NCBI GenBank assembly: GCA_013360585.1
Contig: JABWBH010000021.1
Coordinates: forward strand, 1 to 62,851
Direction: 5' to 3'
Length of the DNA stretch: 62,851 bases
From: Phycisphaerae bacterium
GTDB lineage: Bacteria > Planctomycetota > Phycisphaerae > UBA1845
Made by a program: the position numbers and the translations under genes. This document shows positions 1 through 62,851 of the stretch, piece by piece (the stretch's first letter is position 1; each line of letters begins with the position of its first letter). The notes below the pieces were generated by a model. The model was not told the DNA's origin. It did not search any database and was given only the letters and a program-made list of their open reading frames with translations.

Positions 1-35
1 GTGAGGGAGCGAGTCTTGCGACTCAGTGTCGCGGG

Positions 36-110
36 TTCGCTCCCGGTTCCGTGTGACAAGTTCGCTCCCGGTTCAATGCGACAAGTTCGCTCCCGGTTCA
101 GTGCGACGGG
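36..110. repeat. 25-bp tandem repeat array, three units
   Basis: Three consecutive 25-nt units (36-60, 61-85, 86-110) each begin TTCGCTCCCGGTTC and continue with a variable RYGYGACRRG-like tail. A fourth, diverged unit begins at 111 (TTCGCTCCCTTACGG), and a degenerate unit is visible at 11-35. There are no unique spacers between units, so this is a direct tandem array and not CRISPR. It is non-coding and lies downstream of the topoisomerase VI gene. Confidence 0.85.
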
Positions 111-181
111 TTCGCTCCCTTACGGTCGCGGCTCTGAAAAGACTGCGATGACAAACAGCGCCGCGACCGTAAGGGAGCGAA
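111..181. repeat. Perfect 22-bp inverted repeat (stem-loop)
   Basis: Bases 111-132 are the exact reverse complement of 160-181, leaving a 27-nt loop at 133-159. The arm core is CTCCCTTACGGTCGCGGC. The left arm starts in register with the 25-bp tandem array, so the array and the hairpin appear to be one composite element. There is no T-tract beside the stem, so an intrinsic terminator is not supported. Bases 182-311 show nothing further. Confidence 0.85.
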
Positions 182-311
182 CGTCGCCGCCCGGGATGCG
201 GTGGAACCCGTTGCTGACCCTTGAACATGGCTACATCACGTCAGGGGCTGACGCGCGCGGCTCGGGGGCGGACCGGAGACGCGCGATCCGAGCGCTGACG
301 AACTCCCCCGA

Positions 312-1448
312 TCAATCCAGCCACTGCTTCCGGTCCGCCAGCTTCATCGGCACGTACTCCTCCGTCAGGTACGTCAGCCGCTTGTTGATCATCGCCTCGA
401 CCTCCATCTTGAAGCCGTTGGCGATCATCTTGCGGATTTCCTTCTCCCACGGTTTTTTCCCCGCGAACCACGGGTAATCGAGGATCTGCTTCGCCCGCTT
501 CACGTCGTTGGCATCCAGCTCCAGCTTCACGTCGTCCGACAGTCCGCACCGCTCGTAATCGAAACTCGAGACGCCGATGAACTTCGCCTCGGGCACGGCC
601 ATCCGCTTCGACTCATACGCCAGGTTGATCGATCCCTGCTTGATCACGGAGTAGATGTAGTACCCCCACGGATCGTTATCGAGGAGAACGTACACCGGCA
701 GCTTCAGTTCATAATGCATCCGGAACAGGAGCCGCCGCATTCCGCGCGCCGGCTGCCCGCCGCCGTGCGAAACGATGCATCGGTGCTTCTCCCAGAAGCG
801 GTCCTCGTGAAAGCGCCGCCAGACGGTGTCCTTTTCGACGTGGAGAATGAACTTCGCGTCGCACTTCTTGAACTGCACGACGTCCGGTTCCACGATGCTC
901 GGCACGGCGTAACCCGCACTGCCCATCCGGGCGCAGTCGAGCGTGTTGCCGTCGTCGACCAGCGTGATCGGTCCGACGAGGTTGCCGCGGTTGCTGGCGA
1001 AGATGTGCAGCTCCTCGCGCAGGGAGTTGATCGCCACCTCGAGGTCTTCAAGGATCGGGTCGGACTCGGACTGGTCGTCGAACGTCTTCTCGCTCGTGCC
1101 GCGGATGGTGTGCTTCGCCATGTAGTAGATCTGGCGGATGCTGGCGGTCTTGTCGGCGTCGATGAGATCCTTGCACTTGCTGGCCACCAGCATCGTCTGC
1201 ATGAAGCGCTTCGCCTGCCCGTAGTTGAAGAAGTTGCGCTGCTGCTTGTTGTCGCCCATCTCGATCGTGCGCGACTTCTCATTGAACGCGACGTTCGACA
1301 GCGCCCGGATCGGAATGTCGATCGACGGATCGTGCTGCCGCAGCGCCGTGTCGGCCACGGTGCGGGCGAGTTTTTCCAGCTTTTCCCCGGCGTCCCTGCC
1401 CCGGCGCGTCCCTGACGGCGCTGTGCGCCCCGGATTCTTCCCGGCCAT
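312..1448 (-). CDS. top6A: DNA topoisomerase VI subunit A (Spo11-like)
   Basis: This is the type IIB topoisomerase A subunit, which cleaves both DNA strands through a tyrosyl linkage and works with an ATPase B subunit. The 378-residue product has the winged-helix region with RQIYYMAKHT (catalytic Tyr at about 109, paired Arg at 105). The Toprim domain has VEKD (Glu205) and LLDNDP (Asp257, Asp259), in the same relative spacing as the archaeal enzyme. Length matches the family, roughly 370 residues. I chose the ATG at 1448 because AGGAGG lies 7 nt upstream; a longer frame reaches 1562 but adds only basic low-complexity sequence. No B subunit is in the window. It could sit left of position 1, since 1-311 is empty. 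The enzyme is typical of archaea and plants and patchy in bacteria. The family call is secure; function as a complete enzyme depends on finding the B subunit. Confidence 0.9.
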   Translation of the reverse strand: MAGKNPGRTAPSGTRRGRDAGEKLEKLARTVADTALRQHDPSIDIPIRALSNVAFNEKSRTIEMGDNKQQRNFFNYGQAKRFMQTMLVASKCKDLIDADKTASIRQIYYMAKHTIRGTSEKTFDDQSESDPILEDLEVAINSLREELHIFASNRGNLVGPITLVDDGNTLDCARMGSAGYAVPSIVEPDVVQFKKCDAKFILHVEKDTVWRRFHEDRFWEKHRCIVSHGGGQPARGMRRLLFRMHYELKLPVYVLLDNDPWGYYIYSVIKQGSINLAYESKRMAVPEAKFIGVSSFDYERCGLSDDVKLELDANDVKRAKQILDYPWFAGKKPWEKEIRKMIANGFKMEVEAMINKRLTYLTEEYVPMKLADRKQWLD

Positions 1449-1589
1449 CCCTGTCCCTCCTCGTCCCGCGCTTGCAGACGCGGGCGCTTTGTCGTTTACT
1501 GAAACCATCCTCGCGGACGGCGCGTCAGCCGCCCGCCGGCGAACCGGGGCGCGGCGCTGCACACGCGAGGCAATCTCGGGGATGTCGCT

Positions 1590-4082
1590 GTGACGGTCAA
1601 GGTTCTCCTCATGATGTCGATGATGATTTCAACCGGCGCCCGCGCCGACGTGTTGCAGGAGCAGGTCCGCACGCCGACCTCCCCCTCGCCCGTCGCCAAC
1701 CGCGACCCGCTCGCTCCCGCCGCCTTCATCAAGCTCCCGATCGGCGCCATCACGCCGAAGGGCTGGCTGAGAACGCAGCTCGAACTCCAGCGCGACGGGT
1801 TCATCGGCCGACTCGACGAGTTGTCCCGCTTCATCCGCCTCGACAGCGGCTGGCTGCAACCGGATAACGAAGGCTGGGAGGAAGCGCCGTACTGGCTGAA
1901 GGGCTACGTGGACACCGCCTGCGTCCTGAAAGACCCGGACATGATGGCCGAGGCCCGACGCTGGATCGACGCCTGCCTCGACAGCCAGCAGGACGACGGC
2001 TACTTCGGTCCGCAGTCGCTGAAGCGCGGACGCGACTGGTGGTCGCACATGGTCGTGCTCTACGTCTTCCGGAGCTTTCACGAGGCGACCGGCGACGAGC
2101 GCATCATCCCCGCGATGCTGCGGTTCTTCCGCTTCCTCGAACAAAGACCCGAAGAAGACCTCATTCCCTACAAGTGGGGCGAAGGCCCCTACCGCAAGGA
2201 GTGGTGGCAGAGCGTCCGCAGCGGTGACCTGATGCAATCGCTCTACTGGACTTACAACCGCACCGGCGAGACCTGGCTCCTCGACCTCGCCCGGCGCGTT
2301 CACGAGCGCTCCGCCGACTGGGTCGGCGGTATCCCCACCTGGCACGGCGTCAACATCTGCCAGGGCTTCCGCGAACCGGCGGTGTTCTCGCAGCAGTCGA
2401 AGGACGTCGCGCATCTTCAGGCGACCTACCGCAATTACGCCACGGTCTGGGGCGAGTACGGACAGGTTCCCGGCGGCATGTTCGGCGCGGACGAGAACTG
2501 CCGGAAGGGCTTCACCGGCCCGCGCCAGGCCGCGGAAACCTGCTCGATGGTCGAGTTCATGAATTCCTGCCAGGAGATCATCAGGATTGACGGGCTGTCC
2601 ACCTGGGGCGACCGTTGCGAAGACGTCGCCTTCAACTCCCTGCCCGCCAGCATGACCGCCGATCTGCGCGGTCTGCATTACCTCACCGCGCCGAACATGG
2701 TGCAGCTCGATCGGCACAACAAGGCCCCGGGCATCGAAAACGGCGGTGAAATGCTCTCTTTCAACCCGTGGAGTTACCGCTGCTGCCAGCACAACGCCGG
2801 ACAGGGCTGGCCGTATTACGCCGAGCACCTCTGGATGATGACCCCGGACGGCGGGCTGGCGTTCGTGTTGGTCGCGCCGTGCGAGGTGACCGCACGCGTC
2901 GGAGACGGAGCGCTCACCGGCGGCGGGGCTGTCGCCACGGTGCTCGTCGAAACCGAGTACCCCTTCGATGAAAACCTCTCCCTGCGCGTGCGCCTGTCGA
3001 AGCCCGCCACGTTCCCGCTGCTGCTGCGGAAACCGGACTGGTGCGGACAACCCGGCGTCACCGTCAACGGCGCGGAGATCTCGCCGCCCGCGACGAAGGG
3101 CGGATTCCTGCGCATCGAGCGGGAGTGGCGCGACGGCGACGTCGTACACGTCGGCTTCCCGATGGAGGTCGCCGTCCGCCGCTGGGACGCCCACGGCGGG
3201 TGCGTCTCGATCCATCGCGGACCGCTGACCTACTCCCTGCGCATCGAGGAGGAGTGGCGCGCCTACGCGGGCACGCCGCGCTGGCCGGCTTTCGAGGTTT
3301 TCCCGAAAACACCGTGGAATTACGGCCTGATGCTCGACGCCGACAACCCCGCGTCTTCGATCACCGTCGTCCGCCGCACGGGGTTGCTGCCGCGCCAACC
3401 CTTTGTGCTCGACGGCTCGCCGGTCGTTCTCGAAGCGAAGGCCCGACGCATCCCGGAGTGGACGCTCGACCGCCGCGGACTCATCACCGAGGTGCAGCCC
3501 AGCCCCGCAAAGGTCGCCCCCGGTGAACCGGAGACCGTGACGCTCATCCCGATGGGCGCAGCCCGACTCCGCATCTCGGCGTTCCCGACGGTCACCACCG
3601 ACTCCGCCGGACACGTCTGGAAGGCCCCGCCCCCCTCGCGGCATACCGCCTCGTTCGAGTCCCCGGTTGACGACATCGCCGCGGTCTCCGACGGCCGTAT
3701 TCCGAAGAACTCGAACGACCACGACGTCCCGCGCTTCACCTTCTGGGACCACAAAGGCACGACGGAGTGGGTCACGTACGATTTCGAGGCGATCCGCCGC
3801 GTGTCCGCCACGCGCGTGTACTGGTTCGACGACGAACCGAAGGGCGGCGGCTGCCGCGTCCCAGCCGGGTGGGAAGTGCAGTACAAGAAGGGAGACGACT
3901 GGCTCCCGGTCCAGTTGACCGGGGGCTCAACCTACGCGGTCGACAAAGACCGGTTCTGCGACGTGATGTTCCAGGACGTGGAGACCACCGCCCTGCGCCT
4001 CCTCATCCGCCTCCAACCGGGCTTCTCCGCCGGCCTGCTCGAGTGGGAAATCGCCGGCGACCGCATCCCCGCGCCGAAATGA
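1590..4082 (+). CDS. Secreted GH127-family glycoside hydrolase (beta-L-arabinofuranosidase-like)
   Basis: The 830-residue protein opens with a signal peptide (hydrophobic residues 4-16, cleavage near ARA-D20). The GH127 (former DUF1680) catalytic (alpha/alpha)6 region follows at about 45-420, then beta-sandwich regions. The family's zinc/thiolate centre is visible: Glu302 (GADENC), Glu316 and Cys318 (AAETCS), Cys398 and Cys399 (YRCCQHN). In characterised members the second cluster supplies the nucleophilic cysteine. The last 130 residues, around GTTEWVTYDFE and GWEVQYKKG, resemble a discoidin/F5-8 type C carbohydrate-binding fold. The start is GTG with a GGGGA motif 7 nt upstream. The gene is monocistronic and divergent from top6A. 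It probably removes arabinofuranose or related sugars from plant or algal polysaccharides; exact substrate is unknown. Confidence 0.85.
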   Translation: MTVKVLLMMSMMISTGARADVLQEQVRTPTSPSPVANRDPLAPAAFIKLPIGAITPKGWLRTQLELQRDGFIGRLDELSRFIRLDSGWLQPDNEGWEEAPYWLKGYVDTACVLKDPDMMAEARRWIDACLDSQQDDGYFGPQSLKRGRDWWSHMVVLYVFRSFHEATGDERIIPAMLRFFRFLEQRPEEDLIPYKWGEGPYRKEWWQSVRSGDLMQSLYWTYNRTGETWLLDLARRVHERSADWVGGIPTWHGVNICQGFREPAVFSQQSKDVAHLQATYRNYATVWGEYGQVPGGMFGADENCRKGFTGPRQAAETCSMVEFMNSCQEIIRIDGLSTWGDRCEDVAFNSLPASMTADLRGLHYLTAPNMVQLDRHNKAPGIENGGEMLSFNPWSYRCCQHNAGQGWPYYAEHLWMMTPDGGLAFVLVAPCEVTARVGDGALTGGGAVATVLVETEYPFDENLSLRVRLSKPATFPLLLRKPDWCGQPGVTVNGAEISPPATKGGFLRIEREWRDGDVVHVGFPMEVAVRRWDAHGGCVSIHRGPLTYSLRIEEEWRAYAGTPRWPAFEVFPKTPWNYGLMLDADNPASSITVVRRTGLLPRQPFVLDGSPVVLEAKARRIPEWTLDRRGLITEVQPSPAKVAPGEPETVTLIPMGAARLRISAFPTVTTDSAGHVWKAPPPSRHTASFESPVDDIAAVSDGRIPKNSNDHDVPRFTFWDHKGTTEWVTYDFEAIRRVSATRVYWFDDEPKGGGCRVPAGWEVQYKKGDDWLPVQLTGGSTYAVDKDRFCDVMFQDVETTALRLLIRLQPGFSAGLLEWEIAGDRIPAPK

Positions 4083-4356
4083 AGGCGGCAACCTGTTAAA
4101 CGGTTAACGCCTGACAAGATATCCCGGGTTATACGTCTACACGCTCTTCAAAACCTGCGTGAAAGGCCCGAAAGGCCGGCTTCCTGACGGGCGCGGCTCG
4201 GCTTTGCAACAGCGTGTTACTACACTCGCTCCCCTGCGGGTGTGAGTTGGTCTTGAAGCGCCTTCCAGGATAGCAGGAGTGGGCACGTGTTGGCGCGATC
4301 GGACGCTGTTCGCGTCGCCGACATAAGCATCAAGCCGGTCATCACGCCCACCGCCC
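4083..4356. other. Intergenic region with imperfect palindromes
   Basis: This 274-bp spacer lies between two converging genes. It contains GTTAA-ACGG-TTAAC near 4096 and an imperfect stem around 4212-4235 (ACACTCGC / GCGGGTGT with loop TCCCCT). No T-tract follows either, so I do not call a terminator. No coding potential is seen. Confidence 0.5.
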
Positions 4357-5796
4357 TCACCGGCTTCGCTTCTTCCGGTCCTTCCGCTTGTCCTTTTTGC
4401 TCAGCGAGCGCTGCGTCGCCGTCGTTGAGGCTTTGAGTTTGCGCAACTGTCCGCCGCTGGCCATGAGGTTGCCCACCTGCGTGCTGAACTTGATCCGCTG
4501 GAGCATGTTCATCCCGCTCATCTTCTTCATCATGTCGCGCATCGTCTCGAACTGCTTGACCAGCCCGGAGACGTCCTGCGGATCGAGGCCCGCGCCGCGG
4601 GCGATGCGGCGGCGGCGGGAGGCGTCGATCAGCTCCGGTTTCGCCCGCTCCTTCGGCGTCATCGAGTCGATCAGCGCCTCCAGATGCACCAGTTCGTGAT
4701 CGTCGACGTCCTCGTCCTGGACCAGACCGCTCATGCCCGGAATCTTCTTCATCAGATCCTTCATCGAACCCATCTTGCGCAGCTTGCGGAGGTGATCGCG
4801 GAAGTCCTCCAGCGAGAACGACCCCTTCGCCATCTTCGCCTCCAGCTTCGCCGCCTCATCCTTGTCGAACTGCTGCTGCGCCTGCTCGACCAGCGAGAGG
4901 ACGTCGCCCATCCCGAGAATCCGACCGGCGATGCGGTCCGGACGGAACTCCTCCAGCGCCTCCATCTTCTCGCCCACGCCGATGAACTTGATCGGCTTGC
5001 CGGTGATGTGCTTCACCGACAGCGCCGCGCCGCCGCGCGTGTCCGAGTCGAACTTCGTGAGGATGCAGGCGTCGATCTCCAGCCGCTCGTTGAAGATCTT
5101 CGCGGTGTTCACCGCGTCCTGCCCGGTCATCGCGTCCAGCACGAGGTAGACCTGGTGCGGGTTGCACTGCTTCGCGACCGACTCCAGCTCCTGCATCAGC
5201 GCCTCGTCGATGGCGAGGCGCCCGGCGGTGTCGAGGATGACCACGTCGCGGTCCGTCTTCTTCGCGTAGGCGATGCCGTTGGTGCAGACCTTGACCGCAT
5301 TCTCGTGCCCGCGCTCGGTATACGCCGGCACGCCGATCTGACGACCGATCACCTCAAGCTGGTCGATCGCCGCCGGACGCTTCAGGTCCGCCGCCACCAG
5401 CAGCGGACGCTTCGCCTTCTTCAGCAGCATCGACGCCATCTTGCCACACGTCGTCGTCTTACCCGACCCCTGCAAGCCCGCCATCAGCAGCACCGTCGGT
5501 CCCGGCGAGACGAAGGGAATGCGCGGATCGACCGGCCCCATGATCCGCACGAGTTCGTCATGCACGATCTTGACCATCACCTGGTCGGGCTTGAGCGTCT
5601 TGACGACCTCCGCCCCGATCGCCTTGACCTGCACCTCGTCGCAGAACTTCCGCGCCACCTCGAGGTTCACGTCGGCTTCGAGCAGCGCGGTGCGAATCTC
5701 GCGCATGATCTCCCCGACGTTCTCCTCGGTGATCTTCCCGCGTCCGCGCAGCCCGCGGAATACGTTCCCCAGCCGGTCCGTTAATGCGTCGAACAT
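4357..5796 (-). CDS. ffh: Signal recognition particle protein Ffh (SRP54 homologue)
   Basis: This GTPase binds signal sequences of nascent membrane and secreted proteins and targets ribosomes to SecYEG through FtsY and SRP RNA. The 479-residue protein has the N-domain helical bundle, then the G domain with P-loop GLQGSGKTTT (about 107-116), DTAGRL, and TKFDSDTRGG. The methionine-rich M domain has the RNA-binding SRRRRIARGAG segment and a run of Met residues (MRDMMKKMSGMNM). The tail is Lys/Arg-rich. It is slightly longer than the usual 450. The ATG lies just behind a candidate promoter at 5828-5836. It is not in the common ffh-rpsP-trmD operon order here. Confidence 0.97.
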   Translation of the reverse strand: MFDALTDRLGNVFRGLRGRGKITEENVGEIMREIRTALLEADVNLEVARKFCDEVQVKAIGAEVVKTLKPDQVMVKIVHDELVRIMGPVDPRIPFVSPGPTVLLMAGLQGSGKTTTCGKMASMLLKKAKRPLLVAADLKRPAAIDQLEVIGRQIGVPAYTERGHENAVKVCTNGIAYAKKTDRDVVILDTAGRLAIDEALMQELESVAKQCNPHQVYLVLDAMTGQDAVNTAKIFNERLEIDACILTKFDSDTRGGAALSVKHITGKPIKFIGVGEKMEALEEFRPDRIAGRILGMGDVLSLVEQAQQQFDKDEAAKLEAKMAKGSFSLEDFRDHLRKLRKMGSMKDLMKKIPGMSGLVQDEDVDDHELVHLEALIDSMTPKERAKPELIDASRRRRIARGAGLDPQDVSGLVKQFETMRDMMKKMSGMNMLQRIKFSTQVGNLMASGGQLRKLKASTTATQRSLSKKDKRKDRKKRSR

Positions 5797-6126
5797 GCTC
5801 GTCTCACGTCCTTTCCTCTGCCGCGGAATTATATATCAAACGCGCCGGCGGACGACCCCGCCCGCGACCGTCGCCGACATCACCGCCCTGACCAATATCG
5901 GGGCTTTACCGACGTCCATCCGTTTGTATGATTCACACAGTGCAGTGCGGCGCTCCCGCACTTCGTGGAAGGACGCCGGATGACCGACACCCCAACCCCA
6001 GCGCATCACGCCGGATCCAGCGATCCCGGCCGGCGCCGCACGATGGGGCATGCGGTCTGCTGTCGTAAGACCGCGGATCCGCGATCCTCGTCGTCACGAT
6101 AAGCGTGAACCAGGAGACTCCCCTTA
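5797..6126. other. Divergent intergenic region between ffh and rnhA
   Basis: This 330-bp spacer separates two divergently read genes. The ffh side has a TATATAAT box. The rnhA side ends with CAGGAGACTCCCCTTA before the ATG, which gives a Shine-Dalgarno AGGAGA at good spacing. A GC-rich imperfect hairpin lies near 5940-5965 (GTGC...GCAC). No ORF with coding character is seen. Confidence 0.6.
5828..5836 (-). promoter_or_regulatory. Candidate -10 element for ffh
   Basis: Read on the minus strand, the sequence is TGATATATAATTCC. It offers either a perfect TATAAT (5833-5828) or an extended -10 of the TGA-TATATA form. No good -35 is present at 17 bp, so an extended -10 promoter is the better reading. 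A transcription start near 5820 would leave a leader of about 25 nt before the ffh ATG at 5796. Confidence 0.4.
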
Positions 6127-6600
6127 ATGACCCCCGAAGCCGACGTCATCCTCTACACCGACGGCGCCTGCAGCGGCAACCCGGGGCCCGGCGGCTGGGG
6201 CGCGTTGCTCGTCAACCCGGCGACAAAGAAAATCCGCAAGCTCTCCGGCGGCGATCCCAACACCACCAACAATCGGATGGAGCTGACCGGCGTCATCGAG
6301 GGCCTGCGCGCCCTGCGCGGGAGCAAGCGCTGGCGCGTCCGCGTCGTCACCGACAGCGAATACGTGGTCAAGGGCATGACGGAGTGGATCGACGGCTGGA
6401 TCGCCAACAACTGGCGCAAGGGGAGGAAATCCGGCGGCGACGAAGTCAAAAACGCCGACCTCTGGAAGACGCTCCACGAACTGGCCGGGAAGTACGAGGT
6501 CTCGTTCGAACATATCCGAGGCCACGCCGGACACCCGGAAAACGAGGAATGCGACCGCCTCGCCGTGGCGGCCGCCCGTCGCGCCGCCGGCCAGGCGTAG
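6127..6600 (+). CDS. rnhA: Ribonuclease HI
   Basis: It degrades the RNA strand of RNA-DNA hybrids, in primer removal and R-loop clearance. The 157-residue length is normal. The DEDD active site is complete: Asp12 in YTDGACSGNPG, Glu52 in NNRMEL, Asp76 in VTDSEYVVKG and Asp143 in ENEECDRLA, with His133 in the RGHAGH loop. The basic protrusion (WIANNWRKGRKSGG) of E. coli-type enzymes is present. The ATG has AGGAGA about 9 nt upstream. It converges on the exported nuclease-fold gene downstream. Confidence 0.96.
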   Translation: MTPEADVILYTDGACSGNPGPGGWGALLVNPATKKIRKLSGGDPNTTNNRMELTGVIEGLRALRGSKRWRVRVVTDSEYVVKGMTEWIDGWIANNWRKGRKSGGDEVKNADLWKTLHELAGKYEVSFEHIRGHAGHPENEECDRLAVAAARRAAGQA

Positions 6601-6675
6601 GCGACGTGATTTCGCCTTCAGGGCGATGCGCCAGTCGGAACTCGAGAGCACCCCGCCAGCCCCGCTCCCGCAGGA

Positions 6676-7671
6676 TTACGGCTGGCCGTCAAAGCTCAAC
6701 CGCGCCCACACCGGATAATGATCGGACAGGTTCCGGTCGCAATGCCCCTCGTCGCACATCCGCTTCGGCGCCAGCGGAACGAGCACCGCGTAGCGCAACG
6801 GCGACACCGTGACCCGTCCGTTCCGGCTGTCCCCGATGAGCACGTAATCCAACCGCCCGCTCGGTCCGTCCCCGTCGTCCGGGTAGAAGTATCGCGTCAG
6901 CGTATTGTTGTCCTGGTCCCAGGTGTACGTCGTGTCCTGCACGTCCGGATCGCGGGCGACATCGCGCAGATCCGCTCCGTCCAGCAGAAGCTCCGTGAAC
7001 GTCGTGCTGTATTCGTTCGTCCGCCGGTTCTCACCGTAGACGTTGAAGTCGCCGATCGCCACCACCGGGCGCGACGGGTACGTTGCCTGGTATTTGCGGA
7101 TGCGCTTCGCAAGCTGCCGCATCTGACTGCGCCGCGCGTCCATCGCCGAGTCGTAATAATCCGACTGCATATGCGTGTTGAACAGACCGATCGCGAAACC
7201 GTCCTTGACGATCGTCGCCTCCAGCCACCCCTTCGCCGCGAAGAACTCGAACCCCGCACCGTCCTGATACATCTTCTGCTTCGCGTCGCGCAGCTCGAAA
7301 CGGCTGTGCATCGCCAGACCCGAATGCTCGAGGTTGCCCTTGTACTTGAACCCCGTGAACGAGCAGCACATCCGGTCCGCGTAATGATGCCGAACATAAG
7401 GGCGCCACAGATCCCCCTCGTCCCAGATTTCCTGGTATGCGATCCAGTCCAGCTCGCCCATCCACGTCTGCGAAATCCAGTACGCCCGCTCCGCGTCGGC
7501 CCAACTGTCCACGAAGGAATCCCCCGCCAGGTGCGCGTTGTACGCCACCACTTCCAGTGTCGTCTGCGCCGAAGGCTGCGGATCGTCCCCTGCGCAGGGC
7601 AGCGCCATCGCCAACATCAGCAGAACCGTGCGGATAGGAAGAAACGTCGGCAGAACGTTGAACGAGTACAT
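6676..7671 (-). CDS. Secreted endonuclease/exonuclease/phosphatase-fold protein
   Basis: The 331-residue product starts with a signal peptide (MYSFNVLPTF, then a hydrophobic core, cleavage near CAGD). It carries the metal-dependent DNase I/sphingomyelinase fold: VVAYNAHLAG, YQEIWDEG (metal Glu), FNTHMQSDYYD, IGDFNVYG (Asp/Asn) and SDHYPVWA (catalytic Asp-His). The THMQS and SDHYPVW spellings resemble bacterial sphingomyelinase C more than DNA-repair nucleases, but the substrate (lipid, DNA or phosphate ester) cannot be read from sequence. I chose the ATG at 7671 because the secretion signal starts there and GGGAG precedes it; the frame extends 21 residues further. The gene lies downstream of a terminator, so it probably has its own promoter. 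Confidence 0.82.
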   Translation of the reverse strand: MYSFNVLPTFLPIRTVLLMLAMALPCAGDDPQPSAQTTLEVVAYNAHLAGDSFVDSWADAERAYWISQTWMGELDWIAYQEIWDEGDLWRPYVRHHYADRMCCSFTGFKYKGNLEHSGLAMHSRFELRDAKQKMYQDGAGFEFFAAKGWLEATIVKDGFAIGLFNTHMQSDYYDSAMDARRSQMRQLAKRIRKYQATYPSRPVVAIGDFNVYGENRRTNEYSTTFTELLLDGADLRDVARDPDVQDTTYTWDQDNNTLTRYFYPDDGDGPSGRLDYVLIGDSRNGRVTVSPLRYAVLVPLAPKRMCDEGHCDRNLSDHYPVWARLSFDGQP

Positions 7672-7787
7672 GAAATCCCGCTCCCGGAGCTTCGCGTCGG
7701 TGTCGACGGCGCCCTTGCGCCGCCAGATCGTCAAAAGCTCGGGAGCATTGTACCCGCCGGACCGTCTTGCGCCATCCGCAGATGAAT

Positions 7788-7824
7788 AAAAAAGTCGCCG
7801 GCTCCCGCTTCGAGAACCGGCGAC
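7788..7824 (-). terminator. Rho-independent terminator of the Cys-rich repeat gene
   Basis: On the minus strand an 8-bp stem GTCGCCGG/CCGGCGAC (7824-7817 and 7801-7794) with a 15-nt loop is followed directly by six T residues (7793-7788). It lies 35 bp after the stop at 7860 and before the next gene. Confidence 0.8.
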
Positions 7825-7859
7825 CGAACTGATCCGCCTCGCTTACACCGCGACCCGCG

Positions 7860-10049
7860 TCACGGCGCGCACGTCGCCGAACCCCGGATGCCCGGGCAAT
7901 CCTCGAGGCTCGCCGTGTGCTCACCCTCCGCGACGTTGCCCCACTTCGCCTTGGCCTTGCCGCGGTTGTTGATCGTCCCCGTCACCGGCGACCCGCCGTC
8001 GAGCAGAATCACCACCTGTGTGCCCGAAGGAAGTTGCGAAAGCACCGTCACTTTGAACGTGTACTTTCCGTTCCGCTCCTTGCACTTCGCCTTGACCCGA
8101 TCGACCAACGCGCAGTTGATCGTGCAGTCGTGCGTCGAGCACGACGACCCGAACCCCTGCGGCCGACCGCCCAGCGCGAAGCACTCGCCCTCCGCCAGGT
8201 CCGCACATGACCCGTCGTCGAAGCAGCACGCCGGAACCGGCAGCTCGCACTGCGCGTCCTGACAGAGCACGCCCTTATTCCGCGGGATGCCCGGCGCCTC
8301 GAGGCACTCGAACGGCGGCAGCGTCGTACACGATCCGTTCTCCAGGCAGCACGCCACCGGATCGCCGCAATCAACCGTCTCGCACGTCGTCCCCTGCCCC
8401 AGCGGCACGCCGCCGTTGGCGAGGCACTCGCTGCGCGGCAGCTCCGCGCACGACAGGTTGAAGAAGCAGCACGCTTCCAGCCCGTCCGCGCAGTCCACCG
8501 TCCCGCACGTCGAGCCAGGCCCGCCCGGCGTCCCGCCCGACCGCTCGCAGTCGAACACGCTCATCTCCGCGCACGAACGCCCGTCGTCGTAACAGCATGC
8601 CTGCGGCGGGCAATTTGCCTCGCTGCACTGCTGATTCGGCGTGAACACGCCGTCGAGAAGCGCGCACGTGAAATCGCTGGTGAAGTAGCAACGCCCGTCC
8701 GGAACGCAGCACGCCCCGTACTGGACCTCCTCGCTGCACGGCGACGGGAAGTCGCTGCACGTCTTACCGTACCCGTAGAACTTGTGCCCCGGAAGCTGCT
8801 CACAATCCTCCGGCGACAGCATGTCGCACCCGAAGTCCCAGCAGCACACGCCGATGCAATGCGGGTTCAGATCGTCGCAGTTCGTCCCCTCGCCACGCCA
8901 CGTTCCCCGGATGCTCGTACACAGCGTCCGCGAAATATCGTCCACGCAGCCCTGCGTCCGGCAGCACGATCCGTTTCCGCACCGCGGGAACACCGTCGCG
9001 CACTGCGAGTCCTCGCCCCGGAACGTCCCGCCCAGCGAGGCACAATGCGCCGGCGTCGTCGCGTCGATGCACGACCCGTCCAGGAAGCAGCACGCCCCCT
9101 GCACGCAGTTGTCCTCGCACGTCGTGAAGTGCCCCATGTACGTCCCGCCCGCGGCTTCGCAGGCGAACTGGTTCGTATTGTCCGTGCAGCCCACGTCGAA
9201 GCAGCACGCCCCTTCCGGCAGCGGACACCCCTGCTCCCAGTACTCCAGCGCCTCCTCGCACGACACCCCCGGCGCCGTGAACTGACCCGCGCAATCCTCC
9301 GCGAATTCCTGCGCGCAGACGTCATCGACGCAGCACACGCCCTGCTGACGGATGCACACCCGCAGCGAGTACGCCCCGCTCGACGCCGCGTTCAACGTCA
9401 GCTCGTCCGCCAGCGGCGGGTTCCCCGTGCCTCCGGTCAATCCCAGCGTCTGACCCACCGAGAACGGACGCGGGTACGACCGGTTGTCGCGCCCGTAGCT
9501 CACCTGCGCGCCCGTCCCCCACGCACACCCGACGTAATATTCCTTCCCCGCCAGCAACAGAACCGGCGCCGGGTTCTCATTCTCGTCCACGAATTCCCCG
9601 CTGCAGTAGTAGATCGGCTGGCCCGTACCGGTCACCCGGACGATGACCTCCTTGATCTTCGTGTACACGCCTGGCTCGTCGTCGATCGACTCGTACACGT
9701 TGAAGTACATATCCACGGCGTTGCCGTTGGGAATGTTCAACTGCATGCAGAACTCGGTCAGGAGCGCGTCCTGCGCGATCTCATAAATGTTCCCGCGGTA
9801 GCGCGACGGCCCGGTAAACACCGTGATGTATTCCCCCGTCTGCTCGCACCCCTCCGCGATCTCGACGCCGTCGCCCTCTTCCGGGCACACGTCGACCACC
9901 TCAAAAGGCAGTCCCGCGTCCGGATCGCTCGCGTCACCCGACTTCCACACCTGAGCCTCCGCGCTGATCGTCGCAACCATCAACGCGACGCTCAGTGCGC
10001 CCGCGGATAACACCCTCGCCCCCTGATGCTTCTTCCTGTAATCGCGCAT
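7860..10049 (-). CDS. Secreted protein with ten Cys-rich ~40-residue repeats and a C-terminal sorting-like module
   Basis: The 729-residue protein has a signal peptide (basic RKKHQGAR, hydrophobic 14-30, cleavage at AEA-Q). A beta-rich N-terminal domain spans about 40-235. Ten repeats follow, each beginning with Cys-Cys, at residues 239, 282, 320, 362, 402, 447, 485, 527, 567 and 608. The repeat pattern is ACCxxDGSCxxxxxxxCxxxGG, then a Gly-rich stretch and two or three more Cys; nearly every Cys could be disulphide-bonded. Residues 650-729 form a separate module with GTINNRGK and a final TCAP, matching the C-terminus of the esterase at 55979. The start is ATG 10049 with GGAGGG upstream. Such repeat proteins are often seen in planctomycete genomes; the function is unknown, possibly a cell-surface or matrix protein. 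Confidence 0.8.
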   Translation of the reverse strand: MRDYRKKHQGARVLSAGALSVALMVATISAEAQVWKSGDASDPDAGLPFEVVDVCPEEGDGVEIAEGCEQTGEYITVFTGPSRYRGNIYEIAQDALLTEFCMQLNIPNGNAVDMYFNVYESIDDEPGVYTKIKEVIVRVTGTGQPIYYCSGEFVDENENPAPVLLLAGKEYYVGCAWGTGAQVSYGRDNRSYPRPFSVGQTLGLTGGTGNPPLADELTLNAASSGAYSLRVCIRQQGVCCVDDVCAQEFAEDCAGQFTAPGVSCEEALEYWEQGCPLPEGACCFDVGCTDNTNQFACEAAGGTYMGHFTTCEDNCVQGACCFLDGSCIDATTPAHCASLGGTFRGEDSQCATVFPRCGNGSCCRTQGCVDDISRTLCTSIRGTWRGEGTNCDDLNPHCIGVCCWDFGCDMLSPEDCEQLPGHKFYGYGKTCSDFPSPCSEEVQYGACCVPDGRCYFTSDFTCALLDGVFTPNQQCSEANCPPQACCYDDGRSCAEMSVFDCERSGGTPGGPGSTCGTVDCADGLEACCFFNLSCAELPRSECLANGGVPLGQGTTCETVDCGDPVACCLENGSCTTLPPFECLEAPGIPRNKGVLCQDAQCELPVPACCFDDGSCADLAEGECFALGGRPQGFGSSCSTHDCTINCALVDRVKAKCKERNGKYTFKVTVLSQLPSGTQVVILLDGGSPVTGTINNRGKAKAKWGNVAEGEHTASLEDCPGIRGSATCAP

Positions 10050-10284
10050 GATCCCTCCGCTCAAGCGTAATTGCAGCCGCCCGCCGCGCAGCCGCACGAC
10101 GAACGCCCCTCCTGCAAAGCTCTCTTTCCCAGATGACCGACGCCGCCAGTCTCAGACGCGGAGCCGCGACAGCGAGGCTGACGGACCTGACGATTCTAGC
10201 GTCACGCCGCCCGAAAGGCGACGAAAAGATATGACTCCCGCTCCCCGCCGCGTCCGCAAACCCAACACCCGATATCCCATCACC

Positions 10285-10306
10285 GTAGGGCGGGCTTCCG
10301 CCCACC
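10285..10306. repeat. Short intergenic palindrome (GGCGGGCTTCCGCCC type)
   Basis: TAGGGCGGGCTTCCGCCCAC forms a GGCGG-GCTT-CCGCC hairpin in the spacer between the Cys-rich repeat gene and the GspK-like gene. It looks like a dispersed REP-type element. Only one copy of this exact form was found in the window. Confidence 0.5.
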
Positions 10307-10337
10307 GCCGCCGCCTCCCCCCTCTCACGATCCACGA

Positions 10338-13300
10338 TCAATCAAAATATGTCCCCGACTGCAACGCGATCACCCGCTCTCCGATCCGCGACGGCGCAGG
10401 CTTGCCCAGGATCGCCGGCAGACGGTCCACCGTCTCCTGGAACCGGATCGCCCGACGCTCCAGCTCGTCCACCCGCGTCCCTTCCGCGGAATCCAGCGCC
10501 CCGTTCCCGTCGAAGTCCGCGCTTCCGCGCACCGTCCCGTAAACCGTGAACACGTGCGACCGCGTCGTCGTCCAGTCCCCCAGCGCCGCCAGCAGCGACA
10601 CCGCCTCCGCGAAATCCTCGCGCATCACCGGTCCGCGACCCAGGTCCACCCGACGGTCCGAAATCCCCAGATCGAACCGGTACGCCGAATACCAGTCCGG
10701 TATCGTGTCCGACGCCGACGCCGCCCGGAGGTTCGCCAGCTCCCCGACGCTTACGAACCCCGTCCCCCGACGCCGCGCCGCTGCGCCCGACCAGCTCCGC
10801 TCGGACTCGTAATTGCCCGTCGCCTCAGGATTGTTCGCACCGTCCACGTCATCGAGCTGCGTCGCCCCGCGGTACGCCGCGATCGCCTTCGCCAGCCGGT
10901 ATCCGATCGGGTACGTCGCGTTCGGATCGAGCTGATCCCCGTTCTGACGCTCCGCGTCCGACAGCAGCGGCTGCTCCATCGCGATCCGCATCCGGTCCTT
11001 CATCTGGTACAGGATCCGCCCGTTGCTGTCCCACGTCTTGTCGAAGTAATACCCGCGCGGCATGTCCGCCGCCTTCCTCACCGGCAGCCCCGCCAGCACC
11101 GACCACGGCGCCGAGTTCAGGTTGATCCGCCCGCTCACCCGCAGCCCGCCCGCGTCCACATACGGCGACGTGAAGTCCCAGTCCACGTCCTTCACCGAAC
11201 CCAGCGGCAGCGACGTGAAATGATCGAACACCGACTGACCCCACGGCAACTGCTTCACCCCGCCCGGAACGTTCGCCGCCGATAACGTCGGATCCACGTG
11301 ATGCCAGTACACCTGCACCGGGTTCCCGTTCCCGTCCACCCCGATGAATCCGTTGTCGAACACCGGCAGCCGGCCGTTGTCCACCTGGTTCTTCTCCTGC
11401 TGGAGCAGCCGCGTGAACGCCCCCGTCCGCTGGTTCGCATAACGCATCAGGTACAGCATCGACCCCGTCGTCGGATACGCCGTCCGAAGCTGCCCCGTAT
11501 CCGCAAACTCCACCTCCACGTTCCGGATCGCCTCGTTCCCGTCGTAGTCGTTCTCCACGAACAACTCGTTCCACGTCCCCAGCGAATGCCGGCACTCGTC
11601 CGCATCCGTGAACGCATCGAACTCCAGCGCATGCGCCACCGGAACCATCCAGTTGTGAACGATGTTCAAACCCTGGTCCGCGTCGCTCTGTCGACGCATC
11701 GGACGCTCCATCGAATGCCCGGTTTCATACGGACTTCGGTTGTACTGCTCTTCAACGGCCATCTCAGGGTCGTTCAGGAAGAATTGATCCACCGGATGAA
11801 ATGCACCGTTGAATCCGCTGTTGAACTTGACGAGGTAGATCGTGTCGCCGTTCTCGAACTCGAATGCCTGGCTCGGCGCATCCATGTAATAAACAGTATT
11901 CGGCGCAACCTCCTGACACTGCTCGAAGAACGGATGACTTTTAGGATCACCGCTCTGTCCATTAAGGAGGACACGGAAATACCCCGGTGGCCGACTCAGC
12001 GGCGGCGTATTGATCAATTCGGCCGGCTGCGGAAGCACCGGGAACGTCTCGTTCTGATCAATTCGGTACAACTTGCCGGCCTCAAACGCCTGCCCCTGAT
12101 TCACGACGTAAATCGCATATCGCCGAAGATCGAACAACCGGTCGTTGTAGGGCGAAAACAACTCGACGGCATAACCCGTATATAAGGGAACGCGAGGCCG
12201 CATCGCCACCACTTCCGTGATATACGGCTGGCGCTCGACGCCGTACACGCTCTCGATCTGCTGCTGCCCGAAGGCGTCCAGGTAGGTGACGACCTGGCCG
12301 AACCTCGCCGATGTCGGGTTGCTCACCCGGATCGGAATCGGCGTCGACGGATCGTCGTACTCATAATTCTCATAATCCGGAACGTACCGCCCCAGACCGT
12401 CCTGGATCAGGTGGTCCACGTCCTGATCCGCGTAGTCGATGAGGTTCGCCGTCAGCGACGCCGCCAGCACCGCGATCAGATCAAACCGGTCCACCGCCCC
12501 GCTGCCGTCCACATCCCCGATCTGCGGCACGCCCTCGAAGTTCACGTTGCCCCGGAAAAACTCCGCAAGCTGGTCCGGCAATCCGTCGCCGTTCCCGTCC
12601 GGACCGGTCGCATGATTCAGCAGCATCGCCGTGAAGTTCGCCTGGATCAGCCCGATCGCCGTCTGCACGCGCGGATGCGCGTAATCCGTCCGGAACCCGT
12701 TGATCCCGTCCACCGGGTCCAGCAGCACGTCCTCGATCCACGGCAAGGACAGCATCAGCCGCCCCGCCACCGTCAGCTCCGTCAGGCCGTCTCCGTCGAA
12801 GTCCGGACACGAGTTCACGTCCGCCGACCCGTCGTCATCCACGTCCACGCACGGGTACTGGTAGAACTTCAGGAACGGCAGGCTGCTGAGCACCAGCGGA
12901 TCGCTGTTGCCGCGGTTCTGAAGGTAAAGCCGGCGCATCCGGTCCTGAAGGTCGCGCCCGCCGGAAAGCTCCACCCCGCGCGCGAAAAGATCGTCGTGAC
13001 TGACCGTCGTCAGGTGCCGCCGGCGGTCATACCAGCCCCCCGAACCGGGGTCCGTCGCCGTCCCGCGCGTCGACATCACGTTGTACAGCCACGCATCGCC
13101 CGTGCCGTCGAAGTCCTCGTTGAAACGCAGCGTCCACCAATGCCACTGCCCCGCCCCCAGCGCCGGGTACTGCACCAGCAGCTTGTCCGTCAGCTCCCCG
13201 CTGTCCAGCACAAACGGGTTCCCGTGCAGCTTCGTCACCGGAAGCTGACGCGGCGGAATCAGCCCCCCGCGACGCCGCAACACCGGCTCTTCCGTCGTCG

Positions 13301-14315
13301 GCGAGTACTCGCGCGAAAGCTGCCCGCTCCAGTTCGACGGGCGGACCTTGTAGTCGTTCGTCAGGATCGTGTTCACCAGCAGCGGGTGCGACCAGCTCAG
13401 GTTCACCATCGCCCCGTGATCCACCACCTTCAGCGCCAGCGACGGATCCGCCGTCATGTTCAGCGGCTCGTTCACCTCTCGCGCCAGCGCCCGGATCTCC
13501 TCTTCCGGAAGCCCGAACGCCCGAAGCGACACCGACCGCGCATCGTTGACCCCGTCCCCGTCCGCATCCGCCCAGTCCGCCACGCCGTCCGCCGCCGGCG
13601 ACCCGCCGAAGATCGCGATGTATCCGTCCTGCCACAGCTTGATCGGATTGCCGTCCGCGTCCTCGCCGTCGAGCACCCAGTCCGCTGACGTGATCGCCCC
13701 GTCATTGTCATAATCCGTCGCCGGCGCCGTCAGCACCGTCCGCATGTCCGGATTGCCGCGGCTCGGTGGGATCACGAAGGGCGCCCCGCTGACGATCCGC
13801 TCCACGTCGCTGGAAATCACGAACGCCCGGCTCCCCTGATACGGATTCGCCGGATCGACCGCCTCCGCCTCCGCCTGCCCGAAAAGCGTGTGTACGCCGT
13901 AAACTTCCCCGTAAGTCGGGCGGATCGGCCGGCCGCTCCCGTCCAGCAGGCCGTTCATCTGGCTCGACGCATACGGCGCCCCGCCCTGCCCCACCACACC
14001 TTCGACCAGAACGCCCGACACAACGTTCATCACCGATGCGATCGCCGACTCCCTGTCCACCCGCTTCTGCTGCGACGCCAGGCTGTTCGTCTCGAAGCGC
14101 ATCGACCGCAGGAACACGACGCCGACGACAAAGAGAATCCCCAGCAGCGCAACCACGACCACCAACGCCACGCCCTCGCGCCGCGCCCCGCCGCGCCGCA
14201 CTCCGCCGCGCCGAGCACCGCGCGTTCGCGACGCTTCAGGCCGCGCTGCCACGCCGCCCCGAATCTCTTCGCGCTTCACTCTGTCACCCCGTCGCGTCAT
14301 ATCTTTGCACCCCAC
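10338..14315 (-). CDS. Giant GspK-like minor pseudopilin/secretion protein with calcium-type repeats
   Basis: The 1325-residue protein has a basic N-terminal region, one transmembrane helix (about 48-69, GVALVVVVALLGILFVVGVV) placed as in GspK/PilX-type minor pilins, and a very long periplasmic part. A GspK-like signature RINLNSAPWSVLAGLPV occurs near residue 1060. Several Asp-rich EF-hand or dockerin-like loops are visible: DADGDGVNDARS, DFDGDGLTELTV, DGNGDGLPDQ, GDVDGSGAVDRFDL and DFDGNGALDSAEG. GspK is usually near 330 residues, so this is about four times larger. It lies 60 bp after the GspJ-like gene and is probably co-transcribed with it. GTG 14315 (AGAGGG upstream) or ATG 14300 may be the start. 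A role in a type II secretion or pseudopilus system is inferred; no ATPase, platform or secretin gene is in the window. Confidence 0.72.
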   Translation of the reverse strand: MGCKDMTRRGDRVKREEIRGGVAARPEASRTRGARRGGVRRGGARREGVALVVVVALLGILFVVGVVFLRSMRFETNSLASQQKRVDRESAIASVMNVVSGVLVEGVVGQGGAPYASSQMNGLLDGSGRPIRPTYGEVYGVHTLFGQAEAEAVDPANPYQGSRAFVISSDVERIVSGAPFVIPPSRGNPDMRTVLTAPATDYDNDGAITSADWVLDGEDADGNPIKLWQDGYIAIFGGSPAADGVADWADADGDGVNDARSVSLRAFGLPEEEIRALAREVNEPLNMTADPSLALKVVDHGAMVNLSWSHPLLVNTILTNDYKVRPSNWSGQLSREYSPTTEEPVLRRRGGLIPPRQLPVTKLHGNPFVLDSGELTDKLLVQYPALGAGQWHWWTLRFNEDFDGTGDAWLYNVMSTRGTATDPGSGGWYDRRRHLTTVSHDDLFARGVELSGGRDLQDRMRRLYLQNRGNSDPLVLSSLPFLKFYQYPCVDVDDDGSADVNSCPDFDGDGLTELTVAGRLMLSLPWIEDVLLDPVDGINGFRTDYAHPRVQTAIGLIQANFTAMLLNHATGPDGNGDGLPDQLAEFFRGNVNFEGVPQIGDVDGSGAVDRFDLIAVLAASLTANLIDYADQDVDHLIQDGLGRYVPDYENYEYDDPSTPIPIRVSNPTSARFGQVVTYLDAFGQQQIESVYGVERQPYITEVVAMRPRVPLYTGYAVELFSPYNDRLFDLRRYAIYVVNQGQAFEAGKLYRIDQNETFPVLPQPAELINTPPLSRPPGYFRVLLNGQSGDPKSHPFFEQCQEVAPNTVYYMDAPSQAFEFENGDTIYLVKFNSGFNGAFHPVDQFFLNDPEMAVEEQYNRSPYETGHSMERPMRRQSDADQGLNIVHNWMVPVAHALEFDAFTDADECRHSLGTWNELFVENDYDGNEAIRNVEVEFADTGQLRTAYPTTGSMLYLMRYANQRTGAFTRLLQQEKNQVDNGRLPVFDNGFIGVDGNGNPVQVYWHHVDPTLSAANVPGGVKQLPWGQSVFDHFTSLPLGSVKDVDWDFTSPYVDAGGLRVSGRINLNSAPWSVLAGLPVRKAADMPRGYYFDKTWDSNGRILYQMKDRMRIAMEQPLLSDAERQNGDQLDPNATYPIGYRLAKAIAAYRGATQLDDVDGANNPEATGNYESERSWSGAAARRRGTGFVSVGELANLRAASASDTIPDWYSAYRFDLGISDRRVDLGRGPVMREDFAEAVSLLAALGDWTTTRSHVFTVYGTVRGSADFDGNGALDSAEGTRVDELERRAIRFQETVDRLPAILGKPAPSRIGERVIALQSGTYFD

Positions 14316-14340
14316 CCGCGATTCCCTCTGTCACGCTTCC

Positions 14341-14375
14341 CCTGTTGCCTGCTGCCTGTTGCCTACTGCCTGTTC
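14341..14375. repeat. Heptanucleotide tandem repeat, five units
   Basis: Five exact-length 7-nt units (CCTGTTG, CCTGCTG, CCTGTTG, CCTACTG, CCTGTTC) fill 14341-14375 and stop precisely at the stop codon of the GspJ-like gene (14376-14378). The array sits in the 60-bp spacer of the pseudopilin pair. Confidence 0.85.
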
Positions 14376-15863
14376 CTATCTCCCCACCGGAATCACCATC
14401 ACATGCCGGATCGGTTTATCCAGCCGGTTCAGATCATCCACCACGTCCACCGTGATCCGCAGCGCCGTCGGAAAAAACGGATCCGGCGTCGCCGCCCCCA
14501 GCACATTCCCGTTGCAGTCCAGCGGAATCGTCCGCGGAAACCACCCGATCCCCACGTACGCGACGTCCCCGCCGAAGTACCCCGGGTCGAACCGCGGCCG
14601 GGCGATCGATGTCCCGTCATCGCAGCTCGACCACAGCGAATCATGCAACTCGCGGAACGCATTCGCCCGGTTCGCGTCACGCCGCGCCCGGTAGTATTCT
14701 TCCTCCAGTTCCAGTGTCCGGAACAGGCTCACCTTCTGCGCGGCGTCCCGGGAATCCTGCATCCAGCTATCGAACCACACCACGTGGTCCCCGGACTTCA
14801 ACACCCCCGCCGCGTCCTCGAACGTCCACTCCACCTTGAACGAAGCGCATCGCGGCAGGAAGTACGCGCTTAACCCCCCCGCCTCCGCTAGCGCCGACGG
14901 CAGCGCCCCATCACTGATGCTGCGGCCCTGGTACGGCGTGTTCATCCACGGAAAAAGCTGATCGTCGTAGAACATCGCTCCCGGCGGCGGGTTCCCCATC
15001 ATCGACCGCGAAAACGGTGGCGGAACCGCGTCCCGCAGCACCTGCGCGGTGTAGTCGTAGTTGTAGACAATGTCCGCCAGGCCCTTCAGGATCGGGTAGT
15101 CCCCGCTCGTCTCCGGAACCTCGTCCACCAGCGACGGCCCCGGCCGCCACCGCGGATCCGGCTGATTGTCAGACCCCACCGGCGCGCTCGACGACGGCAG
15201 CATCAGCAGCGACCGCCGCGACAGCATCCAGTCCGCCGCCGCACGCGACGCCACCAGACCGTCCGGGTCATCCAGCCGCGGAAACTGATCCACCGTGTCG
15301 TCCCACGCCAGCGCATACTCGTTCGGTGCGTTCACGTCCTTCGAATACTTCCCCGCGTTTGCGTGACCGTATACCACAAACTGCGAGTGCGACGCCGCCC
15401 CGTTGTACACCGCGCTCGTTCCCAGCCGCGACGTGAAGAACGCCAGCATGTCCGCACGCGGCGCCACGAGATTCCCGCTCGCATCCTCACGCTCCGGATC
15501 GGGCAGGTGCGGGTAACCGTCCGTCGGATCCCCCAGACCCCCGCCCGGCGGCGCGTCGCCCTCCATCCCTTCCTTCGTCCAGTACGCCCGCACCGGCCGA
15601 CCCTGCACAAACAGAATCGAGTTCTCAGGCGTCACGTACCGCAGATCCTCGCGCAGCGTCTCCTCCAGCAACCGCAGGCGCTGATTCACGTTCGTCAGCG
15701 CCGTCGCCTGCCCCGTCGACTTCACCGTGATCGTGAAGACCTGACCCGCCAGCAGCATCATCAGCGCAAGAATCGCCACCGCGACCACCAGCTCCGCGAG
15801 CGTGAACGCGCCGCGCCTACCCGGCCTGCCGCTGTTCCAAGGCTGGTTCGATCCCCGATTCAT
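14376..15863 (-). CDS. GspJ/PulJ-like prepilin-type minor pseudopilin
   Basis: The 495-residue protein has a class III prepilin leader: GRRG before AFTLAELVVAVAIL, with Glu at +5 or +6 and a hydrophobic helix to about residue 45. The remainder is a large periplasmic domain with the RLLEETLREDLRYV segment typical of GspJ-like proteins. It is about twice the length of ordinary GspJ. ATG 15863 is the start closest to the leader; the frame continues upstream for 55 codons without a plausible signal. It is followed by the GspK-like gene, matching the J-K order of type II secretion operons. The protein would be processed by a prepilin peptidase and placed at the pseudopilus tip. Confidence 0.8.
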   Translation of the reverse strand: MNRGSNQPWNSGRPGRRGAFTLAELVVAVAILALMMLLAGQVFTITVKSTGQATALTNVNQRLRLLEETLREDLRYVTPENSILFVQGRPVRAYWTKEGMEGDAPPGGGLGDPTDGYPHLPDPEREDASGNLVAPRADMLAFFTSRLGTSAVYNGAASHSQFVVYGHANAGKYSKDVNAPNEYALAWDDTVDQFPRLDDPDGLVASRAAADWMLSRRSLLMLPSSSAPVGSDNQPDPRWRPGPSLVDEVPETSGDYPILKGLADIVYNYDYTAQVLRDAVPPPFSRSMMGNPPPGAMFYDDQLFPWMNTPYQGRSISDGALPSALAEAGGLSAYFLPRCASFKVEWTFEDAAGVLKSGDHVVWFDSWMQDSRDAAQKVSLFRTLELEEEYYRARRDANRANAFRELHDSLWSSCDDGTSIARPRFDPGYFGGDVAYVGIGWFPRTIPLDCNGNVLGAATPDPFFPTALRITVDVVDDLNRLDKPIRHVMVIPVGR

Positions 15864-16024
15864 GCCTGATCTCGTTAAACTGAAGCTGTAATTATGACCG
15901 CTGCGACCCTTGTTCCGGTGCGAGTCGGGCGGATCCGACCCGTCAGCCGTATGTAGTATTGTGTCAGCCAAGTGTCGGTCTAGGGGGCCCGCGCCGCAAA
16001 AGGTTATTGACACATCCTGGCCTG

Positions 16025-16450
16025 TCACTCAGCCATCTCGCGGCGCACCGACTCCGCAAGACGCTCCGCCTCACCCGGTTGATACCCTCGGACATTCCAC
16101 CGAAACCCCAACCCGTCGCCCGCACGGCGAGGAATCAGATGAATGTGCAGGTGCGGAACAACCTGTCCCGCGTCCGAACCGTTGTTGATGAGGACGTTGA
16201 AGCCCGTGGCCCCCGCCGCCCGCATCACGGCTGAGCCAAGTCGGGGAAGCGCAGCCCCCACTTCGCCGGCAAGCTGCTCCGGCATCCGGTCCAACGTCGG
16301 ATAATGCTGGGTGGGCACAACGAGGGTATGCCCCGGCGACAGGGGCTGAATGTCCAGAAAGGCGAGACAGGCGTCCCCGCGATGGACGACGGTCGCCGGA
16401 ATCTCCCCGCGGATGATCCGGCAGAATACGCAGTTCGGTTCACTCGACAT
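16025..16450 (-). CDS. HIT-family nucleotide hydrolase (HinT-like)
   Basis: This is a 141-residue cytosolic purine nucleoside phosphoramidase/dinucleotide hydrolase-type protein. The histidine triad is HLHIH at 100-104 (nucleophile His102), followed by LIPRR. The N-terminus has CVFC (residues 7-10) and IPATVVHRGD, typical of the Hint branch; a zinc site would need the CxxC plus two His. It is read in the same direction as the ribosomal cluster and follows rplQ by 69 bp, so it may be its last gene. Confidence 0.92.
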   Translation of the reverse strand: MSSEPNCVFCRIIRGEIPATVVHRGDACLAFLDIQPLSPGHTLVVPTQHYPTLDRMPEQLAGEVGAALPRLGSAVMRAAGATGFNVLINNGSDAGQVVPHLHIHLIPRRAGDGLGFRWNVRGYQPGEAERLAESVRREMAE

Positions 16451-16519
16451 GAGCGCGCCGCCTCCTGCGGGCGTTCACGCGCACGCAGCCGTCGTCGCCC
16501 GCCCGCGCGGTCCGCGTCG

Positions 16520-17161
16520 TCAGGACTCGGATTTCGCCGACGCCTTCAGCGCCTTCGCCGCCGCCGCGTACCGCGCGTTCGTCCGGCGCTTCCGGGCGCT
16601 GGGCTTCGGCTTCGCCAGCGATCCCGCCGACTGCTCCGACCCGACAAACTGAAGCACCGCTAGCTGGCTGTGATCCCCCACCCGCCGGTCCGGCAGAGGA
16701 ATCACCCGCGTGTACCCTCCGGGACGGTCGATGAATTTCGGCGCGACGACCTCGATCAGCCGATGCATGACCGTCTCGCCGGTAAACGTCAGACGCCCCT
16801 TCGGCTCGCCCGTCCGGTAGCGCCGTCCGCTGGCCGAGCGCAGCGTCGCCTCCCGGTTCGCATCGCTCATGTTCGCGTAGTCCGCACGATGCGCAGCCGG
16901 AATGATCGACCGGTCGGAAAGGTGCTTATGAAGTTGCCGCCGCGCCCGCAGACCGGCCGCGGTGTCCTTCTTCTTCGCGGAAAGGTGGACCCGCTTCGCC
17001 AGCGTGACCATCTTTTCAACGAAAGGCCGCAGATCCTTCGCCTTGGTGATCGTCGTGCGGATCTGCCCGTGCTCGACGAGGTTCTGCACGAGGTTGCGGC
17101 GCAACGCCAGGCGATGCTCCTTCGTGCGATTCAGCTTACGATGTGCTACCCGATGCCTCAT
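16520..17161 (-). CDS. rplQ: 50S ribosomal protein L17, enlarged
   Basis: The L17 core is clear: the MRHR N-terminus, HRLALRRNLVQNLVEH, ITLAKRV-type helix and FIDRPGGYTRVIPLPDRRVGD. At 213 residues it is far longer than the usual 115-125. An insert of about 45 residues (DRSIIPAAHRAD to GRLTFTGE) interrupts the domain, and a basic Ala/Lys tail is added. It is separated from rpoA by an unusual 423-bp repeat-filled spacer, so it may depend on read-through or a separate promoter. Confidence 0.95.
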   Translation of the reverse strand: MRHRVAHRKLNRTKEHRLALRRNLVQNLVEHGQIRTTITKAKDLRPFVEKMVTLAKRVHLSAKKKDTAAGLRARRQLHKHLSDRSIIPAAHRADYANMSDANREATLRSASGRRYRTGEPKGRLTFTGETVMHRLIEVVAPKFIDRPGGYTRVIPLPDRRVGDHSQLAVLQFVGSEQSAGSLAKPKPSARKRRTNARYAAAAKALKASAKSES

Positions 17162-17273
17162 GTCCGTCCGTCCTCGTCTGCTCGACCCTCGCCCGCCCGA
17201 CTACCAACCCACGCCCCTCAGGATAGGCGCCTTCCGACTTTACCCCTGCCCCTACCAAGCCGCGCCCGCCCAC

Positions 17274-17311
17274 CCTGGACGTCGCGCCGCGATGTCAAGG
17301 GTAAGGAAGCG
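17274..17311. repeat. Dispersed repeat, TGACGTCGC...ATGTCAAG family, copy 1
   Basis: The element reads GGACGTCGC, a variable 5-nt centre, GATGTCAAGGGTAAGGAAGCG. It aligns with 17348-17389 and 59741-59780. The outer parts are complementary (GACRT/ATGTC), giving a short imperfect hairpin, and the GTMAGGAARCG tail is conserved in all three copies. Confidence 0.6.
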
Positions 17312-17347
17312 TTCTTTCTCTCTTTCAACCGCCCCGCCCACGCCTGA

Positions 17348-17389
17348 CCTTGACGTTGCTCAACACAAGGTCAAACGTCAGGAAACGAA
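17348..17389. repeat. Dispersed repeat, TGACGTCGC...ATGTCAAG family, copy 2
   Basis: The copy begins CCTTGACGTTGCTCAAC and ends AAGGTCAAACGTCAGGAAACG. It lies 36 bp from copy 1 in the same orientation, inside the rpoA-rplQ spacer. TTGAC and GTCAA form the arms. Confidence 0.55.
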
Positions 17390-17425
17390 TTCTAAATCAT
17401 AACTCACAACTGTGGAGCGCCATCC

Positions 17426-17451
17426 GAACCGCGGGCTTCAGCCCGCGCGAA
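17426..17451. repeat. REP-like palindrome CGCGGGCTTCAGCCCGCG, copy 1
   Basis: An 18-nt palindrome with an 8-bp stem (CGCGGGCT/AGCCCGCG) is embedded in a 26-nt segment that recurs exactly at 61043-61068. The identity extends several bases past the palindrome on each side, so it is a dispersed element and not chance. Confidence 0.8.
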
Positions 17452-17584
17452 CGCTCGTTTCGTGGCGCACCGCGGAATCGAGAATGACGATCGGGGGATG
17501 CTTCGTTCGTTTCCCGCCACGCAGGAATTCACTTCCGAACGCTCACATCCGAATGCCAACATGTCTCGATCCGCTCTCCCCGGA

Positions 17585-18685
17585 TCACCCTTCCGTCATC
17601 GTCATGTCGCGCAGCGGCATATGCGCCGTCGGCAACCGGCTCATCATCGGCTCGGTGAAGCCCGGTCCCGTGCTCGAAACCGCAGCCGCCGGCTCCGCCC
17701 CACCCAACTTCATCCCCAGCGTCAAACCCAGCTCGGCAAGCCGCTTCTTGACCTCCGTCAGCGACGTCTTCCCGAAGCTGCGAAGGTTCAGCAGATCCGT
17801 CTCCGTCATCTGCACAAGCTGACCGATCGACGTCACCCGCGCCGAGTCAAGGCAGTTCCCCGACCGCGCCGAAAGCTCCAGCGCCGATATCGGCCTCGCC
17901 AGCAGCTCCTGAAGCTCCGACCCGCCGCCGTCCGCCCCGACGATCGCCCGACGCATCGCGCTGATCGACTCCGAACCCGGATCCGCATACTGCACGAAGG
18001 GGTTCAGGTGTTTGCGCAGAATCTTCGCCGCCTCCACGATCGCGTCGTCCGGCGTCGTCGTCCCCCGGGTCCAGATTTCCAGCACCAGCCGGTCGTAGTT
18101 CGTCAACTGCCCGACGCGCGTGTCCTCCGGACGATAACGTACACGCAACACCGGCGAGTAGATCGAGTCCACCGGGATCGCCCCCAGTTCCGGATCCACG
18201 CCGCGATTTTCCTCGGCCGTCACGTAACCGCGACCCATCCCCACCTTCAGCTCCATCCGGAAGTTGACGTTCGCGGTCAGCGTGCAAAGCAGGTGATCCA
18301 GATTCACGATCTCGATGCCCGTCTCCGGCTCGATGTCCTTCGCCCGCACCTCGCCCGCCTTGCTGCGCGACACCCGCAGCGTCTTGACCTCCTCGCCAAG
18401 ATCCGCCTTGATCACCAGACGCTTGACGTTCAGCACGATCTCCGTCACGTCCTCCAGAACGCCCTCGAGGCTCGTGAATTCGTGCGACGCCCCTTCGATG
18501 CGCACGCTGCGCACCGCCGCTCCCTCAAGGCTTGACAACAGCACCCGACGGATCGAGTTCCCGATCGTCGTCCCGAACCCGCGCTCGAAGGGTTCGATCA
18601 GGAACTTCCCGTAAGTCTGGGTGCTGACCGCCTCGTCCTTGGTCAACCGCGTCGGCAGCTCAAACCCGCGCCACCTGATTCGCAT
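17585..18685 (-). CDS. rpoA: DNA-directed RNA polymerase subunit alpha
   Basis: This is the dimerising scaffold of RNA polymerase. The N-terminal domain starts MRIRWRGFELP and has the GFGTTIGNSIRRVLLSSLEGAAV block that contacts beta. The C-terminal domain has LRSFGKTSLTEVKKRLAELGL, which contacts UP elements and activators. At 366 residues it is a little longer than the usual 330. It is read after rpsD (84-bp spacer), in conserved alpha-operon order. Confidence 0.97.
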   Translation of the reverse strand: MRIRWRGFELPTRLTKDEAVSTQTYGKFLIEPFERGFGTTIGNSIRRVLLSSLEGAAVRSVRIEGASHEFTSLEGVLEDVTEIVLNVKRLVIKADLGEEVKTLRVSRSKAGEVRAKDIEPETGIEIVNLDHLLCTLTANVNFRMELKVGMGRGYVTAEENRGVDPELGAIPVDSIYSPVLRVRYRPEDTRVGQLTNYDRLVLEIWTRGTTTPDDAIVEAAKILRKHLNPFVQYADPGSESISAMRRAIVGADGGGSELQELLARPISALELSARSGNCLDSARVTSIGQLVQMTETDLLNLRSFGKTSLTEVKKRLAELGLTLGMKLGGAEPAAAVSSTGPGFTEPMMSRLPTAHMPLRDMTMTEG

Positions 18686-18769
18686 CGGTCCGGACCTCCT
18701 GTGTACCCCTGTCGTCCCCCGGCGACCGCGGCTCGCAACCGCGACCCCGCCTCTTTCCGGCCGGGAAGA

Positions 18770-19399
18770 CTACCGGCTGCAGAACTCGATGATGAGCTGG
18801 TCTTCCACCGGAATCTGCACGTCCTCGCGCGTCGGAAGCGCCACGACCGTGCCCTCAAGATTTCCCGCGTCCAGTTGCAGCCACGCCTGCATCGACGGAA
18901 CGCCGTCTCCCAGCGTCCGCGTCACAAGCTGACGGCTCCGCTCGCTGGGCTTCACGCTGATCTTGTCTCCCGCACGCACCAGATAGCTCGGGCGGTTCAC
19001 ACGCCGACCGTTGACGTACACGTGACCGTGCGTCACCAGCTGCCGGGACGCCTTGTGCGACGCCGCAAAACCCAGCTTCCACGCCACGTTGTCCAACCGG
19101 CGCTCCAGCAGCGACAGGAGCATCTCGCCCGTGTTCGTCTTCCCCTTCTCCGCCATGCTGAAGTAGATCGTGAACTGCTTTTCCAGAACGCCGTAATACC
19201 GCTTCACCTTCTGCTTCTCGCGCAGGCGGACCCCGTAGTTCCCCGCTGCACGCCGGCGCCACGCGTGCATCCCCGGCGGCTTGTTCCGCCACTGCTTCTC
19301 CATCGCGCACTTCGCCGTCTCGCAACGCACGCCTTTGAGCATCAGCTTGATGCCCTCGCGCCGACAAAGCCGACATACTGGTCCTATGTATCGTGCCAT
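18770..19399 (-). CDS. rpsD: 30S ribosomal protein S4, zinc-type
   Basis: This is a primary 16S rRNA-binding assembly protein. The 209-residue product starts MARYIGPVCRLCRREG and has four cysteines in a C-x2-C ... C-x5-C arrangement (CRLC, CETAKC), the zinc-binding (C+) version. The S4 RNA-binding module is at about 95-160 (LERRLDNVAWKLGFA, VNGRRVNRPSY). S4 autoregulates the alpha operon in other bacteria; no such pseudoknot was identified here. Confidence 0.97.
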   Translation of the reverse strand: MARYIGPVCRLCRREGIKLMLKGVRCETAKCAMEKQWRNKPPGMHAWRRRAAGNYGVRLREKQKVKRYYGVLEKQFTIYFSMAEKGKTNTGEMLLSLLERRLDNVAWKLGFAASHKASRQLVTHGHVYVNGRRVNRPSYLVRAGDKISVKPSERSRQLVTRTLGDGVPSMQAWLQLDAGNLEGTVVALPTREDVQIPVEDQLIIEFCSR

Positions 19400-19496
19400 C
19401 GTTCTCCCACGTTCGATCGTCGCCCTGCAGCTCTCCCGCCTACGCCAGTCACCCAGGTCGTCGTAGAACCGGCCCTTGCCGATCCTCCCTCACTAG

Positions 19497-19883
19497 CTAC
19501 ACCCGCCGCCGCTTCCTCGGACGACACCCGTTGTGCGGCAGCGGCGTCACGTCTTCGATCGATTGAATCCGCAATCCCGAACTTTGCATCGCCGTGATCG
19601 CCGACTCACGCCCGCCGCCGGGCCCCTTCACCTTCACCTCCACTTCAGACATCCCGAACTTCCGCGCCGCGTGCGCCGCACGCTCCGCCGCACGCTGCGC
19701 CGCAAAAGGCGTGCTCTTCCGCGTGCCCTTGAAGCCCACCGTCCCCGCCGACGACCAGCACAACACCTCGCCCGACACGTCCGTGATCGTCACGATCGTG
19801 TTGTTGAACGTCGCCTTTACGTACGCCACCCCGCGCGAAACGCTGCGCCGGACCTTCTTCTTCCCGCCTGCACGCTTAGCCAC
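19497..19883 (-). CDS. rpsK: 30S ribosomal protein S11
   Basis: This is a platform protein of the small subunit. The 128-residue protein has [30 protein letters not shown] and the conserved C-terminus [18 protein letters not shown]. Its ATG overlaps the end of rpsM by 8 nt, indicating translational coupling. The 97-bp spacer to rpsD is unremarkable. Confidence 0.97.
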
Positions 19884-20265
19884 GACCCAGCTCCTTCACG
19901 CCCTTCTTCCCGGCCACTGTCTTCCGCGGACCTTTCCGCGTCCGCGCGTTCGTCCGCGTCCGCTGACCCCGAACCGGAAGACCCGCACGATGACGCAGAC
20001 CCCGGTAGCAGCGAATGTCCCGCAACCGCCCGATGTTTGACTGCACCGCCCGGCGCAACTGCCCTTCCACCTGGTAATCCCGGTCGAGAATCCCCGCGAT
20101 CCGCGAAACGTCGTCTTCCGTCAGATCCTTCGCCTTCCGCGCAGGGTCAATCCCCGCCTCCTTCAGAACCTGCTTCGCGGTATGATGACCCACGCCGTAA
20201 ATGTACTGAAGCGAATACTCGATCCGCTTCTCCGCCGGAATGTCAACGCCCGAAATACGCGGCAC
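19876..20265 (-). CDS. rpsM: 30S ribosomal protein S13
   Basis: This is a head protein contacting tRNA and the B1 bridges. The 129-residue product has [31 protein letters not shown] and [24 protein letters not shown]. The basic [13 protein letters not shown] tail is usual. It follows rpmJ by 15 bp. Confidence 0.97.
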
Positions 20266-20280
20266 GCTTGCCTCCCTTTA

Positions 20281-20394
20281 TCAGCCCTGACGCTGCTTAT
20301 GCCTCGGGTTCGTGCAGATCACCCGAACCACCCCACGCCGCTTGATCACCTTGCAGTTCTCGCAGATGCGCCGAACGCTCGCACGCACTTTCAT
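20281..20394 (-). CDS. rpmJ: 50S ribosomal protein L36
   Basis: A 37-residue protein is encoded between map and rpsM. It starts [17 protein letters not shown] and ends PRHKQRQG. The zinc-binding set is complete: CENC plus a later Cys (VICTNPRH) and His, i.e. the C+ form. The position in spc/alpha order supports the call. The usual neighbour infA is absent. Confidence 0.95.
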
Positions 20395-20417
20395 CCAACC
20401 TCACCTCCCGTCCGACG

Positions 20418-21224
20418 CTACCAGCCCGATCCGTCCTCGCCCAGCGTCAGCACCCGGCACCCGTCCTCCGTCACCGCAATCGTGTGCTCGAAATGCGCCG
20501 CCGGACGCCCGTCCTTCGTCCGCACCGTCCACCGGTCCCCGTCCGCATACGTCACCTCGTGCGTCCCGAGGTTCACCATCGGTTCCACCGCGATCACCAG
20601 CCGCGGAACCAGCTTGAAATCCATGTCCTTCCGCTTCCGGTCCCAGTAATTCGGAACCTTCGGCTCCTCGTGCATGCTCCGTCCGATTCCGTGACCGACG
20701 AAGTCCCGCACCACCCCCATCTTCTGCGACTCAACGTGCCTCTGAAGCAACCGCGCAATCTCGCCCCACGTCCGCCCCGGACGGATCTCCGCGATCGCCA
20801 GCTTCAACGCCCCGTGCGCCGTCTCCATCAGACGCCGCACCTCGTCGCTCACCGCCCCCACCGCAATCGTCAGCGCCGCGTCTCCGCAATACCCCTCGAG
20901 CTGAACTCCGCAGTCCACGCTGACGATGTCGCCCTCGATCAGCGGCCGTCGATCCGGAATCCCGTGGACCACCTGCTCATTAACGCTCGTACATAACGCC
21001 GCCGGAAACGGAAACCGCGCCTCCTTGTTCACCACACCCTTAAACAGCGGTTTCGCCCCCGCGTCCCGGATCATCCCCTCCGCAAGGTCGTTTAGGTCCG
21101 CCGTCGAAACGCCGGGCTTCGTCACCCGTCGCACCTCGTTCAGCACGCGGTTCACCAGCAGGCCCGCACGCCGCATCAACTCCAGCTCGCGGTCGCTCTT
21201 GAGAATGATTCCCCGACGTCCCAT
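20418..21224 (-). CDS. map: Methionine aminopeptidase type I
   Basis: It removes the initiator Met from nascent proteins. The metal ligands are visible: Asp in VSVDCGVQLEGYCGDAA (two Asp), His in GHGIGRSMHEEP, Glu in AVEPMV and Glu in FEHTIAVTEDG. The substrate His is in GIP-proximal VVHGIPD. Taking ATG 21224 gives 268 residues; a GTG at 21290, only 16 nt after secY, would add 22 unconserved residues and is a real alternative because of operon spacing. In this cluster adk is missing between secY and map. Confidence 0.95.
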   Translation of the reverse strand: MGRRGIILKSDRELELMRRAGLLVNRVLNEVRRVTKPGVSTADLNDLAEGMIRDAGAKPLFKGVVNKEARFPFPAALCTSVNEQVVHGIPDRRPLIEGDIVSVDCGVQLEGYCGDAALTIAVGAVSDEVRRLMETAHGALKLAIAEIRPGRTWGEIARLLQRHVESQKMGVVRDFVGHGIGRSMHEEPKVPNYWDRKRKDMDFKLVPRLVIAVEPMVNLGTHEVTYADGDRWTVRTKDGRPAAHFEHTIAVTEDGCRVLTLGEDGSGW

Positions 21225-21306
21225 CTCCCCGCTTTCCCGGGCGCTGGAACGCCGATCACTCCCCACCGCCGTGCCCGACTGCCGGTCCACTCCGTCGCCG
21301 CCTTTG

Positions 21307-22677
21307 CTAGGTATCGCGCTCCCCCCGGATCGCCCCGGCGCCCCCGAGGAAGCCCGGGTAATTCCGCATGATCAGGTTCGCTTCAATCCGCTGCACCAGA
21401 TCCAGCGCGACGCTCACGACAATCAGCAGACCCGTCCCGCCCAGAAACGCCGATACCAGAAACGGAACCTTCAACTGGTCCGCAATGATCGTCGGAATCA
21501 ACGCAATCAACGCCAGAAAACCCGCCCCGACGTACGTGATCCGCGCCATCACCTTGTCCAGGTAATCCGCCGTCCGCTTCCCGGGACGAAGACCCGGAAT
21601 AAAGCTCCCCCCGTCCCGCAGATTGTTCGCCATGTCCTTCGGACGGAACTGAACGCTCGTCCAGAAGTACGCGAAAAAGTACACCAGCGCCACATACGTC
21701 ACAATATACGGAAACTCGCTGCCCCCGAACCAGTTCGCCAGGCTCGCAAAAACCCCCCACCCCGTCGCCTGCGCCAGTCCGCTGAACAACATCGACGGAA
21801 AAATCAGCAGCGTGCTGGCGAAAATGATCGGCATCACGCCGCCGTGATTCACCCGCAGCGGCAGATACTGACGCTGACCGCCGAATACCCGCCGCCCGCG
21901 CGTCTGCTTCGCCTGCTGGATCGGAATCCGCCGCTGCCCCTGCGTAATCAGGATCGACCCCGCCACCACCGCCACAAACGCCACCACCAGAAAGAGAATC
22001 TTCAGCGGATCCATCTTCGTGTCGTCCGCCCCGCCGATCTGCGGCGTCGCGTTGTTCCAGACGAACGCCAGCGCCGTCGGCATCCGCGACACGATCCCCG
22101 CCATGATGATCAGCGAAATCCCGTTCCCGATCCCGTACTCATCAATCTGCTCGCCCAACCACATCAGGAGCATCGTCCCGCTCGTCAGCACGACGATCGA
22201 CATCAGCATGTACGTAAACGACATGCCGAAGAACATCCCCTGAAACGCCGGGTAGATGAAATTCTGCGACGCCAGATACCGCATCCACAGCAGCGCCTGA
22301 AACAAACACAGCGCCACCGTCGCGTAACGCTGGTACTCATTGATCTTCCGCATCCCGGACTGCCCTTCCTTGGACAGCTTTTCCAGCGCCGGAACGAACT
22401 GCATCAGAAGCTGGAATATGATCGACGCCGAAATATACGGCATGATCCCCAGACCGAAGATCGTGCTCTGCGACAGGTTCCCGCCCGTGAAAAGCTGGAA
22501 ATACTCCGCCAGACCCCCGAGCGCCCCCATCCCCGCCGACATCGCCTGCTGATCAACCCCGGGAACGGGAATCACGAACCCCACCCGGTAGAGCATCAAA
22601 AGCCCCACCGTGAAGAGCAGCTTGTTCCGCAGCTCCGGAATCTTCAATACGTTCAAAAATGCCCGAAGAATGTTCAC
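21307..22677 (-). CDS. secY: Preprotein translocase subunit SecY
   Basis: This is the channel subunit of the Sec translocon. The 456-residue protein has ten predicted transmembrane helices, beginning ELRNKLLFTVGLLMLYRVGF. It also has the plug and pore region around YISASIIFQLL and the cytosolic loop with QRRIPIQ, where conserved Arg residues contact SecA and the ribosome. The ATG overlaps the rplO stop (ATGA), so translation is coupled. Confidence 0.97.
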   Translation of the reverse strand: MNILRAFLNVLKIPELRNKLLFTVGLLMLYRVGFVIPVPGVDQQAMSAGMGALGGLAEYFQLFTGGNLSQSTIFGLGIMPYISASIIFQLLMQFVPALEKLSKEGQSGMRKINEYQRYATVALCLFQALLWMRYLASQNFIYPAFQGMFFGMSFTYMLMSIVVLTSGTMLLMWLGEQIDEYGIGNGISLIIMAGIVSRMPTALAFVWNNATPQIGGADDTKMDPLKILFLVVAFVAVVAGSILITQGQRRIPIQQAKQTRGRRVFGGQRQYLPLRVNHGGVMPIIFASTLLIFPSMLFSGLAQATGWGVFASLANWFGGSEFPYIVTYVALVYFFAYFWTSVQFRPKDMANNLRDGGSFIPGLRPGKRTADYLDKVMARITYVGAGFLALIALIPTIIADQLKVPFLVSAFLGGTGLLIVVSVALDLVQRIEANLIMRNYPGFLGGAGAIRGERDT

Positions 22678-23144
22678 CCGTGGTCCCCGACCGACCGGGC
22701 GACAACCTTCACGGTCCCGCCCGCCGACGTGATCTTCTGCTCAGCCGACTTGCTGAACTTCGCCGCCTCAACCGTCAACTTCTTCTTCAACTCGCCGAAT
22801 CCCAGGACCTTGATCGGGTTCCGAAGGTGACCCACCAGACCGCTGTCCCGCAGCGATTCCGGCGTCACCGTCGATCCGTTCTCATACCGCGCGTCCAGCG
22901 TCGCCACGTTCACCACCGTGTACTCAACGCGGAATTTCGCGTTGCTGAATCCACGCTTCGGAAACCGCCGATGCGTCGGAATCGCCCCGCCTTCCGCAAG
23001 CCCGCGCATCTTCCACCCCGAGCGGGATCCGGCGCCTTTGTGTCCACGACCCGCGGTCTTACCCAGTCCGCTTCCAGGACCGCGCCCCAGCCGCTTGCGC
23101 TTCGCGCCCCGACCGGCCCTTTTTGTGATGTCCCCGATCTGCAT
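22674..23144 (-). CDS. rplO: 50S ribosomal protein L15
   Basis: The 156-residue protein has the flexible basic N-terminal arm (KRKRLGRGPGSGLGKTAGRG, HKGAGSRSG) and the KVLGFGELKKKLTVEAAKFS C-terminal part. It lies 4 bp after rpsE with no rpmD (L30) between them, unlike E. coli and Bacillus. The secY overlap is 4 nt. Confidence 0.96.
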   Translation of the reverse strand: MQIGDITKRAGRGAKRKRLGRGPGSGLGKTAGRGHKGAGSRSGWKMRGLAEGGAIPTHRRFPKRGFSNAKFRVEYTVVNVATLDARYENGSTVTPESLRDSGLVGHLRNPIKVLGFGELKKKLTVEAAKFSKSAEQKITSAGGTVKVVARSVGDHG

Positions 23145-23148
23145 GTCC

Positions 23149-23664
23149 TTACCCCGCCAGCTTAACGCCCCGAAGTTCTTCGACCTGATCGCGGCTCATC
23201 AGCCGCAACAACCCGTCCAGCGTCGCCCGGCAGAGGTTCTTCGGACTCGTCGAACCGTAACTCTTCGTCAGAACGTCCTTCACCCCCGCAAGCTCCAGCA
23301 CCGCACGTACGCTCGCCCCCGCGATGACGCCCGTTCCAGGACTCGCCGGAATCAGCACCACCCGGCTCGCACCGGCCTGACCCACGATCCGGTGCGGAAT
23401 CGTCCCGCCCACCAGCCGAACACGCATCATCTGCTGCGTCGCGGCCTTGCGCGCCTTCTCCACCGCCGAGGGCACTTCCGTGCTCTTGCGGTACCCCAGC
23501 CCCACGCGACCCTGGCGATCCCCCACCACCACCATCGCCGCAAAGCTGAACCGTCGCCCGCCCTTCACAACCTTCGCGCAGCGGTAGACGCGGACCACCT
23601 TTTCCTCGACGCCGCCTTCGCCGCCGCCTTCACCCGACCGATGTGCCTGACCCGCTTCCGCCAT
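23149..23664 (-). CDS. rpsE: 30S ribosomal protein S5
   Basis: This protein acts in decoding fidelity and mRNA entry. The 171-residue product has the [19 protein letters not shown] double-stranded RNA-binding fold, [17 protein letters not shown], and [22 protein letters not shown] short Gly/Glu-rich N-terminal extension is present. It is followed directly by rplO. Confidence 0.97.
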
Positions 23665-23761
23665 GTCTCACCTGTGTCCGCGCTTTTCACCCGCGCTTGC
23701 CTTCATGCGCCGCCGAGGCGCCTCCCGATCGAAGAAAACTCGTATGACGCCGCTCCGTCCG

Positions 23762-24130
23762 TCAAAACGCCAACCCCCCCTCGCGCGCCGCATCCGCCAG
23801 CGCCTTGACCCGACCGTGGTACTGATACCCCGCCCGATCGAAGCACACCTGCTTGATCCCCTGCGCCAGTGCCGCCGCCGCCAGCGCCTTGCCCACTTCC
23901 TTCGCCGCCGCCACGCTTCCCCCGTCTTTCAGGGAACCCCGCAGTGCCTTCGACTGCGAACTCGCCGCGCACAGCGTCCGCCCGGATCCGTCGTCGATCA
24001 CCTGGGCGTAAATGTGCTTCAGACTGCGGAACACCGTCAGCCGCGGACGCTCGACCGTCCCGGTCACTCGCTTGCGAACGCGAATCTTCCGACGCTCGCG
24101 CCGTACCGTCTTGAGTTTCTGTGCGTTCAT
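23762..24130 (-). CDS. rplR: 50S ribosomal protein L18
   Basis: This is a 5S rRNA-binding protein. The 122-residue product has [34 protein letters not shown] and [24 protein letters not shown]. The 97-bp spacer to rpsE is longer than neighbouring gaps and holds nothing recognisable. Confidence 0.97.
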
Positions 24131-24159
24131 CGTCCTTCAGTTCTCCGGCGCCGTCCCCG

Positions 24160-24753
24160 CTACCCGCCCGTAACCGCCTTGCCCTGCTTGCGCTTGACCA
24201 CCTCGTCCTCGTACCGGATGCCCTTCCCCTTGTAAGGCTCGGCCTTGCGCAGCGCCCGGACTTCCGACGCAAACCGCCCGACCCGCTCCTTGTCGCATCC
24301 TTCCACGAGAATCTTCGCCGGCTCGTTATCACCGCGCGCCGCAGGCGCCTCGACCGTCACTTTGACCCCCTCAGGCACAGGAACTTCGTACTGCGCGCCC
24401 GACGCCGTCTTCCGACCCATGTACCCGATGTTCAGGCACAGCTTCTTGCCTTCCAGCTTGCAGTTGTATCCCGTCCCGTAGATCAGAAGCCGCCGCTTGA
24501 AACCGTCCGTCACCCCCGTGACCATGTTCGCCAGAAGCGCCCGCGCCAGCCCGTGATTCGCACGGGACTGCTTCTGATCATCCACCCGGCGCACCGTCAC
24601 CTGCCGACCCGCCGCGTTCACCTCCACCTCGGTCCCCGTCGGCAGATCCAGCGCCAACGTCCCCTTGCTCCCCTTCACCGACACGCTCCGACCGCTGACG
24701 CTCACCGTCACCGACGAAGGGAAAACCACCGGTTTGCTGCCTAGTCTTGACAT
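24160..24753 (-). CDS. rplF: 50S ribosomal protein L6
   Basis: This protein sits at the base of the L7/L12 stalk and the sarcin-ricin loop. ATG 24753 gives MSRLGSKPVVFPSSVTV, the usual N-terminus; an in-frame ATG 39 nt upstream is less likely. The 197-residue protein has two L6 repeats and the signature EPYKGKGIRYEDEVVKRKQG. It is about 20 residues longer than usual. Confidence 0.96.
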   Translation of the reverse strand: MSRLGSKPVVFPSSVTVSVSGRSVSVKGSKGTLALDLPTGTEVEVNAAGRQVTVRRVDDQKQSRANHGLARALLANMVTGVTDGFKRRLLIYGTGYNCKLEGKKLCLNIGYMGRKTASGAQYEVPVPEGVKVTVEAPAARGDNEPAKILVEGCDKERVGRFASEVRALRKAEPYKGKGIRYEDEVVKRKQGKAVTGG

Positions 24754-24843
24754 CGCCTGACTACCTCGCCGCTCGACTTCTCCGACACGCAACGCCCCGT
24801 TGCTTCGTCCCTTACCGCGGATCTGTGCAAACCCCCCGCCCCG

Positions 24844-25239
24844 CTACGACACCAGACAGAGCACTTCGCCTCCCACCCGCTGCTCCCGGCACGCCCGATC
24901 GCTGAGCACCCCGCGGTTCGTCGACACGATCGCAATCCCCAGACCGTCCATCACCCGCGGAATCTCGTCCGCTCCCGCATACACCCGGCATCCCGGCTTC
25001 GACACACGGTCGATCTGGCGGATCACGTCCTCGCCACGCGCCCCGTACTTCAGATGAATGCGAAGCAGCCCCTGACGGGCGTCCGCGATCTGGTCATACC
25101 CCAGAATGTACCCCTCCTGGCGCAGAACCTCCGCCACCCCACGCTTCAGCTTCGAAGCCGAAACCGTCACTTCCTTACGTCGCACCCGAACCCCGTTGCG
25201 GATCCGCGTCAGCATGTCCGCGATCGTATCCGTCAGCAT
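24844..25239 (-). CDS. rpsH: 30S ribosomal protein S8
   Basis: This is a primary 16S rRNA binder and the autoregulator of the spc operon in E. coli. The 131-residue protein has DTIADMLTRIRNGVRVRRKEV, a central LRIHLKYG strand, and GIAIVSTNRGVLSDRACREQ VGGE motif (VGGEVLC). Its C-terminal block is standard. Confidence 0.96.
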   Translation of the reverse strand: MLTDTIADMLTRIRNGVRVRRKEVTVSASKLKRGVAEVLRQEGYILGYDQIADARQGLLRIHLKYGARGEDVIRQIDRVSKPGCRVYAGADEIPRVMDGLGIAIVSTNRGVLSDRACREQRVGGEVLCLVS

Positions 25240-25275
25240 TCCTGCCGCTCCTCATGCGCCGCTGCGGCGCGACCT

Positions 25276-25461
25276 CTACCAGCTCGCCTTGCGCACCCCC
25301 GGGATCATCCCCTTATGCGCCAACTGCCGGAAGCACAGCCGGCACAGCTTGAACTTCCGGTACACCGCCCGCGAACGCCCGCACATCTGGCACCGACGCA
25401 CCCGCCGTGTCGAGTATTTCGCCGGTGCGTTCGCCTTGTTCCTCCAGGCCGTCGTCGCCAT
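25276..25461 (-). CDS. rpsN: 30S ribosomal protein S14, zinc (type Z)
   Basis: The 61-residue short form has [20 protein letters not shown] (two CxxC pairs binding zinc) and ends [11 protein letters not shown]. Its place between rplE and rpsH is canonical. With zinc-type S4 and L36, the cluster encodes the full C+ set. Confidence 0.97.
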
Positions 25462-25473
25462 GCTGGAAACCTC

Positions 25474-26019
25474 TTACCCTTCCGCCTTGCGGAACGGCAG
25501 ACCCATCAACTCGAGCAGACGCCTGCCGTGCGCGTCGTTGCCCGCCGTCGTCACCATCGTGATGTTCATGCCCAGCGTGTACTCGACCTGGTCCAGGTTG
25601 ATCTCCGAGAAAATCCCCTGCTCCGACAACCCCATCGAGTAATTCCCACGACCGTCAAAATTCGTCTTCAAACCCCGGAAGTCGCGCAAACGCGGAATCC
25701 CCGCGTTGATCAACCGGTCCAGAAACTCGTACATCCGCTTCCCGCGCAGCGTCACCATCGCGCCGATCTCCATCCCCTCACGGAGCTTGAAGTTCGACAC
25801 GCTCTTCCGCGCCTTGCACCGCACCGCCTTCTGACCCGTAATCACCGACAGATCCCGCTCCGCCGCCTCGATGATCTTCTTGTCCGCGCCGGCACGCCCC
25901 AGACCCATCGACACCACGACCTTCTTCAGCCGCGGAATCGCCATCGGATTCTTGATCCCAAGGTCCGACGCCAGCACCGGCCGCACGCTCGATTGATAAT
26001 GTTCCAGCAACCTCGCCAT
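25474..26019 (-). CDS. rplE: 50S ribosomal protein L5
   Basis: This is a 5S rRNA- and P-site tRNA-contacting protein. The 181-residue product has NPMAIPRLKKVVVSMGLG, SVSNFKLREGMEIGAMVTLRG, FLDRLINAGIPRLRDFRGL and MNITMVTTAGNDAHGRRLLE. Length and order are standard. Confidence 0.97.
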   Translation of the reverse strand: MARLLEHYQSSVRPVLASDLGIKNPMAIPRLKKVVVSMGLGRAGADKKIIEAAERDLSVITGQKAVRCKARKSVSNFKLREGMEIGAMVTLRGKRMYEFLDRLINAGIPRLRDFRGLKTNFDGRGNYSMGLSEQGIFSEINLDQVEYTLGMNITMVTTAGNDAHGRRLLELMGLPFRKAEG

Positions 26020-26041
26020 CGAAGACCTGCTCCCGCGCCGA

Positions 26042-26398
26042 CTACGCGCCCTTCACCTTCCGCAGGACGTGAAGCACCGACTGCTTCTCCACCGTCACAC
26101 GCTGCTTCTCCGTCACCTTCCCGCCGGGGTCCGTCTTCGTCGTGAAGCGAACCCGCGACGGCTTCCCGGAGGAAGGGTCCACCGGCTGAACGTTCGACAG
26201 GTGGATCGGCGCTTCCTTCTGCAGCCGACCGCCCTTCGGGTTGCGCTTCGTCGGACGAACGTGGCGGTACACCAGGTTCACGCCCTCCACCACCACCTCG
26301 TGCTTCCGGGCGTCCACCCGCAGAACCTTCCCGCGCGCCCCCTTGTGCGCCCCGGCGATCACCGTCACCGTGTCGTTCTTTCTTACGTGGCTCGCCAT
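26042..26398 (-). CDS. rplX: 50S ribosomal protein L24
   Basis: This is an assembly initiator of the large subunit. The 118-residue protein has a KOW motif (VRKNDTVTVIAGAHKGARGKV), VEGVNLVYRHVRPT and KEAPIHLSNVQPVDP. It begins immediately after the rplN stop. Confidence 0.97.
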   Translation of the reverse strand: MASHVRKNDTVTVIAGAHKGARGKVLRVDARKHEVVVEGVNLVYRHVRPTKRNPKGGRLQKEAPIHLSNVQPVDPSSGKPSRVRFTTKTDPGGKVTEKQRVTVEKQSVLHVLRKVKGA

Positions 26399-26812
26399 CT
26401 AGACCACCTCTTCCGCCAGCGAAATGATCTTCATGTATTTGTCGCGCAGCTCCCGCGCCACCGCCCCGAACACACGCGTCCCCTTCGGCTCGCCCTTGTC
26501 GTCCAGCAGGACCACCGCGTTCGTGTCGAACCGCACGTACCCGCCGTCCGCACGACGCGTCGGCTTCACCGTCCGGACCACGACCGCCTTCGACGTCCGA
26601 CGCTTCGATCGGTCCTTCCGGGTGTTCCCGCCCATGAACTCCGAGTTCGGCAGCGCCTTCTTCACCGTCACGAAAACGATATCCCCCACCCCCGCCACCT
26701 GAAGACGGGGCTTGCCGATCCGCGAGGTCGAACCCTTGTACACACGGATCACCATCGCCTCCTTGGCACCGGTATTGTCCGCCACGTCCACCCTGGAATA
26801 CTGAATGATCAT
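26399..26812 (-). CDS. rplN: 50S ribosomal protein L14
   Basis: This is a bridge B8 protein. It starts [20 protein letters not shown] and ends [18 protein letters not shown]. At 137 residues it is about 15 longer than usual, with small insertions at [11 protein letters not shown] and at [17 protein letters not shown]. Stop and next start are contiguous. Confidence 0.97.
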
Positions 26813-26830
26813 CGCCTTGCCGCCGCTCCC

Positions 26831-27142
26831 TTACGCCGTCGCCGATTCCGCTCCGCCCGCGTGACGCTCGAGAATCTTCTCAAGCCGCCAGCTCTTCGTC
26901 TTCGACATCCGACGGCAAAACGCCAGTTGAACCCGATCGCCCGCCTTCGCCTCGTTCTTCTCGTCGTGGGCGTGGACCCGGCGACGACGACGCATGTACT
27001 TCCCGTACTTCGCGTGTTTCACGCTGAACTCGTATTCCACGCTGATCGTCTTGTCCCGCTTGTCCGACACGACGACCCCCACCAGGTGCGCACGCTCCCG
27101 GCGACCCTCCGCCTTTTTCGTCATCGTTGACGTCGTTGCCAT
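26831..27142 (-). CDS. rpsQ: 30S ribosomal protein S17
   Basis: This is a primary rRNA binder. The 103-residue protein has HLVGVVVSDKRDKTISVEYEF, KYGKYMRRRRRVHAHDE and GDRVQLAFCRRMSKTKSWRL. Both a short basic N-terminal extension and a C-terminal tail (ERHAGGAES) exceed the usual 84 residues. Confidence 0.95.
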   Translation of the reverse strand: MATTSTMTKKAEGRRERAHLVGVVVSDKRDKTISVEYEFSVKHAKYGKYMRRRRRVHAHDEKNEAKAGDRVQLAFCRRMSKTKSWRLEKILERHAGGAESATA

Positions 27143-27193
27143 CCGAACGTTTCCTTATCCGCCTTCGCCCTGCGACCGGCCCGCGATCGTCCC

Positions 27194-27394
27194 CTACGTC
27201 GTCACCCGCTGCCCGCGCTCACGCATCACCGTCAGCACCCGCGCGATGTCACGCTTCGTGTTCGTCAGAAGGTGCGGATTCTCCAGCTTCTCCGTCACCG
27301 CCTGAGAGCGAAGGTCGAAAAGGTGACGCCGAAGCCGGTCCAGCTCCAGCCGAAGATCCTCCAGCTTCATTTCTCGTACCGCGCTGATCTTCAT
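27194..27394 (-). CDS. rpmC: 50S ribosomal protein L29
   Basis: The 66-residue helical hairpin protein sits near the exit tunnel. It has VREMKLEDLRLELDRLRRHL, LRSQAVTEKLENPHLL and TKRDIARVLTVMRERG. It stands between rplP and rpsQ as usual. Confidence 0.94.
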   Translation of the reverse strand: MKISAVREMKLEDLRLELDRLRRHLFDLRSQAVTEKLENPHLLTNTKRDIARVLTVMRERGQRVTT

Positions 27395-27426
27395 CGTTTC
27401 GATCCCGAACGTAACGCCTCACACCC

Positions 27427-27846
27427 CTAAAGACCGTGCCGACGACGGATCATCCGGCAACGCATCGGCATCTTGCTCGCAATTCGCCCCAGCGCGCTAC
27501 GCGCCACGTTCTCCTCCACCCCGCCCACCTCGAACAACACCTGCCCCTCACGCACGCACGCCACCCAGTCCTCCGGGTCGCCCTTGCCCTTCCCCATGCG
27601 CGTCTCCAAGGGCTTTGCAGACACCGGCTTGTGCGGGAAAATCCGGATGTAAACCCGCCCCTCCCGATGCAGAAAGTGCGTCGCCGCCACGCGACCAGCC
27701 TCAATCTGACGACCGGTGATCCATCCCGTCCCCAGCGTCTGAAGCCCGTACTCCCCGTACGACACTTCGTTCCCGCGCATCGCCACGCCGCGCAGCTTCC
27801 CACGCTGCGATTTGCGCCACTTCACCCGCTTCGGCATCAACGCCAT
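27427..27846 (-). CDS. rplP: 50S ribosomal protein L16
   Basis: This protein contacts the A-site tRNA and helps organise the peptidyl transferase centre. The 139-residue product has PKRVKWRKSQRGKLRGVAMR, GYGLQTLGTGWI-type sequence (YGEYGLQTLGTGWITGRQIE), and RMGKGKGDPEDWVACVREGQ. The start may be MPKRV three codons in. Confidence 0.97.
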   Translation of the reverse strand: MALMPKRVKWRKSQRGKLRGVAMRGNEVSYGEYGLQTLGTGWITGRQIEAGRVAATHFLHREGRVYIRIFPHKPVSAKPLETRMGKGKGDPEDWVACVREGQVLFEVGGVEENVARSALGRIASKMPMRCRMIRRRHGL

Positions 27847-27914
27847 GAGTCCACCTGCCCTTACACCAGCTCGCCGCGATCAACCCCCGCCAGCGACACG
27901 ACTCTCCCGACAGC

Positions 27915-28613
27915 CTACCCGCGCTTCCCGCGCGACGGACGACGCGCCATCCCCTCGCCCAGCGACGGCGCTTCCTCCCCGTAACGACCGTGATACATCC
28001 AAACCTTCACCCCGATCGTCCCGTACGTCGTCTTCGCAATCGCATATCCGTAGTCGATGTGCGCCTGAAGCGTGTGCAGCGGAATCGACCCGCGCAGCAT
28101 CGTCTCCACCCGCGCCATCTCCGCCCCGCCCAGCCGCCCCGACGACCGGATCTTGATCCCCTTCGCCCCCGCCGTGATCGCCGCGTCCGCACGCTGCTTC
28201 ATCACCCGACGGAATCCGCCGCGCTTCTTCAGACCGTCCGCGATCCCCTCCGCCACAAGCTGCGCGTTCGTGTCCGGCGACTTGATCTCCACGATCCGCA
28301 CGTCCACCTTCCGATCGATCAGATCCTCCAACGCCTCACGCAGCTTCTCGATCTCCGCCCCGCGCGGCCCGATCACCAGGCCCGGTCGCCCCGTGTGCAG
28401 CGCCACCTTCACATCCGTGCGCGTCCGCTCGATCTCCACCTCCGCGATCGCCGCATAAGGCGGATTCTGGTTCAGCCGCTCGTCGATGAACTTGCGGATC
28501 TTCTGATCCTCAATCAGAAATTCCCCGAACGCCGCCTTCGGCGCATACCAGCGCGAACGCCACTCTTCGGTGATCCCGATCCGGAACCCTCTGGGATGGA
28601 TCTTTTGACCCAC
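27915..28613 (-). CDS. rpsC: 30S ribosomal protein S3
   Basis: This protein is at the mRNA entry channel with helicase activity. The 232-residue product starts MGQKIHPRGFRIGITEEW. It has a KH domain (HTGRPGLVIGPRGAEIEKLR) and the C-terminal VEMARVETMLRGSIPLHT-type block, ending in basic RRPSRGKRG. Confidence 0.97.
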   Translation of the reverse strand: MGQKIHPRGFRIGITEEWRSRWYAPKAAFGEFLIEDQKIRKFIDERLNQNPPYAAIAEVEIERTRTDVKVALHTGRPGLVIGPRGAEIEKLREALEDLIDRKVDVRIVEIKSPDTNAQLVAEGIADGLKKRGGFRRVMKQRADAAITAGAKGIKIRSSGRLGGAEMARVETMLRGSIPLHTLQAHIDYGYAIAKTTYGTIGVKVWMYHGRYGEEAPSLGEGMARRPSRGKRG

Positions 28614-28656
28614 GACTTTCTCCTCAACGCCGACACGCCCGGCGAACGTTCAACCC

Positions 28657-29001
28657 TCAAACCCGCTCCCGAACCTCGATCACAATGTGGCTGGTCCGCT
28701 TCAGGATCGGGTGCGCCCGACCGCGGTCCTTCGGTTGCCACCGCGGATACGTCGGACCCCCGTCGATCCGCGCCTCGCTCACCACCAGACTGCGCACGTC
28801 CGCCTCCTGCTCATCCGCGTTCGCGATCGCCGACTTCAGCACGTTCTCGATCATCCGCGCCGACCGCCGACGATTGAACGCCAGAAGCTCCAGCGCCTCG
28901 CTCGCCCGCCGACCGCGGATCGTGTCGATGACCAGCCGCGCCTTCCGCGGACTGATCCGCGCAAAACGATGCAGCGCACGCCACGTGTTTCCGTCCGCCA
29001 T
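28657..29001 (-). CDS. rplV: 50S ribosomal protein L22
   Basis: The extended loop of this protein lines the exit tunnel. ATG 29001 (GGGAG about 9 nt upstream) gives 114 residues: MADGNTWRALHRFARISPRK, IRGRRASEALELLAFNRRRS and DRGRAHPILKRTSHIVIEV. It begins 13 nt after the rpsS stop; an upstream in-frame start would overlap rpsS. Confidence 0.96.
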   Translation of the reverse strand: MADGNTWRALHRFARISPRKARLVIDTIRGRRASEALELLAFNRRRSARMIENVLKSAIANADEQEADVRSLVVSEARIDGGPTYPRWQPKDRGRAHPILKRTSHIVIEVRERV

Positions 29002-29014
29002 GATCCCCAACTCC

Positions 29015-29299
29015 CTACTTCGCCGCCGCATCCGCCTTGCGGTGGCCCGAGTGACCCTTGAATGTCCGCGTCGGACTGAACTCCCCCAGCTTGTGCCCCA
29101 CCATCTCCTCCGTCACGAACACCTGGTGGAACATCTTCCCGTTGTGAACCTCGAACTTCAGACCCACGAACTCCGGAACGATCGTGCAGGCCCGACGCCA
29201 CGTCCGGATCGGCGCATGCACCCCGCGCGACTTCGCGTCCATCGCCTTCCGAAACAGCTTCTCGTCTACAAACGGACCCTTTTTCTGCGATCGCGACAT
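29015..29299 (-). CDS. rpsS: 30S ribosomal protein S19
   Basis: The 94-residue head protein has [40 protein letters not shown] and [19 protein letters not shown]. It is standard in length and context. Confidence 0.97.
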
Positions 29300-29395
29300 C
29301 GTTCCCTAAGCTCCTTGCTTCGAGCTTCAGACTGCCAGCCTCAAATCCTTGGCTCCCCGGGTTCCCTCAACGCAGCTCAAAACCCCCAGCCCCCC

Positions 29396-30259
29396 CTACG
29401 ACGGATTCGGCAACTGTCCGTACCGCCGACTGCGCCGACGACGCAGAATTCGCTTGCTCGACGGCTTCCGCGCCGGACGCGTCCGACCCCCCTTCGCAAG
29501 CTTCCCCCACTTGCTGCACGGGTGACGACCGCCGCCGCTGCGACCCTCGCCGCCGCCCAGCGGGTGCGACACCGGGTTCTGCGCCGTACCACGAACATAA
29601 GGCCGGCGTCCACGATGTCGCGTCCGGCCGGCCTTGCCCCAGTTCACGTTCTGATGATCCGCGTTGCCGAGCTGTCCGATCGTCGCCCGACATTCCTCGC
29701 GCACCTGCCGCATCTCGCCCGACGGAAGCACCAGGATCGCCCAACCGCCCTCGCGCGACAGAAACCGCGCCGTTCCCCCCGCCGATCGCACGAGCTTGCC
29801 CCCCTGTCCGGGGTTCATCTCGATGTTGTGCACGTCCATGCCCGTCGGAATGTTCTTCAGCGGCATCGCGTTGCCCGGCTTCGGCTCCACCGTCGGCCCG
29901 CTCTCCACCACCATCCCCGCCTTCATCCCCATCGGCGCCAGAATGTACCGCAGCTCCCCGTCGTCGTACTTGATCAGCGCAATGTTCGCCGACCGGTTCG
30001 GGTCATACTCGACGCGCTCCACGCGCCCGATCACACCGTCCTTGTTCCGTCGGAAGTCGATCCGCCGGTACAACCGCCGCGCCCCACCCCCGCGATGCCG
30101 CGACGTGATCCAGCCGTGATGATTGCGCCCCCCGCGACGCGTCAACCGCTCCGTCAGCGCCTTCACCGGCGTCGATTCCGTCGACGTCAGCTCCGCGAAG
30201 TCGCTCACCGTCCCCGCCCGGCGACCTGGCGACGTTGGATTGTATTTTCTAAGTGCCAT
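29396..30259 (-). CDS. rplB: 50S ribosomal protein L2
   Basis: This protein is required for subunit joining and peptidyl transfer. The 287-residue product has [36 protein letters not shown], and the near-catalytic-centre block [15 protein letters not shown] containing the conserved His. The tail is [14 protein letters not shown]. The 96-bp spacer to rpsS shows no feature. Confidence 0.97.
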
Positions 30260-30277
30260 CGCTCTTCCGCTCCCGGA

Positions 30278-30589
30278 TCAGAACAGGTTGATGTGGTCGT
30301 TCGGATCCAGCACCACGACCGCCTTCTTCCAGTCGCTCGTCCGACCCATCTTGAACCGCACCCGCCGCGGCTTCCCATGCACCTTCGACGTCCGCACCGA
30401 CACCACGTGTACGCCGTAAATCTTCTCCACCGCCTCGCGGATCTGCGGCTTCGTCGCGTGCGCCAGCACCTCGAACGTGTACGATCCCCCGCGACCCGGA
30501 CGCGTCCGCGACGCGTCGTGCGACTGCTGCGACTGATGCGTGCCTTTCTCCGTCACGAGAGGCCGCTTGATGACGTCGTGTATCTTCAT
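30278..30589 (-). CDS. rplW: 50S ribosomal protein L23
   Basis: This exit-tunnel rim protein docks SRP and trigger factor. The 103-residue product has VIKRPLVTEKGT, YTFEVLAHATKPQIREAVEK and VRTSKVHGKPRRVRFKMGRT. An extra polar loop (HQSQQSHDASRTRPGRGG) is inserted after the first strand. Confidence 0.95.
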   Translation of the reverse strand: MKIHDVIKRPLVTEKGTHQSQQSHDASRTRPGRGGSYTFEVLAHATKPQIREAVEKIYGVHVVSVRTSKVHGKPRRVRFKMGRTSDWKKAVVVLDPNDHINLF

Positions 30590-30608
30590 CGCCGATCCAC
30601 CCTCTTCC

Positions 30609-31250
30609 CTACGCGTTCGCCGACACCCGCGTCAGGAACGCCTCGAACGCGGGCTTCGTAAACACCAGCTTCCGACGACGCAGAATCTCGTACGCGTTCA
30701 GCTCCAGCATCGGACGGACCTCCGTCTTCGGAAGGTTCCGCCCCGAAAGATGCAGCGATCGCTCCACACCGTTCGTCGCCAGCACGCACCCGCGGTCCAC
30801 CCCGATCTTCTTCAACGTCCCCGCCAGCGCCTTCGTCTTCGGCGCTGACATCGTCAGCCCGTCCACAATCAGCACGTCTTCCGTCTTCAACTTCGCCAGC
30901 ACCGCGTTCTTCCACGCCAGCGATCGCATGCCGCGCGGCATCGTCTTGTGCGCAAACGGCGCCTGCTTCGCGAACGCACGACCGCCGCCTCGGCGCACGC
31001 ACGTCCGGATATTGCCCATCCGCGCCCGCCCCGTGCCCTTCTGGCGGTACAGCTTCCGAGTCGATCCCGCCACCATGCTGCGGCTCTTCGTCCGCGCCGA
31101 AAACTGCCGCTGGTGATCCAGGTACGCCACCACCGCCTGCTTCAGCAGCGTCGGACGGACCCGACCCCCGAGGAGTTCAGGATCCACCTCCATCTGCCCC
31201 ACGCGCTGACCGTCCGTCGTATATACAGGTACCGCCAACATCGTCGTCAT
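30609..31250 (-). CDS. rplD: 50S ribosomal protein L4
   Basis: The 213-residue protein has the tunnel loop QKGTGRARMGNIRTCVRRGGG and KMPRGMRSLAWKNAVLAKL-type helix. In E. coli L4 represses the S10 operon through the leader; whether that applies here is not known. Confidence 0.96.
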   Translation of the reverse strand: MTTMLAVPVYTTDGQRVGQMEVDPELLGGRVRPTLLKQAVVAYLDHQRQFSARTKSRSMVAGSTRKLYRQKGTGRARMGNIRTCVRRGGGRAFAKQAPFAHKTMPRGMRSLAWKNAVLAKLKTEDVLIVDGLTMSAPKTKALAGTLKKIGVDRGCVLATNGVERSLHLSGRNLPKTEVRPMLELNAYEILRRRKLVFTKPAFEAFLTRVSANA

Positions 31251-31298
31251 TCCCAGCCGTCACCCGGACCCTCCGGCCCGGGCTCGGTTCCCTCGCGG

Positions 31299-31949
31299 CT
31301 ATCCGCGCTTCTTCGACTTCCGAACCATCACCATCGTACCCTCCGGACCCGGAACGCCCCCGCGCACCAGGATCAGGTGGTCCTCCACGTCCACGCCCAT
31401 CAAACGCTGATTCTGAAGCGTCCGACGCACGTGCCCGGTGTGGCCGGCCATCCGCTTACCCTTCTTCAACCCTCGCCCGTGTCCGCGCGACGCGCCGCCG
31501 CCGATGCTCCCCGGCGACCGGTGCTTTCGCTCCGTCCCGTGCGACGCCGGCTGACCGCCGAACCCGTAACGCCGCATCACGCCCATCGTCCCGCGACCCT
31601 TCGTCACCCCCGTGACGTCGAGGAACTTCACGTCGTCGCCGCCGAACATCTCCACCGTCAGCACATCCCCGGGATTGTGCGTCGGCGCCTCGTCCAGACG
31701 GATCTCCTTGACGTAACGCTTCGGTCCCGTCCCGGCCCGGCCCGCATGCCCGATCAACGCCTTCGTCGACCGATGCGGCTTCACATCCTCGAACCCGACC
31801 TGAAGGGCGTTGTATCCGTCCGTCTCCGCTCGCTTCACCTGGAGGACGACGCACGGACCCGCCTTGATCACCGTCACCGGATGAACGACCCCGCGCTCAT
31901 CCGTGATCCGCGTCATCCCAAGTTTCCGCCCCAGCAGTGTCGGCACCAT
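31299..31949 (-). CDS. rplC: 50S ribosomal protein L3
   Basis: This is an early assembly protein near the peptidyl transferase centre. The 216-residue product starts MVPTLLGRKLGMTRITDERG and has GVTKGRGTMGVMRRYGFGGQ, SHGTERKHRSPGSIGGGAS and RMAGHTGHVRRTLQNQRLMG. Its ATG lies 15 nt after a strong RNA hairpin (31965-31986), which could modulate initiation. Confidence 0.97.
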   Translation of the reverse strand: MVPTLLGRKLGMTRITDERGVVHPVTVIKAGPCVVLQVKRAETDGYNALQVGFEDVKPHRSTKALIGHAGRAGTGPKRYVKEIRLDEAPTHNPGDVLTVEMFGGDDVKFLDVTGVTKGRGTMGVMRRYGFGGQPASHGTERKHRSPGSIGGGASRGHGRGLKKGKRMAGHTGHVRRTLQNQRLMGVDVEDHLILVRGGVPGPEGTMVMVRKSKKRG

Positions 31950-31964
31950 GACACTTCACCCCCG

Positions 31965-31986
31965 CCGGTCGCCGCACGGCGACCGG
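31965..31986 (-). promoter_or_regulatory. RNA stem-loop just upstream of the rplC ribosome-binding site
   Basis: CCGGTCGCCG at one side and CGGCGACCGG at the other form a perfect 10-bp inverted repeat with a 2-nt centre (realistically 9 bp plus a tetraloop). In the rpsJ-rplC spacer it ends 15 nt before the rplC ATG and abuts the GGGGGTGAAG Shine-Dalgarno region. No T-tract follows, so it is not a terminator; a translational or RNA-processing role is inferred. Confidence 0.55.
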
Positions 31987-32088
31987 TCCGTCATACTCGT
32001 ATCCGCCCGATCCACGCTCAGGCGGCAAACCGTCCGTTAATAATTCGACCGAAAATGAAAGCAGCGCGACGCCAGGTGCCACGCCGTG

Positions 32089-32400
32089 TCAGGTCTTGAT
32101 TCTGATGAACACACCCGGGTTCACCGTCATGCGATTCAGGGCTTCAACCGTCCGGGGGTTCGGCTCGCGGATGTCGATGACCCGCTTATGCGTCCGGATC
32201 TCGAACTGCTCCCGAGATTTCTTGTCCACGTGCGGACTGCGCAGAACCGTGTAACGCTCCACGCGCGTCGGAAGGGGGATCGGACCGCTCACCCGAGCGC
32301 CTGTCCGCTTCGCCTGGTCGACGATCTCCCGCGCCGAAAGATCCAGCGAACGCGGATCGTACGCCTCCATGCGAATCCGTATCTTCATCCCCTTGCTCAC
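32089..32400 (-). CDS. rpsJ: 30S ribosomal protein S10
   Basis: This is a head protein and partner of NusB in antitermination. It contains [38 protein letters not shown] and [17 protein letters not shown] chose GTG 32400 (AGGGG 8 nt upstream), giving 103 residues, the usual length. GTG 32409 and ATG 32388 are alternatives. First gene of the ribosomal supercluster. Confidence 0.96.
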
Positions 32401-32496
32401 GCGAAACACCCCTAAAAAACCGCACTTACGCCCCTTCGACGCACGTGCGCTTCCAAGCCGTCCCGGCGGTCGTCACCAAAAAACCGCAGACCCGCC

Positions 32497-32524
32497 AAGA
32501 TATTCAAACCGCGACGCTTGTCAA
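32497..32524 (-). promoter_or_regulatory. Sigma70-type promoter of the S10 supercluster
   Basis: On the minus strand a perfect -35 TTGACA (32524-32519) is followed after 16 bp by TATCTT (32502-32497), a 4/6 -10. Transcription would start near 32490 and leave a leader of about 90 nt before rpsJ. Position and orientation fit a main promoter for the cluster. Confidence 0.6.
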
Positions 32525-32776
32525 CCGGTCTGCTAACGTAATTCTCATCCAACGATCCGCCGCCCGGTCCCGACCACGCGATCACAACTCGGTTTCCTCA
32601 CGATTTCACAACGCCCGCTCCGCACCTCCGAACCAACCGCACCCGCATTCATCGCTTGCGGGTTCTCACCGTCAGCCGCGACAGTCGTTAACTTGGGAAA
32701 CTTCCTCCTGCCTATTACCGCGATGCGACTGCGTTTGCACCCCCACACAACGTCGCCCCGCCTCCAAATCTCAACA

Positions 32777-32806
32777 AATAAAAATAAAAATGCTTTTATT
32801 AAAGCA
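32777..32806 (-). terminator. Candidate terminator of the adenine methylase gene
   Basis: On the minus strand TGCTTT-AATA-AAAGCA (32806-32791) is followed by TTTTTATTTTTATT. The stem is AT-rich and only 6 bp, so it is weak, but the T-rich tract and its location 90 bp past the stop of the methylase gene fit. Confidence 0.5.
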
Positions 32807-32895
32807 AAGGTTTCGGTTTCCGCGCCAGCCCCCAACCCCGTCCCGCCGATGCGAAATGACCGACACTCGGACCGCGGATCCCGGACCGCCCCCGT

Positions 32896-33960
32896 CTAAT
32901 CCGTTCCGATGAGCAGAACCTCGCGGCTGGTCGCCTGTTTCGACAAGGCGTAGGCGGACGGGCCTTCTCGCGCGACCCGCACCCGCCGCTTGAACTGATG
33001 CAGGTCTGCCTCCAGCTCCGCGATCGTCGGAATGCCGTCGTCGCGATACGACACCACCAGAATGCTCTCGCGGTACCGGTCCAGCACCTCGCGGAGGCAC
33101 GCTCCGACCCGTCGCCGATCCGCCCACCCGCTCGGCTCGGAACGCAGCTCCCGGTGCTTTGAAGTCAGGTCGATCAATCCGGACCAGTGCTCGTACTGCA
33201 CCAGTCCTTCGAGAAAATGATAAAACGCGCGGTAGTCCACGCCCGTCCCCGTCCGGCTCACATAAGGCGGATCCAGGTAAACCAGATCGTAACGCCCGCC
33301 GACCTCTCGAGCGTCAGCGCAGACGGACCGGCACGGCTCGCCGTTGTCGAACACGGCGCGGTTCGCCTGCATGCAGAACGCTTCAACGTGCTCGTTGAAA
33401 GGTCGATCCCACGACGCTTTGTTCCCGAAACCGCGCTTCACGTCGGCAAGCCGCATGTAAAGGTTGGCCCGATGAAAGAGGTTGTAAGGTCGCTTCGCCG
33501 TCGCGGCCTGAAGCAGTCCGAACCACGCCAGCGCCCGCTCATAAACCGAGTCCAGGACGGCGATGTTGCCGACGGCAACGTCGAGCTGCGCATTCTCCTC
33601 GTCCGTGAAGTAAATGCCCGGGAATGTCCGCTGGACGAAGTCCCCGTAACAGACGCCCGGCTGCCGCACGAGCAGCCCCTCGATCGACGACGCGGACAGC
33701 CGCACGCGCCCGTTCTCGATCAGCGCCGTTCCGATCTGATGATTGAACTTCAGCGCGTCGTTGTACGTCACGGCCTTGCCCGCGCACTTGAAAGCGTACG
33801 CCACGCTGCCCGTCCCGCCGAAGGCGTCCAGCACCGTCCGATAGTCCAGATCCGAAAGCTGCTCGACGATCCAGACGGCGCTGCGTCGCTTGCTGCCCTG
33901 ATAGCGCGTCGTCGGGAAACGCTCGAAGTCGTGATCCGTCGGTGAAAACAGCGTGCCCAT
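32896..33960 (-). CDS. DNA adenine-N6 methyltransferase (D12/Dam class)
   Basis: The 354-residue enzyme would transfer a methyl group from S-adenosylmethionine to adenine N6. Motif order is alpha-class: RYQGSKRR (motif X, residues 19-26), VLDAFGGTGSVAYAF (motif I, 43-57), and VYLDPPYVS (motif IV DPPY at 230-233). The target recognition region is likely residues 100-215. No restriction endonuclease lies beside it, so it looks like an orphan methylase with an epigenetic or protective role, or a remnant of a restriction-modification unit. It is divergent from the protease at 34130 with a 169-bp spacer. Recognition sequence is unknown. Confidence 0.87.
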   Translation of the reverse strand: MGTLFSPTDHDFERFPTTRYQGSKRRSAVWIVEQLSDLDYRTVLDAFGGTGSVAYAFKCAGKAVTYNDALKFNHQIGTALIENGRVRLSASSIEGLLVRQPGVCYGDFVQRTFPGIYFTDEENAQLDVAVGNIAVLDSVYERALAWFGLLQAATAKRPYNLFHRANLYMRLADVKRGFGNKASWDRPFNEHVEAFCMQANRAVFDNGEPCRSVCADAREVGGRYDLVYLDPPYVSRTGTGVDYRAFYHFLEGLVQYEHWSGLIDLTSKHRELRSEPSGWADRRRVGACLREVLDRYRESILVVSYRDDGIPTIAELEADLHQFKRRVRVAREGPSAYALSKQATSREVLLIGTD

Positions 33961-34129
33961 CGTGCTCCGAATGTATTGGACGTTTCCGGCTTCGTCATCT
34001 CTCCGTCCGAGTCACATGCGCCGTGCTCGCTCGCCCCCCCGGAGCGCGCCGATACCGAAAAAGACGGGCCTGACGCCGGCGCCGGCCGGACGCAGCCCTT
34101 GTCAGCACGGAACTTCAGGAGAAGTCAGC

Positions 34130-35986
34130 GTGGATCAACCGTGTCGAAGGATACTGCTGGGTTTTCCGCCTTCCCGCGCGTGCGGAATCGTACTGATGAT
34201 CGAGCTGCTGGTCGTCGCCGCCGGGTGCGGCGCGCCCGCCGGCGAGGCGCCCGTCAACGACAATGCGTCGGACGGCGGCTTCGTCTTCGAGGGCGAGGAC
34301 GACCCCACGATCGCAGCGCTCGATTACGAACGCTCGGAACTCCTCGTGCAAACCCTCCCGGGCGCCACCGCAACCGAACTCGCAGACGCCTACGCCTCCG
34401 CCGGCGCCCAAGCCGTGGACGCCATCCCCGAACTTGATACCGTCGTCCTCGCCGTCGACCCGGATCAGCTCCTCACCGCCGCCGCCGCCCTCGCGGAGCA
34501 CGAGCTGATTGAAGCCGTCCGCAAGAATTACCTTTACCACGTCGAAGCCGCTCCGAACGATCCACGCGCCGCCGAACAATCACACCTGGACCAGCTCAGA
34601 CTCGCGGAAGCGTGGGACATCTCGACCGGCGATTCCGCGACGATCATCGCCATCCTCGACACCGGCGTCCTCCCGACGCACGAAGACCTGCGCGCCAACC
34701 TTCTCGACGGATACAACGTCGTGGACGCCAACACCGACTTTTCCGATGTTCACGGACACGGAACCGCTGTCGCGGGCGCCGCCGCAGCCGCATCCAACAA
34801 CGCCCAGGGCGTCGCCGGCGTCTGCGGGAATTGTTCGATCCTTCCGGTGCGTGTGTCTCTGCCCGACGGTCGCGCCTCGAGCCGCGCCATCGCTTCGGCG
34901 GTGCTCTGGACCGTGCTTCAAGGCGCCTCGGTCATCAACATCAGTTTCGGACCGCTGGAGCAGGACAAGATCGTTCTCGCGGCGGCCCAGGTCGCCCGCA
35001 ACAACGGCGTGCCCGTCGTCATCGCCGCCGGAAACCAGGGCGCGCGCAAGTCCGCAGCCGACAGCGAGCACGCCTTGTTCATCGGCGCGGTCAACGACGA
35101 TGACACGCTCGCCGACTTCTCCAACACCGGACCTTTTGTCGATCTCGTCGCTCCCGGGGTGCGCATCCTCACCACCGATCTGACCGCCACTTACGCCCGT
35201 TACAACGGAACGTCGTTCTCGGCGCCGATCGCCACCGGCGTCATCGCCCTGATCCGATCGGTCAATCCCGACCTGCGTCCCGCCACCCTCGAGAACCTCC
35301 TGCGAACCACCGCGCTGGATCTCGGCGCTTCCGGGAGGGATTCGTCGTTCGGTTCCGGGTTGATCGACGCTGCCGCCGCCCTTGCCCGCGCGGAAACCAC
35401 CGAAGAGTCCCCGGACACCACGCCTCCGACGGTGACCGTCTCCAGCCCGCGTGACGGCGCGACAGCGTCCGGAAGAGTCCCCGTCCGAGTCACGGCCGCC
35501 GACGCCGCCGGCGTCGCCGACGTCGTGCTCTCCGTCGACGGCGCGCCCGCGCTGACCGACTCCGTCTCCCCTTACACGTTTTCGCTTGACACATCCTCCC
35601 TCGCGCCCGGCGCGCACACCCTCGCCGTGGTCGCCACCGACGTCGTCGGCAACGCCTCGTCCGCGCGCACCGTGCGGATCACCGTCGCCGGAGCGACCGG
35701 CGACACCGCTCCGCCCACCGCCGCCCTCATCTCGCCTTCTGACGGCGCAACGGTTTTCGGAACCGTCGAAGCCCGCGCCCTGGTCACCGACAACAGCGCC
35801 TTGTCGCGCGTGGAGTGGCTCGTCGACGGACGTTCCGCACGAAGCGCCTCGGTCGCCGGAACGCGCCAGGAGGTCTCGTTCTTCTGGAACACCTCGGCGC
35901 TTTCCTCCGGGTCGCACACCCTCACGCTCCGCGTCACCGACACCGCCGGTCTTACAGCGAGCGCCGCCGTGACCGTGCGCAAGTGA
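34130..35986 (+). CDS. Subtilisin-like serine protease with two C-terminal Ig-like domains
   Basis: The 618-residue S8-family protease is exported. Its N-terminus ends in VVAAGC, which resembles a lipobox but has Ala at -3, so lipid attachment is uncertain. A propeptide-like inhibitor segment spans about 68-140. The catalytic domain has Asp177 (AILDTGV), His210 (HGHGTAVAG), oxyanion Asn302 (AAGNQG) and Ser362 (NGTSFSAP). Two bacterial Ig-like beta-sandwiches follow (about 425-515 and 525-618), each beginning TPPT/APPT with SPxDGAT. The GTG at 34130 has AGGAGA 7 nt upstream. It is likely a cell-surface or periplasmic protease. Confidence 0.9.
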   Translation: MDQPCRRILLGFPPSRACGIVLMIELLVVAAGCGAPAGEAPVNDNASDGGFVFEGEDDPTIAALDYERSELLVQTLPGATATELADAYASAGAQAVDAIPELDTVVLAVDPDQLLTAAAALAEHELIEAVRKNYLYHVEAAPNDPRAAEQSHLDQLRLAEAWDISTGDSATIIAILDTGVLPTHEDLRANLLDGYNVVDANTDFSDVHGHGTAVAGAAAAASNNAQGVAGVCGNCSILPVRVSLPDGRASSRAIASAVLWTVLQGASVINISFGPLEQDKIVLAAAQVARNNGVPVVIAAGNQGARKSAADSEHALFIGAVNDDDTLADFSNTGPFVDLVAPGVRILTTDLTATYARYNGTSFSAPIATGVIALIRSVNPDLRPATLENLLRTTALDLGASGRDSSFGSGLIDAAAALARAETTEESPDTTPPTVTVSSPRDGATASGRVPVRVTAADAAGVADVVLSVDGAPALTDSVSPYTFSLDTSSLAPGAHTLAVVATDVVGNASSARTVRITVAGATGDTAPPTAALISPSDGATVFGTVEARALVTDNSALSRVEWLVDGRSARSASVAGTRQEVSFFWNTSALSSGSHTLTLRVTDTAGLTASAAVTVRK

Positions 35987-36090
35987 ACAACGCAGGCGGA
36001 GGCCCGCAATGCGAGGCGGGACGAACGCCCGCCGTGGATGAGGGCGCCGGCGCGGTATCAGGCAGATGCGGATCGCGGATCAGGAGGGCA

Positions 36091-38112
36091 TCAAATCTGC
36101 GCCACGAACGCGAGACGCTCAGCCACTTCACGCAGAAGTCCTTCCCGCGTGATCGGCTTTGAAAGGAAATGATCGCATCCGGCGTCGATGCACTTCTGAC
36201 ATTCTCCGCTCATCGCGTGCGCGGTGAGGGCGACGATCTGGCTGGTGTACCCGCGAGCCCGAAGCTCTGCCGCGGCGGTGTATCCGTCCATCACGGGCAT
36301 CTGCATGTCCATCAGAATGACGTCATAAGGACGTCCTTCATCTCGCGCCTTCATCGCCGCTTCGACGCCGTCGGCGCCGTTCTCGGCAAGGTCCACCTCG
36401 GCGCCGGCCCGACGGAGGATGCCGCGGATCAAGCGCTGATTGTCCGGCCCGTCTTCAACCAGGAGGATGCGCCCGTGGAGGCGCGGAAGGCGCCGCGAAG
36501 CCGTCGCGGATTCCAGTTCAGCCCGCGCGGACTCCAGCGAAGTCAGCATCGGCACACCGGACACGTCACCCGCGTCGATCCGCAGCGAGAACGTGCTGCC
36601 GCACCCGGAACGGCTTTCCAGCGTCAAATCCCCGCCCAGCATGCGGGCGAGCGCCCGACTGATCGTCAGCCCCAGCCCTGTGCCCCCGAACCGTCGCGTC
36701 GTGGACGCGTCCGCCTGCACAAAAGGTTCGAACAACCGCGTCTGCACCTCCGCGGGGATGCCCGGACCGGTGTCGGCCACGTGATAGACGACGGCGCCGC
36801 GCGACGCCTCGAATCCGAGACGCACCGTCACGCCGCCGGCCGACGTGAACTTGATCGCGTTGCCCACGAGGTTCACCAGCGCCTGCTTCACGCGCACCGG
36901 GTCGCTGACGATCCGCTCCGGAACCGGCCCGTCCAGTTGAACGTCGAGGCGGATGCCTTTCTCTCCGGCACGCTCGCCGAACAACGCGGCAACGTCCGCC
37001 AGCACGCGACCGGGGTTCACCAACGTGCGCTCCACCTTCATCATGCCCGCTTCGATCTTCGACAGGTCGAGGATGTCGTTGATCAGCATCAGCAGGTGCT
37101 GCCCGTTGCGGCGGATGATGTTGACGTAATTGAGCCGGTCGGAGGCGTTGTGCTCGGCGTCCACGAGGAGGTCGCCGAAACCGAGGATCGCGGTCATCGG
37201 CGTGCGGATCTCGTGGCTCATGTTGGCGAGGAACGCGCTTTTCGCCTCCGAAGCGGCACGGGCTTCGCGCGTCGCCTGCTCCAGCGCCGCGTTGAGTTCC
37301 TCCAGCTCCCGTTGCTTACGTTCCAACTGAGCTTTCCCCTCCGCCAGCGCCGAGTTGGCCGACTCCAGCGACGCGGCGTACATCCGCAGACGCGTCTCTC
37401 CGGCGGCGAGGTCCGCCGTGCGCTGCGCGACTTCCGCCTCGATGATCCGGTTGGTCGCCTCCAGTTGCGCCTGCTGCGAGGCGAGGCGACGCATCTCGAT
37501 CCGCCCGCGGCGGCAATACAGGACGAGGATCACGCCTTCGAAGATGACCCACCCCGCATGTTCAAACCAGCGCCACCGGTCCACCGTCAGCACGCCGTAT
37601 ACCGACTGCGGAAAGTAAAGTCCGCGCACCCAGTGATCCGCCGCAACCACGACCGTCGCCGTCACGAGGACGCTGACCTCCCGGTAAAACGCAAGAAACG
37701 CCAGCGATCCGAAAACGTGGAAATGCGTCTCGATCCGGCCGCCGGTCAGGTGGATCAGTAACGCGGAGGATAACATCTGCCCCACCGCAATCACGTGCCG
37801 CGTCGAGGCTTCTCCCGGTCGCAACAACGCCAGCAGGATGGGAAACGCCGCGACGGCCCCGCCCAGAAAAACCGCCGCCCGGACGTGAATGTGTACGTCG
37901 CTGTAAGCCCCGGCCCAGGTGCGAGGCGAGATGAGCAACGCCGCGGCGATCCCCCCCAGCCACTGCACCAGCATCAGCACCGCGAAAAACCGGTCCGTCC
38001 GCTGAAAGTTGGACCGGCGGCTGCTCGCAAAGATCTCTTCTGTCCGCGCCGCAATCTCCGGCGACGGCGGCGCGGGACAGGACGGGGTCATCATGTTCTG
38101 GCTCGCGTTCAT
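36091..38112 (-). CDS. Membrane hybrid histidine kinase with receiver domain
   Basis: The 673-residue protein has an N-terminal multi-helix membrane sensor (about 41-200) containing TGGRIETHFHVFGSLAFLAF, with several His residues that could bind metal or heme. A coiled coil (205-290) follows. The kinase core has the H-box FLANMSHEIRTPM (His300), N-box near Asn417, and G-boxes ADTGPGIP and GGTGLGLTIS. The C-terminal receiver domain has the phospho-acceptor Asp602 (ILMDMQMP). It overlaps the upstream thioredoxin-fold gene by 4 nt, so the two are coupled. The signal sensed is unknown; redox or metal is a guess from the His-rich sensor and the partner. Confidence 0.93.
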   Translation of the reverse strand: MNASQNMMTPSCPAPPSPEIAARTEEIFASSRRSNFQRTDRFFAVLMLVQWLGGIAAALLISPRTWAGAYSDVHIHVRAAVFLGGAVAAFPILLALLRPGEASTRHVIAVGQMLSSALLIHLTGGRIETHFHVFGSLAFLAFYREVSVLVTATVVVAADHWVRGLYFPQSVYGVLTVDRWRWFEHAGWVIFEGVILVLYCRRGRIEMRRLASQQAQLEATNRIIEAEVAQRTADLAAGETRLRMYAASLESANSALAEGKAQLERKQRELEELNAALEQATREARAASEAKSAFLANMSHEIRTPMTAILGFGDLLVDAEHNASDRLNYVNIIRRNGQHLLMLINDILDLSKIEAGMMKVERTLVNPGRVLADVAALFGERAGEKGIRLDVQLDGPVPERIVSDPVRVKQALVNLVGNAIKFTSAGGVTVRLGFEASRGAVVYHVADTGPGIPAEVQTRLFEPFVQADASTTRRFGGTGLGLTISRALARMLGGDLTLESRSGCGSTFSLRIDAGDVSGVPMLTSLESARAELESATASRRLPRLHGRILLVEDGPDNQRLIRGILRRAGAEVDLAENGADGVEAAMKARDEGRPYDVILMDMQMPVMDGYTAAAELRARGYTSQIVALTAHAMSGECQKCIDAGCDHFLSKPITREGLLREVAERLAFVAQI

Positions 38113-38783
38113 TCCTCCGCTCCCGTCCCAAGCCCCGCCGCCAACTCAGGTTCAAAAAGCGGACATCCGAAGACCGGCGTCATCACGCTGACCGGCGTGG
38201 CGCCGCTGATCAACGCGCGCACCGCGTCCATCCCCGACGAGTCGCCTTCGTGCCCTCTCGCCGGCGTCAATCCGCCGCTGAAAAACAGCCTGCCTCGGGC
38301 GTCATACATCAGCACGTGACCGGACGTCGTCGCCCCGAAGCGACGGGCCTCCGCACCCCCGTCATCGAACATGACACTCAATCCCGCGATCACCCGGCAC
38401 TTGCCGACCAGATCGCTGTCGCGCCAGCTCTCCGACACAGATTCGGGGCATACGAAAACGACCGTGCAACGCACGCGCGAGGCTCCGAACGACAAGATCC
38501 GCTCCAGGTTGGACAGGCTCGCCCGGCTGCAAGGACATTTCGGGTGCAGAAACATCAGCAGCGCCGGCCGGTCCGCCGGGTGAGCGATCCGCGACCCCGC
38601 CGGCCAGTACATGTCCGGCGCGGCGGATGAACCAGGTCTGGCGGCGTACTCGACAATCCGCTTGCCGCCGAAAAAAAGAACCGTCGCCCAGACCGCCGCC
38701 CCGGTCGCCACCCACCACGCTCCTCGATGGCGCGAACCCGCTCGAAATGCGGCGCCGGTGTCCTTTCCTGCCGAGGCGTTCAT
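38109..38783 (-). CDS. Thioredoxin-fold membrane-anchored protein (RedB-like)
   Basis: The 224-residue protein has one N-terminal transmembrane helix (about 22-40, WWVATGAAVWATVLFFGG) and an extracytoplasmic domain with FLHPKCPCSRASLSNLERIL. The CPC motif sits where thioredoxins carry CxxC. The C-terminal half has VMFDDGGAEARRFGATTSGHVLMYDARGRLFFSGG, a thioredoxin-like strand-helix pattern. ATG 38783 is used; no strong Shine-Dalgarno was seen. It overlaps the hybrid kinase start (ATGA). Similar protein-kinase pairs occur in planctomycetes, and the name RedB is used for relatives, but no function is established. Confidence 0.72.
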   Translation of the reverse strand: MNASAGKDTGAAFRAGSRHRGAWWVATGAAVWATVLFFGGKRIVEYAARPGSSAAPDMYWPAGSRIAHPADRPALLMFLHPKCPCSRASLSNLERILSFGASRVRCTVVFVCPESVSESWRDSDLVGKCRVIAGLSVMFDDGGAEARRFGATTSGHVLMYDARGRLFFSGGLTPARGHEGDSSGMDAVRALISGATPVSVMTPVFGCPLFEPELAAGLGTGAEE

Positions 38784-39086
38784 GCAACAAGGGCATCGGT
38801 TTCCGCCGTCGCCAAGGTGAACCGCGCTGCGGGTGGATCGATCCCGCCGCGCAATCGGTAACGTTCGGAAGCGGATACCCGCCGACGCCTGCCGCGGGGC
38901 CCTTCCGGCCCGCTCTCGTCCGGTGCATGACCTCAAAAGAGGAAACGCGCAGGATATGCGCCCCGTCTTAATGTTCGCGGCGGATGCCTGTCGCCGCGCC
39001 GTGCGCTTCGGCTCAAACGAACTTTTACCCGACTCCACGCGGCACCTCCCTGGAAGTTCGGATCATGTCGGGTATCCTTCGCACGC

Positions 39087-40127
39087 ATGACGCAACTGCG
39101 AACTTTGACGCTTGAGGCGCCGGGGAGCTTCTCTCTGGCGGCGACGGTCTTGTCGCACGGGTGGCATGAGTGCGCCCCGATGTCGTGGTCGCAGGGGGGG
39201 GCGTGCTTTCAAGTCATGACGCGCGCCGGCGATGAAGTGCGCCGGATCAGCGTAAGCGAGCGTGAGCGGTCGCGCGATCGCGTCCTCCTGCGCGCCGACG
39301 TCGAGGGGCGCAACCTCTCGCGTGAGGAGGTTCCGGGAGTCCGCGACGACCTGCGCGTCGTGCTCGGGCTGGATCAAGACCTTGCCGAGTTTCACGAGCT
39401 TTGTCGTTCGCATCCCGCCCTGCACGTCGTCCCGCGCATCGGCGCTGGTCGGCTCCTTCGCGCCAGGGCGATGTCCGAGAACGTGCTCAAGGCTGTCTGC
39501 GCCACGAACGTAAACTGGACGCAGGCCGTCAAGATGATCAACCGGATCGCCCAGCTCGGACCCGTGTTCCCTCATTTCCGCAGCCTCAATGCCTGGCCCC
39601 GCTGCCGCGAGATTCTGCGCGCCGGGCGCGACTACCTCGTCGGCGTCGCCCGGATCGGATACCGCGCCGACTCGATCCTCAGACTCTGCACCGAACAACT
39701 GTCAGGCGAGTGCGATCTTGAAGCCCTCGACGACCTCGCCCGCACGATCCCGACCGAGCCGTTGCGCAAGAGAATCCTCGCGCTGCGCGGCGTCGGACCC
39801 GCCACGTCCGGCTTCCTTCTCTCGATGCTCGGGCATCACGATCATCTGTCGATCGACTCGGCGACGCTCGCGCACGTTTCCCGCACGCATCTGTCGGGGC
39901 ACCGCGCCTCACGTGCGGCGGTCGAGGACATCTACGCCGGATACGGGCGCTGGAAGAACCTCGTTTACTGGTTCGAGAACTGGATCACGTGGGACACCGC
40001 CCGGCAGCTGATCGAGAACGCCCCGACATCGGCCACCCGCACGAAGCCCGCCTCTCGCACCAGGCCCGCGCCCCGGGGCAAGGCGGCGCGCCGCGTCAGT
40101 CGAAGTTCACCGGGTCCACGTCGATGA
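39087..40127 (+). CDS. HhH-GPD superfamily DNA glycosylase
   Basis: The 346-residue base-excision repair protein has the helix-hairpin-helix LRGVGPATSG (233-242) followed by Asp257 (LSIDSAT), the catalytic Asp position of the superfamily. No iron-sulphur Cys cluster is present, so it is closer to AlkA/OGG-like enzymes than to endonuclease III or MutY. The N-terminal region has an AlkA-like beta domain. The C-terminal 40 residues are basic and Pro-rich. It converges on and overlaps the 3' end of priA by 32 bp. Substrate (alkylated or oxidised purine) is not resolved. Confidence 0.83.
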   Translation: MTQLRTLTLEAPGSFSLAATVLSHGWHECAPMSWSQGGACFQVMTRAGDEVRRISVSERERSRDRVLLRADVEGRNLSREEVPGVRDDLRVVLGLDQDLAEFHELCRSHPALHVVPRIGAGRLLRARAMSENVLKAVCATNVNWTQAVKMINRIAQLGPVFPHFRSLNAWPRCREILRAGRDYLVGVARIGYRADSILRLCTEQLSGECDLEALDDLARTIPTEPLRKRILALRGVGPATSGFLLSMLGHHDHLSIDSATLAHVSRTHLSGHRASRAAVEDIYAGYGRWKNLVYWFENWITWDTARQLIENAPTSATRTKPASRTRPAPRGKAARRVSRSSPGPRR

Positions 40128-42426
40128 TCATCCCGCGCCGTGCGGCGCGGGTCTCGGGTTGCGTCTGAAGTCCGGCAAGAAGCCTCTGAAGATCCGTCGC
40201 GGAGGACGCCCGCAGCAGGAACTCATACCGGTAGCGGTCGCGCAGACGCAGACGTGCGCAGGGCGCCGGGCCCAGAACATCAGCCTCCGACGCGCCGGAC
40301 CGCACAATCTCCTCGCGCAGAGCGGTCGCCAGCGTTTGCGCGTGCGCCAGCGCGGTCTCCTCCCGCGCATGTGTGACAACCCCGCGCGCAAGTCTCCGGA
40401 AAGGCGGGTATCCAAGGCGGGCGCGCATCCGCAGCTCATGCTCCACGAACGCCTCGTAATCCCCGCGACGCGCGAACGTCAGCGCCGGCAGTTGCGGCAA
40501 GGTCGTCTGCACGATCACTTCGCCGGGAAGGTCGCCGCGCCCGGCGCGCCCCGCGACCTGCGTCATCAGGTGAAAATAACGCTCCTGATTCCGGAAGTCC
40601 GCCGTCGCGGTGATACTCTCGGCGGCCAGCACGCCCACCAGCGACACAAAAGGGAAGTCCAGCCCTTTTGCGATCATCTGCGTGCCCAGCAGAATGTCCA
40701 CCCGCCGGCTTTCGACATCCTCGACAAGGCGCACGTACTCGTCGCGATGATGCATCGTGTCGCTGTCCGCCCGCCGGATGCGAGCCTCCGGGAAGTGCGC
40801 CTTCAGCGCTTCCTCGACCTTTTGCGTCCCCAGTCCCGCGCGGATCAGAACGCCCCCGCATCCGACACCTGGGCAAATCCGCGGAAGGTCGATGCGGCTG
40901 TAACAGTGGTGGCAGACCGCCTGCCCCCGCGCCTCATGCGCGATCAGCGGCAGGCTGCATCGCGGACAGTGCACCGACTGCCGGCACTGCGGACACCACA
41001 ACCGCGTCGCATAACCGCGCCGGTTCAGCAGCAGCAGACTCTGCTCGCCGCGCTCCAGCGTCTCCCGCAGCTTGCGCTCAAGGAGACGGGAGAATACGAC
41101 GTTCTCCCGTCCCAGCGCCTGCGCCTCGACGTTCATGTCCACTACGGACATCTCGGGCATCGGACGGTCCGCGACCCGGCGCGGCAAGATCACACGCGTG
41201 TATTCCCGCCGCGACGTACTGTTGAACCACGTCTCCAGCGACGGCGTCGCCGACCCGAGCACGACGACGACGCCGAGCTGATGTCCGCGCATGATCGCCG
41301 CGTCGCGCACGTGAAACCGGGGAGATTGAAGGTTCTTGTAGCTGGATTCCTGCTCCTCATCCACGCAGATCAGCCCCAGCCGCGGGCAGGGCGCGAACAC
41401 CGCGCTGCGCGTTCCGATCACGACGTCAGCGTCGCCGGCGGCGATCCGCCTCCACGTCACGGAGCGCTGCGCCTCGGTCAGCCCGCTGTGCATCACCGCG
41501 ACGCGGTCGAACCGCGAGGCGAGGCGGGCGACGAGTTGCGTCGTGAGCACAATTTCCGGCACGAGCAGGATCGCCTGCCTTCCTCTCGCAACCGCCGCGC
41601 GGATCGCATGAACGTAGACCTCCGTCTTCCCGCTTCCGCTGACGCCGTGAAGGAGCGTGACGAAAAAGCCTCCCCGCTCAATGTGCGAAACGACCGCCCC
41701 TACCGCGTCGGACTGCGCGTCCGTGAGTGTAAAATCCGGAATGCGGGAAAGCGGCGCAGCGCTACCCTCCGCCGGCGAAAGCGCTTTGCGCCGAACGATC
41801 TCAATCCAGCGGTCCCGCGCCATCGCCCGCAGCACCGCGTCCGAGACGCCGACGCGTTCGCGCAGGGCGTCCAGCGGAGTCTCCGCACCGGTCTGATCCA
41901 GCGCTTCAAGGACAGCGCGGCGCTGCGGAGTCAGGCGGGCGCGGCGATCCGGCGAAGAACCTTCCGCCTCGCCTGTCTCGCCGCCCGGCGTTCGTTCTCC
42001 CCGTCTCACGAAGCGTGTCACACGCAAGCCGCGCTCTTTCCGCACCGCCTCCGGCGCCATCGCCTTCAGCACAAGGCCGGGCGCCGTCACATAATGTGCG
42101 GCCAGCCGCCGCCCCAGCGCGAGCAGGTCCGCGTCAAGATACGTCTCCTCGTCGATCAACTCGAGCAGGGGGCGCAGCGTCGTCCGGATCGGCTCTCGAG
42201 TCAGCCCGACGACGAAGCCCGGCGTCGGTCGTGCGCCGCGCCCCAGACCGACCCGCACCCGCTGCCCCAGCCGGATGCGCGGAACGAGCGCCTCAGGGAC
42301 GGAGAACGAATACGTGCGGAGCAGCGGGACGATCGGCGCGACTTCCGCAACGACCCCCGTGCGATCCTGCGACGGGGATTCCGACCAGAGCCACCCCGAC
42401 GGACTTTCCGATCCTCGTGCCTGCAT
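40096..42426 (-). CDS. priA: Primosomal protein N' (replication restart helicase)
   Basis: This superfamily 2 helicase reloads the replisome at stalled forks. The 776-residue protein has the N-terminal DNA-binding domain (VVAEVAPIVPLLRTYSFSVP), Walker A GVSGSGKTEV, and Walker B VDEEQESSYK (H to Q relative to DEEH). The zinc region has CPQC, CPRC, CHHC and CPGVGC (Cys pairs). The C-terminus is WIMIDVDPVNFD-like (IIDVDPVNFD), the family's usual ending. It is divergent from recQ. Confidence 0.96.
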   Translation of the reverse strand: MQARGSESPSGWLWSESPSQDRTGVVAEVAPIVPLLRTYSFSVPEALVPRIRLGQRVRVGLGRGARPTPGFVVGLTREPIRTTLRPLLELIDEETYLDADLLALGRRLAAHYVTAPGLVLKAMAPEAVRKERGLRVTRFVRRGERTPGGETGEAEGSSPDRRARLTPQRRAVLEALDQTGAETPLDALRERVGVSDAVLRAMARDRWIEIVRRKALSPAEGSAAPLSRIPDFTLTDAQSDAVGAVVSHIERGGFFVTLLHGVSGSGKTEVYVHAIRAAVARGRQAILLVPEIVLTTQLVARLASRFDRVAVMHSGLTEAQRSVTWRRIAAGDADVVIGTRSAVFAPCPRLGLICVDEEQESSYKNLQSPRFHVRDAAIMRGHQLGVVVVLGSATPSLETWFNSTSRREYTRVILPRRVADRPMPEMSVVDMNVEAQALGRENVVFSRLLERKLRETLERGEQSLLLLNRRGYATRLWCPQCRQSVHCPRCSLPLIAHEARGQAVCHHCYSRIDLPRICPGVGCGGVLIRAGLGTQKVEEALKAHFPEARIRRADSDTMHHRDEYVRLVEDVESRRVDILLGTQMIAKGLDFPFVSLVGVLAAESITATADFRNQERYFHLMTQVAGRAGRGDLPGEVIVQTTLPQLPALTFARRGDYEAFVEHELRMRARLGYPPFRRLARGVVTHAREETALAHAQTLATALREEIVRSGASEADVLGPAPCARLRLRDRYRYEFLLRASSATDLQRLLAGLQTQPETRAARRGMIIDVDPVNFD

Positions 42427-42548
42427 GACTGACGCGCAGGATGCTGACGTTGCGGCGATCGGTCAAGAAACCTCGCCGCCCCTGACGTTCGCATTATTTT
42501 CGGACCGCCCCTTGAACTCCGCCGAGGGCGCGCGTTACGCTTCCGCGC

Positions 42549-44756
42549 ATGAATGCGATCGTTCAGCCCGCCGCGCGCCCGTCGGCGGAACACGACGTGA
42601 TGTCGCACGTGCGCCGAACGTGGGGGTTTGATCGTCTTCGTCCGCTCCAGTCCGAGGCGATCGACGCCGCACTCGCCGGACGGGACGCGCTGGTCGTCAT
42701 GCCGACCGGGGGCGGAAAGTCGCTTTGTTATCAGGTTCCGCCGCTGGTTTCCGGGCGCATGAGCGTGGTCGTCTCTCCCCTGATCAGCCTGATGAAGGAT
42801 CAGGTGGACGCCTTGCGCGCCTGCGGATACCCCGCTGCTGCGCTGAACAGCGCCTTGAGCACGAACGAGCGCCGGGAAACCGAGCGTCAGATCGCCTCCG
42901 GACAATGCCGCCTCCTCTTTGTCTCGCCCGAGAAACTGCTCTCTGAATTCTTCAGCGGCTGGGTCGCGCGGTTCCCGATCGGACATTTCGCGATCGACGA
43001 GGCGCATTGCGTCAGTCACTGGGGGCACGATTTCCGCCCTGAGTACCGCCAGTTGCGGATGATCCGGGATCGCTTTCCCTCGGCGGCGATCCACGCCTTC
43101 ACCGCCACCGCAACGCGCCGCGTCCGAGATGACATTGTCACCCAACTGGGGCTGCAAGACCCGAACCTGCTCGTCGGGTGCTTCGACCGTCCGAACCTCA
43201 CCTACCGGGTCATCCCGCGCACGCGCGCCGTCGAGCAGGCGGATGCGATCCTGCGCCGGCATGCGAAGCAGGCGTCGATCGTGTACTGCATGACCCGAAA
43301 GGAGACGGACGCGACCGCCGCTGAGCTTTGCGCGCTCGGCCACCGCGTCGCCGCTTATCACGCAGGCATGAGCGCGGGTGACCGGCGTCAGGTTCAGGAC
43401 CGCTTTGCATCGGAAGCGCTGGATGTCGTCGTCGCCACCGTCGCCTTCGGGATGGGCATCGACCGCAGCGACGTGCGCTGCGTCATTCACGCGTCGATGC
43501 CCAAGTCGATCGAGCATTATCAGCAGGAAACCGGGCGCGCAGGCCGGGACGGCCTTGAGGCTGAGTGCGTCCTTCTTTATTCGGCGGCTGACGTCCTTCG
43601 CTGGGAGGGGTTGATGACGCGCAGCGCCGTCGAAGCCGGCGCGCCGGATTCCGTCATTCAGCATCACGTCGCGCTCCTGAAGCACATGCGGGACTACTGC
43701 GCCCCAGGCCGGTGCCGCCACCGACAATTGTCCGAGTACTTCGACCAGGAATATCCCCGGGGCAACTGCGGAGCATGCGACATCTGCCTCGCCGAGCACG
43801 AGGAGGTCAGCGGCGCCACCGTGCTGGCCCAGAAGATTCTCTCCTGCGTTTGCCGGGTCGGGGAGCGCTTCGGCGTGCGCTACGTCGTCGACGTTCTGCG
43901 CGGCGCGAACACCGCGGCGATCCGGCGCAACGGTCACGACCGGCTCTCGACTTACGCCCTCCTGAAGACTGAGGATCCGCAGGAATTGACCCAGTTCGCC
44001 TATCAACTCCTCGATCAGGGGATGCTCAGCCGCGTCGGCGAGGACAAGCCCGTCGTGCGGCTTAACGAAGCCTCTTGGCGCGTGCTGCGCGGACAGCAGG
44101 AGGTCCGGCTGTGGCGCTCGTCTTCGAACCTCACGCGCGCTTCGCAGGACGCGGGCGACGCCTGGGCGGGCATTGATCCGGAATTGTTCGAAGCATTGCG
44201 GGACTGGCGGCGCGAGACCGCGGTCCGCCGCGCGGTGCCGGCGTTCGTCATCTTCGGAGATGCAACGCTGCGCGAGTTGGCCCGGAGGCGACCTTCCTCG
44301 GCCGCGTCGCTCTTGCAAGTCAGCGGCATCGGTGAGCGGAAGCAGAGGGAGTTCGGAGAGGATCTGCTGCGGATCATCAACGCGCACTGCCGCGAACGCG
44401 GTCTGACCCGAGATGTCCGACCGGAAAGCCCCTCCGGGCAGTCACGTCGGCACCGCCCCAGACCGCTACCGGAGGTCGCGGCGAGCCTCTTTCGCAAGGG
44501 CTGGTCCGTCGCTCGCGTCGCAGAAGAGACGGGCCGCGCGGAGAGCACGGTCTGGGGGTACCTCGCCGAGTTTGCGACGCGCGAAGACGCGCCGCTGAAT
44601 CCCTGGATTGCGCCGGGAACCGTCGCGCGGATCGAACGCGAAGCCGATCGGCTCGGCGACCGGCGACTCAAGCCGATCCACGAAGCACTGGGCGGCGACG
44701 TGTCGTACCACGAGATTCGCGTCGTCGTCGGTCGTCGTGGCCGCGACTCACGTTGA
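42549..44756 (+). CDS. recQ: ATP-dependent DNA helicase RecQ
   Basis: This 3'-5' helicase acts in recombination and fork repair. The 735-residue protein has Walker A MPTGGGKS (51-58), DEAH (150-153), and helicase motifs FTATATRRVRDDI and QETGRAGRDG. The RecQ-Ct zinc region is complete (CRHRQLSEYF then CGACDIC), followed by a winged helix and an HRDC domain near residues 540-620. The last 100 residues carry an extra helix-turn-helix-like domain (EVAASLFRKGWSVARVAEE), which is absent from E. coli RecQ but known in other bacteria. Divergent from priA. Confidence 0.95.
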   Translation: MNAIVQPAARPSAEHDVMSHVRRTWGFDRLRPLQSEAIDAALAGRDALVVMPTGGGKSLCYQVPPLVSGRMSVVVSPLISLMKDQVDALRACGYPAAALNSALSTNERRETERQIASGQCRLLFVSPEKLLSEFFSGWVARFPIGHFAIDEAHCVSHWGHDFRPEYRQLRMIRDRFPSAAIHAFTATATRRVRDDIVTQLGLQDPNLLVGCFDRPNLTYRVIPRTRAVEQADAILRRHAKQASIVYCMTRKETDATAAELCALGHRVAAYHAGMSAGDRRQVQDRFASEALDVVVATVAFGMGIDRSDVRCVIHASMPKSIEHYQQETGRAGRDGLEAECVLLYSAADVLRWEGLMTRSAVEAGAPDSVIQHHVALLKHMRDYCAPGRCRHRQLSEYFDQEYPRGNCGACDICLAEHEEVSGATVLAQKILSCVCRVGERFGVRYVVDVLRGANTAAIRRNGHDRLSTYALLKTEDPQELTQFAYQLLDQGMLSRVGEDKPVVRLNEASWRVLRGQQEVRLWRSSSNLTRASQDAGDAWAGIDPELFEALRDWRRETAVRRAVPAFVIFGDATLRELARRRPSSAASLLQVSGIGERKQREFGEDLLRIINAHCRERGLTRDVRPESPSGQSRRHRPRPLPEVAASLFRKGWSVARVAEETGRAESTVWGYLAEFATREDAPLNPWIAPGTVARIEREADRLGDRRLKPIHEALGGDVSYHEIRVVVGRRGRDSR

Positions 44757-44851
44757 ATTCATCGTGGAGGCTCGCCGACAACCGGATCGCCGCTCCGTGG
44801 CACCCGCCTTGCGGATCGCAGCGCTTTGCATAACGTGCGCATCCGGGGCGC

Positions 44852-46471
44852 ATGTTTCACGAGCGGCGACATCTGACGGACTTTCACAGCTCGCGGATCG
44901 GCCACGTCGTCACTGACGTGCTGGTGGTCGGCAGCGGGGTGGCGGGAGCGCGGGCGGCGATCGAGGCGGGAGCCTCCGCCGACGTCATCCTGATCAGCAA
45001 GAAGGATTTTCCCGCCGGATCGACCCGTTACGCTCAGGGCGGGATCGCCTGCGCCATCGGGGACGGCGACAGCGCTGACGCGCACATCGCGGACACGATC
45101 CGCGTGGGTTGCGGCCTGAACCGCCGGACGGTCGTGGAGCACGTTGTTCGCGCCGCGCCGGCCCTTCTGGATGAACTGATGTCGTGGGGGTTCGCGGTGG
45201 ACCGGACCGGCGGACGGATCGCGCTGACGCGCGAAGGCGGTCACTCCCGGAACCGAGTCGTTCATGCACGCGGCGATGCGACGGGACTTGAACTGAGCGA
45301 GACGCTTCAGCGCCGCATACGAAGCATCCGGTCGATCCGCATCTTCGAGCAGTGCTTTCTCGTCGATCTCGTGACGATCGACGGCGTCTGCGTCGGCGCA
45401 ATCACGCATCACGTCAAGTACGGGCACCAGATCATCTGGGCGCAGCGAACGATCCTCGCGGGGGGCGGCTGCGGCCAGGTTTACCGGGAAACGACGAACC
45501 CCTCGACGATCACCGGAGACGCCGTCGCCGCCGCCTATCGCGCGGGCGCCGTGATCTCGGACATCGAGTTCGTACAATTTCATCCCACAACCCTTTACAT
45601 CGCCGGGGCGGGGCGCGCCCTCATTTCCGAGGCCGTCCGGGGCGAGGGCGCGCATCTTGTCGATCGCGCCGGACTGCGCTTCATGCCCGAGCATCACCCG
45701 GACGCGGAGCTGGCGCCGCGCGACGTCGTCAGCCGCGCGATCACCCGGCACATGCTGGCGACGCGAACCAACTGCGTGTATCTCGACGCTCGCCACGTCC
45801 GTGGATTTCCCGAACGCTTCCCCTCGATCACGAAACTCTGCGCCGAGTTTCAGATTGACGTCTCCCGCGATCTGATCCCCGTCCGACCCAGCGCGCATTA
45901 CCTGATCGGCGGGATTGAAACCGACGCGGCTGGCGCCACGTCCGTGCCCGGGTTGCTCGCCTGCGGCGAATGCGCTTGCACCGGTCTGCACGGCGCTAAC
46001 CGGCTTGCCAGCAACTCCCTGCTCGAGGGGTTGGTGACCGGATCCGCCGCGGGAAAATCCGCCGCCAACGCCGCCCGGTCAGCCTCCCGCGCCACGACGA
46101 TCCCCCTCGTCCGCCACGAAAGTGCGCGCTCCGACCGGACCGAACTCGACCTGTCCGACATCCGCAACTCCCTGCGCAGCGTCATGTGGCGCAACGTCGG
46201 GATCGAACGCACCGCGGAGCGCCTCCGCGAAACCGTCGAAATCCTCGACTTCTGGGGACATTACGTGTTGGACAAGACCTTCGACGAGCCCGCCGGCTGG
46301 GAGACGCAAAACCTCCTCACCGTCGCGCGGCTGATCGCGGTCTCGGCGCTCGCGCGACCGGAGTCGATCGGCGTTCACTTTCGAAGTGACGCGCCCTCCG
46401 GAGCTCCTCCGGCGCTTTATCACACCCGCTGCCGGCGCGGCGACTCAGATCGTGTCGAGCGCTCGCCGTGA
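44852..46471 (+). CDS. nadB: L-aspartate oxidase
   Basis: This FAD enzyme oxidises L-aspartate to iminoaspartate, the first step of de novo NAD synthesis. The 539-residue protein has the dinucleotide-binding VLVVGSGVAGARAA (about 23-36), AQGGIACAIGDGDS, FVQFHPTTLY, the catalytic/flavin RPSAHYLIGGIETD and GLHGANRLASNSLLEG. The C-terminal helical domain follows. No nadA or nadC is in the window. Convergent with the next gene, with a 3-bp gap. Confidence 0.95.
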   Translation: MFHERRHLTDFHSSRIGHVVTDVLVVGSGVAGARAAIEAGASADVILISKKDFPAGSTRYAQGGIACAIGDGDSADAHIADTIRVGCGLNRRTVVEHVVRAAPALLDELMSWGFAVDRTGGRIALTREGGHSRNRVVHARGDATGLELSETLQRRIRSIRSIRIFEQCFLVDLVTIDGVCVGAITHHVKYGHQIIWAQRTILAGGGCGQVYRETTNPSTITGDAVAAAYRAGAVISDIEFVQFHPTTLYIAGAGRALISEAVRGEGAHLVDRAGLRFMPEHHPDAELAPRDVVSRAITRHMLATRTNCVYLDARHVRGFPERFPSITKLCAEFQIDVSRDLIPVRPSAHYLIGGIETDAAGATSVPGLLACGECACTGLHGANRLASNSLLEGLVTGSAAGKSAANAARSASRATTIPLVRHESARSDRTELDLSDIRNSLRSVMWRNVGIERTAERLRETVEILDFWGHYVLDKTFDEPAGWETQNLLTVARLIAVSALARPESIGVHFRSDAPSGAPPALYHTRCRRGDSDRVERSP

Positions 46472-46474
46472 TCG

Positions 46475-48283
46475 TCATCTCTCCCCCGCCACCTCACGGA
46501 TGACCTGCTCATCCTCGACCCGGCGCGCCGAGGCTCCCAGGCGATCCCCGCGACCCGCCACGACGAAGATCTGGACGGAAGCTCCCAGCGCCAGCAGCGT
46601 CGCCGCCCACTCCCAGGGCGCATACCGTCGGTGCGCGGAGACGAAATTGCGGTAACGAAGCGCCACCGCCTCTTCCTCCGTCGCGGGCAGGGCGCTTCGA
46701 TGCTCCGGCGGCGTCTGCCGCAACGCATCCCGGTAAACCAGCCGCGTATCCGCCTCAAGCTTCAGTGACCACGCATCCGCCGGAACATCCAGCCAGTGAT
46801 AGACCGTCACCTGAAGCGTCGCCACGACGATCAATCCGCCGACGCCCCACCGCAGCGCCGGAAGGCGCCCCATCGCGGCAATCAGAAAGGGCAGACACAG
46901 CAACACATAACGCTCATGCACGCGCGTCGGCAGCATCACCGCCGCCAACAACCACGCCCCGGCGAAAACGACGGTCCCCGCCCCTGACGACGCCCCGGCC
47001 CGCCAGACCCGCCGTGCAAGGCACATTAGACCCCCCGCGAGGAATACTTTCCCCCACGCATCCTTGCTCAGCCCCGCCCACGTGGCTGACACGGAGGTGT
47101 CCAGCGTCCACAGCAGGTCGAGGTACCAGATGTTGAACGCCTTCAAGGTTGTGTGCGGCGCTTCTTCAAGGAGGTTCCGCACGAAGCTCTGCATGAACCA
47201 GGCAGGCCCGGACGTCATCCAGAAAGGCGCCGCCAGCACGTTGAGCGCGAGCAGCGCCGTCGCCGCGCCTCCGACAACGCGCCACGGCTGCGACGCCGGC
47301 GTCCCGGAGCGCCTCTCCACGAAGAACACCCACCCCCAGACCGGGGCGAAAAGCAGAGCCTGCGTCTTTAACCCCAGCGCCACGCCCCACGCCAACCCCG
47401 CAGCGGTCCACCGCCGGCGCACCAGCATCTCGGTCATGAACACGCCCGGCGCCAGCACCCAGCTTTCCGTCTGTCCCCACCAGCACGAGTCCAGCCAGAA
47501 CGGCGGCGCCAGATACGTAAGCATGAACGCCAGCCGCGCCGCACGCTCATCCGCCAGCCGTCGCACCAGCCGCATCACCGCCAGCGCCAGCAACCCGTCG
47601 AACACCACCCCCGGCGCCTGAAACACCCAGCGCGCGACGATCGTGTTCGCGACAAACTGCGGCGGCGACCGTCGCCCCTGTGCATCGCGCGGGAGCGTCA
47701 GCGGCTCAAGCAACCGCAATACGTGTCCTTCCAGCGCAATCAGCGCCAGTGAAAGCGGAGGGTAGTTGGCGACCAGACCGCTTCCCTCGTGAATCCAGTG
47801 CTCGCCTGAACTGATCCGCACTTTAATCCGCGGATCCGGAGGTCGCGTGTACAAACTCAGCAATCCGTACTGGACGGCGTGACGACCCCACTGCACGTAC
47901 GCGCCGTGATCCGCCGGCCACGCATGAAGACTCCAGTCCGCCGGCACGCCTTCGTTGTCGCGCGGCGGCAGACCCGTGACGGACGAAGTAACGTTGAAGA
48001 ACGCCTCCCAGACCGGCTTCCCTTCCGGACTGCTCAGCGGAAGGCATGTAAGTCGCACCGCCGTGCCCGTCACGACGCAAAGCGCGACGGCGAGCGAAGA
48101 CGGACTGACCGCCCTCGTGGTCCCCGGGGGTTCGCTTTGCGGATCCTGCACGAACAACAGAATACTGCCGCAAAGCGAAGCCCTCCACGTCTGAATCCGG
48201 CCGACGGACCGGCCTGACGGCTCGGACGTCGCGCAAAGGTTCGTTAAAGACGGAATGCAAAACCCGCCGAAGGACATTGACAC
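46475..48283 (-). CDS. Multipass GT-C-like membrane glycosyltransferase (uncharacterised)
   Basis: The 602-residue protein has about ten predicted hydrophobic helices. Short conserved-looking motifs, DSCWWGQTESW between helices and PTRVHERYVLLCLPF near the C-terminus, resemble dolichol/polyprenyl-phosphate-sugar-dependent GT-C family transferases. Donor and acceptor cannot be named. The N-terminal 50 residues lack conservation and the start is uncertain; several in-frame starts follow. It converges on nadB and is divergent from the STAS gene, whose 5' end may overlap the longest start. Confidence 0.65.
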   Translation of the reverse strand: MSMSFGGFCIPSLTNLCATSEPSGRSVGRIQTWRASLCGSILLFVQDPQSEPPGTTRAVSPSSLAVALCVVTGTAVRLTCLPLSSPEGKPVWEAFFNVTSSVTGLPPRDNEGVPADWSLHAWPADHGAYVQWGRHAVQYGLLSLYTRPPDPRIKVRISSGEHWIHEGSGLVANYPPLSLALIALEGHVLRLLEPLTLPRDAQGRRSPPQFVANTIVARWVFQAPGVVFDGLLALAVMRLVRRLADERAARLAFMLTYLAPPFWLDSCWWGQTESWVLAPGVFMTEMLVRRRWTAAGLAWGVALGLKTQALLFAPVWGWVFFVERRSGTPASQPWRVVGGAATALLALNVLAAPFWMTSGPAWFMQSFVRNLLEEAPHTTLKAFNIWYLDLLWTLDTSVSATWAGLSKDAWGKVFLAGGLMCLARRVWRAGASSGAGTVVFAGAWLLAAVMLPTRVHERYVLLCLPFLIAAMGRLPALRWGVGGLIVVATLQVTVYHWLDVPADAWSLKLEADTRLVYRDALRQTPPEHRSALPATEEEAVALRYRNFVSAHRRYAPWEWAATLLALGASVQIFVVAGRGDRLGASARRVEDEQVIREVAGER

Positions 48284-48353
48284 CGCGCGGGATGCGGGTG
48301 TAATTCAACCGGCAGGGGACGAGGGAGGGGTGCCGCGTCGCGGCGGAGCATGT

Positions 48354-48707
48354 ATGTCAATTCAAACCTGGTCCGACACAATTCGAGTCGCCGAGCTTCA
48401 GGATGACCCGGCGTTCAGCGACGACATTGCGGCCCTGACGGAGCAGGTCGAGCAGGGCGGCATGTTCGACGTCGTTCTGGATTTCCGCGGCGTCCGCTAC
48501 CTGAACTCGTCGAACATCGCCAAGCTTCTCCGCTTGCGCAAGGCGATCATCCTGCGACAGCGTCGCCTGGTGCTCGCGGGGGTCGGCACGCAGGTCTGGG
48601 GCATGTTCCTCGTCACCGGACTCGAGAAGATCTTCGAGTTCGCCGACAGCGTGGATACCGCGCTGCTGACCGTGCAGATCGCCGGAAGCGTTCCGGAGGA
48701 AGTCTGA
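48354..48707 (+). CDS. STAS-domain protein (anti-sigma factor antagonist-like)
   Basis: The 117-residue protein is a single STAS domain. The characteristic strand and phosphorylation-site region is VVLDFRGVRYLNSSNIAKLL (Ser/Ser pair), followed by RQRRLVLAGV and FEFADSVDTAL. Proteins of this type are phosphorylated by an anti-sigma kinase and govern sigma factor release or other switches. No kinase or phosphatase partner lies beside it. ATG 48354 has GGAG 7 nt upstream; an in-frame ATG at 48255 would add a non-domain leader. Confidence 0.85.
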   Translation: MSIQTWSDTIRVAELQDDPAFSDDIAALTEQVEQGGMFDVVLDFRGVRYLNSSNIAKLLRLRKAIILRQRRLVLAGVGTQVWGMFLVTGLEKIFEFADSVDTALLTVQIAGSVPEEV

Positions 48708-48726
48708 CGCTCCGGGCGGCGCCCGC

Positions 48727-50163
48727 TCAGGGCTCCGAACCCCTCGTCGCCGCCGCGCCGTCCGACGAACCTGTCAGAAGAAGGCAGGGGCGCTCGCCGC
48801 ATCGTTCGTATTCCGCGCAAACCTCCGACAGCGCCTCAAGCGCGGAAGGCGTCCGCCGGATCAGTGCGACGACCAACCCGCCGCAGCCCCGACCGGAGGA
48901 TTTCGCGCCAAGAATCCCCGACGCCGCTCCGCGACGCCGCAATTGCGCCACGAGCCGGTCGGTCTGGACCGAGCCCAGACCGCAGCGCTGGCTGTGACTC
49001 CAGTGCGAGGCGTACATCAACTCGCCCGCTTCGACCAGCGTGCCCGCGTCCCCGGTGCGCGCATACCGCGAGAGGCGCTCAGCGAACTGCACGCTGCGCG
49101 CGTTCTCGTAGATATGATGCTCCGTGCGCGACCGGACCTTGTACGTCGTCCGCGGTTCGATCCGCACCCGCGGGTCGATCTCGTCGCCGAAACGCGCGAT
49201 GAAATCCTCTCCCGACAGCCGCGTCGGAAGACGGTCACGAAAGCGCTCGACGTAGTCGCTCATCGTGAGGCGCGAGAGCAGTCCGTCGAGACGGAGGTGT
49301 GACAGCTTCTCATGCGACGCAATGCGCTCGATGAGCACCCGCCCCATCTGTGCCGCCGCACGCGTGTGACTCAACGATGTCACCCAGTCTGGAGACGTTG
49401 AACCGCAGATAATGCCCACCAGCGCTGCATCCTCCGGAAGCGACAGCGGTGAATCCGCCAGCAGCGGACGCCCCCTCGCCGGAAGCAGACTTTGCGCCCG
49501 ACCAACCAGCGCCGCCAGCGCATCCACCTGACCGCAGGGACGGCGCAGCACGGCGAATTCCGCGTCAGCGCACACTTGAGCCGCACGCTGCGCGTCCAGT
49601 TCGACGCCCGAAAGCTTGATACACGCCGACAACGCCGCAGCCGCCGTCGCGGGCGCCGACCCCAGGTCCGTCTCGCCGGGCGGCACGTTCTCCACGATCG
49701 AGAATGAGATCCCGCGATCCGCGCCCGGAAGCAGTCCTGCACGGATCCCGCCGACCCACGCCGCGATCGCCATCGCCGCCGCGGGCTCCGCCGTCGCGGG
49801 AATGCGGGCGACCGCCTCCTCAACCGTCGGCGACGAAGCCGCCCCGTCGCCCAACGCAGTAAGCGGCAACGAAAGGGTTCTCACCACGTCGCCGCCCGAA
49901 GACCGCCGGACCTGAACGAAAACGGACTGATCTTCACGGGCACGAACCGTCACCCGAACTCCGTAATCCAGCGGATACGTCAGCACCAGACCGCCGCTGC
50001 ATTCCGCCAGCCCGCCCATCACCTCGAGACGCAGTGGCGCTGCGGACACCGACGCCGTCCCGACTCCCGCGGGGACATCGTCCGCCGACGCCGTCCGCCG
50101 CGGAGGCGCGGAACGCCCCACGACCGTTGCGGGCGTGACCATCACGTTCGGTTCGTCGTTCAT
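48727..50163 (-). CDS. GHMP-family sugar kinase (galactokinase/arabinokinase-like)
   Basis: The 478-residue protein resembles L-arabinokinase and galactokinase. Motif 1 reads LEVMGGLAECSGGLVL, where galactokinase has GEHTDYNGG; this is closer to arabinokinase-type sequences. Motif 2, normally Gly-Leu-Ser-Ser-Ser-Ala, is degenerate here (DLGSAPATAAAA). Motif 3 is GAKSSGRGCGGLVVAL. The weak motif 2 means activity is uncertain. It is the third gene of an apparent operon after panB and the bifunctional nuclease. Note that a beta-L-arabinofuranosidase-like gene is elsewhere in the window; a link through arabinose use is speculative. Confidence 0.75.
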   Translation of the reverse strand: MNDEPNVMVTPATVVGRSAPPRRTASADDVPAGVGTASVSAAPLRLEVMGGLAECSGGLVLTYPLDYGVRVTVRAREDQSVFVQVRRSSGGDVVRTLSLPLTALGDGAASSPTVEEAVARIPATAEPAAAMAIAAWVGGIRAGLLPGADRGISFSIVENVPPGETDLGSAPATAAAALSACIKLSGVELDAQRAAQVCADAEFAVLRRPCGQVDALAALVGRAQSLLPARGRPLLADSPLSLPEDAALVGIICGSTSPDWVTSLSHTRAAAQMGRVLIERIASHEKLSHLRLDGLLSRLTMSDYVERFRDRLPTRLSGEDFIARFGDEIDPRVRIEPRTTYKVRSRTEHHIYENARSVQFAERLSRYARTGDAGTLVEAGELMYASHWSHSQRCGLGSVQTDRLVAQLRRRGAASGILGAKSSGRGCGGLVVALIRRTPSALEALSEVCAEYERCGERPCLLLTGSSDGAAATRGSEP

Positions 50164-50193
50164 TCGCGGGCCTTTCGGAGGGCTTGTCCGAAC

Positions 50194-50586
50194 CTAGCAT
50201 ACCTCGCGCAGGACAGCCTCGTCCACCAGAAGCGGCACGTCGCGTCCGGCGCTGATCGCGATCGCGTCCGACGGCCGCGAGTCAACCTCCACGATCTCGC
50301 CGTCCTTGCGGATCACGAGCTTTGCATAAAACGTACCGTCGTGCAATTCGGGAATCACGACCTTCTCCAACGTCCCGCCGAGCTGCTCGATCAGCGTCAA
50401 TGCCAGATCGTGCGTCAGAGGGCGCGGCGTCTTTTCCCCTTTGACCCGACGATCGATCGCCAGCGCCTCGAATTTGCCGATCTGGATCGTGAACGCGCGG
50501 TCCCCTTTGACCTCCTTCAGCACAATCGTATGCTGAGTGTCAGGCTCCACCATCACGATCCGCGCCAGCCTCATCCGCACGAGCAT
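50194..50586 (-). CDS. Bifunctional nuclease family protein (DUF151)
   Basis: The 130-residue protein has the DUF151/BFN fold: IVLKEVKGDRAFTIQIGKFE, RPLTHDLALTLIEQLG and EIVEVDSRPSDAIAISAG. Members were described as having DNase/RNase activity, but roles in bacteria are poorly defined. ATG 50586 has GGAG 9 nt upstream. It lies 30 bp before the GHMP kinase and 72 bp after panB. Confidence 0.88.
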   Translation of the reverse strand: MLVRMRLARIVMVEPDTQHTIVLKEVKGDRAFTIQIGKFEALAIDRRVKGEKTPRPLTHDLALTLIEQLGGTLEKVVIPELHDGTFYAKLVIRKDGEIVEVDSRPSDAIAISAGRDVPLLVDEAVLREVC

Positions 50587-50658
50587 TCCGTCATTCTCCG
50601 CCGCCGCGGGCCGGCGTGTCATAACCGTCCGCGTCGCAGGCGTCAAAACCCGAAGCCC

Positions 50659-51543
50659 TCATGCCCCTTGATTCGAAGCGACGACCTCGGCATCTGGCGC
50701 GGCGGCGTCAAGGCCTGACAGCGCTTCATCACCCAGGCTCGCCGTCAAGGCGTCGATCGGAAACCGCCCGGCACGAACGTCCGCCGCGTAGGCGCGAAAC
50801 GCCGCCGAACACGCCTCGTTCAACTCCGCATAACGCTTTACCGAACGAGGAGGATGTCCGGCGCCCAGACCCAGCACATCGTGCAGCACCACCACCTGCG
50901 CATCCGTCCGCGATCCGGATACGCATCCGATCACCGGAAGCTCCGTGTGCGCCGCAATGCGCTCCGCCAGCTCCAGCGGCACCGCTTCGAGCAGAAGCAT
51001 GACCGCTCCCGCCCGCTCCATCATCGCCGCCTCGATCATCAACCGCCGGGCGTCGCGCACGTCCCGTCCTTGAACGCGGTATCCGCCGTGGACGTGGATC
51101 GATTGCGGTCTCAGCCCCAGATGCGCCACGATCGGAATCGACGCCGCGGACATCGCCTCGACCGTCCGCGCCAGACGAGCATCCACCTCGATCTTCACTG
51201 CATCGCATCCGCCTTCCGACATGAACCGCCCGGCGTTGCGAATCGCCTCCTCCACGTTGACCTGGTAGCTCAGGTAGGGCATGTCGCCGATCAGGTAGAC
51301 GTTCGGCGCGCCGCGCCGGACCGCCTGCGTGATCGTGATCATCTGGTCCATCGTCGCCGGCAGCGTCGTCGGGTGCCCGAGGCAGACTTCCGCATACGTG
51401 TCGCCGACCAGAATGCTTTCAACGCCGGCGCCTTCGATCAGCCGCGCCATCGTGCAGTCGTAACAGGTCAGCACCGAGAACTTGTGCCCCTCGCGCTTCA
51501 TCGCCCTCAGCGTGGCCAACGTGATTTTCGCCTGAGCGGACAT
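50659..51543 (-). CDS. panB: 3-methyl-2-oxobutanoate hydroxymethyltransferase
   Basis: It makes ketopantoate from alpha-ketoisovalerate and methylene-tetrahydrofolate, the first committed step of pantothenate and CoA synthesis. The 294-residue (beta/alpha)8 protein has LTCYDCTMARLIEGAGVESI, VGDTYAEVCLGHPTTLP, GDMPYLSYQV, KIEVDARLARTVEAM, HLGLRPQSIHVHGGYRVQGR and EAVPLELAERI. Metal ligands Asp (GDTY and GDMP) and Glu are present. The start is ATG 51543. It heads a three-gene minus operon. Confidence 0.95.
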   Translation of the reverse strand: MSAQAKITLATLRAMKREGHKFSVLTCYDCTMARLIEGAGVESILVGDTYAEVCLGHPTTLPATMDQMITITQAVRRGAPNVYLIGDMPYLSYQVNVEEAIRNAGRFMSEGGCDAVKIEVDARLARTVEAMSAASIPIVAHLGLRPQSIHVHGGYRVQGRDVRDARRLMIEAAMMERAGAVMLLLEAVPLELAERIAAHTELPVIGCVSGSRTDAQVVVLHDVLGLGAGHPPRSVKRYAELNEACSAAFRAYAADVRAGRFPIDALTASLGDEALSGLDAAAPDAEVVASNQGA

Positions 51544-51771
51544 GATCGTTGATCGCGCCAACCTACCCGGCGCTTGCGACCACGGCAAGCCGCCTCCGCA
51601 GCCCGGTGCGCCGCGATTGTTCCGTCCGGCACGAAGTCTGCTGCCGGTCCGATCTCGGCTGGTCAGCCTGTCTTTGCAACGCTATCATGCCGCCCGACGC
51701 GGGTGAGGAATACGCGCCGCGGACGCGTTTGAGCGGAGGTGCAGGCGGCGTCTCGGATCTGGGGCTGACGA

Positions 51772-52680
51772 ATGCGGCGGCTCGTCATCGTCAATCAGAA
51801 GGGCGGGGTCGGCAAAACGACCACCACGGCAAATCTCGCCGCGGCGCTGGTACGACGCGGCTGGCGCGTCCTCCTGATCGACATGGACCCTCAGGCGCAC
51901 CTGTCGATTCACTTCGGATTTGATCCGGAAAGCAATGAGCCGACGATCTACGATGTCCTGACTCAGGGCACTTCCGTCACCGAGATCCTGCGCGACACCG
52001 AGGAGGGCTTGCGCTTGCTGCCGGCTTGCGTGGATCTCGCCGCGGCCGAAGTCGAACTTGCAGGCGTTGACGATCGACATTACCTCCTGCGCAATGCCCT
52101 GTCTCCAGTCGAGAACGAATTTGACGCAATTCTCGTGGACTGCGCCCCGTCGCTGGGGCTGCTGACGTTGAACGCCTTGTGCGCAGGGTTTGAAGTCATC
52201 ATCCCCTTGCAGCCGCACTTTCTCGCGCTTCAAGGCTTGATGAAGCTCGGACAGACGGTCGCTCTGGTTCGCGCCCGTCTGAACCCGATGCTGCGCATCG
52301 CCGGCGTCGTCGTCGTCATGCAGGACTCCGGAACGCTGCTTTCGGCGGAAGTGATCTCCGGGCTGGAGCAGATTCTTGCGGCGCACCGGCGCAGCGGAGA
52401 CGCGTGGGGGGACGCCCGGATCTTCAGCACCCGGATCCGTCGCAACATCAAGCTCGCGGAATGCCCCAGCCATCAGACCTCGATCTTCACCTACGCGCCG
52501 AAGAGCAACGGAGCGCTGGACTACGCCGCGCTCGCCGACGAGTTGTTCGGGACAGCGGCCGCGGCTCCGGTCGCACCCGCCGACGCCGCGCCGCCCGTCG
52601 CCGCCGCGACAACGCGCGACCCGCGTGACGCCGAAGACGCAGCACCTTCCGAGTCCTCGATGAGGACCGCGACCGCCTGA
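51772..52680 (+). CDS. ParA/Soj-family chromosome-partitioning ATPase
   Basis: The 302-residue protein has the deviant Walker A KGGVGKTTTT (about 10-19), Walker A' LLIDMDPQAHLS and Walker B ILVDCAPSLGLLT, giving a complete ParA-type site. The C-terminal 50 residues are Ala/Pro-rich. Family members position DNA or protein complexes along the nucleoid. No parB or parS site was found nearby, so the cargo is unknown. The next gene starts 13 bp later. Confidence 0.9.
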   Translation: MRRLVIVNQKGGVGKTTTTANLAAALVRRGWRVLLIDMDPQAHLSIHFGFDPESNEPTIYDVLTQGTSVTEILRDTEEGLRLLPACVDLAAAEVELAGVDDRHYLLRNALSPVENEFDAILVDCAPSLGLLTLNALCAGFEVIIPLQPHFLALQGLMKLGQTVALVRARLNPMLRIAGVVVVMQDSGTLLSAEVISGLEQILAAHRRSGDAWGDARIFSTRIRRNIKLAECPSHQTSIFTYAPKSNGALDYAALADELFGTAAAAPVAPADAAPPVAAATTRDPRDAEDAAPSESSMRTATA

Positions 52681-52693
52681 ACCGCAGGAGCGC

Positions 52694-53104
52694 ATGTTCG
52701 GATTCCGCTTCACAATCCGGTCTCGCCGCATCCTCACCGGAGCGTGGCTGATGTACTGGGCCGCGATGGCGGTCGCCACGCATCTGCCCGTCCCCGAAGG
52801 ACTGCGCATTCCGATCCGCGAGGGGGACAAGCTCCTGCACCTGCTGATGTACTTCGTGCTCACGATGCTCGGCGGGCGCGTGATCCTGACGGCGACGGCG
52901 ACTCCGACGCTGCGTCGGCTCGCGGCGTGGGCTCTCATCTACGCCGTTTACGGCGCGATCGACGAAGCGTTGCAACCCCTTGTCGGTCGCCACGCCAGCG
53001 TTCAGGACTGGATCGCCAACGTCTTCGGCATCCTTCTCGCATCCTCGATCCTCAGCACGCAACTGGATCGTGAGCCGGAAAGCACCGACGACACCGCTAG
53101 GTAA
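52694..53104 (+). CDS. VanZ-family membrane protein
   Basis: The 136-residue protein has a VanZ-type arrangement with about four hydrophobic segments. Motifs are DKLLHLLMYFVL, AIDEALQPLVGRHASVQDWIAN and a final hydrophobic helix. Such proteins are linked to teicoplanin tolerance in one case and are otherwise uncharacterised. Overlaps the converging methyltransferase by 8 bp. Confidence 0.87.
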   Translation: MFGFRFTIRSRRILTGAWLMYWAAMAVATHLPVPEGLRIPIREGDKLLHLLMYFVLTMLGGRVILTATATPTLRRLAAWALIYAVYGAIDEALQPLVGRHASVQDWIANVFGILLASSILSTQLDREPESTDDTAR

Positions 53105-54302
53105 GCCGCAGCCACGCGGCCTTGAGATACTCGCCTTCAGGATGATCCAGCCGAACCGGATGATCCGGTCCGGCGCCGGTCAGTTCAACAAGCTGAGCGG
53201 CTCGCCCGGTCTGGTGGGCGACCGTCCGCAGCATCTGCACGAACTCCTCCCGTCGCAGCGCTCCGCTGCAACTGCACGTCAGCAACCACCCGCCCGACCG
53301 CACGAGGGGCATCGCGAGGCGGTTCAGGTCGAAGTACTTACGCCGCCCGTCGCCCTCGTCCTTCAGACCGAACACCAGCTTCGGCGGGTCCAGTACGACG
53401 GCGTCGAACATCCGCCCGTTCATCTGCATCTGCCGCAGGTACCCGAAGGCGTCGGCATGAACCGCGTCGACGCGCACCTGGTTGAGGTCGGCGTTGCGCC
53501 GCAAAAGCGCCACCGCTTCCTCGTCAAGATCGACGCACGTCACCGCCTTCGCGCCCCCGAGCACCGCGGCGTACAACCCGAATCCTCCGGTGTAGGCGCA
53601 GGCGTCAAGCACCTCACCGCCGCGCACCCGCTCCGCGAAGCGCCGACGGTTCTCCCGCTGGTCGCAGAAGAACCCGGTCTTGTGCCCCGTCGTGAACGAC
53701 ACCCGGAACCGCACGCCGTTTTCGGTGATCTTCAACTCATCCGGAAGGTCCGCCGAGCGGATCGCCTTCGCCTGAAAGCCCTCCAGTTCCTGCACCCGAG
53801 CCGATGTCTCCACCAGATGCCGCCGCGTGCCGCACGCGTCGTGCAGAAGAGGCAGCAGACGCTCGATCGTCCGGTACATCCCCAGGCTGTAAAGCTCGAC
53901 CGCCAGCACGTCGCCGTAACGATCCGCGACCAGTCCTGACAGGCCGTCGCCCTCGGAGTGAATCATCCGGCAGGCGTCCGTCATCTCCGGCAGACGGAGC
54001 GTCTCGACCCGAAGTTGCGCCGCACGGAAGATCGCGTCGCGCCAGAACGCTTCGTCCACCCCGGGGGAACCCGCTCGCAGCATGCGCAGCGCAATCTGGG
54101 AATGCGGATTGTAATGCGCGCAGCCCAGCGCCTGTCCACCACGGTCATACACCGCCACCACCTGCCCCGGTCGGGCGTCAGGTGAAACCGCGCGGATCAT
54201 CCGCTTGTAAACGAACCTCCCCGGCGCGGACGGGCGCACCTCGACCCACGGCACAACTCTCTCCACTGCCTCAACGTGCCGGGATTCCTTCGGATGCTCC
54301 AT
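53097..54302 (-). CDS. Class I SAM-dependent 23S rRNA methyltransferase (RlmI/RlmCD-like)
   Basis: The 401-residue protein has a PUA-like N-terminal domain (GRFVYKRMIRAVSPDARPGQVV) and a Rossmann methyltransferase domain: VLDACAYTGGFGLYAA, CVDLDEEAVALLRRNADLN and FDAVVLDPPKLVF. The layout matches RlmI (m5C1962). ATG 54302 is chosen as the first start before the PUA domain; the frame remains open 139 codons further but without homology. The precise methylated site is not certain. Confidence 0.87.
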   Translation of the reverse strand: MEHPKESRHVEAVERVVPWVEVRPSAPGRFVYKRMIRAVSPDARPGQVVAVYDRGGQALGCAHYNPHSQIALRMLRAGSPGVDEAFWRDAIFRAAQLRVETLRLPEMTDACRMIHSEGDGLSGLVADRYGDVLAVELYSLGMYRTIERLLPLLHDACGTRRHLVETSARVQELEGFQAKAIRSADLPDELKITENGVRFRVSFTTGHKTGFFCDQRENRRRFAERVRGGEVLDACAYTGGFGLYAAVLGGAKAVTCVDLDEEAVALLRRNADLNQVRVDAVHADAFGYLRQMQMNGRMFDAVVLDPPKLVFGLKDEGDGRRKYFDLNRLAMPLVRSGGWLLTCSCSGALRREEFVQMLRTVAHQTGRAAQLVELTGAGPDHPVRLDHPEGEYLKAAWLRLT

Positions 54303-54591
54303 CGCGGGGGCATCATACCGCAGGACTGGCGATGCGAAGCCCGTGCGTCCGGAAATCACACCCGTCGGCGGCGACCGTCCGCGATCGGGCGGAATCTGCG
54401 CCCCGGCGCTGACCGGAATCGTAGCGTTGATCTGGCACTTGCGCCGCGGCGGAACATCTGTCCCGTCGCGGTCGGCGCGAGGCTCCCTTTTGCAGTCGAA
54501 GCGGATTCGCCGGCGCGGCAACGTCGCCGGGACGGTGCGTCCGCGTACTGGCCCGTCGGCGCTTCGCCGGCCGGCACGGGGAGGCCTGCTC

Positions 54592-55899
54592 ATGCGCGCC
54601 GGAGCGTCTTCAATTCCGCAACGTCGGCGACCGCGCTCGCGGCGCCGGGGCGTCGTCGCCGTCCAGGTGGTCATCATGCTGGTGGTCATCCTCGGGTTCG
54701 CCGCCCTGACGATCGACATCGGAAACGTCTACCGCGCCCGCGGAGAGCTTCAGCGCGCCGCCGACTCCGGCGCGCTCGCCGGTGTGTCCGCCTTCCTCGG
54801 CGACAACATGCTTGAGGCTCTGCAATCCGGCTACGACGGCGCGCCCGATCCGGCGCTCATCGATCCGATCCACGACTCCGCGGGGACGCGCGCCGTCGCT
54901 TACAGCGAGAAAAACAAGACGCTTCAGACGCCGACAAAGGTCGAGGACGGCGACGTCGTGCTCGGACACTTCGACTTTTCGGATCCCGGCGCGGATCTGG
55001 ACGCTGAAGCCGACCCGGCGAACTTCAACGCCGTCGCGCTGACCGTGCGCCGGACGTCGGACGGAACCAACGGCGGCGTGCCTTACTGGTTCGCCCGCGT
55101 CTTCGGACTTTCTGACGGGCAAAGCGCGGCGACCGCTACGGCCGCCTTCGACGACCGTTTCAGCGGATATCGCGAGGACGACCGTGGCAACTACCTGATC
55201 CCTTTCACGATCCACATCGACGAGTACGAGAATCAGTTCCACAACGGCGACGATGACTGGAGCTACGACGGCGGCAACGACGACGTCAACCAGACCGGCG
55301 ACGGCATCCGCGAGATCAAGCTTTTCCCTTACAAGCTCAGCGGCGGCGGAAACGGTAATAACAACGGCAACGGCAACGGAAACGGAAACGGCAAGAAGGG
55401 CGGCGGCGGCGGAAGTACCGGGGACGACGGCGACCAGCAGGGAGGCTCAGGCAATTTCGGGCTGCTCAACATCGGCAACCCGAACCAGGGCGTTCCCCTG
55501 ATCGAAGACCAGATCATCGACGGCGTCACCGCCGACAACCTGGAGGCGGAGGTCGGCACGAACACGCTGACCTTCTTCGACGAGGACGGCGATGAAAAGA
55601 CTTATGACATCACCGGGTCGCCCGGCATGAAGGTCGGCGTCGAAGACGCCGTTGAGGAGCGGATCGGCGACATCGTCGGGTTCTTCGTCCACGATCAGGT
55701 GACCGACGGCGGCGCCAACTGCACCTACCGGGTCGTCGGCATCCGTTTCGGACGCCTGCTGCACATCGACCTGACCGGCAACCCGGACGACAAGGCGATC
55801 ATCATTCAGCCGGTGATCTTCAACGCTCCGAACATTCTGACGAATCCGAACGCCGCGCCGTCGGGCGGGCAGGTCGGACGTCTCAGTCTCGTCCGGTAG
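54592..55899 (+). CDS. TadG-like Flp pilus-assembly/exported protein
   Basis: The 435-residue protein has a basic N-terminus followed by one transmembrane helix at about 20-42 (GVVAVQVVIMLVVILGFAAL) and TIDIGNVYRARGELQRAADSG, the TadE/TadG signature. The exported domain contains a low-complexity Gly/Asn/Lys run (near 263-295) that separates two beta-rich parts. No Tad ATPase or Flp pilin is in the window. ATG 54592 has GGGGAGG 7 nt upstream. Confidence 0.8.
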   Translation: MRAGASSIPQRRRPRSRRRGVVAVQVVIMLVVILGFAALTIDIGNVYRARGELQRAADSGALAGVSAFLGDNMLEALQSGYDGAPDPALIDPIHDSAGTRAVAYSEKNKTLQTPTKVEDGDVVLGHFDFSDPGADLDAEADPANFNAVALTVRRTSDGTNGGVPYWFARVFGLSDGQSAATATAAFDDRFSGYREDDRGNYLIPFTIHIDEYENQFHNGDDDWSYDGGNDDVNQTGDGIREIKLFPYKLSGGGNGNNNGNGNGNGNGKKGGGGGSTGDDGDQQGGSGNFGLLNIGNPNQGVPLIEDQIIDGVTADNLEAEVGTNTLTFFDEDGDEKTYDITGSPGMKVGVEDAVEERIGDIVGFFVHDQVTDGGANCTYRVVGIRFGRLLHIDLTGNPDDKAIIIQPVIFNAPNILTNPNAAPSGGQVGRLSLVR

Positions 55900-55978
55900 C
55901 GCCGGATAGCGCCGCGCCCGACCCGAACGCTCGCGCGGATCAGGACGTCCGGGCAGGGCGCGGCGGGGCGCCCCGGAA

Positions 55979-57118
55979 TCACGGACAGGTGTACGTCTCC
56001 TGATCCGTCGCGCCGCACCCCCACGTCGCCGTGGCCTGTCCTCCGCCGGAGCCGACGCCGCGAAAGCGGACGCTTCCTTTCCCGCGATTATTGAGCGTGC
56101 CGCCGTCCGAGGCGCCGCCCGTGATCGTCACACGGAACGTGTCGCCCGGCTGACCGTCCGCCAGTTTGACCTTCAAGACGTTGGTCCCGCGCTTATCGCG
56201 GCAGTTCGCCGCGGAAATCCGCTCCGCGCCGGTGCAACCTCCCGGTTTCGGATGCGCCAGCAGCCACTCCACGACGAGTCGGCTGAAGCTCGACGACAGA
56301 TTCGGCGAGTGCTCTCCGCCGACGATCGTCCACAGCTCCGCCGATCCGCGCGGATCGCAGGAGGCTTCGTATTTCGCCACCAGCGTCTCGTTCCCGCTGA
56401 TGCCCGCGTCCAGGTCCAGCGGATCCGACGTCAGGTCCGGGTCGAGCGAGCACCCGGCGAACGACGCCCACTGCTCCGCCGACTCGACCGCCCCCGGATA
56501 ACAACTGACCAGGCAACCGCCGGGATAAAAGATGACGGAGTCGTTCGTCCCGTGAATGTGCAGCACGTGGACGGGTTCGGCCGGACCGCAGTCGTTCGGA
56601 TTCTCGAACGTCATGCCGGCGAGCGACGCGATCGACGCCACGACGTCGCTGTGATCGCACGCCATCCGGTAGGACATGAACCCGCCGTTGGAGTGCCCCA
56701 CAAAATGCACCCGGCGCGGGTCGATGTTGCATTGCCGCTTGATCGCGTTGACCAGGTCCAGCAGGTACTGCGAGTCATTCACACCCGATCCGAAAAAGTT
56801 GCAGCATGCGTCGGTCGCGTTCCAGAACCGGTTGCCCAGGAAATCACGCGTGCCGTCCGGATAGGCGTAGACGAACCCGTATTCGTTCGCCAGCGGCGCG
56901 AAACGCACGTACGACTCCGTCTGCGCCCCGGAGCTTGTATACCCGTGGAGCAGGATCACCAGCGGCACGGGGGTCCGACCGTCATAAGAGGGAGGGATGT
57001 GAAGATTGATCCGCCCGCGCCCCAGATCGATCGCAGCGTCGCATTGCGCCGCCGCCCGATCCGCCCCCAGCACCAGCATGACCGCCGCAAGCCCCGCCGC
57101 TTTGAATCCCGCTCGCAT
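55979..57118 (-). CDS. Secreted polyhydroxybutyrate-depolymerase/feruloyl-esterase-like enzyme
   Basis: The 379-residue protein has a signal peptide (residues 1-24, AAA-Q). Its alpha/beta hydrolase domain has HGYTSSG (oxyanion), nucleophile Ser143 in VGHSNGGF, Asp193 in HGTNDSVI and His270 in GGEHSP. Ester substrates such as PHB oligomers or plant feruloyl esters are likely. Residues 302-379 form the module shared with the Cys-rich repeat protein: GTLNNRGK, two Cys and the final TCP. The start is ATG 57118 with AAGGAGG 7 nt upstream. Confidence 0.85.
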   Translation of the reverse strand: MRAGFKAAGLAAVMLVLGADRAAAQCDAAIDLGRGRINLHIPPSYDGRTPVPLVILLHGYTSSGAQTESYVRFAPLANEYGFVYAYPDGTRDFLGNRFWNATDACCNFFGSGVNDSQYLLDLVNAIKRQCNIDPRRVHFVGHSNGGFMSYRMACDHSDVVASIASLAGMTFENPNDCGPAEPVHVLHIHGTNDSVIFYPGGCLVSCYPGAVESAEQWASFAGCSLDPDLTSDPLDLDAGISGNETLVAKYEASCDPRGSAELWTIVGGEHSPNLSSSFSRLVVEWLLAHPKPGGCTGAERISAANCRDKRGTNVLKVKLADGQPGDTFRVTITGGASDGGTLNNRGKGSVRFRGVGSGGGQATATWGCGATDQETYTCP

Positions 57119-57183
57119 CGCCGCCCCTCCTTTGAATGATGGATCGCCGTCCCGATCAGGAGCATCTTACCGTCGCGACCCTC

Positions 57184-59631
57184 TTAAAGCATCCGGCTCC
57201 ACTTCCGCACGCCCCACTCCACCCCCAGAAGAATCACCAGCGCCGCCAGCGTCCACGCCCGATCCCACAACGACGTCGGCCGCGACTTCGTCGTCGTCAC
57301 CTCGTGACGATCCGGAATCAGCGGCGGGATGTTCATCAACTCGTCGCACTCGAAATACCGGCCGCCTTCCGAAACCGCCGCCAGCGACGACATCTGCGTC
57401 CGGTCCATCTGAGACCGGACAAGCTCGAGGCTCGGCCTTACGATCCGCACCTCACGAACCAGCGGTTCCGCCTGCGACGGTTCCCACGGCCCCAGCGTCA
57501 GCGTGAATGCGCCGACTTCGGACGGTGCGAACCTCCCCGCATACTCGCCCGGTCGATCGACGCGCCGCATCAGGGTCAGCGCCTGCTGGTCCGTCGGCCC
57601 CTGAACCTGGACTTCCACGCTCTCGAGGGCGAGCGGTTCAAACTGCTCATTGAAGAGTCGCGCCTCGACCTGCACCGCCTCGCCCACCGGAAACTCGCTC
57701 CCGGGCGTGGACAGCACCCCGCGCTGCCGGCCGCGAAACAGTTTCCCCTCCGACAGATGCCGAAGCATCTGGATCCAGAACCGGTTGAAGTTTTCCGCCG
57801 CGCCCTGCCGCCAGCGCCAGGTCGAGTCGAACGCCAGAAAACCCGTCCGCCCCGCGCCGGCGTACTGCACCGCCGCCAGAATATGCGCCCCGTATTGATT
57901 CCGCATCGCCGGATCGGTGTGACGCAGCAGCACGCTCGCCACCGGTTTCGCCCGAAGCACCGGGTAATGCCAGTACACCCCCCCGCGACCCTCCCACATC
58001 AGACGCGTCGCCGCCTCTCCCTCCGGAGCACGGATCACTGGATGCGTCAACGCCTCCGTCTCCACCGCCACGGCGTACTCGCGCCGCTGGTAAAACCCCA
58101 GCCGGTTCAGGATGAGATCCGCATCCGGGTTCATCGACACCGGCAGCAAATCCACCACCGGCTTGATGCGCTCGTCACGAAGCAGCGACGGAGCGCTCTG
58201 ACGCCCGGCGATGAAGATCAACCCGCCGCCGTGCTCCGTCACGAAGCGGTCCAGAAGACCGGCCCACCCCTCGTCCAACCCTTCCGCCAACGGATCGAGA
58301 AGAACGACGACGTCGTAAACGAACAATTCCTCCGCCAGCACCGGTAGATGCCGAAGGATCGTGTCCCCGTCCCGCACCGCCCGCGCGTCCGCCGACTGAA
58401 GCCAGCACGACAACTCGAACGAAGCATCCCGCTGAAGCAGGCGGACGAGATTCTGATACTCCCAGCTCGGAGCCCCCGACACGAGCAGCACGCTCACCCG
58501 CGAATCCGCGACGCGCACGGTCGCGCTGCGCCGGTTGTCGTCCACGACGGATTCATCACCACCCGCATCAGCCGCCACGACGTAGGTGTACATGCCCGCC
58601 GCCGGCTGACGATGTTCAAAGCTGACCGGTGACAGCGGTCCGTCGCCGTCGATCGCCAGATCTCGACGGTCGATGACGCGACCCGGACCGGGCTGTCCGT
58701 CGATCTGCTCATAAACCGTCACGCGAGCGCTCGAGCCCGCCAGCCCCTCGGACGCCAGGGAAACGCTGATCTGAAACGGATCATCCGGAAACACGAACTC
58801 GGGCGCCTCCAGCGTAGTGATCCGCAGATTCCGCGGCGGCGCCGGGTCTCCGATCCCGACCGTCATCAGCGGAACGCGCCGCTCGCGCAGGAAGCGCGCC
58901 ACCCCCTCGACGCCTCCGCCCCGGTTGAACCCGCCGTCGGAGAAAACCACGACCCCCGCCAGCGGCGCCTCTCCTTGCGCCTCGACGGCCTGCCGAACCG
59001 CGCGCTCAATGTCCGTCGCCGCTCCGTCCGCCGAGAACGCCAGCGTCGCGCCGTCAAGATCGACGACGTCCTTCTCGGATCCCCCGCCGCCCGCCTCTCG
59101 GGCGGCGCGAAGCACCGCCGTCAGCGCGCAGTCCTCGGCAAAAGCGTACACGCGCACGCGGTTGCGCTCCGTCAGCGCCCGCAGAAACGCGCGCCGGTCA
59201 CGCGCGAGCAACGCTGAAACAACGTCAATGCGGCGGGTTTCCGACAGATCCGCCGCAGCGTCAGGCAGCGCCCGCCGCACCCGGGCCTCCGCATCCGCAT
59301 CGCGATAGCGGTCGCCCAGGCTCATGCTCGCCGACGTGTCCACCAGCACGATCGTGTACGAGTCGATCCACCGGTGCAGATATTTCGCCAGAACCGGCTC
59401 AAGCAGCACCGCCGCAAGAAGCAGCATCGCCGTGACGCGAAGTCCGGCCAGGACAAACCGCCGTCGAGGAGAAGCCCCCGCCCGCCCCTCGCTTCGGTAC
59501 ATCAGCACGATCGCGACCGCGACCCCCGCCAGACCGACCGCGCCCAGCAGCGCAAGCGCCCCTTCCGGCGCGGATTGAAACTCAAACCGCACCTCCTCCT
59601 CAATCCGAGATACCGCCTGCCCCAGCAGCAA
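57184..59631 (-). CDS. Membrane protein with von Willebrand factor A domain
   Basis: The 815-residue protein has two N-terminal transmembrane helices (about 27-45 and 60-82) followed by a VWA domain with MIDAS DTSASMS (Asp98, Ser100, Ser102). Then comes a beta-rich region and a glutamine-amidotransferase-like part (LFVYDVVVLLDP, GGGLIFIAGRQSAP), and one C-terminal helix. Relatives occur beside MoxR-type ATPases and DUF58 genes in planctomycetes; none is next to it here. The start is TTG 59631, preceded by a strong AGGAGG 7 nt upstream. Confidence 0.82.
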   Translation of the reverse strand: MLLGQAVSRIEEEVRFEFQSAPEGALALLGAVGLAGVAVAIVLMYRSEGRAGASPRRRFVLAGLRVTAMLLLAAVLLEPVLAKYLHRWIDSYTIVLVDTSASMSLGDRYRDADAEARVRRALPDAAADLSETRRIDVVSALLARDRRAFLRALTERNRVRVYAFAEDCALTAVLRAAREAGGGGSEKDVVDLDGATLAFSADGAATDIERAVRQAVEAQGEAPLAGVVVFSDGGFNRGGGVEGVARFLRERRVPLMTVGIGDPAPPRNLRITTLEAPEFVFPDDPFQISVSLASEGLAGSSARVTVYEQIDGQPGPGRVIDRRDLAIDGDGPLSPVSFEHRQPAAGMYTYVVAADAGGDESVVDDNRRSATVRVADSRVSVLLVSGAPSWEYQNLVRLLQRDASFELSCWLQSADARAVRDGDTILRHLPVLAEELFVYDVVVLLDPLAEGLDEGWAGLLDRFVTEHGGGLIFIAGRQSAPSLLRDERIKPVVDLLPVSMNPDADLILNRLGFYQRREYAVAVETEALTHPVIRAPEGEAATRLMWEGRGGVYWHYPVLRAKPVASVLLRHTDPAMRNQYGAHILAAVQYAGAGRTGFLAFDSTWRWRQGAAENFNRFWIQMLRHLSEGKLFRGRQRGVLSTPGSEFPVGEAVQVEARLFNEQFEPLALESVEVQVQGPTDQQALTLMRRVDRPGEYAGRFAPSEVGAFTLTLGPWEPSQAEPLVREVRIVRPSLELVRSQMDRTQMSSLAAVSEGGRYFECDELMNIPPLIPDRHEVTTTKSRPTSLWDRAWTLAALVILLGVEWGVRKWSRML

Positions 59632-59740
59632 CCCGCATCCTCCTCAGCACACCGTCCGATCCGCCGCCCAGGTCTTTCTCAACCCCTGGTCCCGCCGATC
59701 CGCGCTCGACCGCCGCGCCTTACCGAACCGCGCCCGCAGC

Positions 59741-59780
59741 CCTTGACGTCGCCCAGGGATGTCAAGCGTCAGGAAGCGGA
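59741..59780. repeat. Dispersed repeat, TGACGTCGC...ATGTCAAG family, copy 3
   Basis: CTTGACGTCGCCCAGGGATG followed by TCAAGCGTCAGGAAGCG shares arms and tail with the two elements in the rpoA-rplQ spacer. It lies upstream of the VWA gene in the spacer to the aminotransferase (59632-59900). Nothing else is recognised in that 269-bp spacer. Confidence 0.6.
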
Positions 59781-59900
59781 TCGTCCCTGAACATCCTGAT
59801 CTTAAGCGGTCGCCGCTCGACATCGGTGCGCAATTGCGACGTATGACACTCAGGGAACCGCGCACCCGGCGGACGCAATTCCCCCCCCACCTGCGCCCCT

Positions 59901-61097
59901 CTACCCCAGCAACGAGAACAACACGTCGACCACCCGCCGCACGTCGTCGCGCGTCAGCTCGTGATGAAACGGGAGCGCGATCGTCCGCGCCGCCACCGCT
60001 TCACATACCGGAAAATCGCCCGGCTTGTATCCGCCCAGCTCCCGGAAATACGGTTGAAGGTGGATCGGCGCGAAGTAATTGCTGCACCCGATCCCCGCCG
60101 CGCGAAGCCCCGCCAGCACCCGGTCGCGATCCGGCTCATTGAAGTGATCCGCGAGCCGAACGACAAAGACGAACCAGCTCATGCGCACCTGGGGAGCAAT
60201 CCGCTGAAGGTGGAGCGAATTTCCGGGGGACACCCCGGCGCCCCCCGCTCTCCTGCGAATCTCCTCAACATACCAGTCTGCAACCCGCGCCCGCACCGAC
60301 AGCAGCTCGTCAAGCCGCCGAAGCTGGGCAAGCCCCAGCGCGCAGTTGATGTCCGGCAGCCGATAATTGAACCCGAGTCGCGGATGCGCCAGCCAACCCG
60401 TTCCGGCGTCACGTCCTTGATTGCGCAGCGACCGGCACATCGCCGCCAGGTTCGCGTCGTTCGTCGTGATCATTCCGCCTTCGCCGGTGGTGATCTGCTT
60501 GTTGGGGTAGAATCCGAAGACCCCCGCGTCGCCCAGCGCCCCCGCCCGGACGCCCTGATACTCCGCCCCCAGCGCCTCGCACGAGTCCTCGATGAGGATC
60601 AGCTTGTGCCGCCGCGCGATCTCCCGGATCGCGTCGAAGTCCGCCGGCTGACCGAACACGTCCACCGGAAGGATCGCCTTCGTGCGCGGCGTGATCGCGG
60701 CTTCGATCTTCGCCGGGTCGAGGTTCCACGTATGCGGGTCGATGTCCGCGAACACCGGCGTCGCACGCTCATAAAGAACGCAGTTGGCCGACGCGACGAA
60801 CGAAAACGGCGTCGTAACGACCTCGTCCCCCGGACCGATCCCCAGCGCCCGGATCAGCATGTGCAGCGCCGCGGTCCCGCTCGACACCGCCACCGCCTCG
60901 CGCACCCCCACCGCCTGTGCGAACGCCTGCTCAAACTCCCCCACCTTCGGACCCAGCGACAGGTTCGGCGTCCGGAGCACGTCCACGACCGCGTCGATCT
61001 CCGCCTGCGTGACGTTCGGCCGCGCCAGCGGAATCTCCCCCTGAACCGCGGGCTTCAGCCCGCGCGAATGTTCCTCACCCTTGGTTGTCGGCTTCAA
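59901..61097 (-). CDS. DegT/DnrJ/EryC1-family aminotransferase (WbpE-like)
   Basis: This PLP enzyme transfers an amino group to a nucleotide-linked keto sugar in surface polysaccharide synthesis. The 398-residue product has the SSGTAALHMLIRALGIGPGDEV phosphate-binding start (trimmed: SSGTAALHM), LIEDSCEALGA, and the PLP lysine in FYPNKQITTGEGG. TTG 61097 is chosen because GGAGG lies 8 nt upstream. A 26-nt REP-like element (61043-61068) lies inside this 5' coding stretch and would be translated as SRGLKPAV. The gene may instead start after it. Divergent from the WbpA-like dehydrogenase. Confidence 0.88.
   Translation of the reverse strand: MKPTTKGEEHSRGLKPAVQGEIPLARPNVTQAEIDAVVDVLRTPNLSLGPKVGEFEQAFAQAVGVREAVAVSSGTAALHMLIRALGIGPGDEVVTTPFSFVASANCVLYERATPVFADIDPHTWNLDPAKIEAAITPRTKAILPVDVFGQPADFDAIREIARRHKLILIEDSCEALGAEYQGVRAGALGDAGVFGFYPNKQITTGEGGMITTNDANLAAMCRSLRNQGRDAGTGWLAHPRLGFNYRLPDINCALGLAQLRRLDELLSVRARVADWYVEEIRRRAGGAGVSPGNSLHLQRIAPQVRMSWFVFVVRLADHFNEPDRDRVLAGLRAAGIGCSNYFAPIHLQPYFRELGGYKPGDFPVCEAVAARTIALPFHHELTRDDVRRVVDVLFSLLG
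61043..61068. repeat. REP-like palindrome CGCGGGCTTCAGCCCGCG, copy 2
   Basis: This 26-nt segment is identical to 17426-17451, palindrome included. Here it falls within the open frame of the aminotransferase, near its N-terminus, and so contributes codons if the TTG at 61097 is the start. Confidence 0.8.
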
Positions 61098-61316
61098 AGA
61101 TCCCGCCTCCGCGCAAAGTCTGCCGCCGTGTGCGGCGGGCGGATTGTACCGGCGGCAACGCGGGGCCGATATCAGCCTGCGAGGGGCGCCAGTCACCGCG
61201 CGGGCTTTCGTCCGCGGCTCGCCTCACTCGGGAACCGTCGTTCGATGTCCACCACCCGTTGCAGCCGATCCGCCGCCGACGCTACGATGCCGACCACCAA
61301 CAACCGGAGTATTCCT

Positions 61317-62642
61317 TTGCCGGCATCTGAAACGACGATTCTCGACAAGATTCAGACGCGACAAGCCGTCGTCGGCGTCATCGGTCTGGGTTATGTGGGC
61401 CTTCCCCTGGTGCGCACCTTCAGCAAGGCCGGGTTCCGCTGCGTCGGGTACGATGTGGACGAGGCGAAGGTCCACGCCCTCAACGCCGGGCAAAGCTACA
61501 TCAAGCATATCCCGTCGCAGACCGTCGCCGACCTCGTGCAGAAGAGCGGCTTCCGCGCCACCGCCAACCCCTCGGACCTCCGCGCCTGCGACGCCATCCT
61601 CATCTGCGTCCCCACCCCGCTCAACAAGACGCGCGACCCGGACATGACCTACGTCGAGCAGACCGCGCGGATGATCGCCCAGCACCTTCAACCCGGACAG
61701 CTCATCATCCTGGAAAGCACGACCTATCCCGGAACGACGAGGGAACTCGTCCAGCCGATCCTCGAAGCGGGTGGCCTGCGCGCGGAGCAGGACTACTTCC
61801 TCGCATACTCGCCGGAGCGTGAAGACCCGGGCCGCAAGGACTTCTCCACCGAGACCATCCCCAAGGTCGTCGGCGGCATCGGTCCGAAGAGCACGCGGAT
61901 CGCCGAAGCCTTGTACGCCGGCGCCATCACCAGGGTTGTCCCCGTCGCCAACTGCGAGGTCGCCGAGGCCGCGAAAATCCTCGAGAACGTCTACCGCTGC
62001 GTCAACATCGCGATGGTCAACGAGTTGAAGGTGCTCTTTGACCGGATGGGCATTGACGTCTGGGAAGTCATCCGCGCGGCCTCGACGAAGCCCTTCGGCT
62101 TCCAGGCGTTCTACCCCGGTCCGGGTCTGGGCGGACACTGCATCCCGATCGATCCCTTCTACCTGACGTGGAAGGCGCGGCAGTACGAACTGAGCACGCG
62201 CTTCATCGAACTTGCCGGCGAGATCAACCGCGCCATGCCGGAGTACGTCATTCATCGCCTCGCCGAAGCGCTCAACGCCGCGAAGAAGCCGATCAACGGC
62301 TCGCGCATTCTCGTGCTCGGCCTGGCGTACAAGAAGGACGTGGACGACCTGCGCGAGTCGCCGTCGATCCACCTCATCGAGATGCTCAAGGCCCGCGGCG
62401 CGCACGTCGATTACAACGACCCCCACATCCCGAAAACACACCGCCAGCGCGAGCACGACCTCCAGATGGAAAGCGTCGAACTGACCCCCGAGACGCTCGC
62501 CTCCTATGACTGCGTGCTGATCTCGACCGATCACTCCGCCTACGACTATCAGATGATCGTGGACCACGCGAAGATGGTCGTGGACACGCGCAACGCCACG
62601 GCGAACTGTCGCAACACCGCGGGCAAGGTCACCCGGGCGTAA
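61317..62642 (+). CDS. Nucleotide-sugar dehydrogenase (WbpA/UDP-GlcNAc 6-dehydrogenase-like)
   Basis: The 441-residue enzyme oxidises C6 of a UDP-sugar to a uronic acid with NAD. It has the Rossmann GVIGLGYVGLPL, ICVPTPL, ESTTYPGTTRELV, the catalytic region around GPGLGGHCIPIDPFYL (Cys in GGHC) and Lys in the KILENVYR block. Wording of AYSPEREDPGR and VWEVIRAA places it with WbpA rather than UDP-glucose dehydrogenase. TTG 61317 has GGAG 7 nt upstream and gives the expected N-terminus; ATG 61287 lacks a good signal. Divergent from the WbpE-like aminotransferase, suggesting a polysaccharide locus continuing rightwards. Confidence 0.92.
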   Translation: MPASETTILDKIQTRQAVVGVIGLGYVGLPLVRTFSKAGFRCVGYDVDEAKVHALNAGQSYIKHIPSQTVADLVQKSGFRATANPSDLRACDAILICVPTPLNKTRDPDMTYVEQTARMIAQHLQPGQLIILESTTYPGTTRELVQPILEAGGLRAEQDYFLAYSPEREDPGRKDFSTETIPKVVGGIGPKSTRIAEALYAGAITRVVPVANCEVAEAAKILENVYRCVNIAMVNELKVLFDRMGIDVWEVIRAASTKPFGFQAFYPGPGLGGHCIPIDPFYLTWKARQYELSTRFIELAGEINRAMPEYVIHRLAEALNAAKKPINGSRILVLGLAYKKDVDDLRESPSIHLIEMLKARGAHVDYNDPHIPKTHRQREHDLQMESVELTPETLASYDCVLISTDHSAYDYQMIVDHAKMVVDTRNATANCRNTAGKVTRA

Positions 62643-62691
62643 GGCGACGACCGTCCCGTCCGCCGGCGATTTGCGGCCCACAGAAGCCTCT

Positions 62692-62851
62692 TCACGCCTC
62701 GTTCTCCTTCGACAGGATCACCTCTTGAACCACCTCCGCGGAGCGTCGGCTCAGCTCGACTTTTGCCATCTTTCCCGGGCCTGACGCGGCCCGGCTCAGG
62801 TGATCCAGCAGTGTGAGGCGTAAACGTCTCGGAAGTTTTGTGATACCCGCA
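62692..62851 (-). CDS. Possible partial gene running off the right edge
   Basis: On the minus strand an open frame of 52 codons enters from the right edge and ends at TGA (62694-62692). The last residues read VELSRRSAEVVQEVILSKE and NEA, with GC-rich third positions (about 70 percent), consistent with coding. An internal ATG would give a short 25-residue peptide. No family is recognised. The spacer to the dehydrogenase stop is 49 bp. Confidence 0.4.
   Translation of the reverse strand, partial: AGITKLPRRLRLTLLDHLSRAASGPGKMAKVELSRRSAEVVQEVILSKENEA

Follow-up and report, generated by a model that had tools for sequence, protein, structure and literature searches.

The gene at positions 312-1448 of the window (the whole stretch of 62,851 nucleotides analysed here) probably encodes the cleaving subunit of DNA topoisomerase VI (topo VI), a type IIB topoisomerase encoded on the chromosome, which decatenates in place of topo IV. 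This view draws on the domains and residues of the encoded protein, on the presence of a B partner elsewhere in the same genome, and on the distribution of topo VI and topo IV over the phylum Planctomycetota.

The top6A gene and its partner

The window is one entire contig (C45) of a 4.2-Mb genome (G000), which is 97% complete and consists of 84 contigs; tRNA and Rfam scans of the window returned no matches. The top6A open reading frame, on the minus strand, runs from an ATG at 1448-1446 to a stop codon at 314-312, and encodes a subunit A of 378 amino acids that is classed below as W type. An alternative, longer frame with a GTG start reaches 1562; it is the ATG at 1448 that has the Shine-Dalgarno sequence, an AGGAGG at 1461-1456 of the minus strand with a spacer of 7 nt, which confirms the strong Shine-Dalgarno reported in the first-pass annotation of this DNA. 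Three topo VI-A domains of Pfam were found on the same strand, each above its own curated cut-off, namely TP6A_N, i.e., the DNA-cleaving winged-helix part (1002-1211; 62 bits), the all-beta Topo_VI_alpha domain (858-986; 28 bits) and the Toprim domain (339-851; TOP6A-Spo11_Toprim, 193 bits), and the NCBIfam model NF003333 scored 545 bits against a cut-off of 465. The best solved relative in the PDB was Top6A of Saccharolobus shibatae (E 4e-78). The winged-helix part has its tyrosine, Tyr109 (codon 1122-1124), presumed to be catalytic, which lines up with the YY motif in the Top6A proteins of S. shibatae and M. jannaschii, while the Toprim domain has its Glu205 (834-836) and its Asp-x-Asp, formed by Asp257 (678-680) and Asp259 (672-674). 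We take these four to be the catalytic and metal-binding residues, and all are invariant across a 17-row alignment in which the window's row is counted. Thus, the earlier description of a full-length, archaeal-type topo VI A with its catalytic residues was borne out.

The B partner had been reported as missing from the window, and this was indeed the case, as an intact topo VI-B gene is located in the same genome on contig C62, at about 18.2-20.1 kb of its 53.9 kb. The accompanying suggestion to search for top6B at the left edge of the window was correct in that the genome does have a B gene, and incorrect as to its place; a top6B just beyond the left contig edge was rejected, since the gene sits inside C62, ~18 kb from the nearer end. 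The idea of A as a relic without a partner was also rejected, since B was found on C62. All Pfam domains of Top6B scored above cut-off (transducer PF09239, 190 bits; HATPase_c, 49 bits; and HATPase_c_3), and the genome therefore holds a B protein with a GHKL ATPase and a transducer. The match to M. mazei Top6B had an E of 3e-151, with aligned blocks covering M. mazei residues 6-368 and 371-486. The H2TH domain of B is a topo VI trait that is missing in the topo VIB-like family; it produced no separate profile match here, and the first block, which should presumably include the H2TH region, has one gap only, of one residue. No Pfam domain was detected beyond the transducer of Top6B, in agreement with the absence of the archaeal Ig-like domain from the bacterial B tested, as given in the available portion of PMC11302465.

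As predicted from sequence, the window's A and the topo VI-B encoded elsewhere in the genome would form an A2B2 heterotetramer. Topo VI enzymes are characterized as a class by the A2B2 composition, ATP-dependent strand passage and 2-nt overhangs. In the enzyme proposed here, ATP would make the B gate close around one duplex, a second duplex would be cut by the pair of A tyrosines, and the first would pass through before the cut is resealed.

Distribution of topo VI and topo IV in Planctomycetota

The class sample comprised 150 genomes, i.e., that of the window plus 149 others from its class, of which 96 were good. Subunit A was found in 123 of the 150 and in 84 of the 96 good genomes, counts that include a sub-cut-off match in G117, and B was found in 128 and 83, respectively. 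With the A match of G117 dropped (A = 122), 118 of the 150 genomes had both subunits, 4 had A only, 10 had B only and 18 had neither, and many of the one-subunit absences fall in incomplete drafts. Since each subunit occurs in about 87% of the good class genomes sampled, top6A is a core gene in the class and not a relic. The first-pass annotation had considered A functional, and the intact residues, the B gene in the genome and this high prevalence all agree with it; the two signs of a remnant that it had named, i.e., absence of any B and loss of conserved residues in relatives, were both looked for, with the result that B was found and the residues were invariant in the 17 rows. Its statement that the type IIB enzyme is uncommon in bacteria, which may apply to bacteria at large, did not hold within this class. 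When 84,980 species genomes were scanned for the A locus, two records stood closest among the best 80 of 574 relatives: Planctomycetota bacterium BroJett003, at 99% amino-acid identity across the portion it contains, and Phycisphaerales bacterium SJ659, at 90%; 76 of these 80 bear Planctomycetota names, and the record titles of the remaining four read Acidobacteria, Deltaproteobacteria, Candidatus Sulfopaludibacter and uncultured bacterium. Judging by these neighbors, the window's genome probably belongs to Phycisphaerae, the NCBI class that includes Phycisphaerales. The phylum sample consisted of 392 Planctomycetota genomes, overlapping with the class sample, and 217 of them were good (completeness at least 90%, contamination at most 5%). 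A was found in 189 of the 392 and in 120 of the 217, and B was present in all 30 A-bearing genomes checked.

The window's genome encodes a single protein of the GyrA/ParC family (PF00521), with the GyrA-box QGRGGKG, and has a single match to the GyrB/ParE family (PF00204); a profile search of this 97% complete genome found no ParC/ParE pair, which leaves it with gyrase and topo VI. For the phylum, a genome was scored as having topo IV if PF00521 and PF00204 each matched at least twice. By this score, which was based mostly on draft genomes and on copy number, the 217 good genomes comprised 9 with both enzymes, 111 with topo VI only, 60 with topo IV only and 37 with neither (Fisher p 3e-18, counted over related genomes that are not independent); three genomes with two PF00521 and one PF00204 (G233, G262, G398) and one with the reverse (G512) were all counted as lacking topo IV. 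When 61 families were classified by majority, 4 had both, 33 topo VI only, 14 topo IV only and 10 neither (p 1e-4). Members with topo VI and no topo IV, as well as members with topo IV and no topo VI, were found together in each of the families f30, f36, f53, f88 and f110; the 9 good genomes with both enzymes belonged to f42, f48, f79, f87 and f110, and a mix of topo VI members and members with neither enzyme was seen in f10, f30, f38, f55, f79 and f93. In the 43 good genomes with an A above the NF003333 cut-off, a second PF00521 match was never seen. The GyrA-box was checked in four genomes and in one partial case (G140, too fragmentary); in three class members lacking topo VI (G132, G136, G147), one PF00521 protein had the box and the other did not, as expected of ParC. 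Topo VI was not found in two families, f65 and f45, which are represented by 20 and 4 good genomes; a single GyrA/ParC-family match was seen in 15 of the 20 and in all 4, respectively, and thus gyrase may be the sole type II topoisomerase in many genomes of these families.

The 9 good genomes with both enzymes and the 37 with neither make clear that topo VI can coexist with topo IV and can also be dispensed with. The phylum-wide near-exclusion supports a role of topo VI as the decatenase in place of topo IV. The topo VI of M. mazei preferentially decatenates, according to the accessible part of PMC8837201, and it complements an E. coli parE mutant, a result that PMC11302465, in the portion available, states as unpublished data of Allen and Maxwell. 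The preference of the M. mazei enzyme and the near-exclusion together favor a role in decatenation, by which topo VI would decatenate the chromosome alongside gyrase and so fill the position that topo IV has in other bacteria. Alternatively, topo VI could be an accessory enzyme of repair or recombination, Spo11-like break formation or mobile-element maintenance, with gyrase alone performing decatenation and the topo IV pattern reflecting shared ancestry. The 37 of 217 good genomes that have neither enzyme, in which gyrase alone can suffice, and the 9 of 217 that have both are in keeping with such a role, but the near-exclusion persists at the family level and recurs in five families, and we regard the accessory role as quite improbable. 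Its mobile-element version is also at odds with the record searches: homologues of the window's A were absent from 50,697 phage records, the only 3 among 72,556 plasmid records were all haloarchaeal, and IMG/VR yielded one match, a contig (IMGVR_UViG_3300037657_000197; L220) with a topo VI B-A pair, the A of which is 69% identical to that of the window. The B of this contig groups tightly with the B of genome G052, and the contig could be of bacterial origin and misfiled, or could represent a provirus. The marks of a mobile type IIB enzyme, i.e., residence on a plasmid, phage or integrated element, were thus not found for this A, which is present in the large majority of the good class genomes. 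Returning to topo VI as the stand-in for topo IV, the Planctomycetota constitute a natural experiment, since some of their families have both topo VI-only and topo IV-only members, which makes replacement of the decatenase testable among relatives.

Gene order and neighbors of top6A

Among the 118 class genomes with both genes, B was directly before A on the same strand in 43 and before A within 6 kb in 7; in 8 the genes shared a contig in a distant position or another order, and in 60 they were on different contigs, which in a draft genome is not proof of separation. Seven genomes with both genes consisted of a single contig, and the two were hundreds of kb or more apart in five of them (G057, G061, G081, G097, G129) and adjacent in the other two (G082, G141). 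In the 80 named loci, which are the best of the 574, B was beside A in 52, always on the same strand; 18 had no B despite at least 2.5 kb of upstream sequence, and 10 were uninformative. In two families, B was before A within 6 kb in none of the genomes with both genes (0 of 23 in f4 and 0 of 17 in f8), most of these pairs being on different draft contigs; in G069, A precedes B at a distance of 4 kb.

Different arrangements were also seen inside the window's genus. G002 retains B before A, with a FitA-like RHH antitoxin and a PIN-domain protein between them, whereas in the window's genome and in G003 A adjoins a GH127 gene, in an arrangement that these two have in common along 3.8 kb (92% DNA identity); A of G003 is likewise an open reading frame. 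As B keeps an upstream gene that is common to all three genomes, it is more likely that A, rather than B, moved within the genus. Overall, the B-A operon seems to have been disrupted more than once, also in the genus of the window, but both genes have been retained. The antitoxin-PIN pair of G002 (L035:6386-7044) is itself an insertion into a top6B/top6A pair.

The sequence that follows top6A in its reading direction is a dispersed repeat at 110-182, near the contig end, as the first-pass annotation had also recognized. It is an imperfect, REP-like palindrome with 27-nt arms and a 19-nt loop, and its 22-base core had 28 matches in the genome at two or fewer mismatches, two of them in the window, vs. 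none for the reversed control. With a GH127 gene and a dispersed repeat as its neighbors, and with A and B on different contigs, the window's A could be imagined as a stray copy without a working partner, decaying since it left the B-A operon. It is to be noted, however, that the checked residues are intact and that none is lost in the 17 aligned rows, that the A-GH127 arrangement is common to G003 of the same genus with the A frame open, and that pairs not in the B-before-A order have been retained across whole families (f4 and f8), all of which make a stray copy extremely implausible.

Subunit ancestry and comparison with known systems

The A homologues of the phylum are of two types, W, to which the window's A belongs, and J, which is close to M. 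jannaschii. In the phylum count, W type means a score above the NF003333 cut-off (63 of the 189 A-bearing genomes), and a few rows below it are W fragments (G504). The J protein of G129 scored 371 bits to M. jannaschii and 164 to S. shibatae; the window's A scored about 265 bits to S. shibatae, 168-177 to M. jannaschii (177 being to a fragment), 176 to Natrinema and 167 to M. mazei, and the window's B scored 485 bits to M. mazei and 285 to S. shibatae. Both subunits were sampled from 49 bacterial genomes or loci (23 W, 26 J), one further W genome, G213, having been left out since its B match was only 312 aa. Amino acid identity of A was 61% within W, 64% within J and 34% between the types; for B, the corresponding values were 60%, 57% and 55%. 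The median B/A distance ratio was 1.03 for W-W, 1.25 for J-J and 0.57 between types, and 592 of the 598 between-type ratios were lower than the 1% quantile calculated from the 578 within-type pairs, the ranges overlapping at the edge (0.43-0.79 vs. 0.64-2.18). This discordance was seen in both halves of A and in all thirds of B, and the picture was no different in an initial, smaller mirror analysis of 29 bacterial pairs or in a quick A tree of 66 rows. The C-terminal third of B, which contacts A, dropped most between types (51.5% vs. 59.9 and 58.9 within), possibly due to co-adaptation to A, and identity of the first third between types was not below the J-J level.

Phylogenetic trees were built with S. 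shibatae, M. mazei and haloarchaea as the archaeal references, and with a fragment of M. jannaschii for A only. A single bacterial A clade was rejected when Saccharolobus was in the set (p 2.9e-6, and 8.4e-6 in a second test) and was not rejected when it was left out (p 0.128); in addition, warnings were issued during tree building for long branches that meet in the A trees and, in the B trees, for a Saccharolobus row that was atypical and very long. Bacterial B formed one clade, with a support of 95/95 in the first tree and 99/94 in the larger one. W was one clade in the larger B tree (100/99), nested among J types, and was not one clade in the first; on the larger tree, the A type changes once. 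A B tree with the split of A was disfavored and not rejected (p-AU 0.185; 0.101).

Two A types with one B lineage are best read as the outcome of one subunit exchange, which gave rise to a topo VI of mixed ancestry. Specifically, the window enzyme would be a natural hybrid topo VI, replacing topo IV, in which an ancestor of the window's clade swapped a Methanococcales-like A for another archaeal A, a scenario to which we assign an even chance. In such a hybrid, Planctomycetota would share one B lineage, the new A being closest, in the present set, to Saccharolobus, and the B-A gene order would have been kept first, the operon being broken later in several lineages. The subunit exchanged could be A or B, and the setting could be the bacterium or the archaeal donor. 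As to direction, W was nested among J in the larger B tree, and without Saccharolobus J as one B clade fits equally well (p 0.499), so that the exchange may have run either way. Both archaeal subunit trees globally follow taxonomy (PMC9348778, as far as the text was available) and archaeal A phylogeny agrees with 16S rRNA (PMC1175954, likewise), which argues against an old exchange in archaea; on the other side, the second A cluster of Allen and Maxwell lies close to a small number of DPANN and Euryarchaeota (available portion of PMC11302465), and an archaeal donor with such an A/B combination may therefore exist.

If no subunit was exchanged, two complete A+B transfers from two archaea would have to be assumed, with a B that evolved more slowly or convergently. 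Allen and Maxwell do infer at least two transfers, from the two clusters that bacterial sequences form for A as well as for B (PMC11302465, in the part consulted), and the B tree with the split of A, the single A clade in the set without Saccharolobus and the warnings on long branches and the Saccharolobus row all allow for such a course. Nonetheless, the between-type B/A ratios are set far apart from the within-type ones in nearly all pairs, the discordance extends over both A halves and all B thirds, and bacterial B is one clade in both trees, and we consider two complete transfers rather unlikely.

A transitional state, i.e., W and J together in one genome, was not found in 16 genomes that were chosen for double, partial or weak matches; 13 loci were typed, and small pieces in G075, G084, G105 and G117 were left untyped. 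The typed extra matches were pieces of one type in G268, G280, G394 and, partly overlapping, G429; second J copies in G164 (with one internal stop codon) and G201; and a second, partial copy of W type in G041, while the weak match in G211 revealed no A on typing. Three genomes of family f69 (G222, G311, G283; L257, L258, L260) encode, in addition to a full-length W-type A, a short A-like protein with roughly 30-34% identity to W, for which the printed alignments all begin after the catalytic tyrosine. If the A/B discordance is true, a type IIB enzyme can have its cleaving half and its ATPase half recombined, which may bear on how Spo11 gained other B-like partners; if the enzyme is truly a hybrid, one kind of B works with two A types that are 34% identical, and the halves are swappable in evolution.

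All A domains and active-site residues of archaeal topo VI (S. shibatae 2ZBK, M. mazei 2Q2E, M. jannaschii 1D3Y) are shared by the window enzyme, and its B partner likewise has GHKL and transducer domains; it differs in that it belongs to a bacterium with gyrase, and in that its A is nearest to S. shibatae and its B to M. mazei. Among bacteria, the Pirellulales and Sedimentisphaerales families presumably belong to the same phylum as the window's host. Bacterial topo VI, including that of Planctomycetota, has already been published, and in Pirellulales and Sedimentisphaerales, as in the window's genome, gyrase is present and topo IV is lacking (PMC11302465, available portion). In the same portion, Allen and Maxwell (2024) likewise describe two bacterial A clusters, one of them near Methanococcales, in a set of 17 bacteria, five from Planctomycetota families, compared to the 392 phylum genomes and the overlapping 150 class genomes used here. 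They found topo IV lacking in the sampled Planctomycetota families and present in some other topo VI bacteria, and the title of that section states that an association is not necessary (PMC11302465, same portion). The present data extend the absence of topo IV with topo VI to the scale of the phylum, exceptions apart.

Topoisomerase VIII, or Mini-A, is reportedly another type IIB family, described by Takahashi et al. in 2020. It is located on free or integrated plasmids, as stated in the part of PMC11302465 consulted, whereas the window's top6A is widespread in its class and has a full-size B. The available portion of PMC11302465 reports neither A/B discordance between the two clusters nor a phylum-scale count against topo IV, and the publications found in our literature search, in the portions available, contained no description of mixed subunit ancestry or of topo IV exclusion across Planctomycetota. 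Thus, relative to that portion of PMC11302465, the present analysis adds the near-exclusion of topo VI and topo IV, the repeated breakage of the operon, and the two A types with similar B partners.
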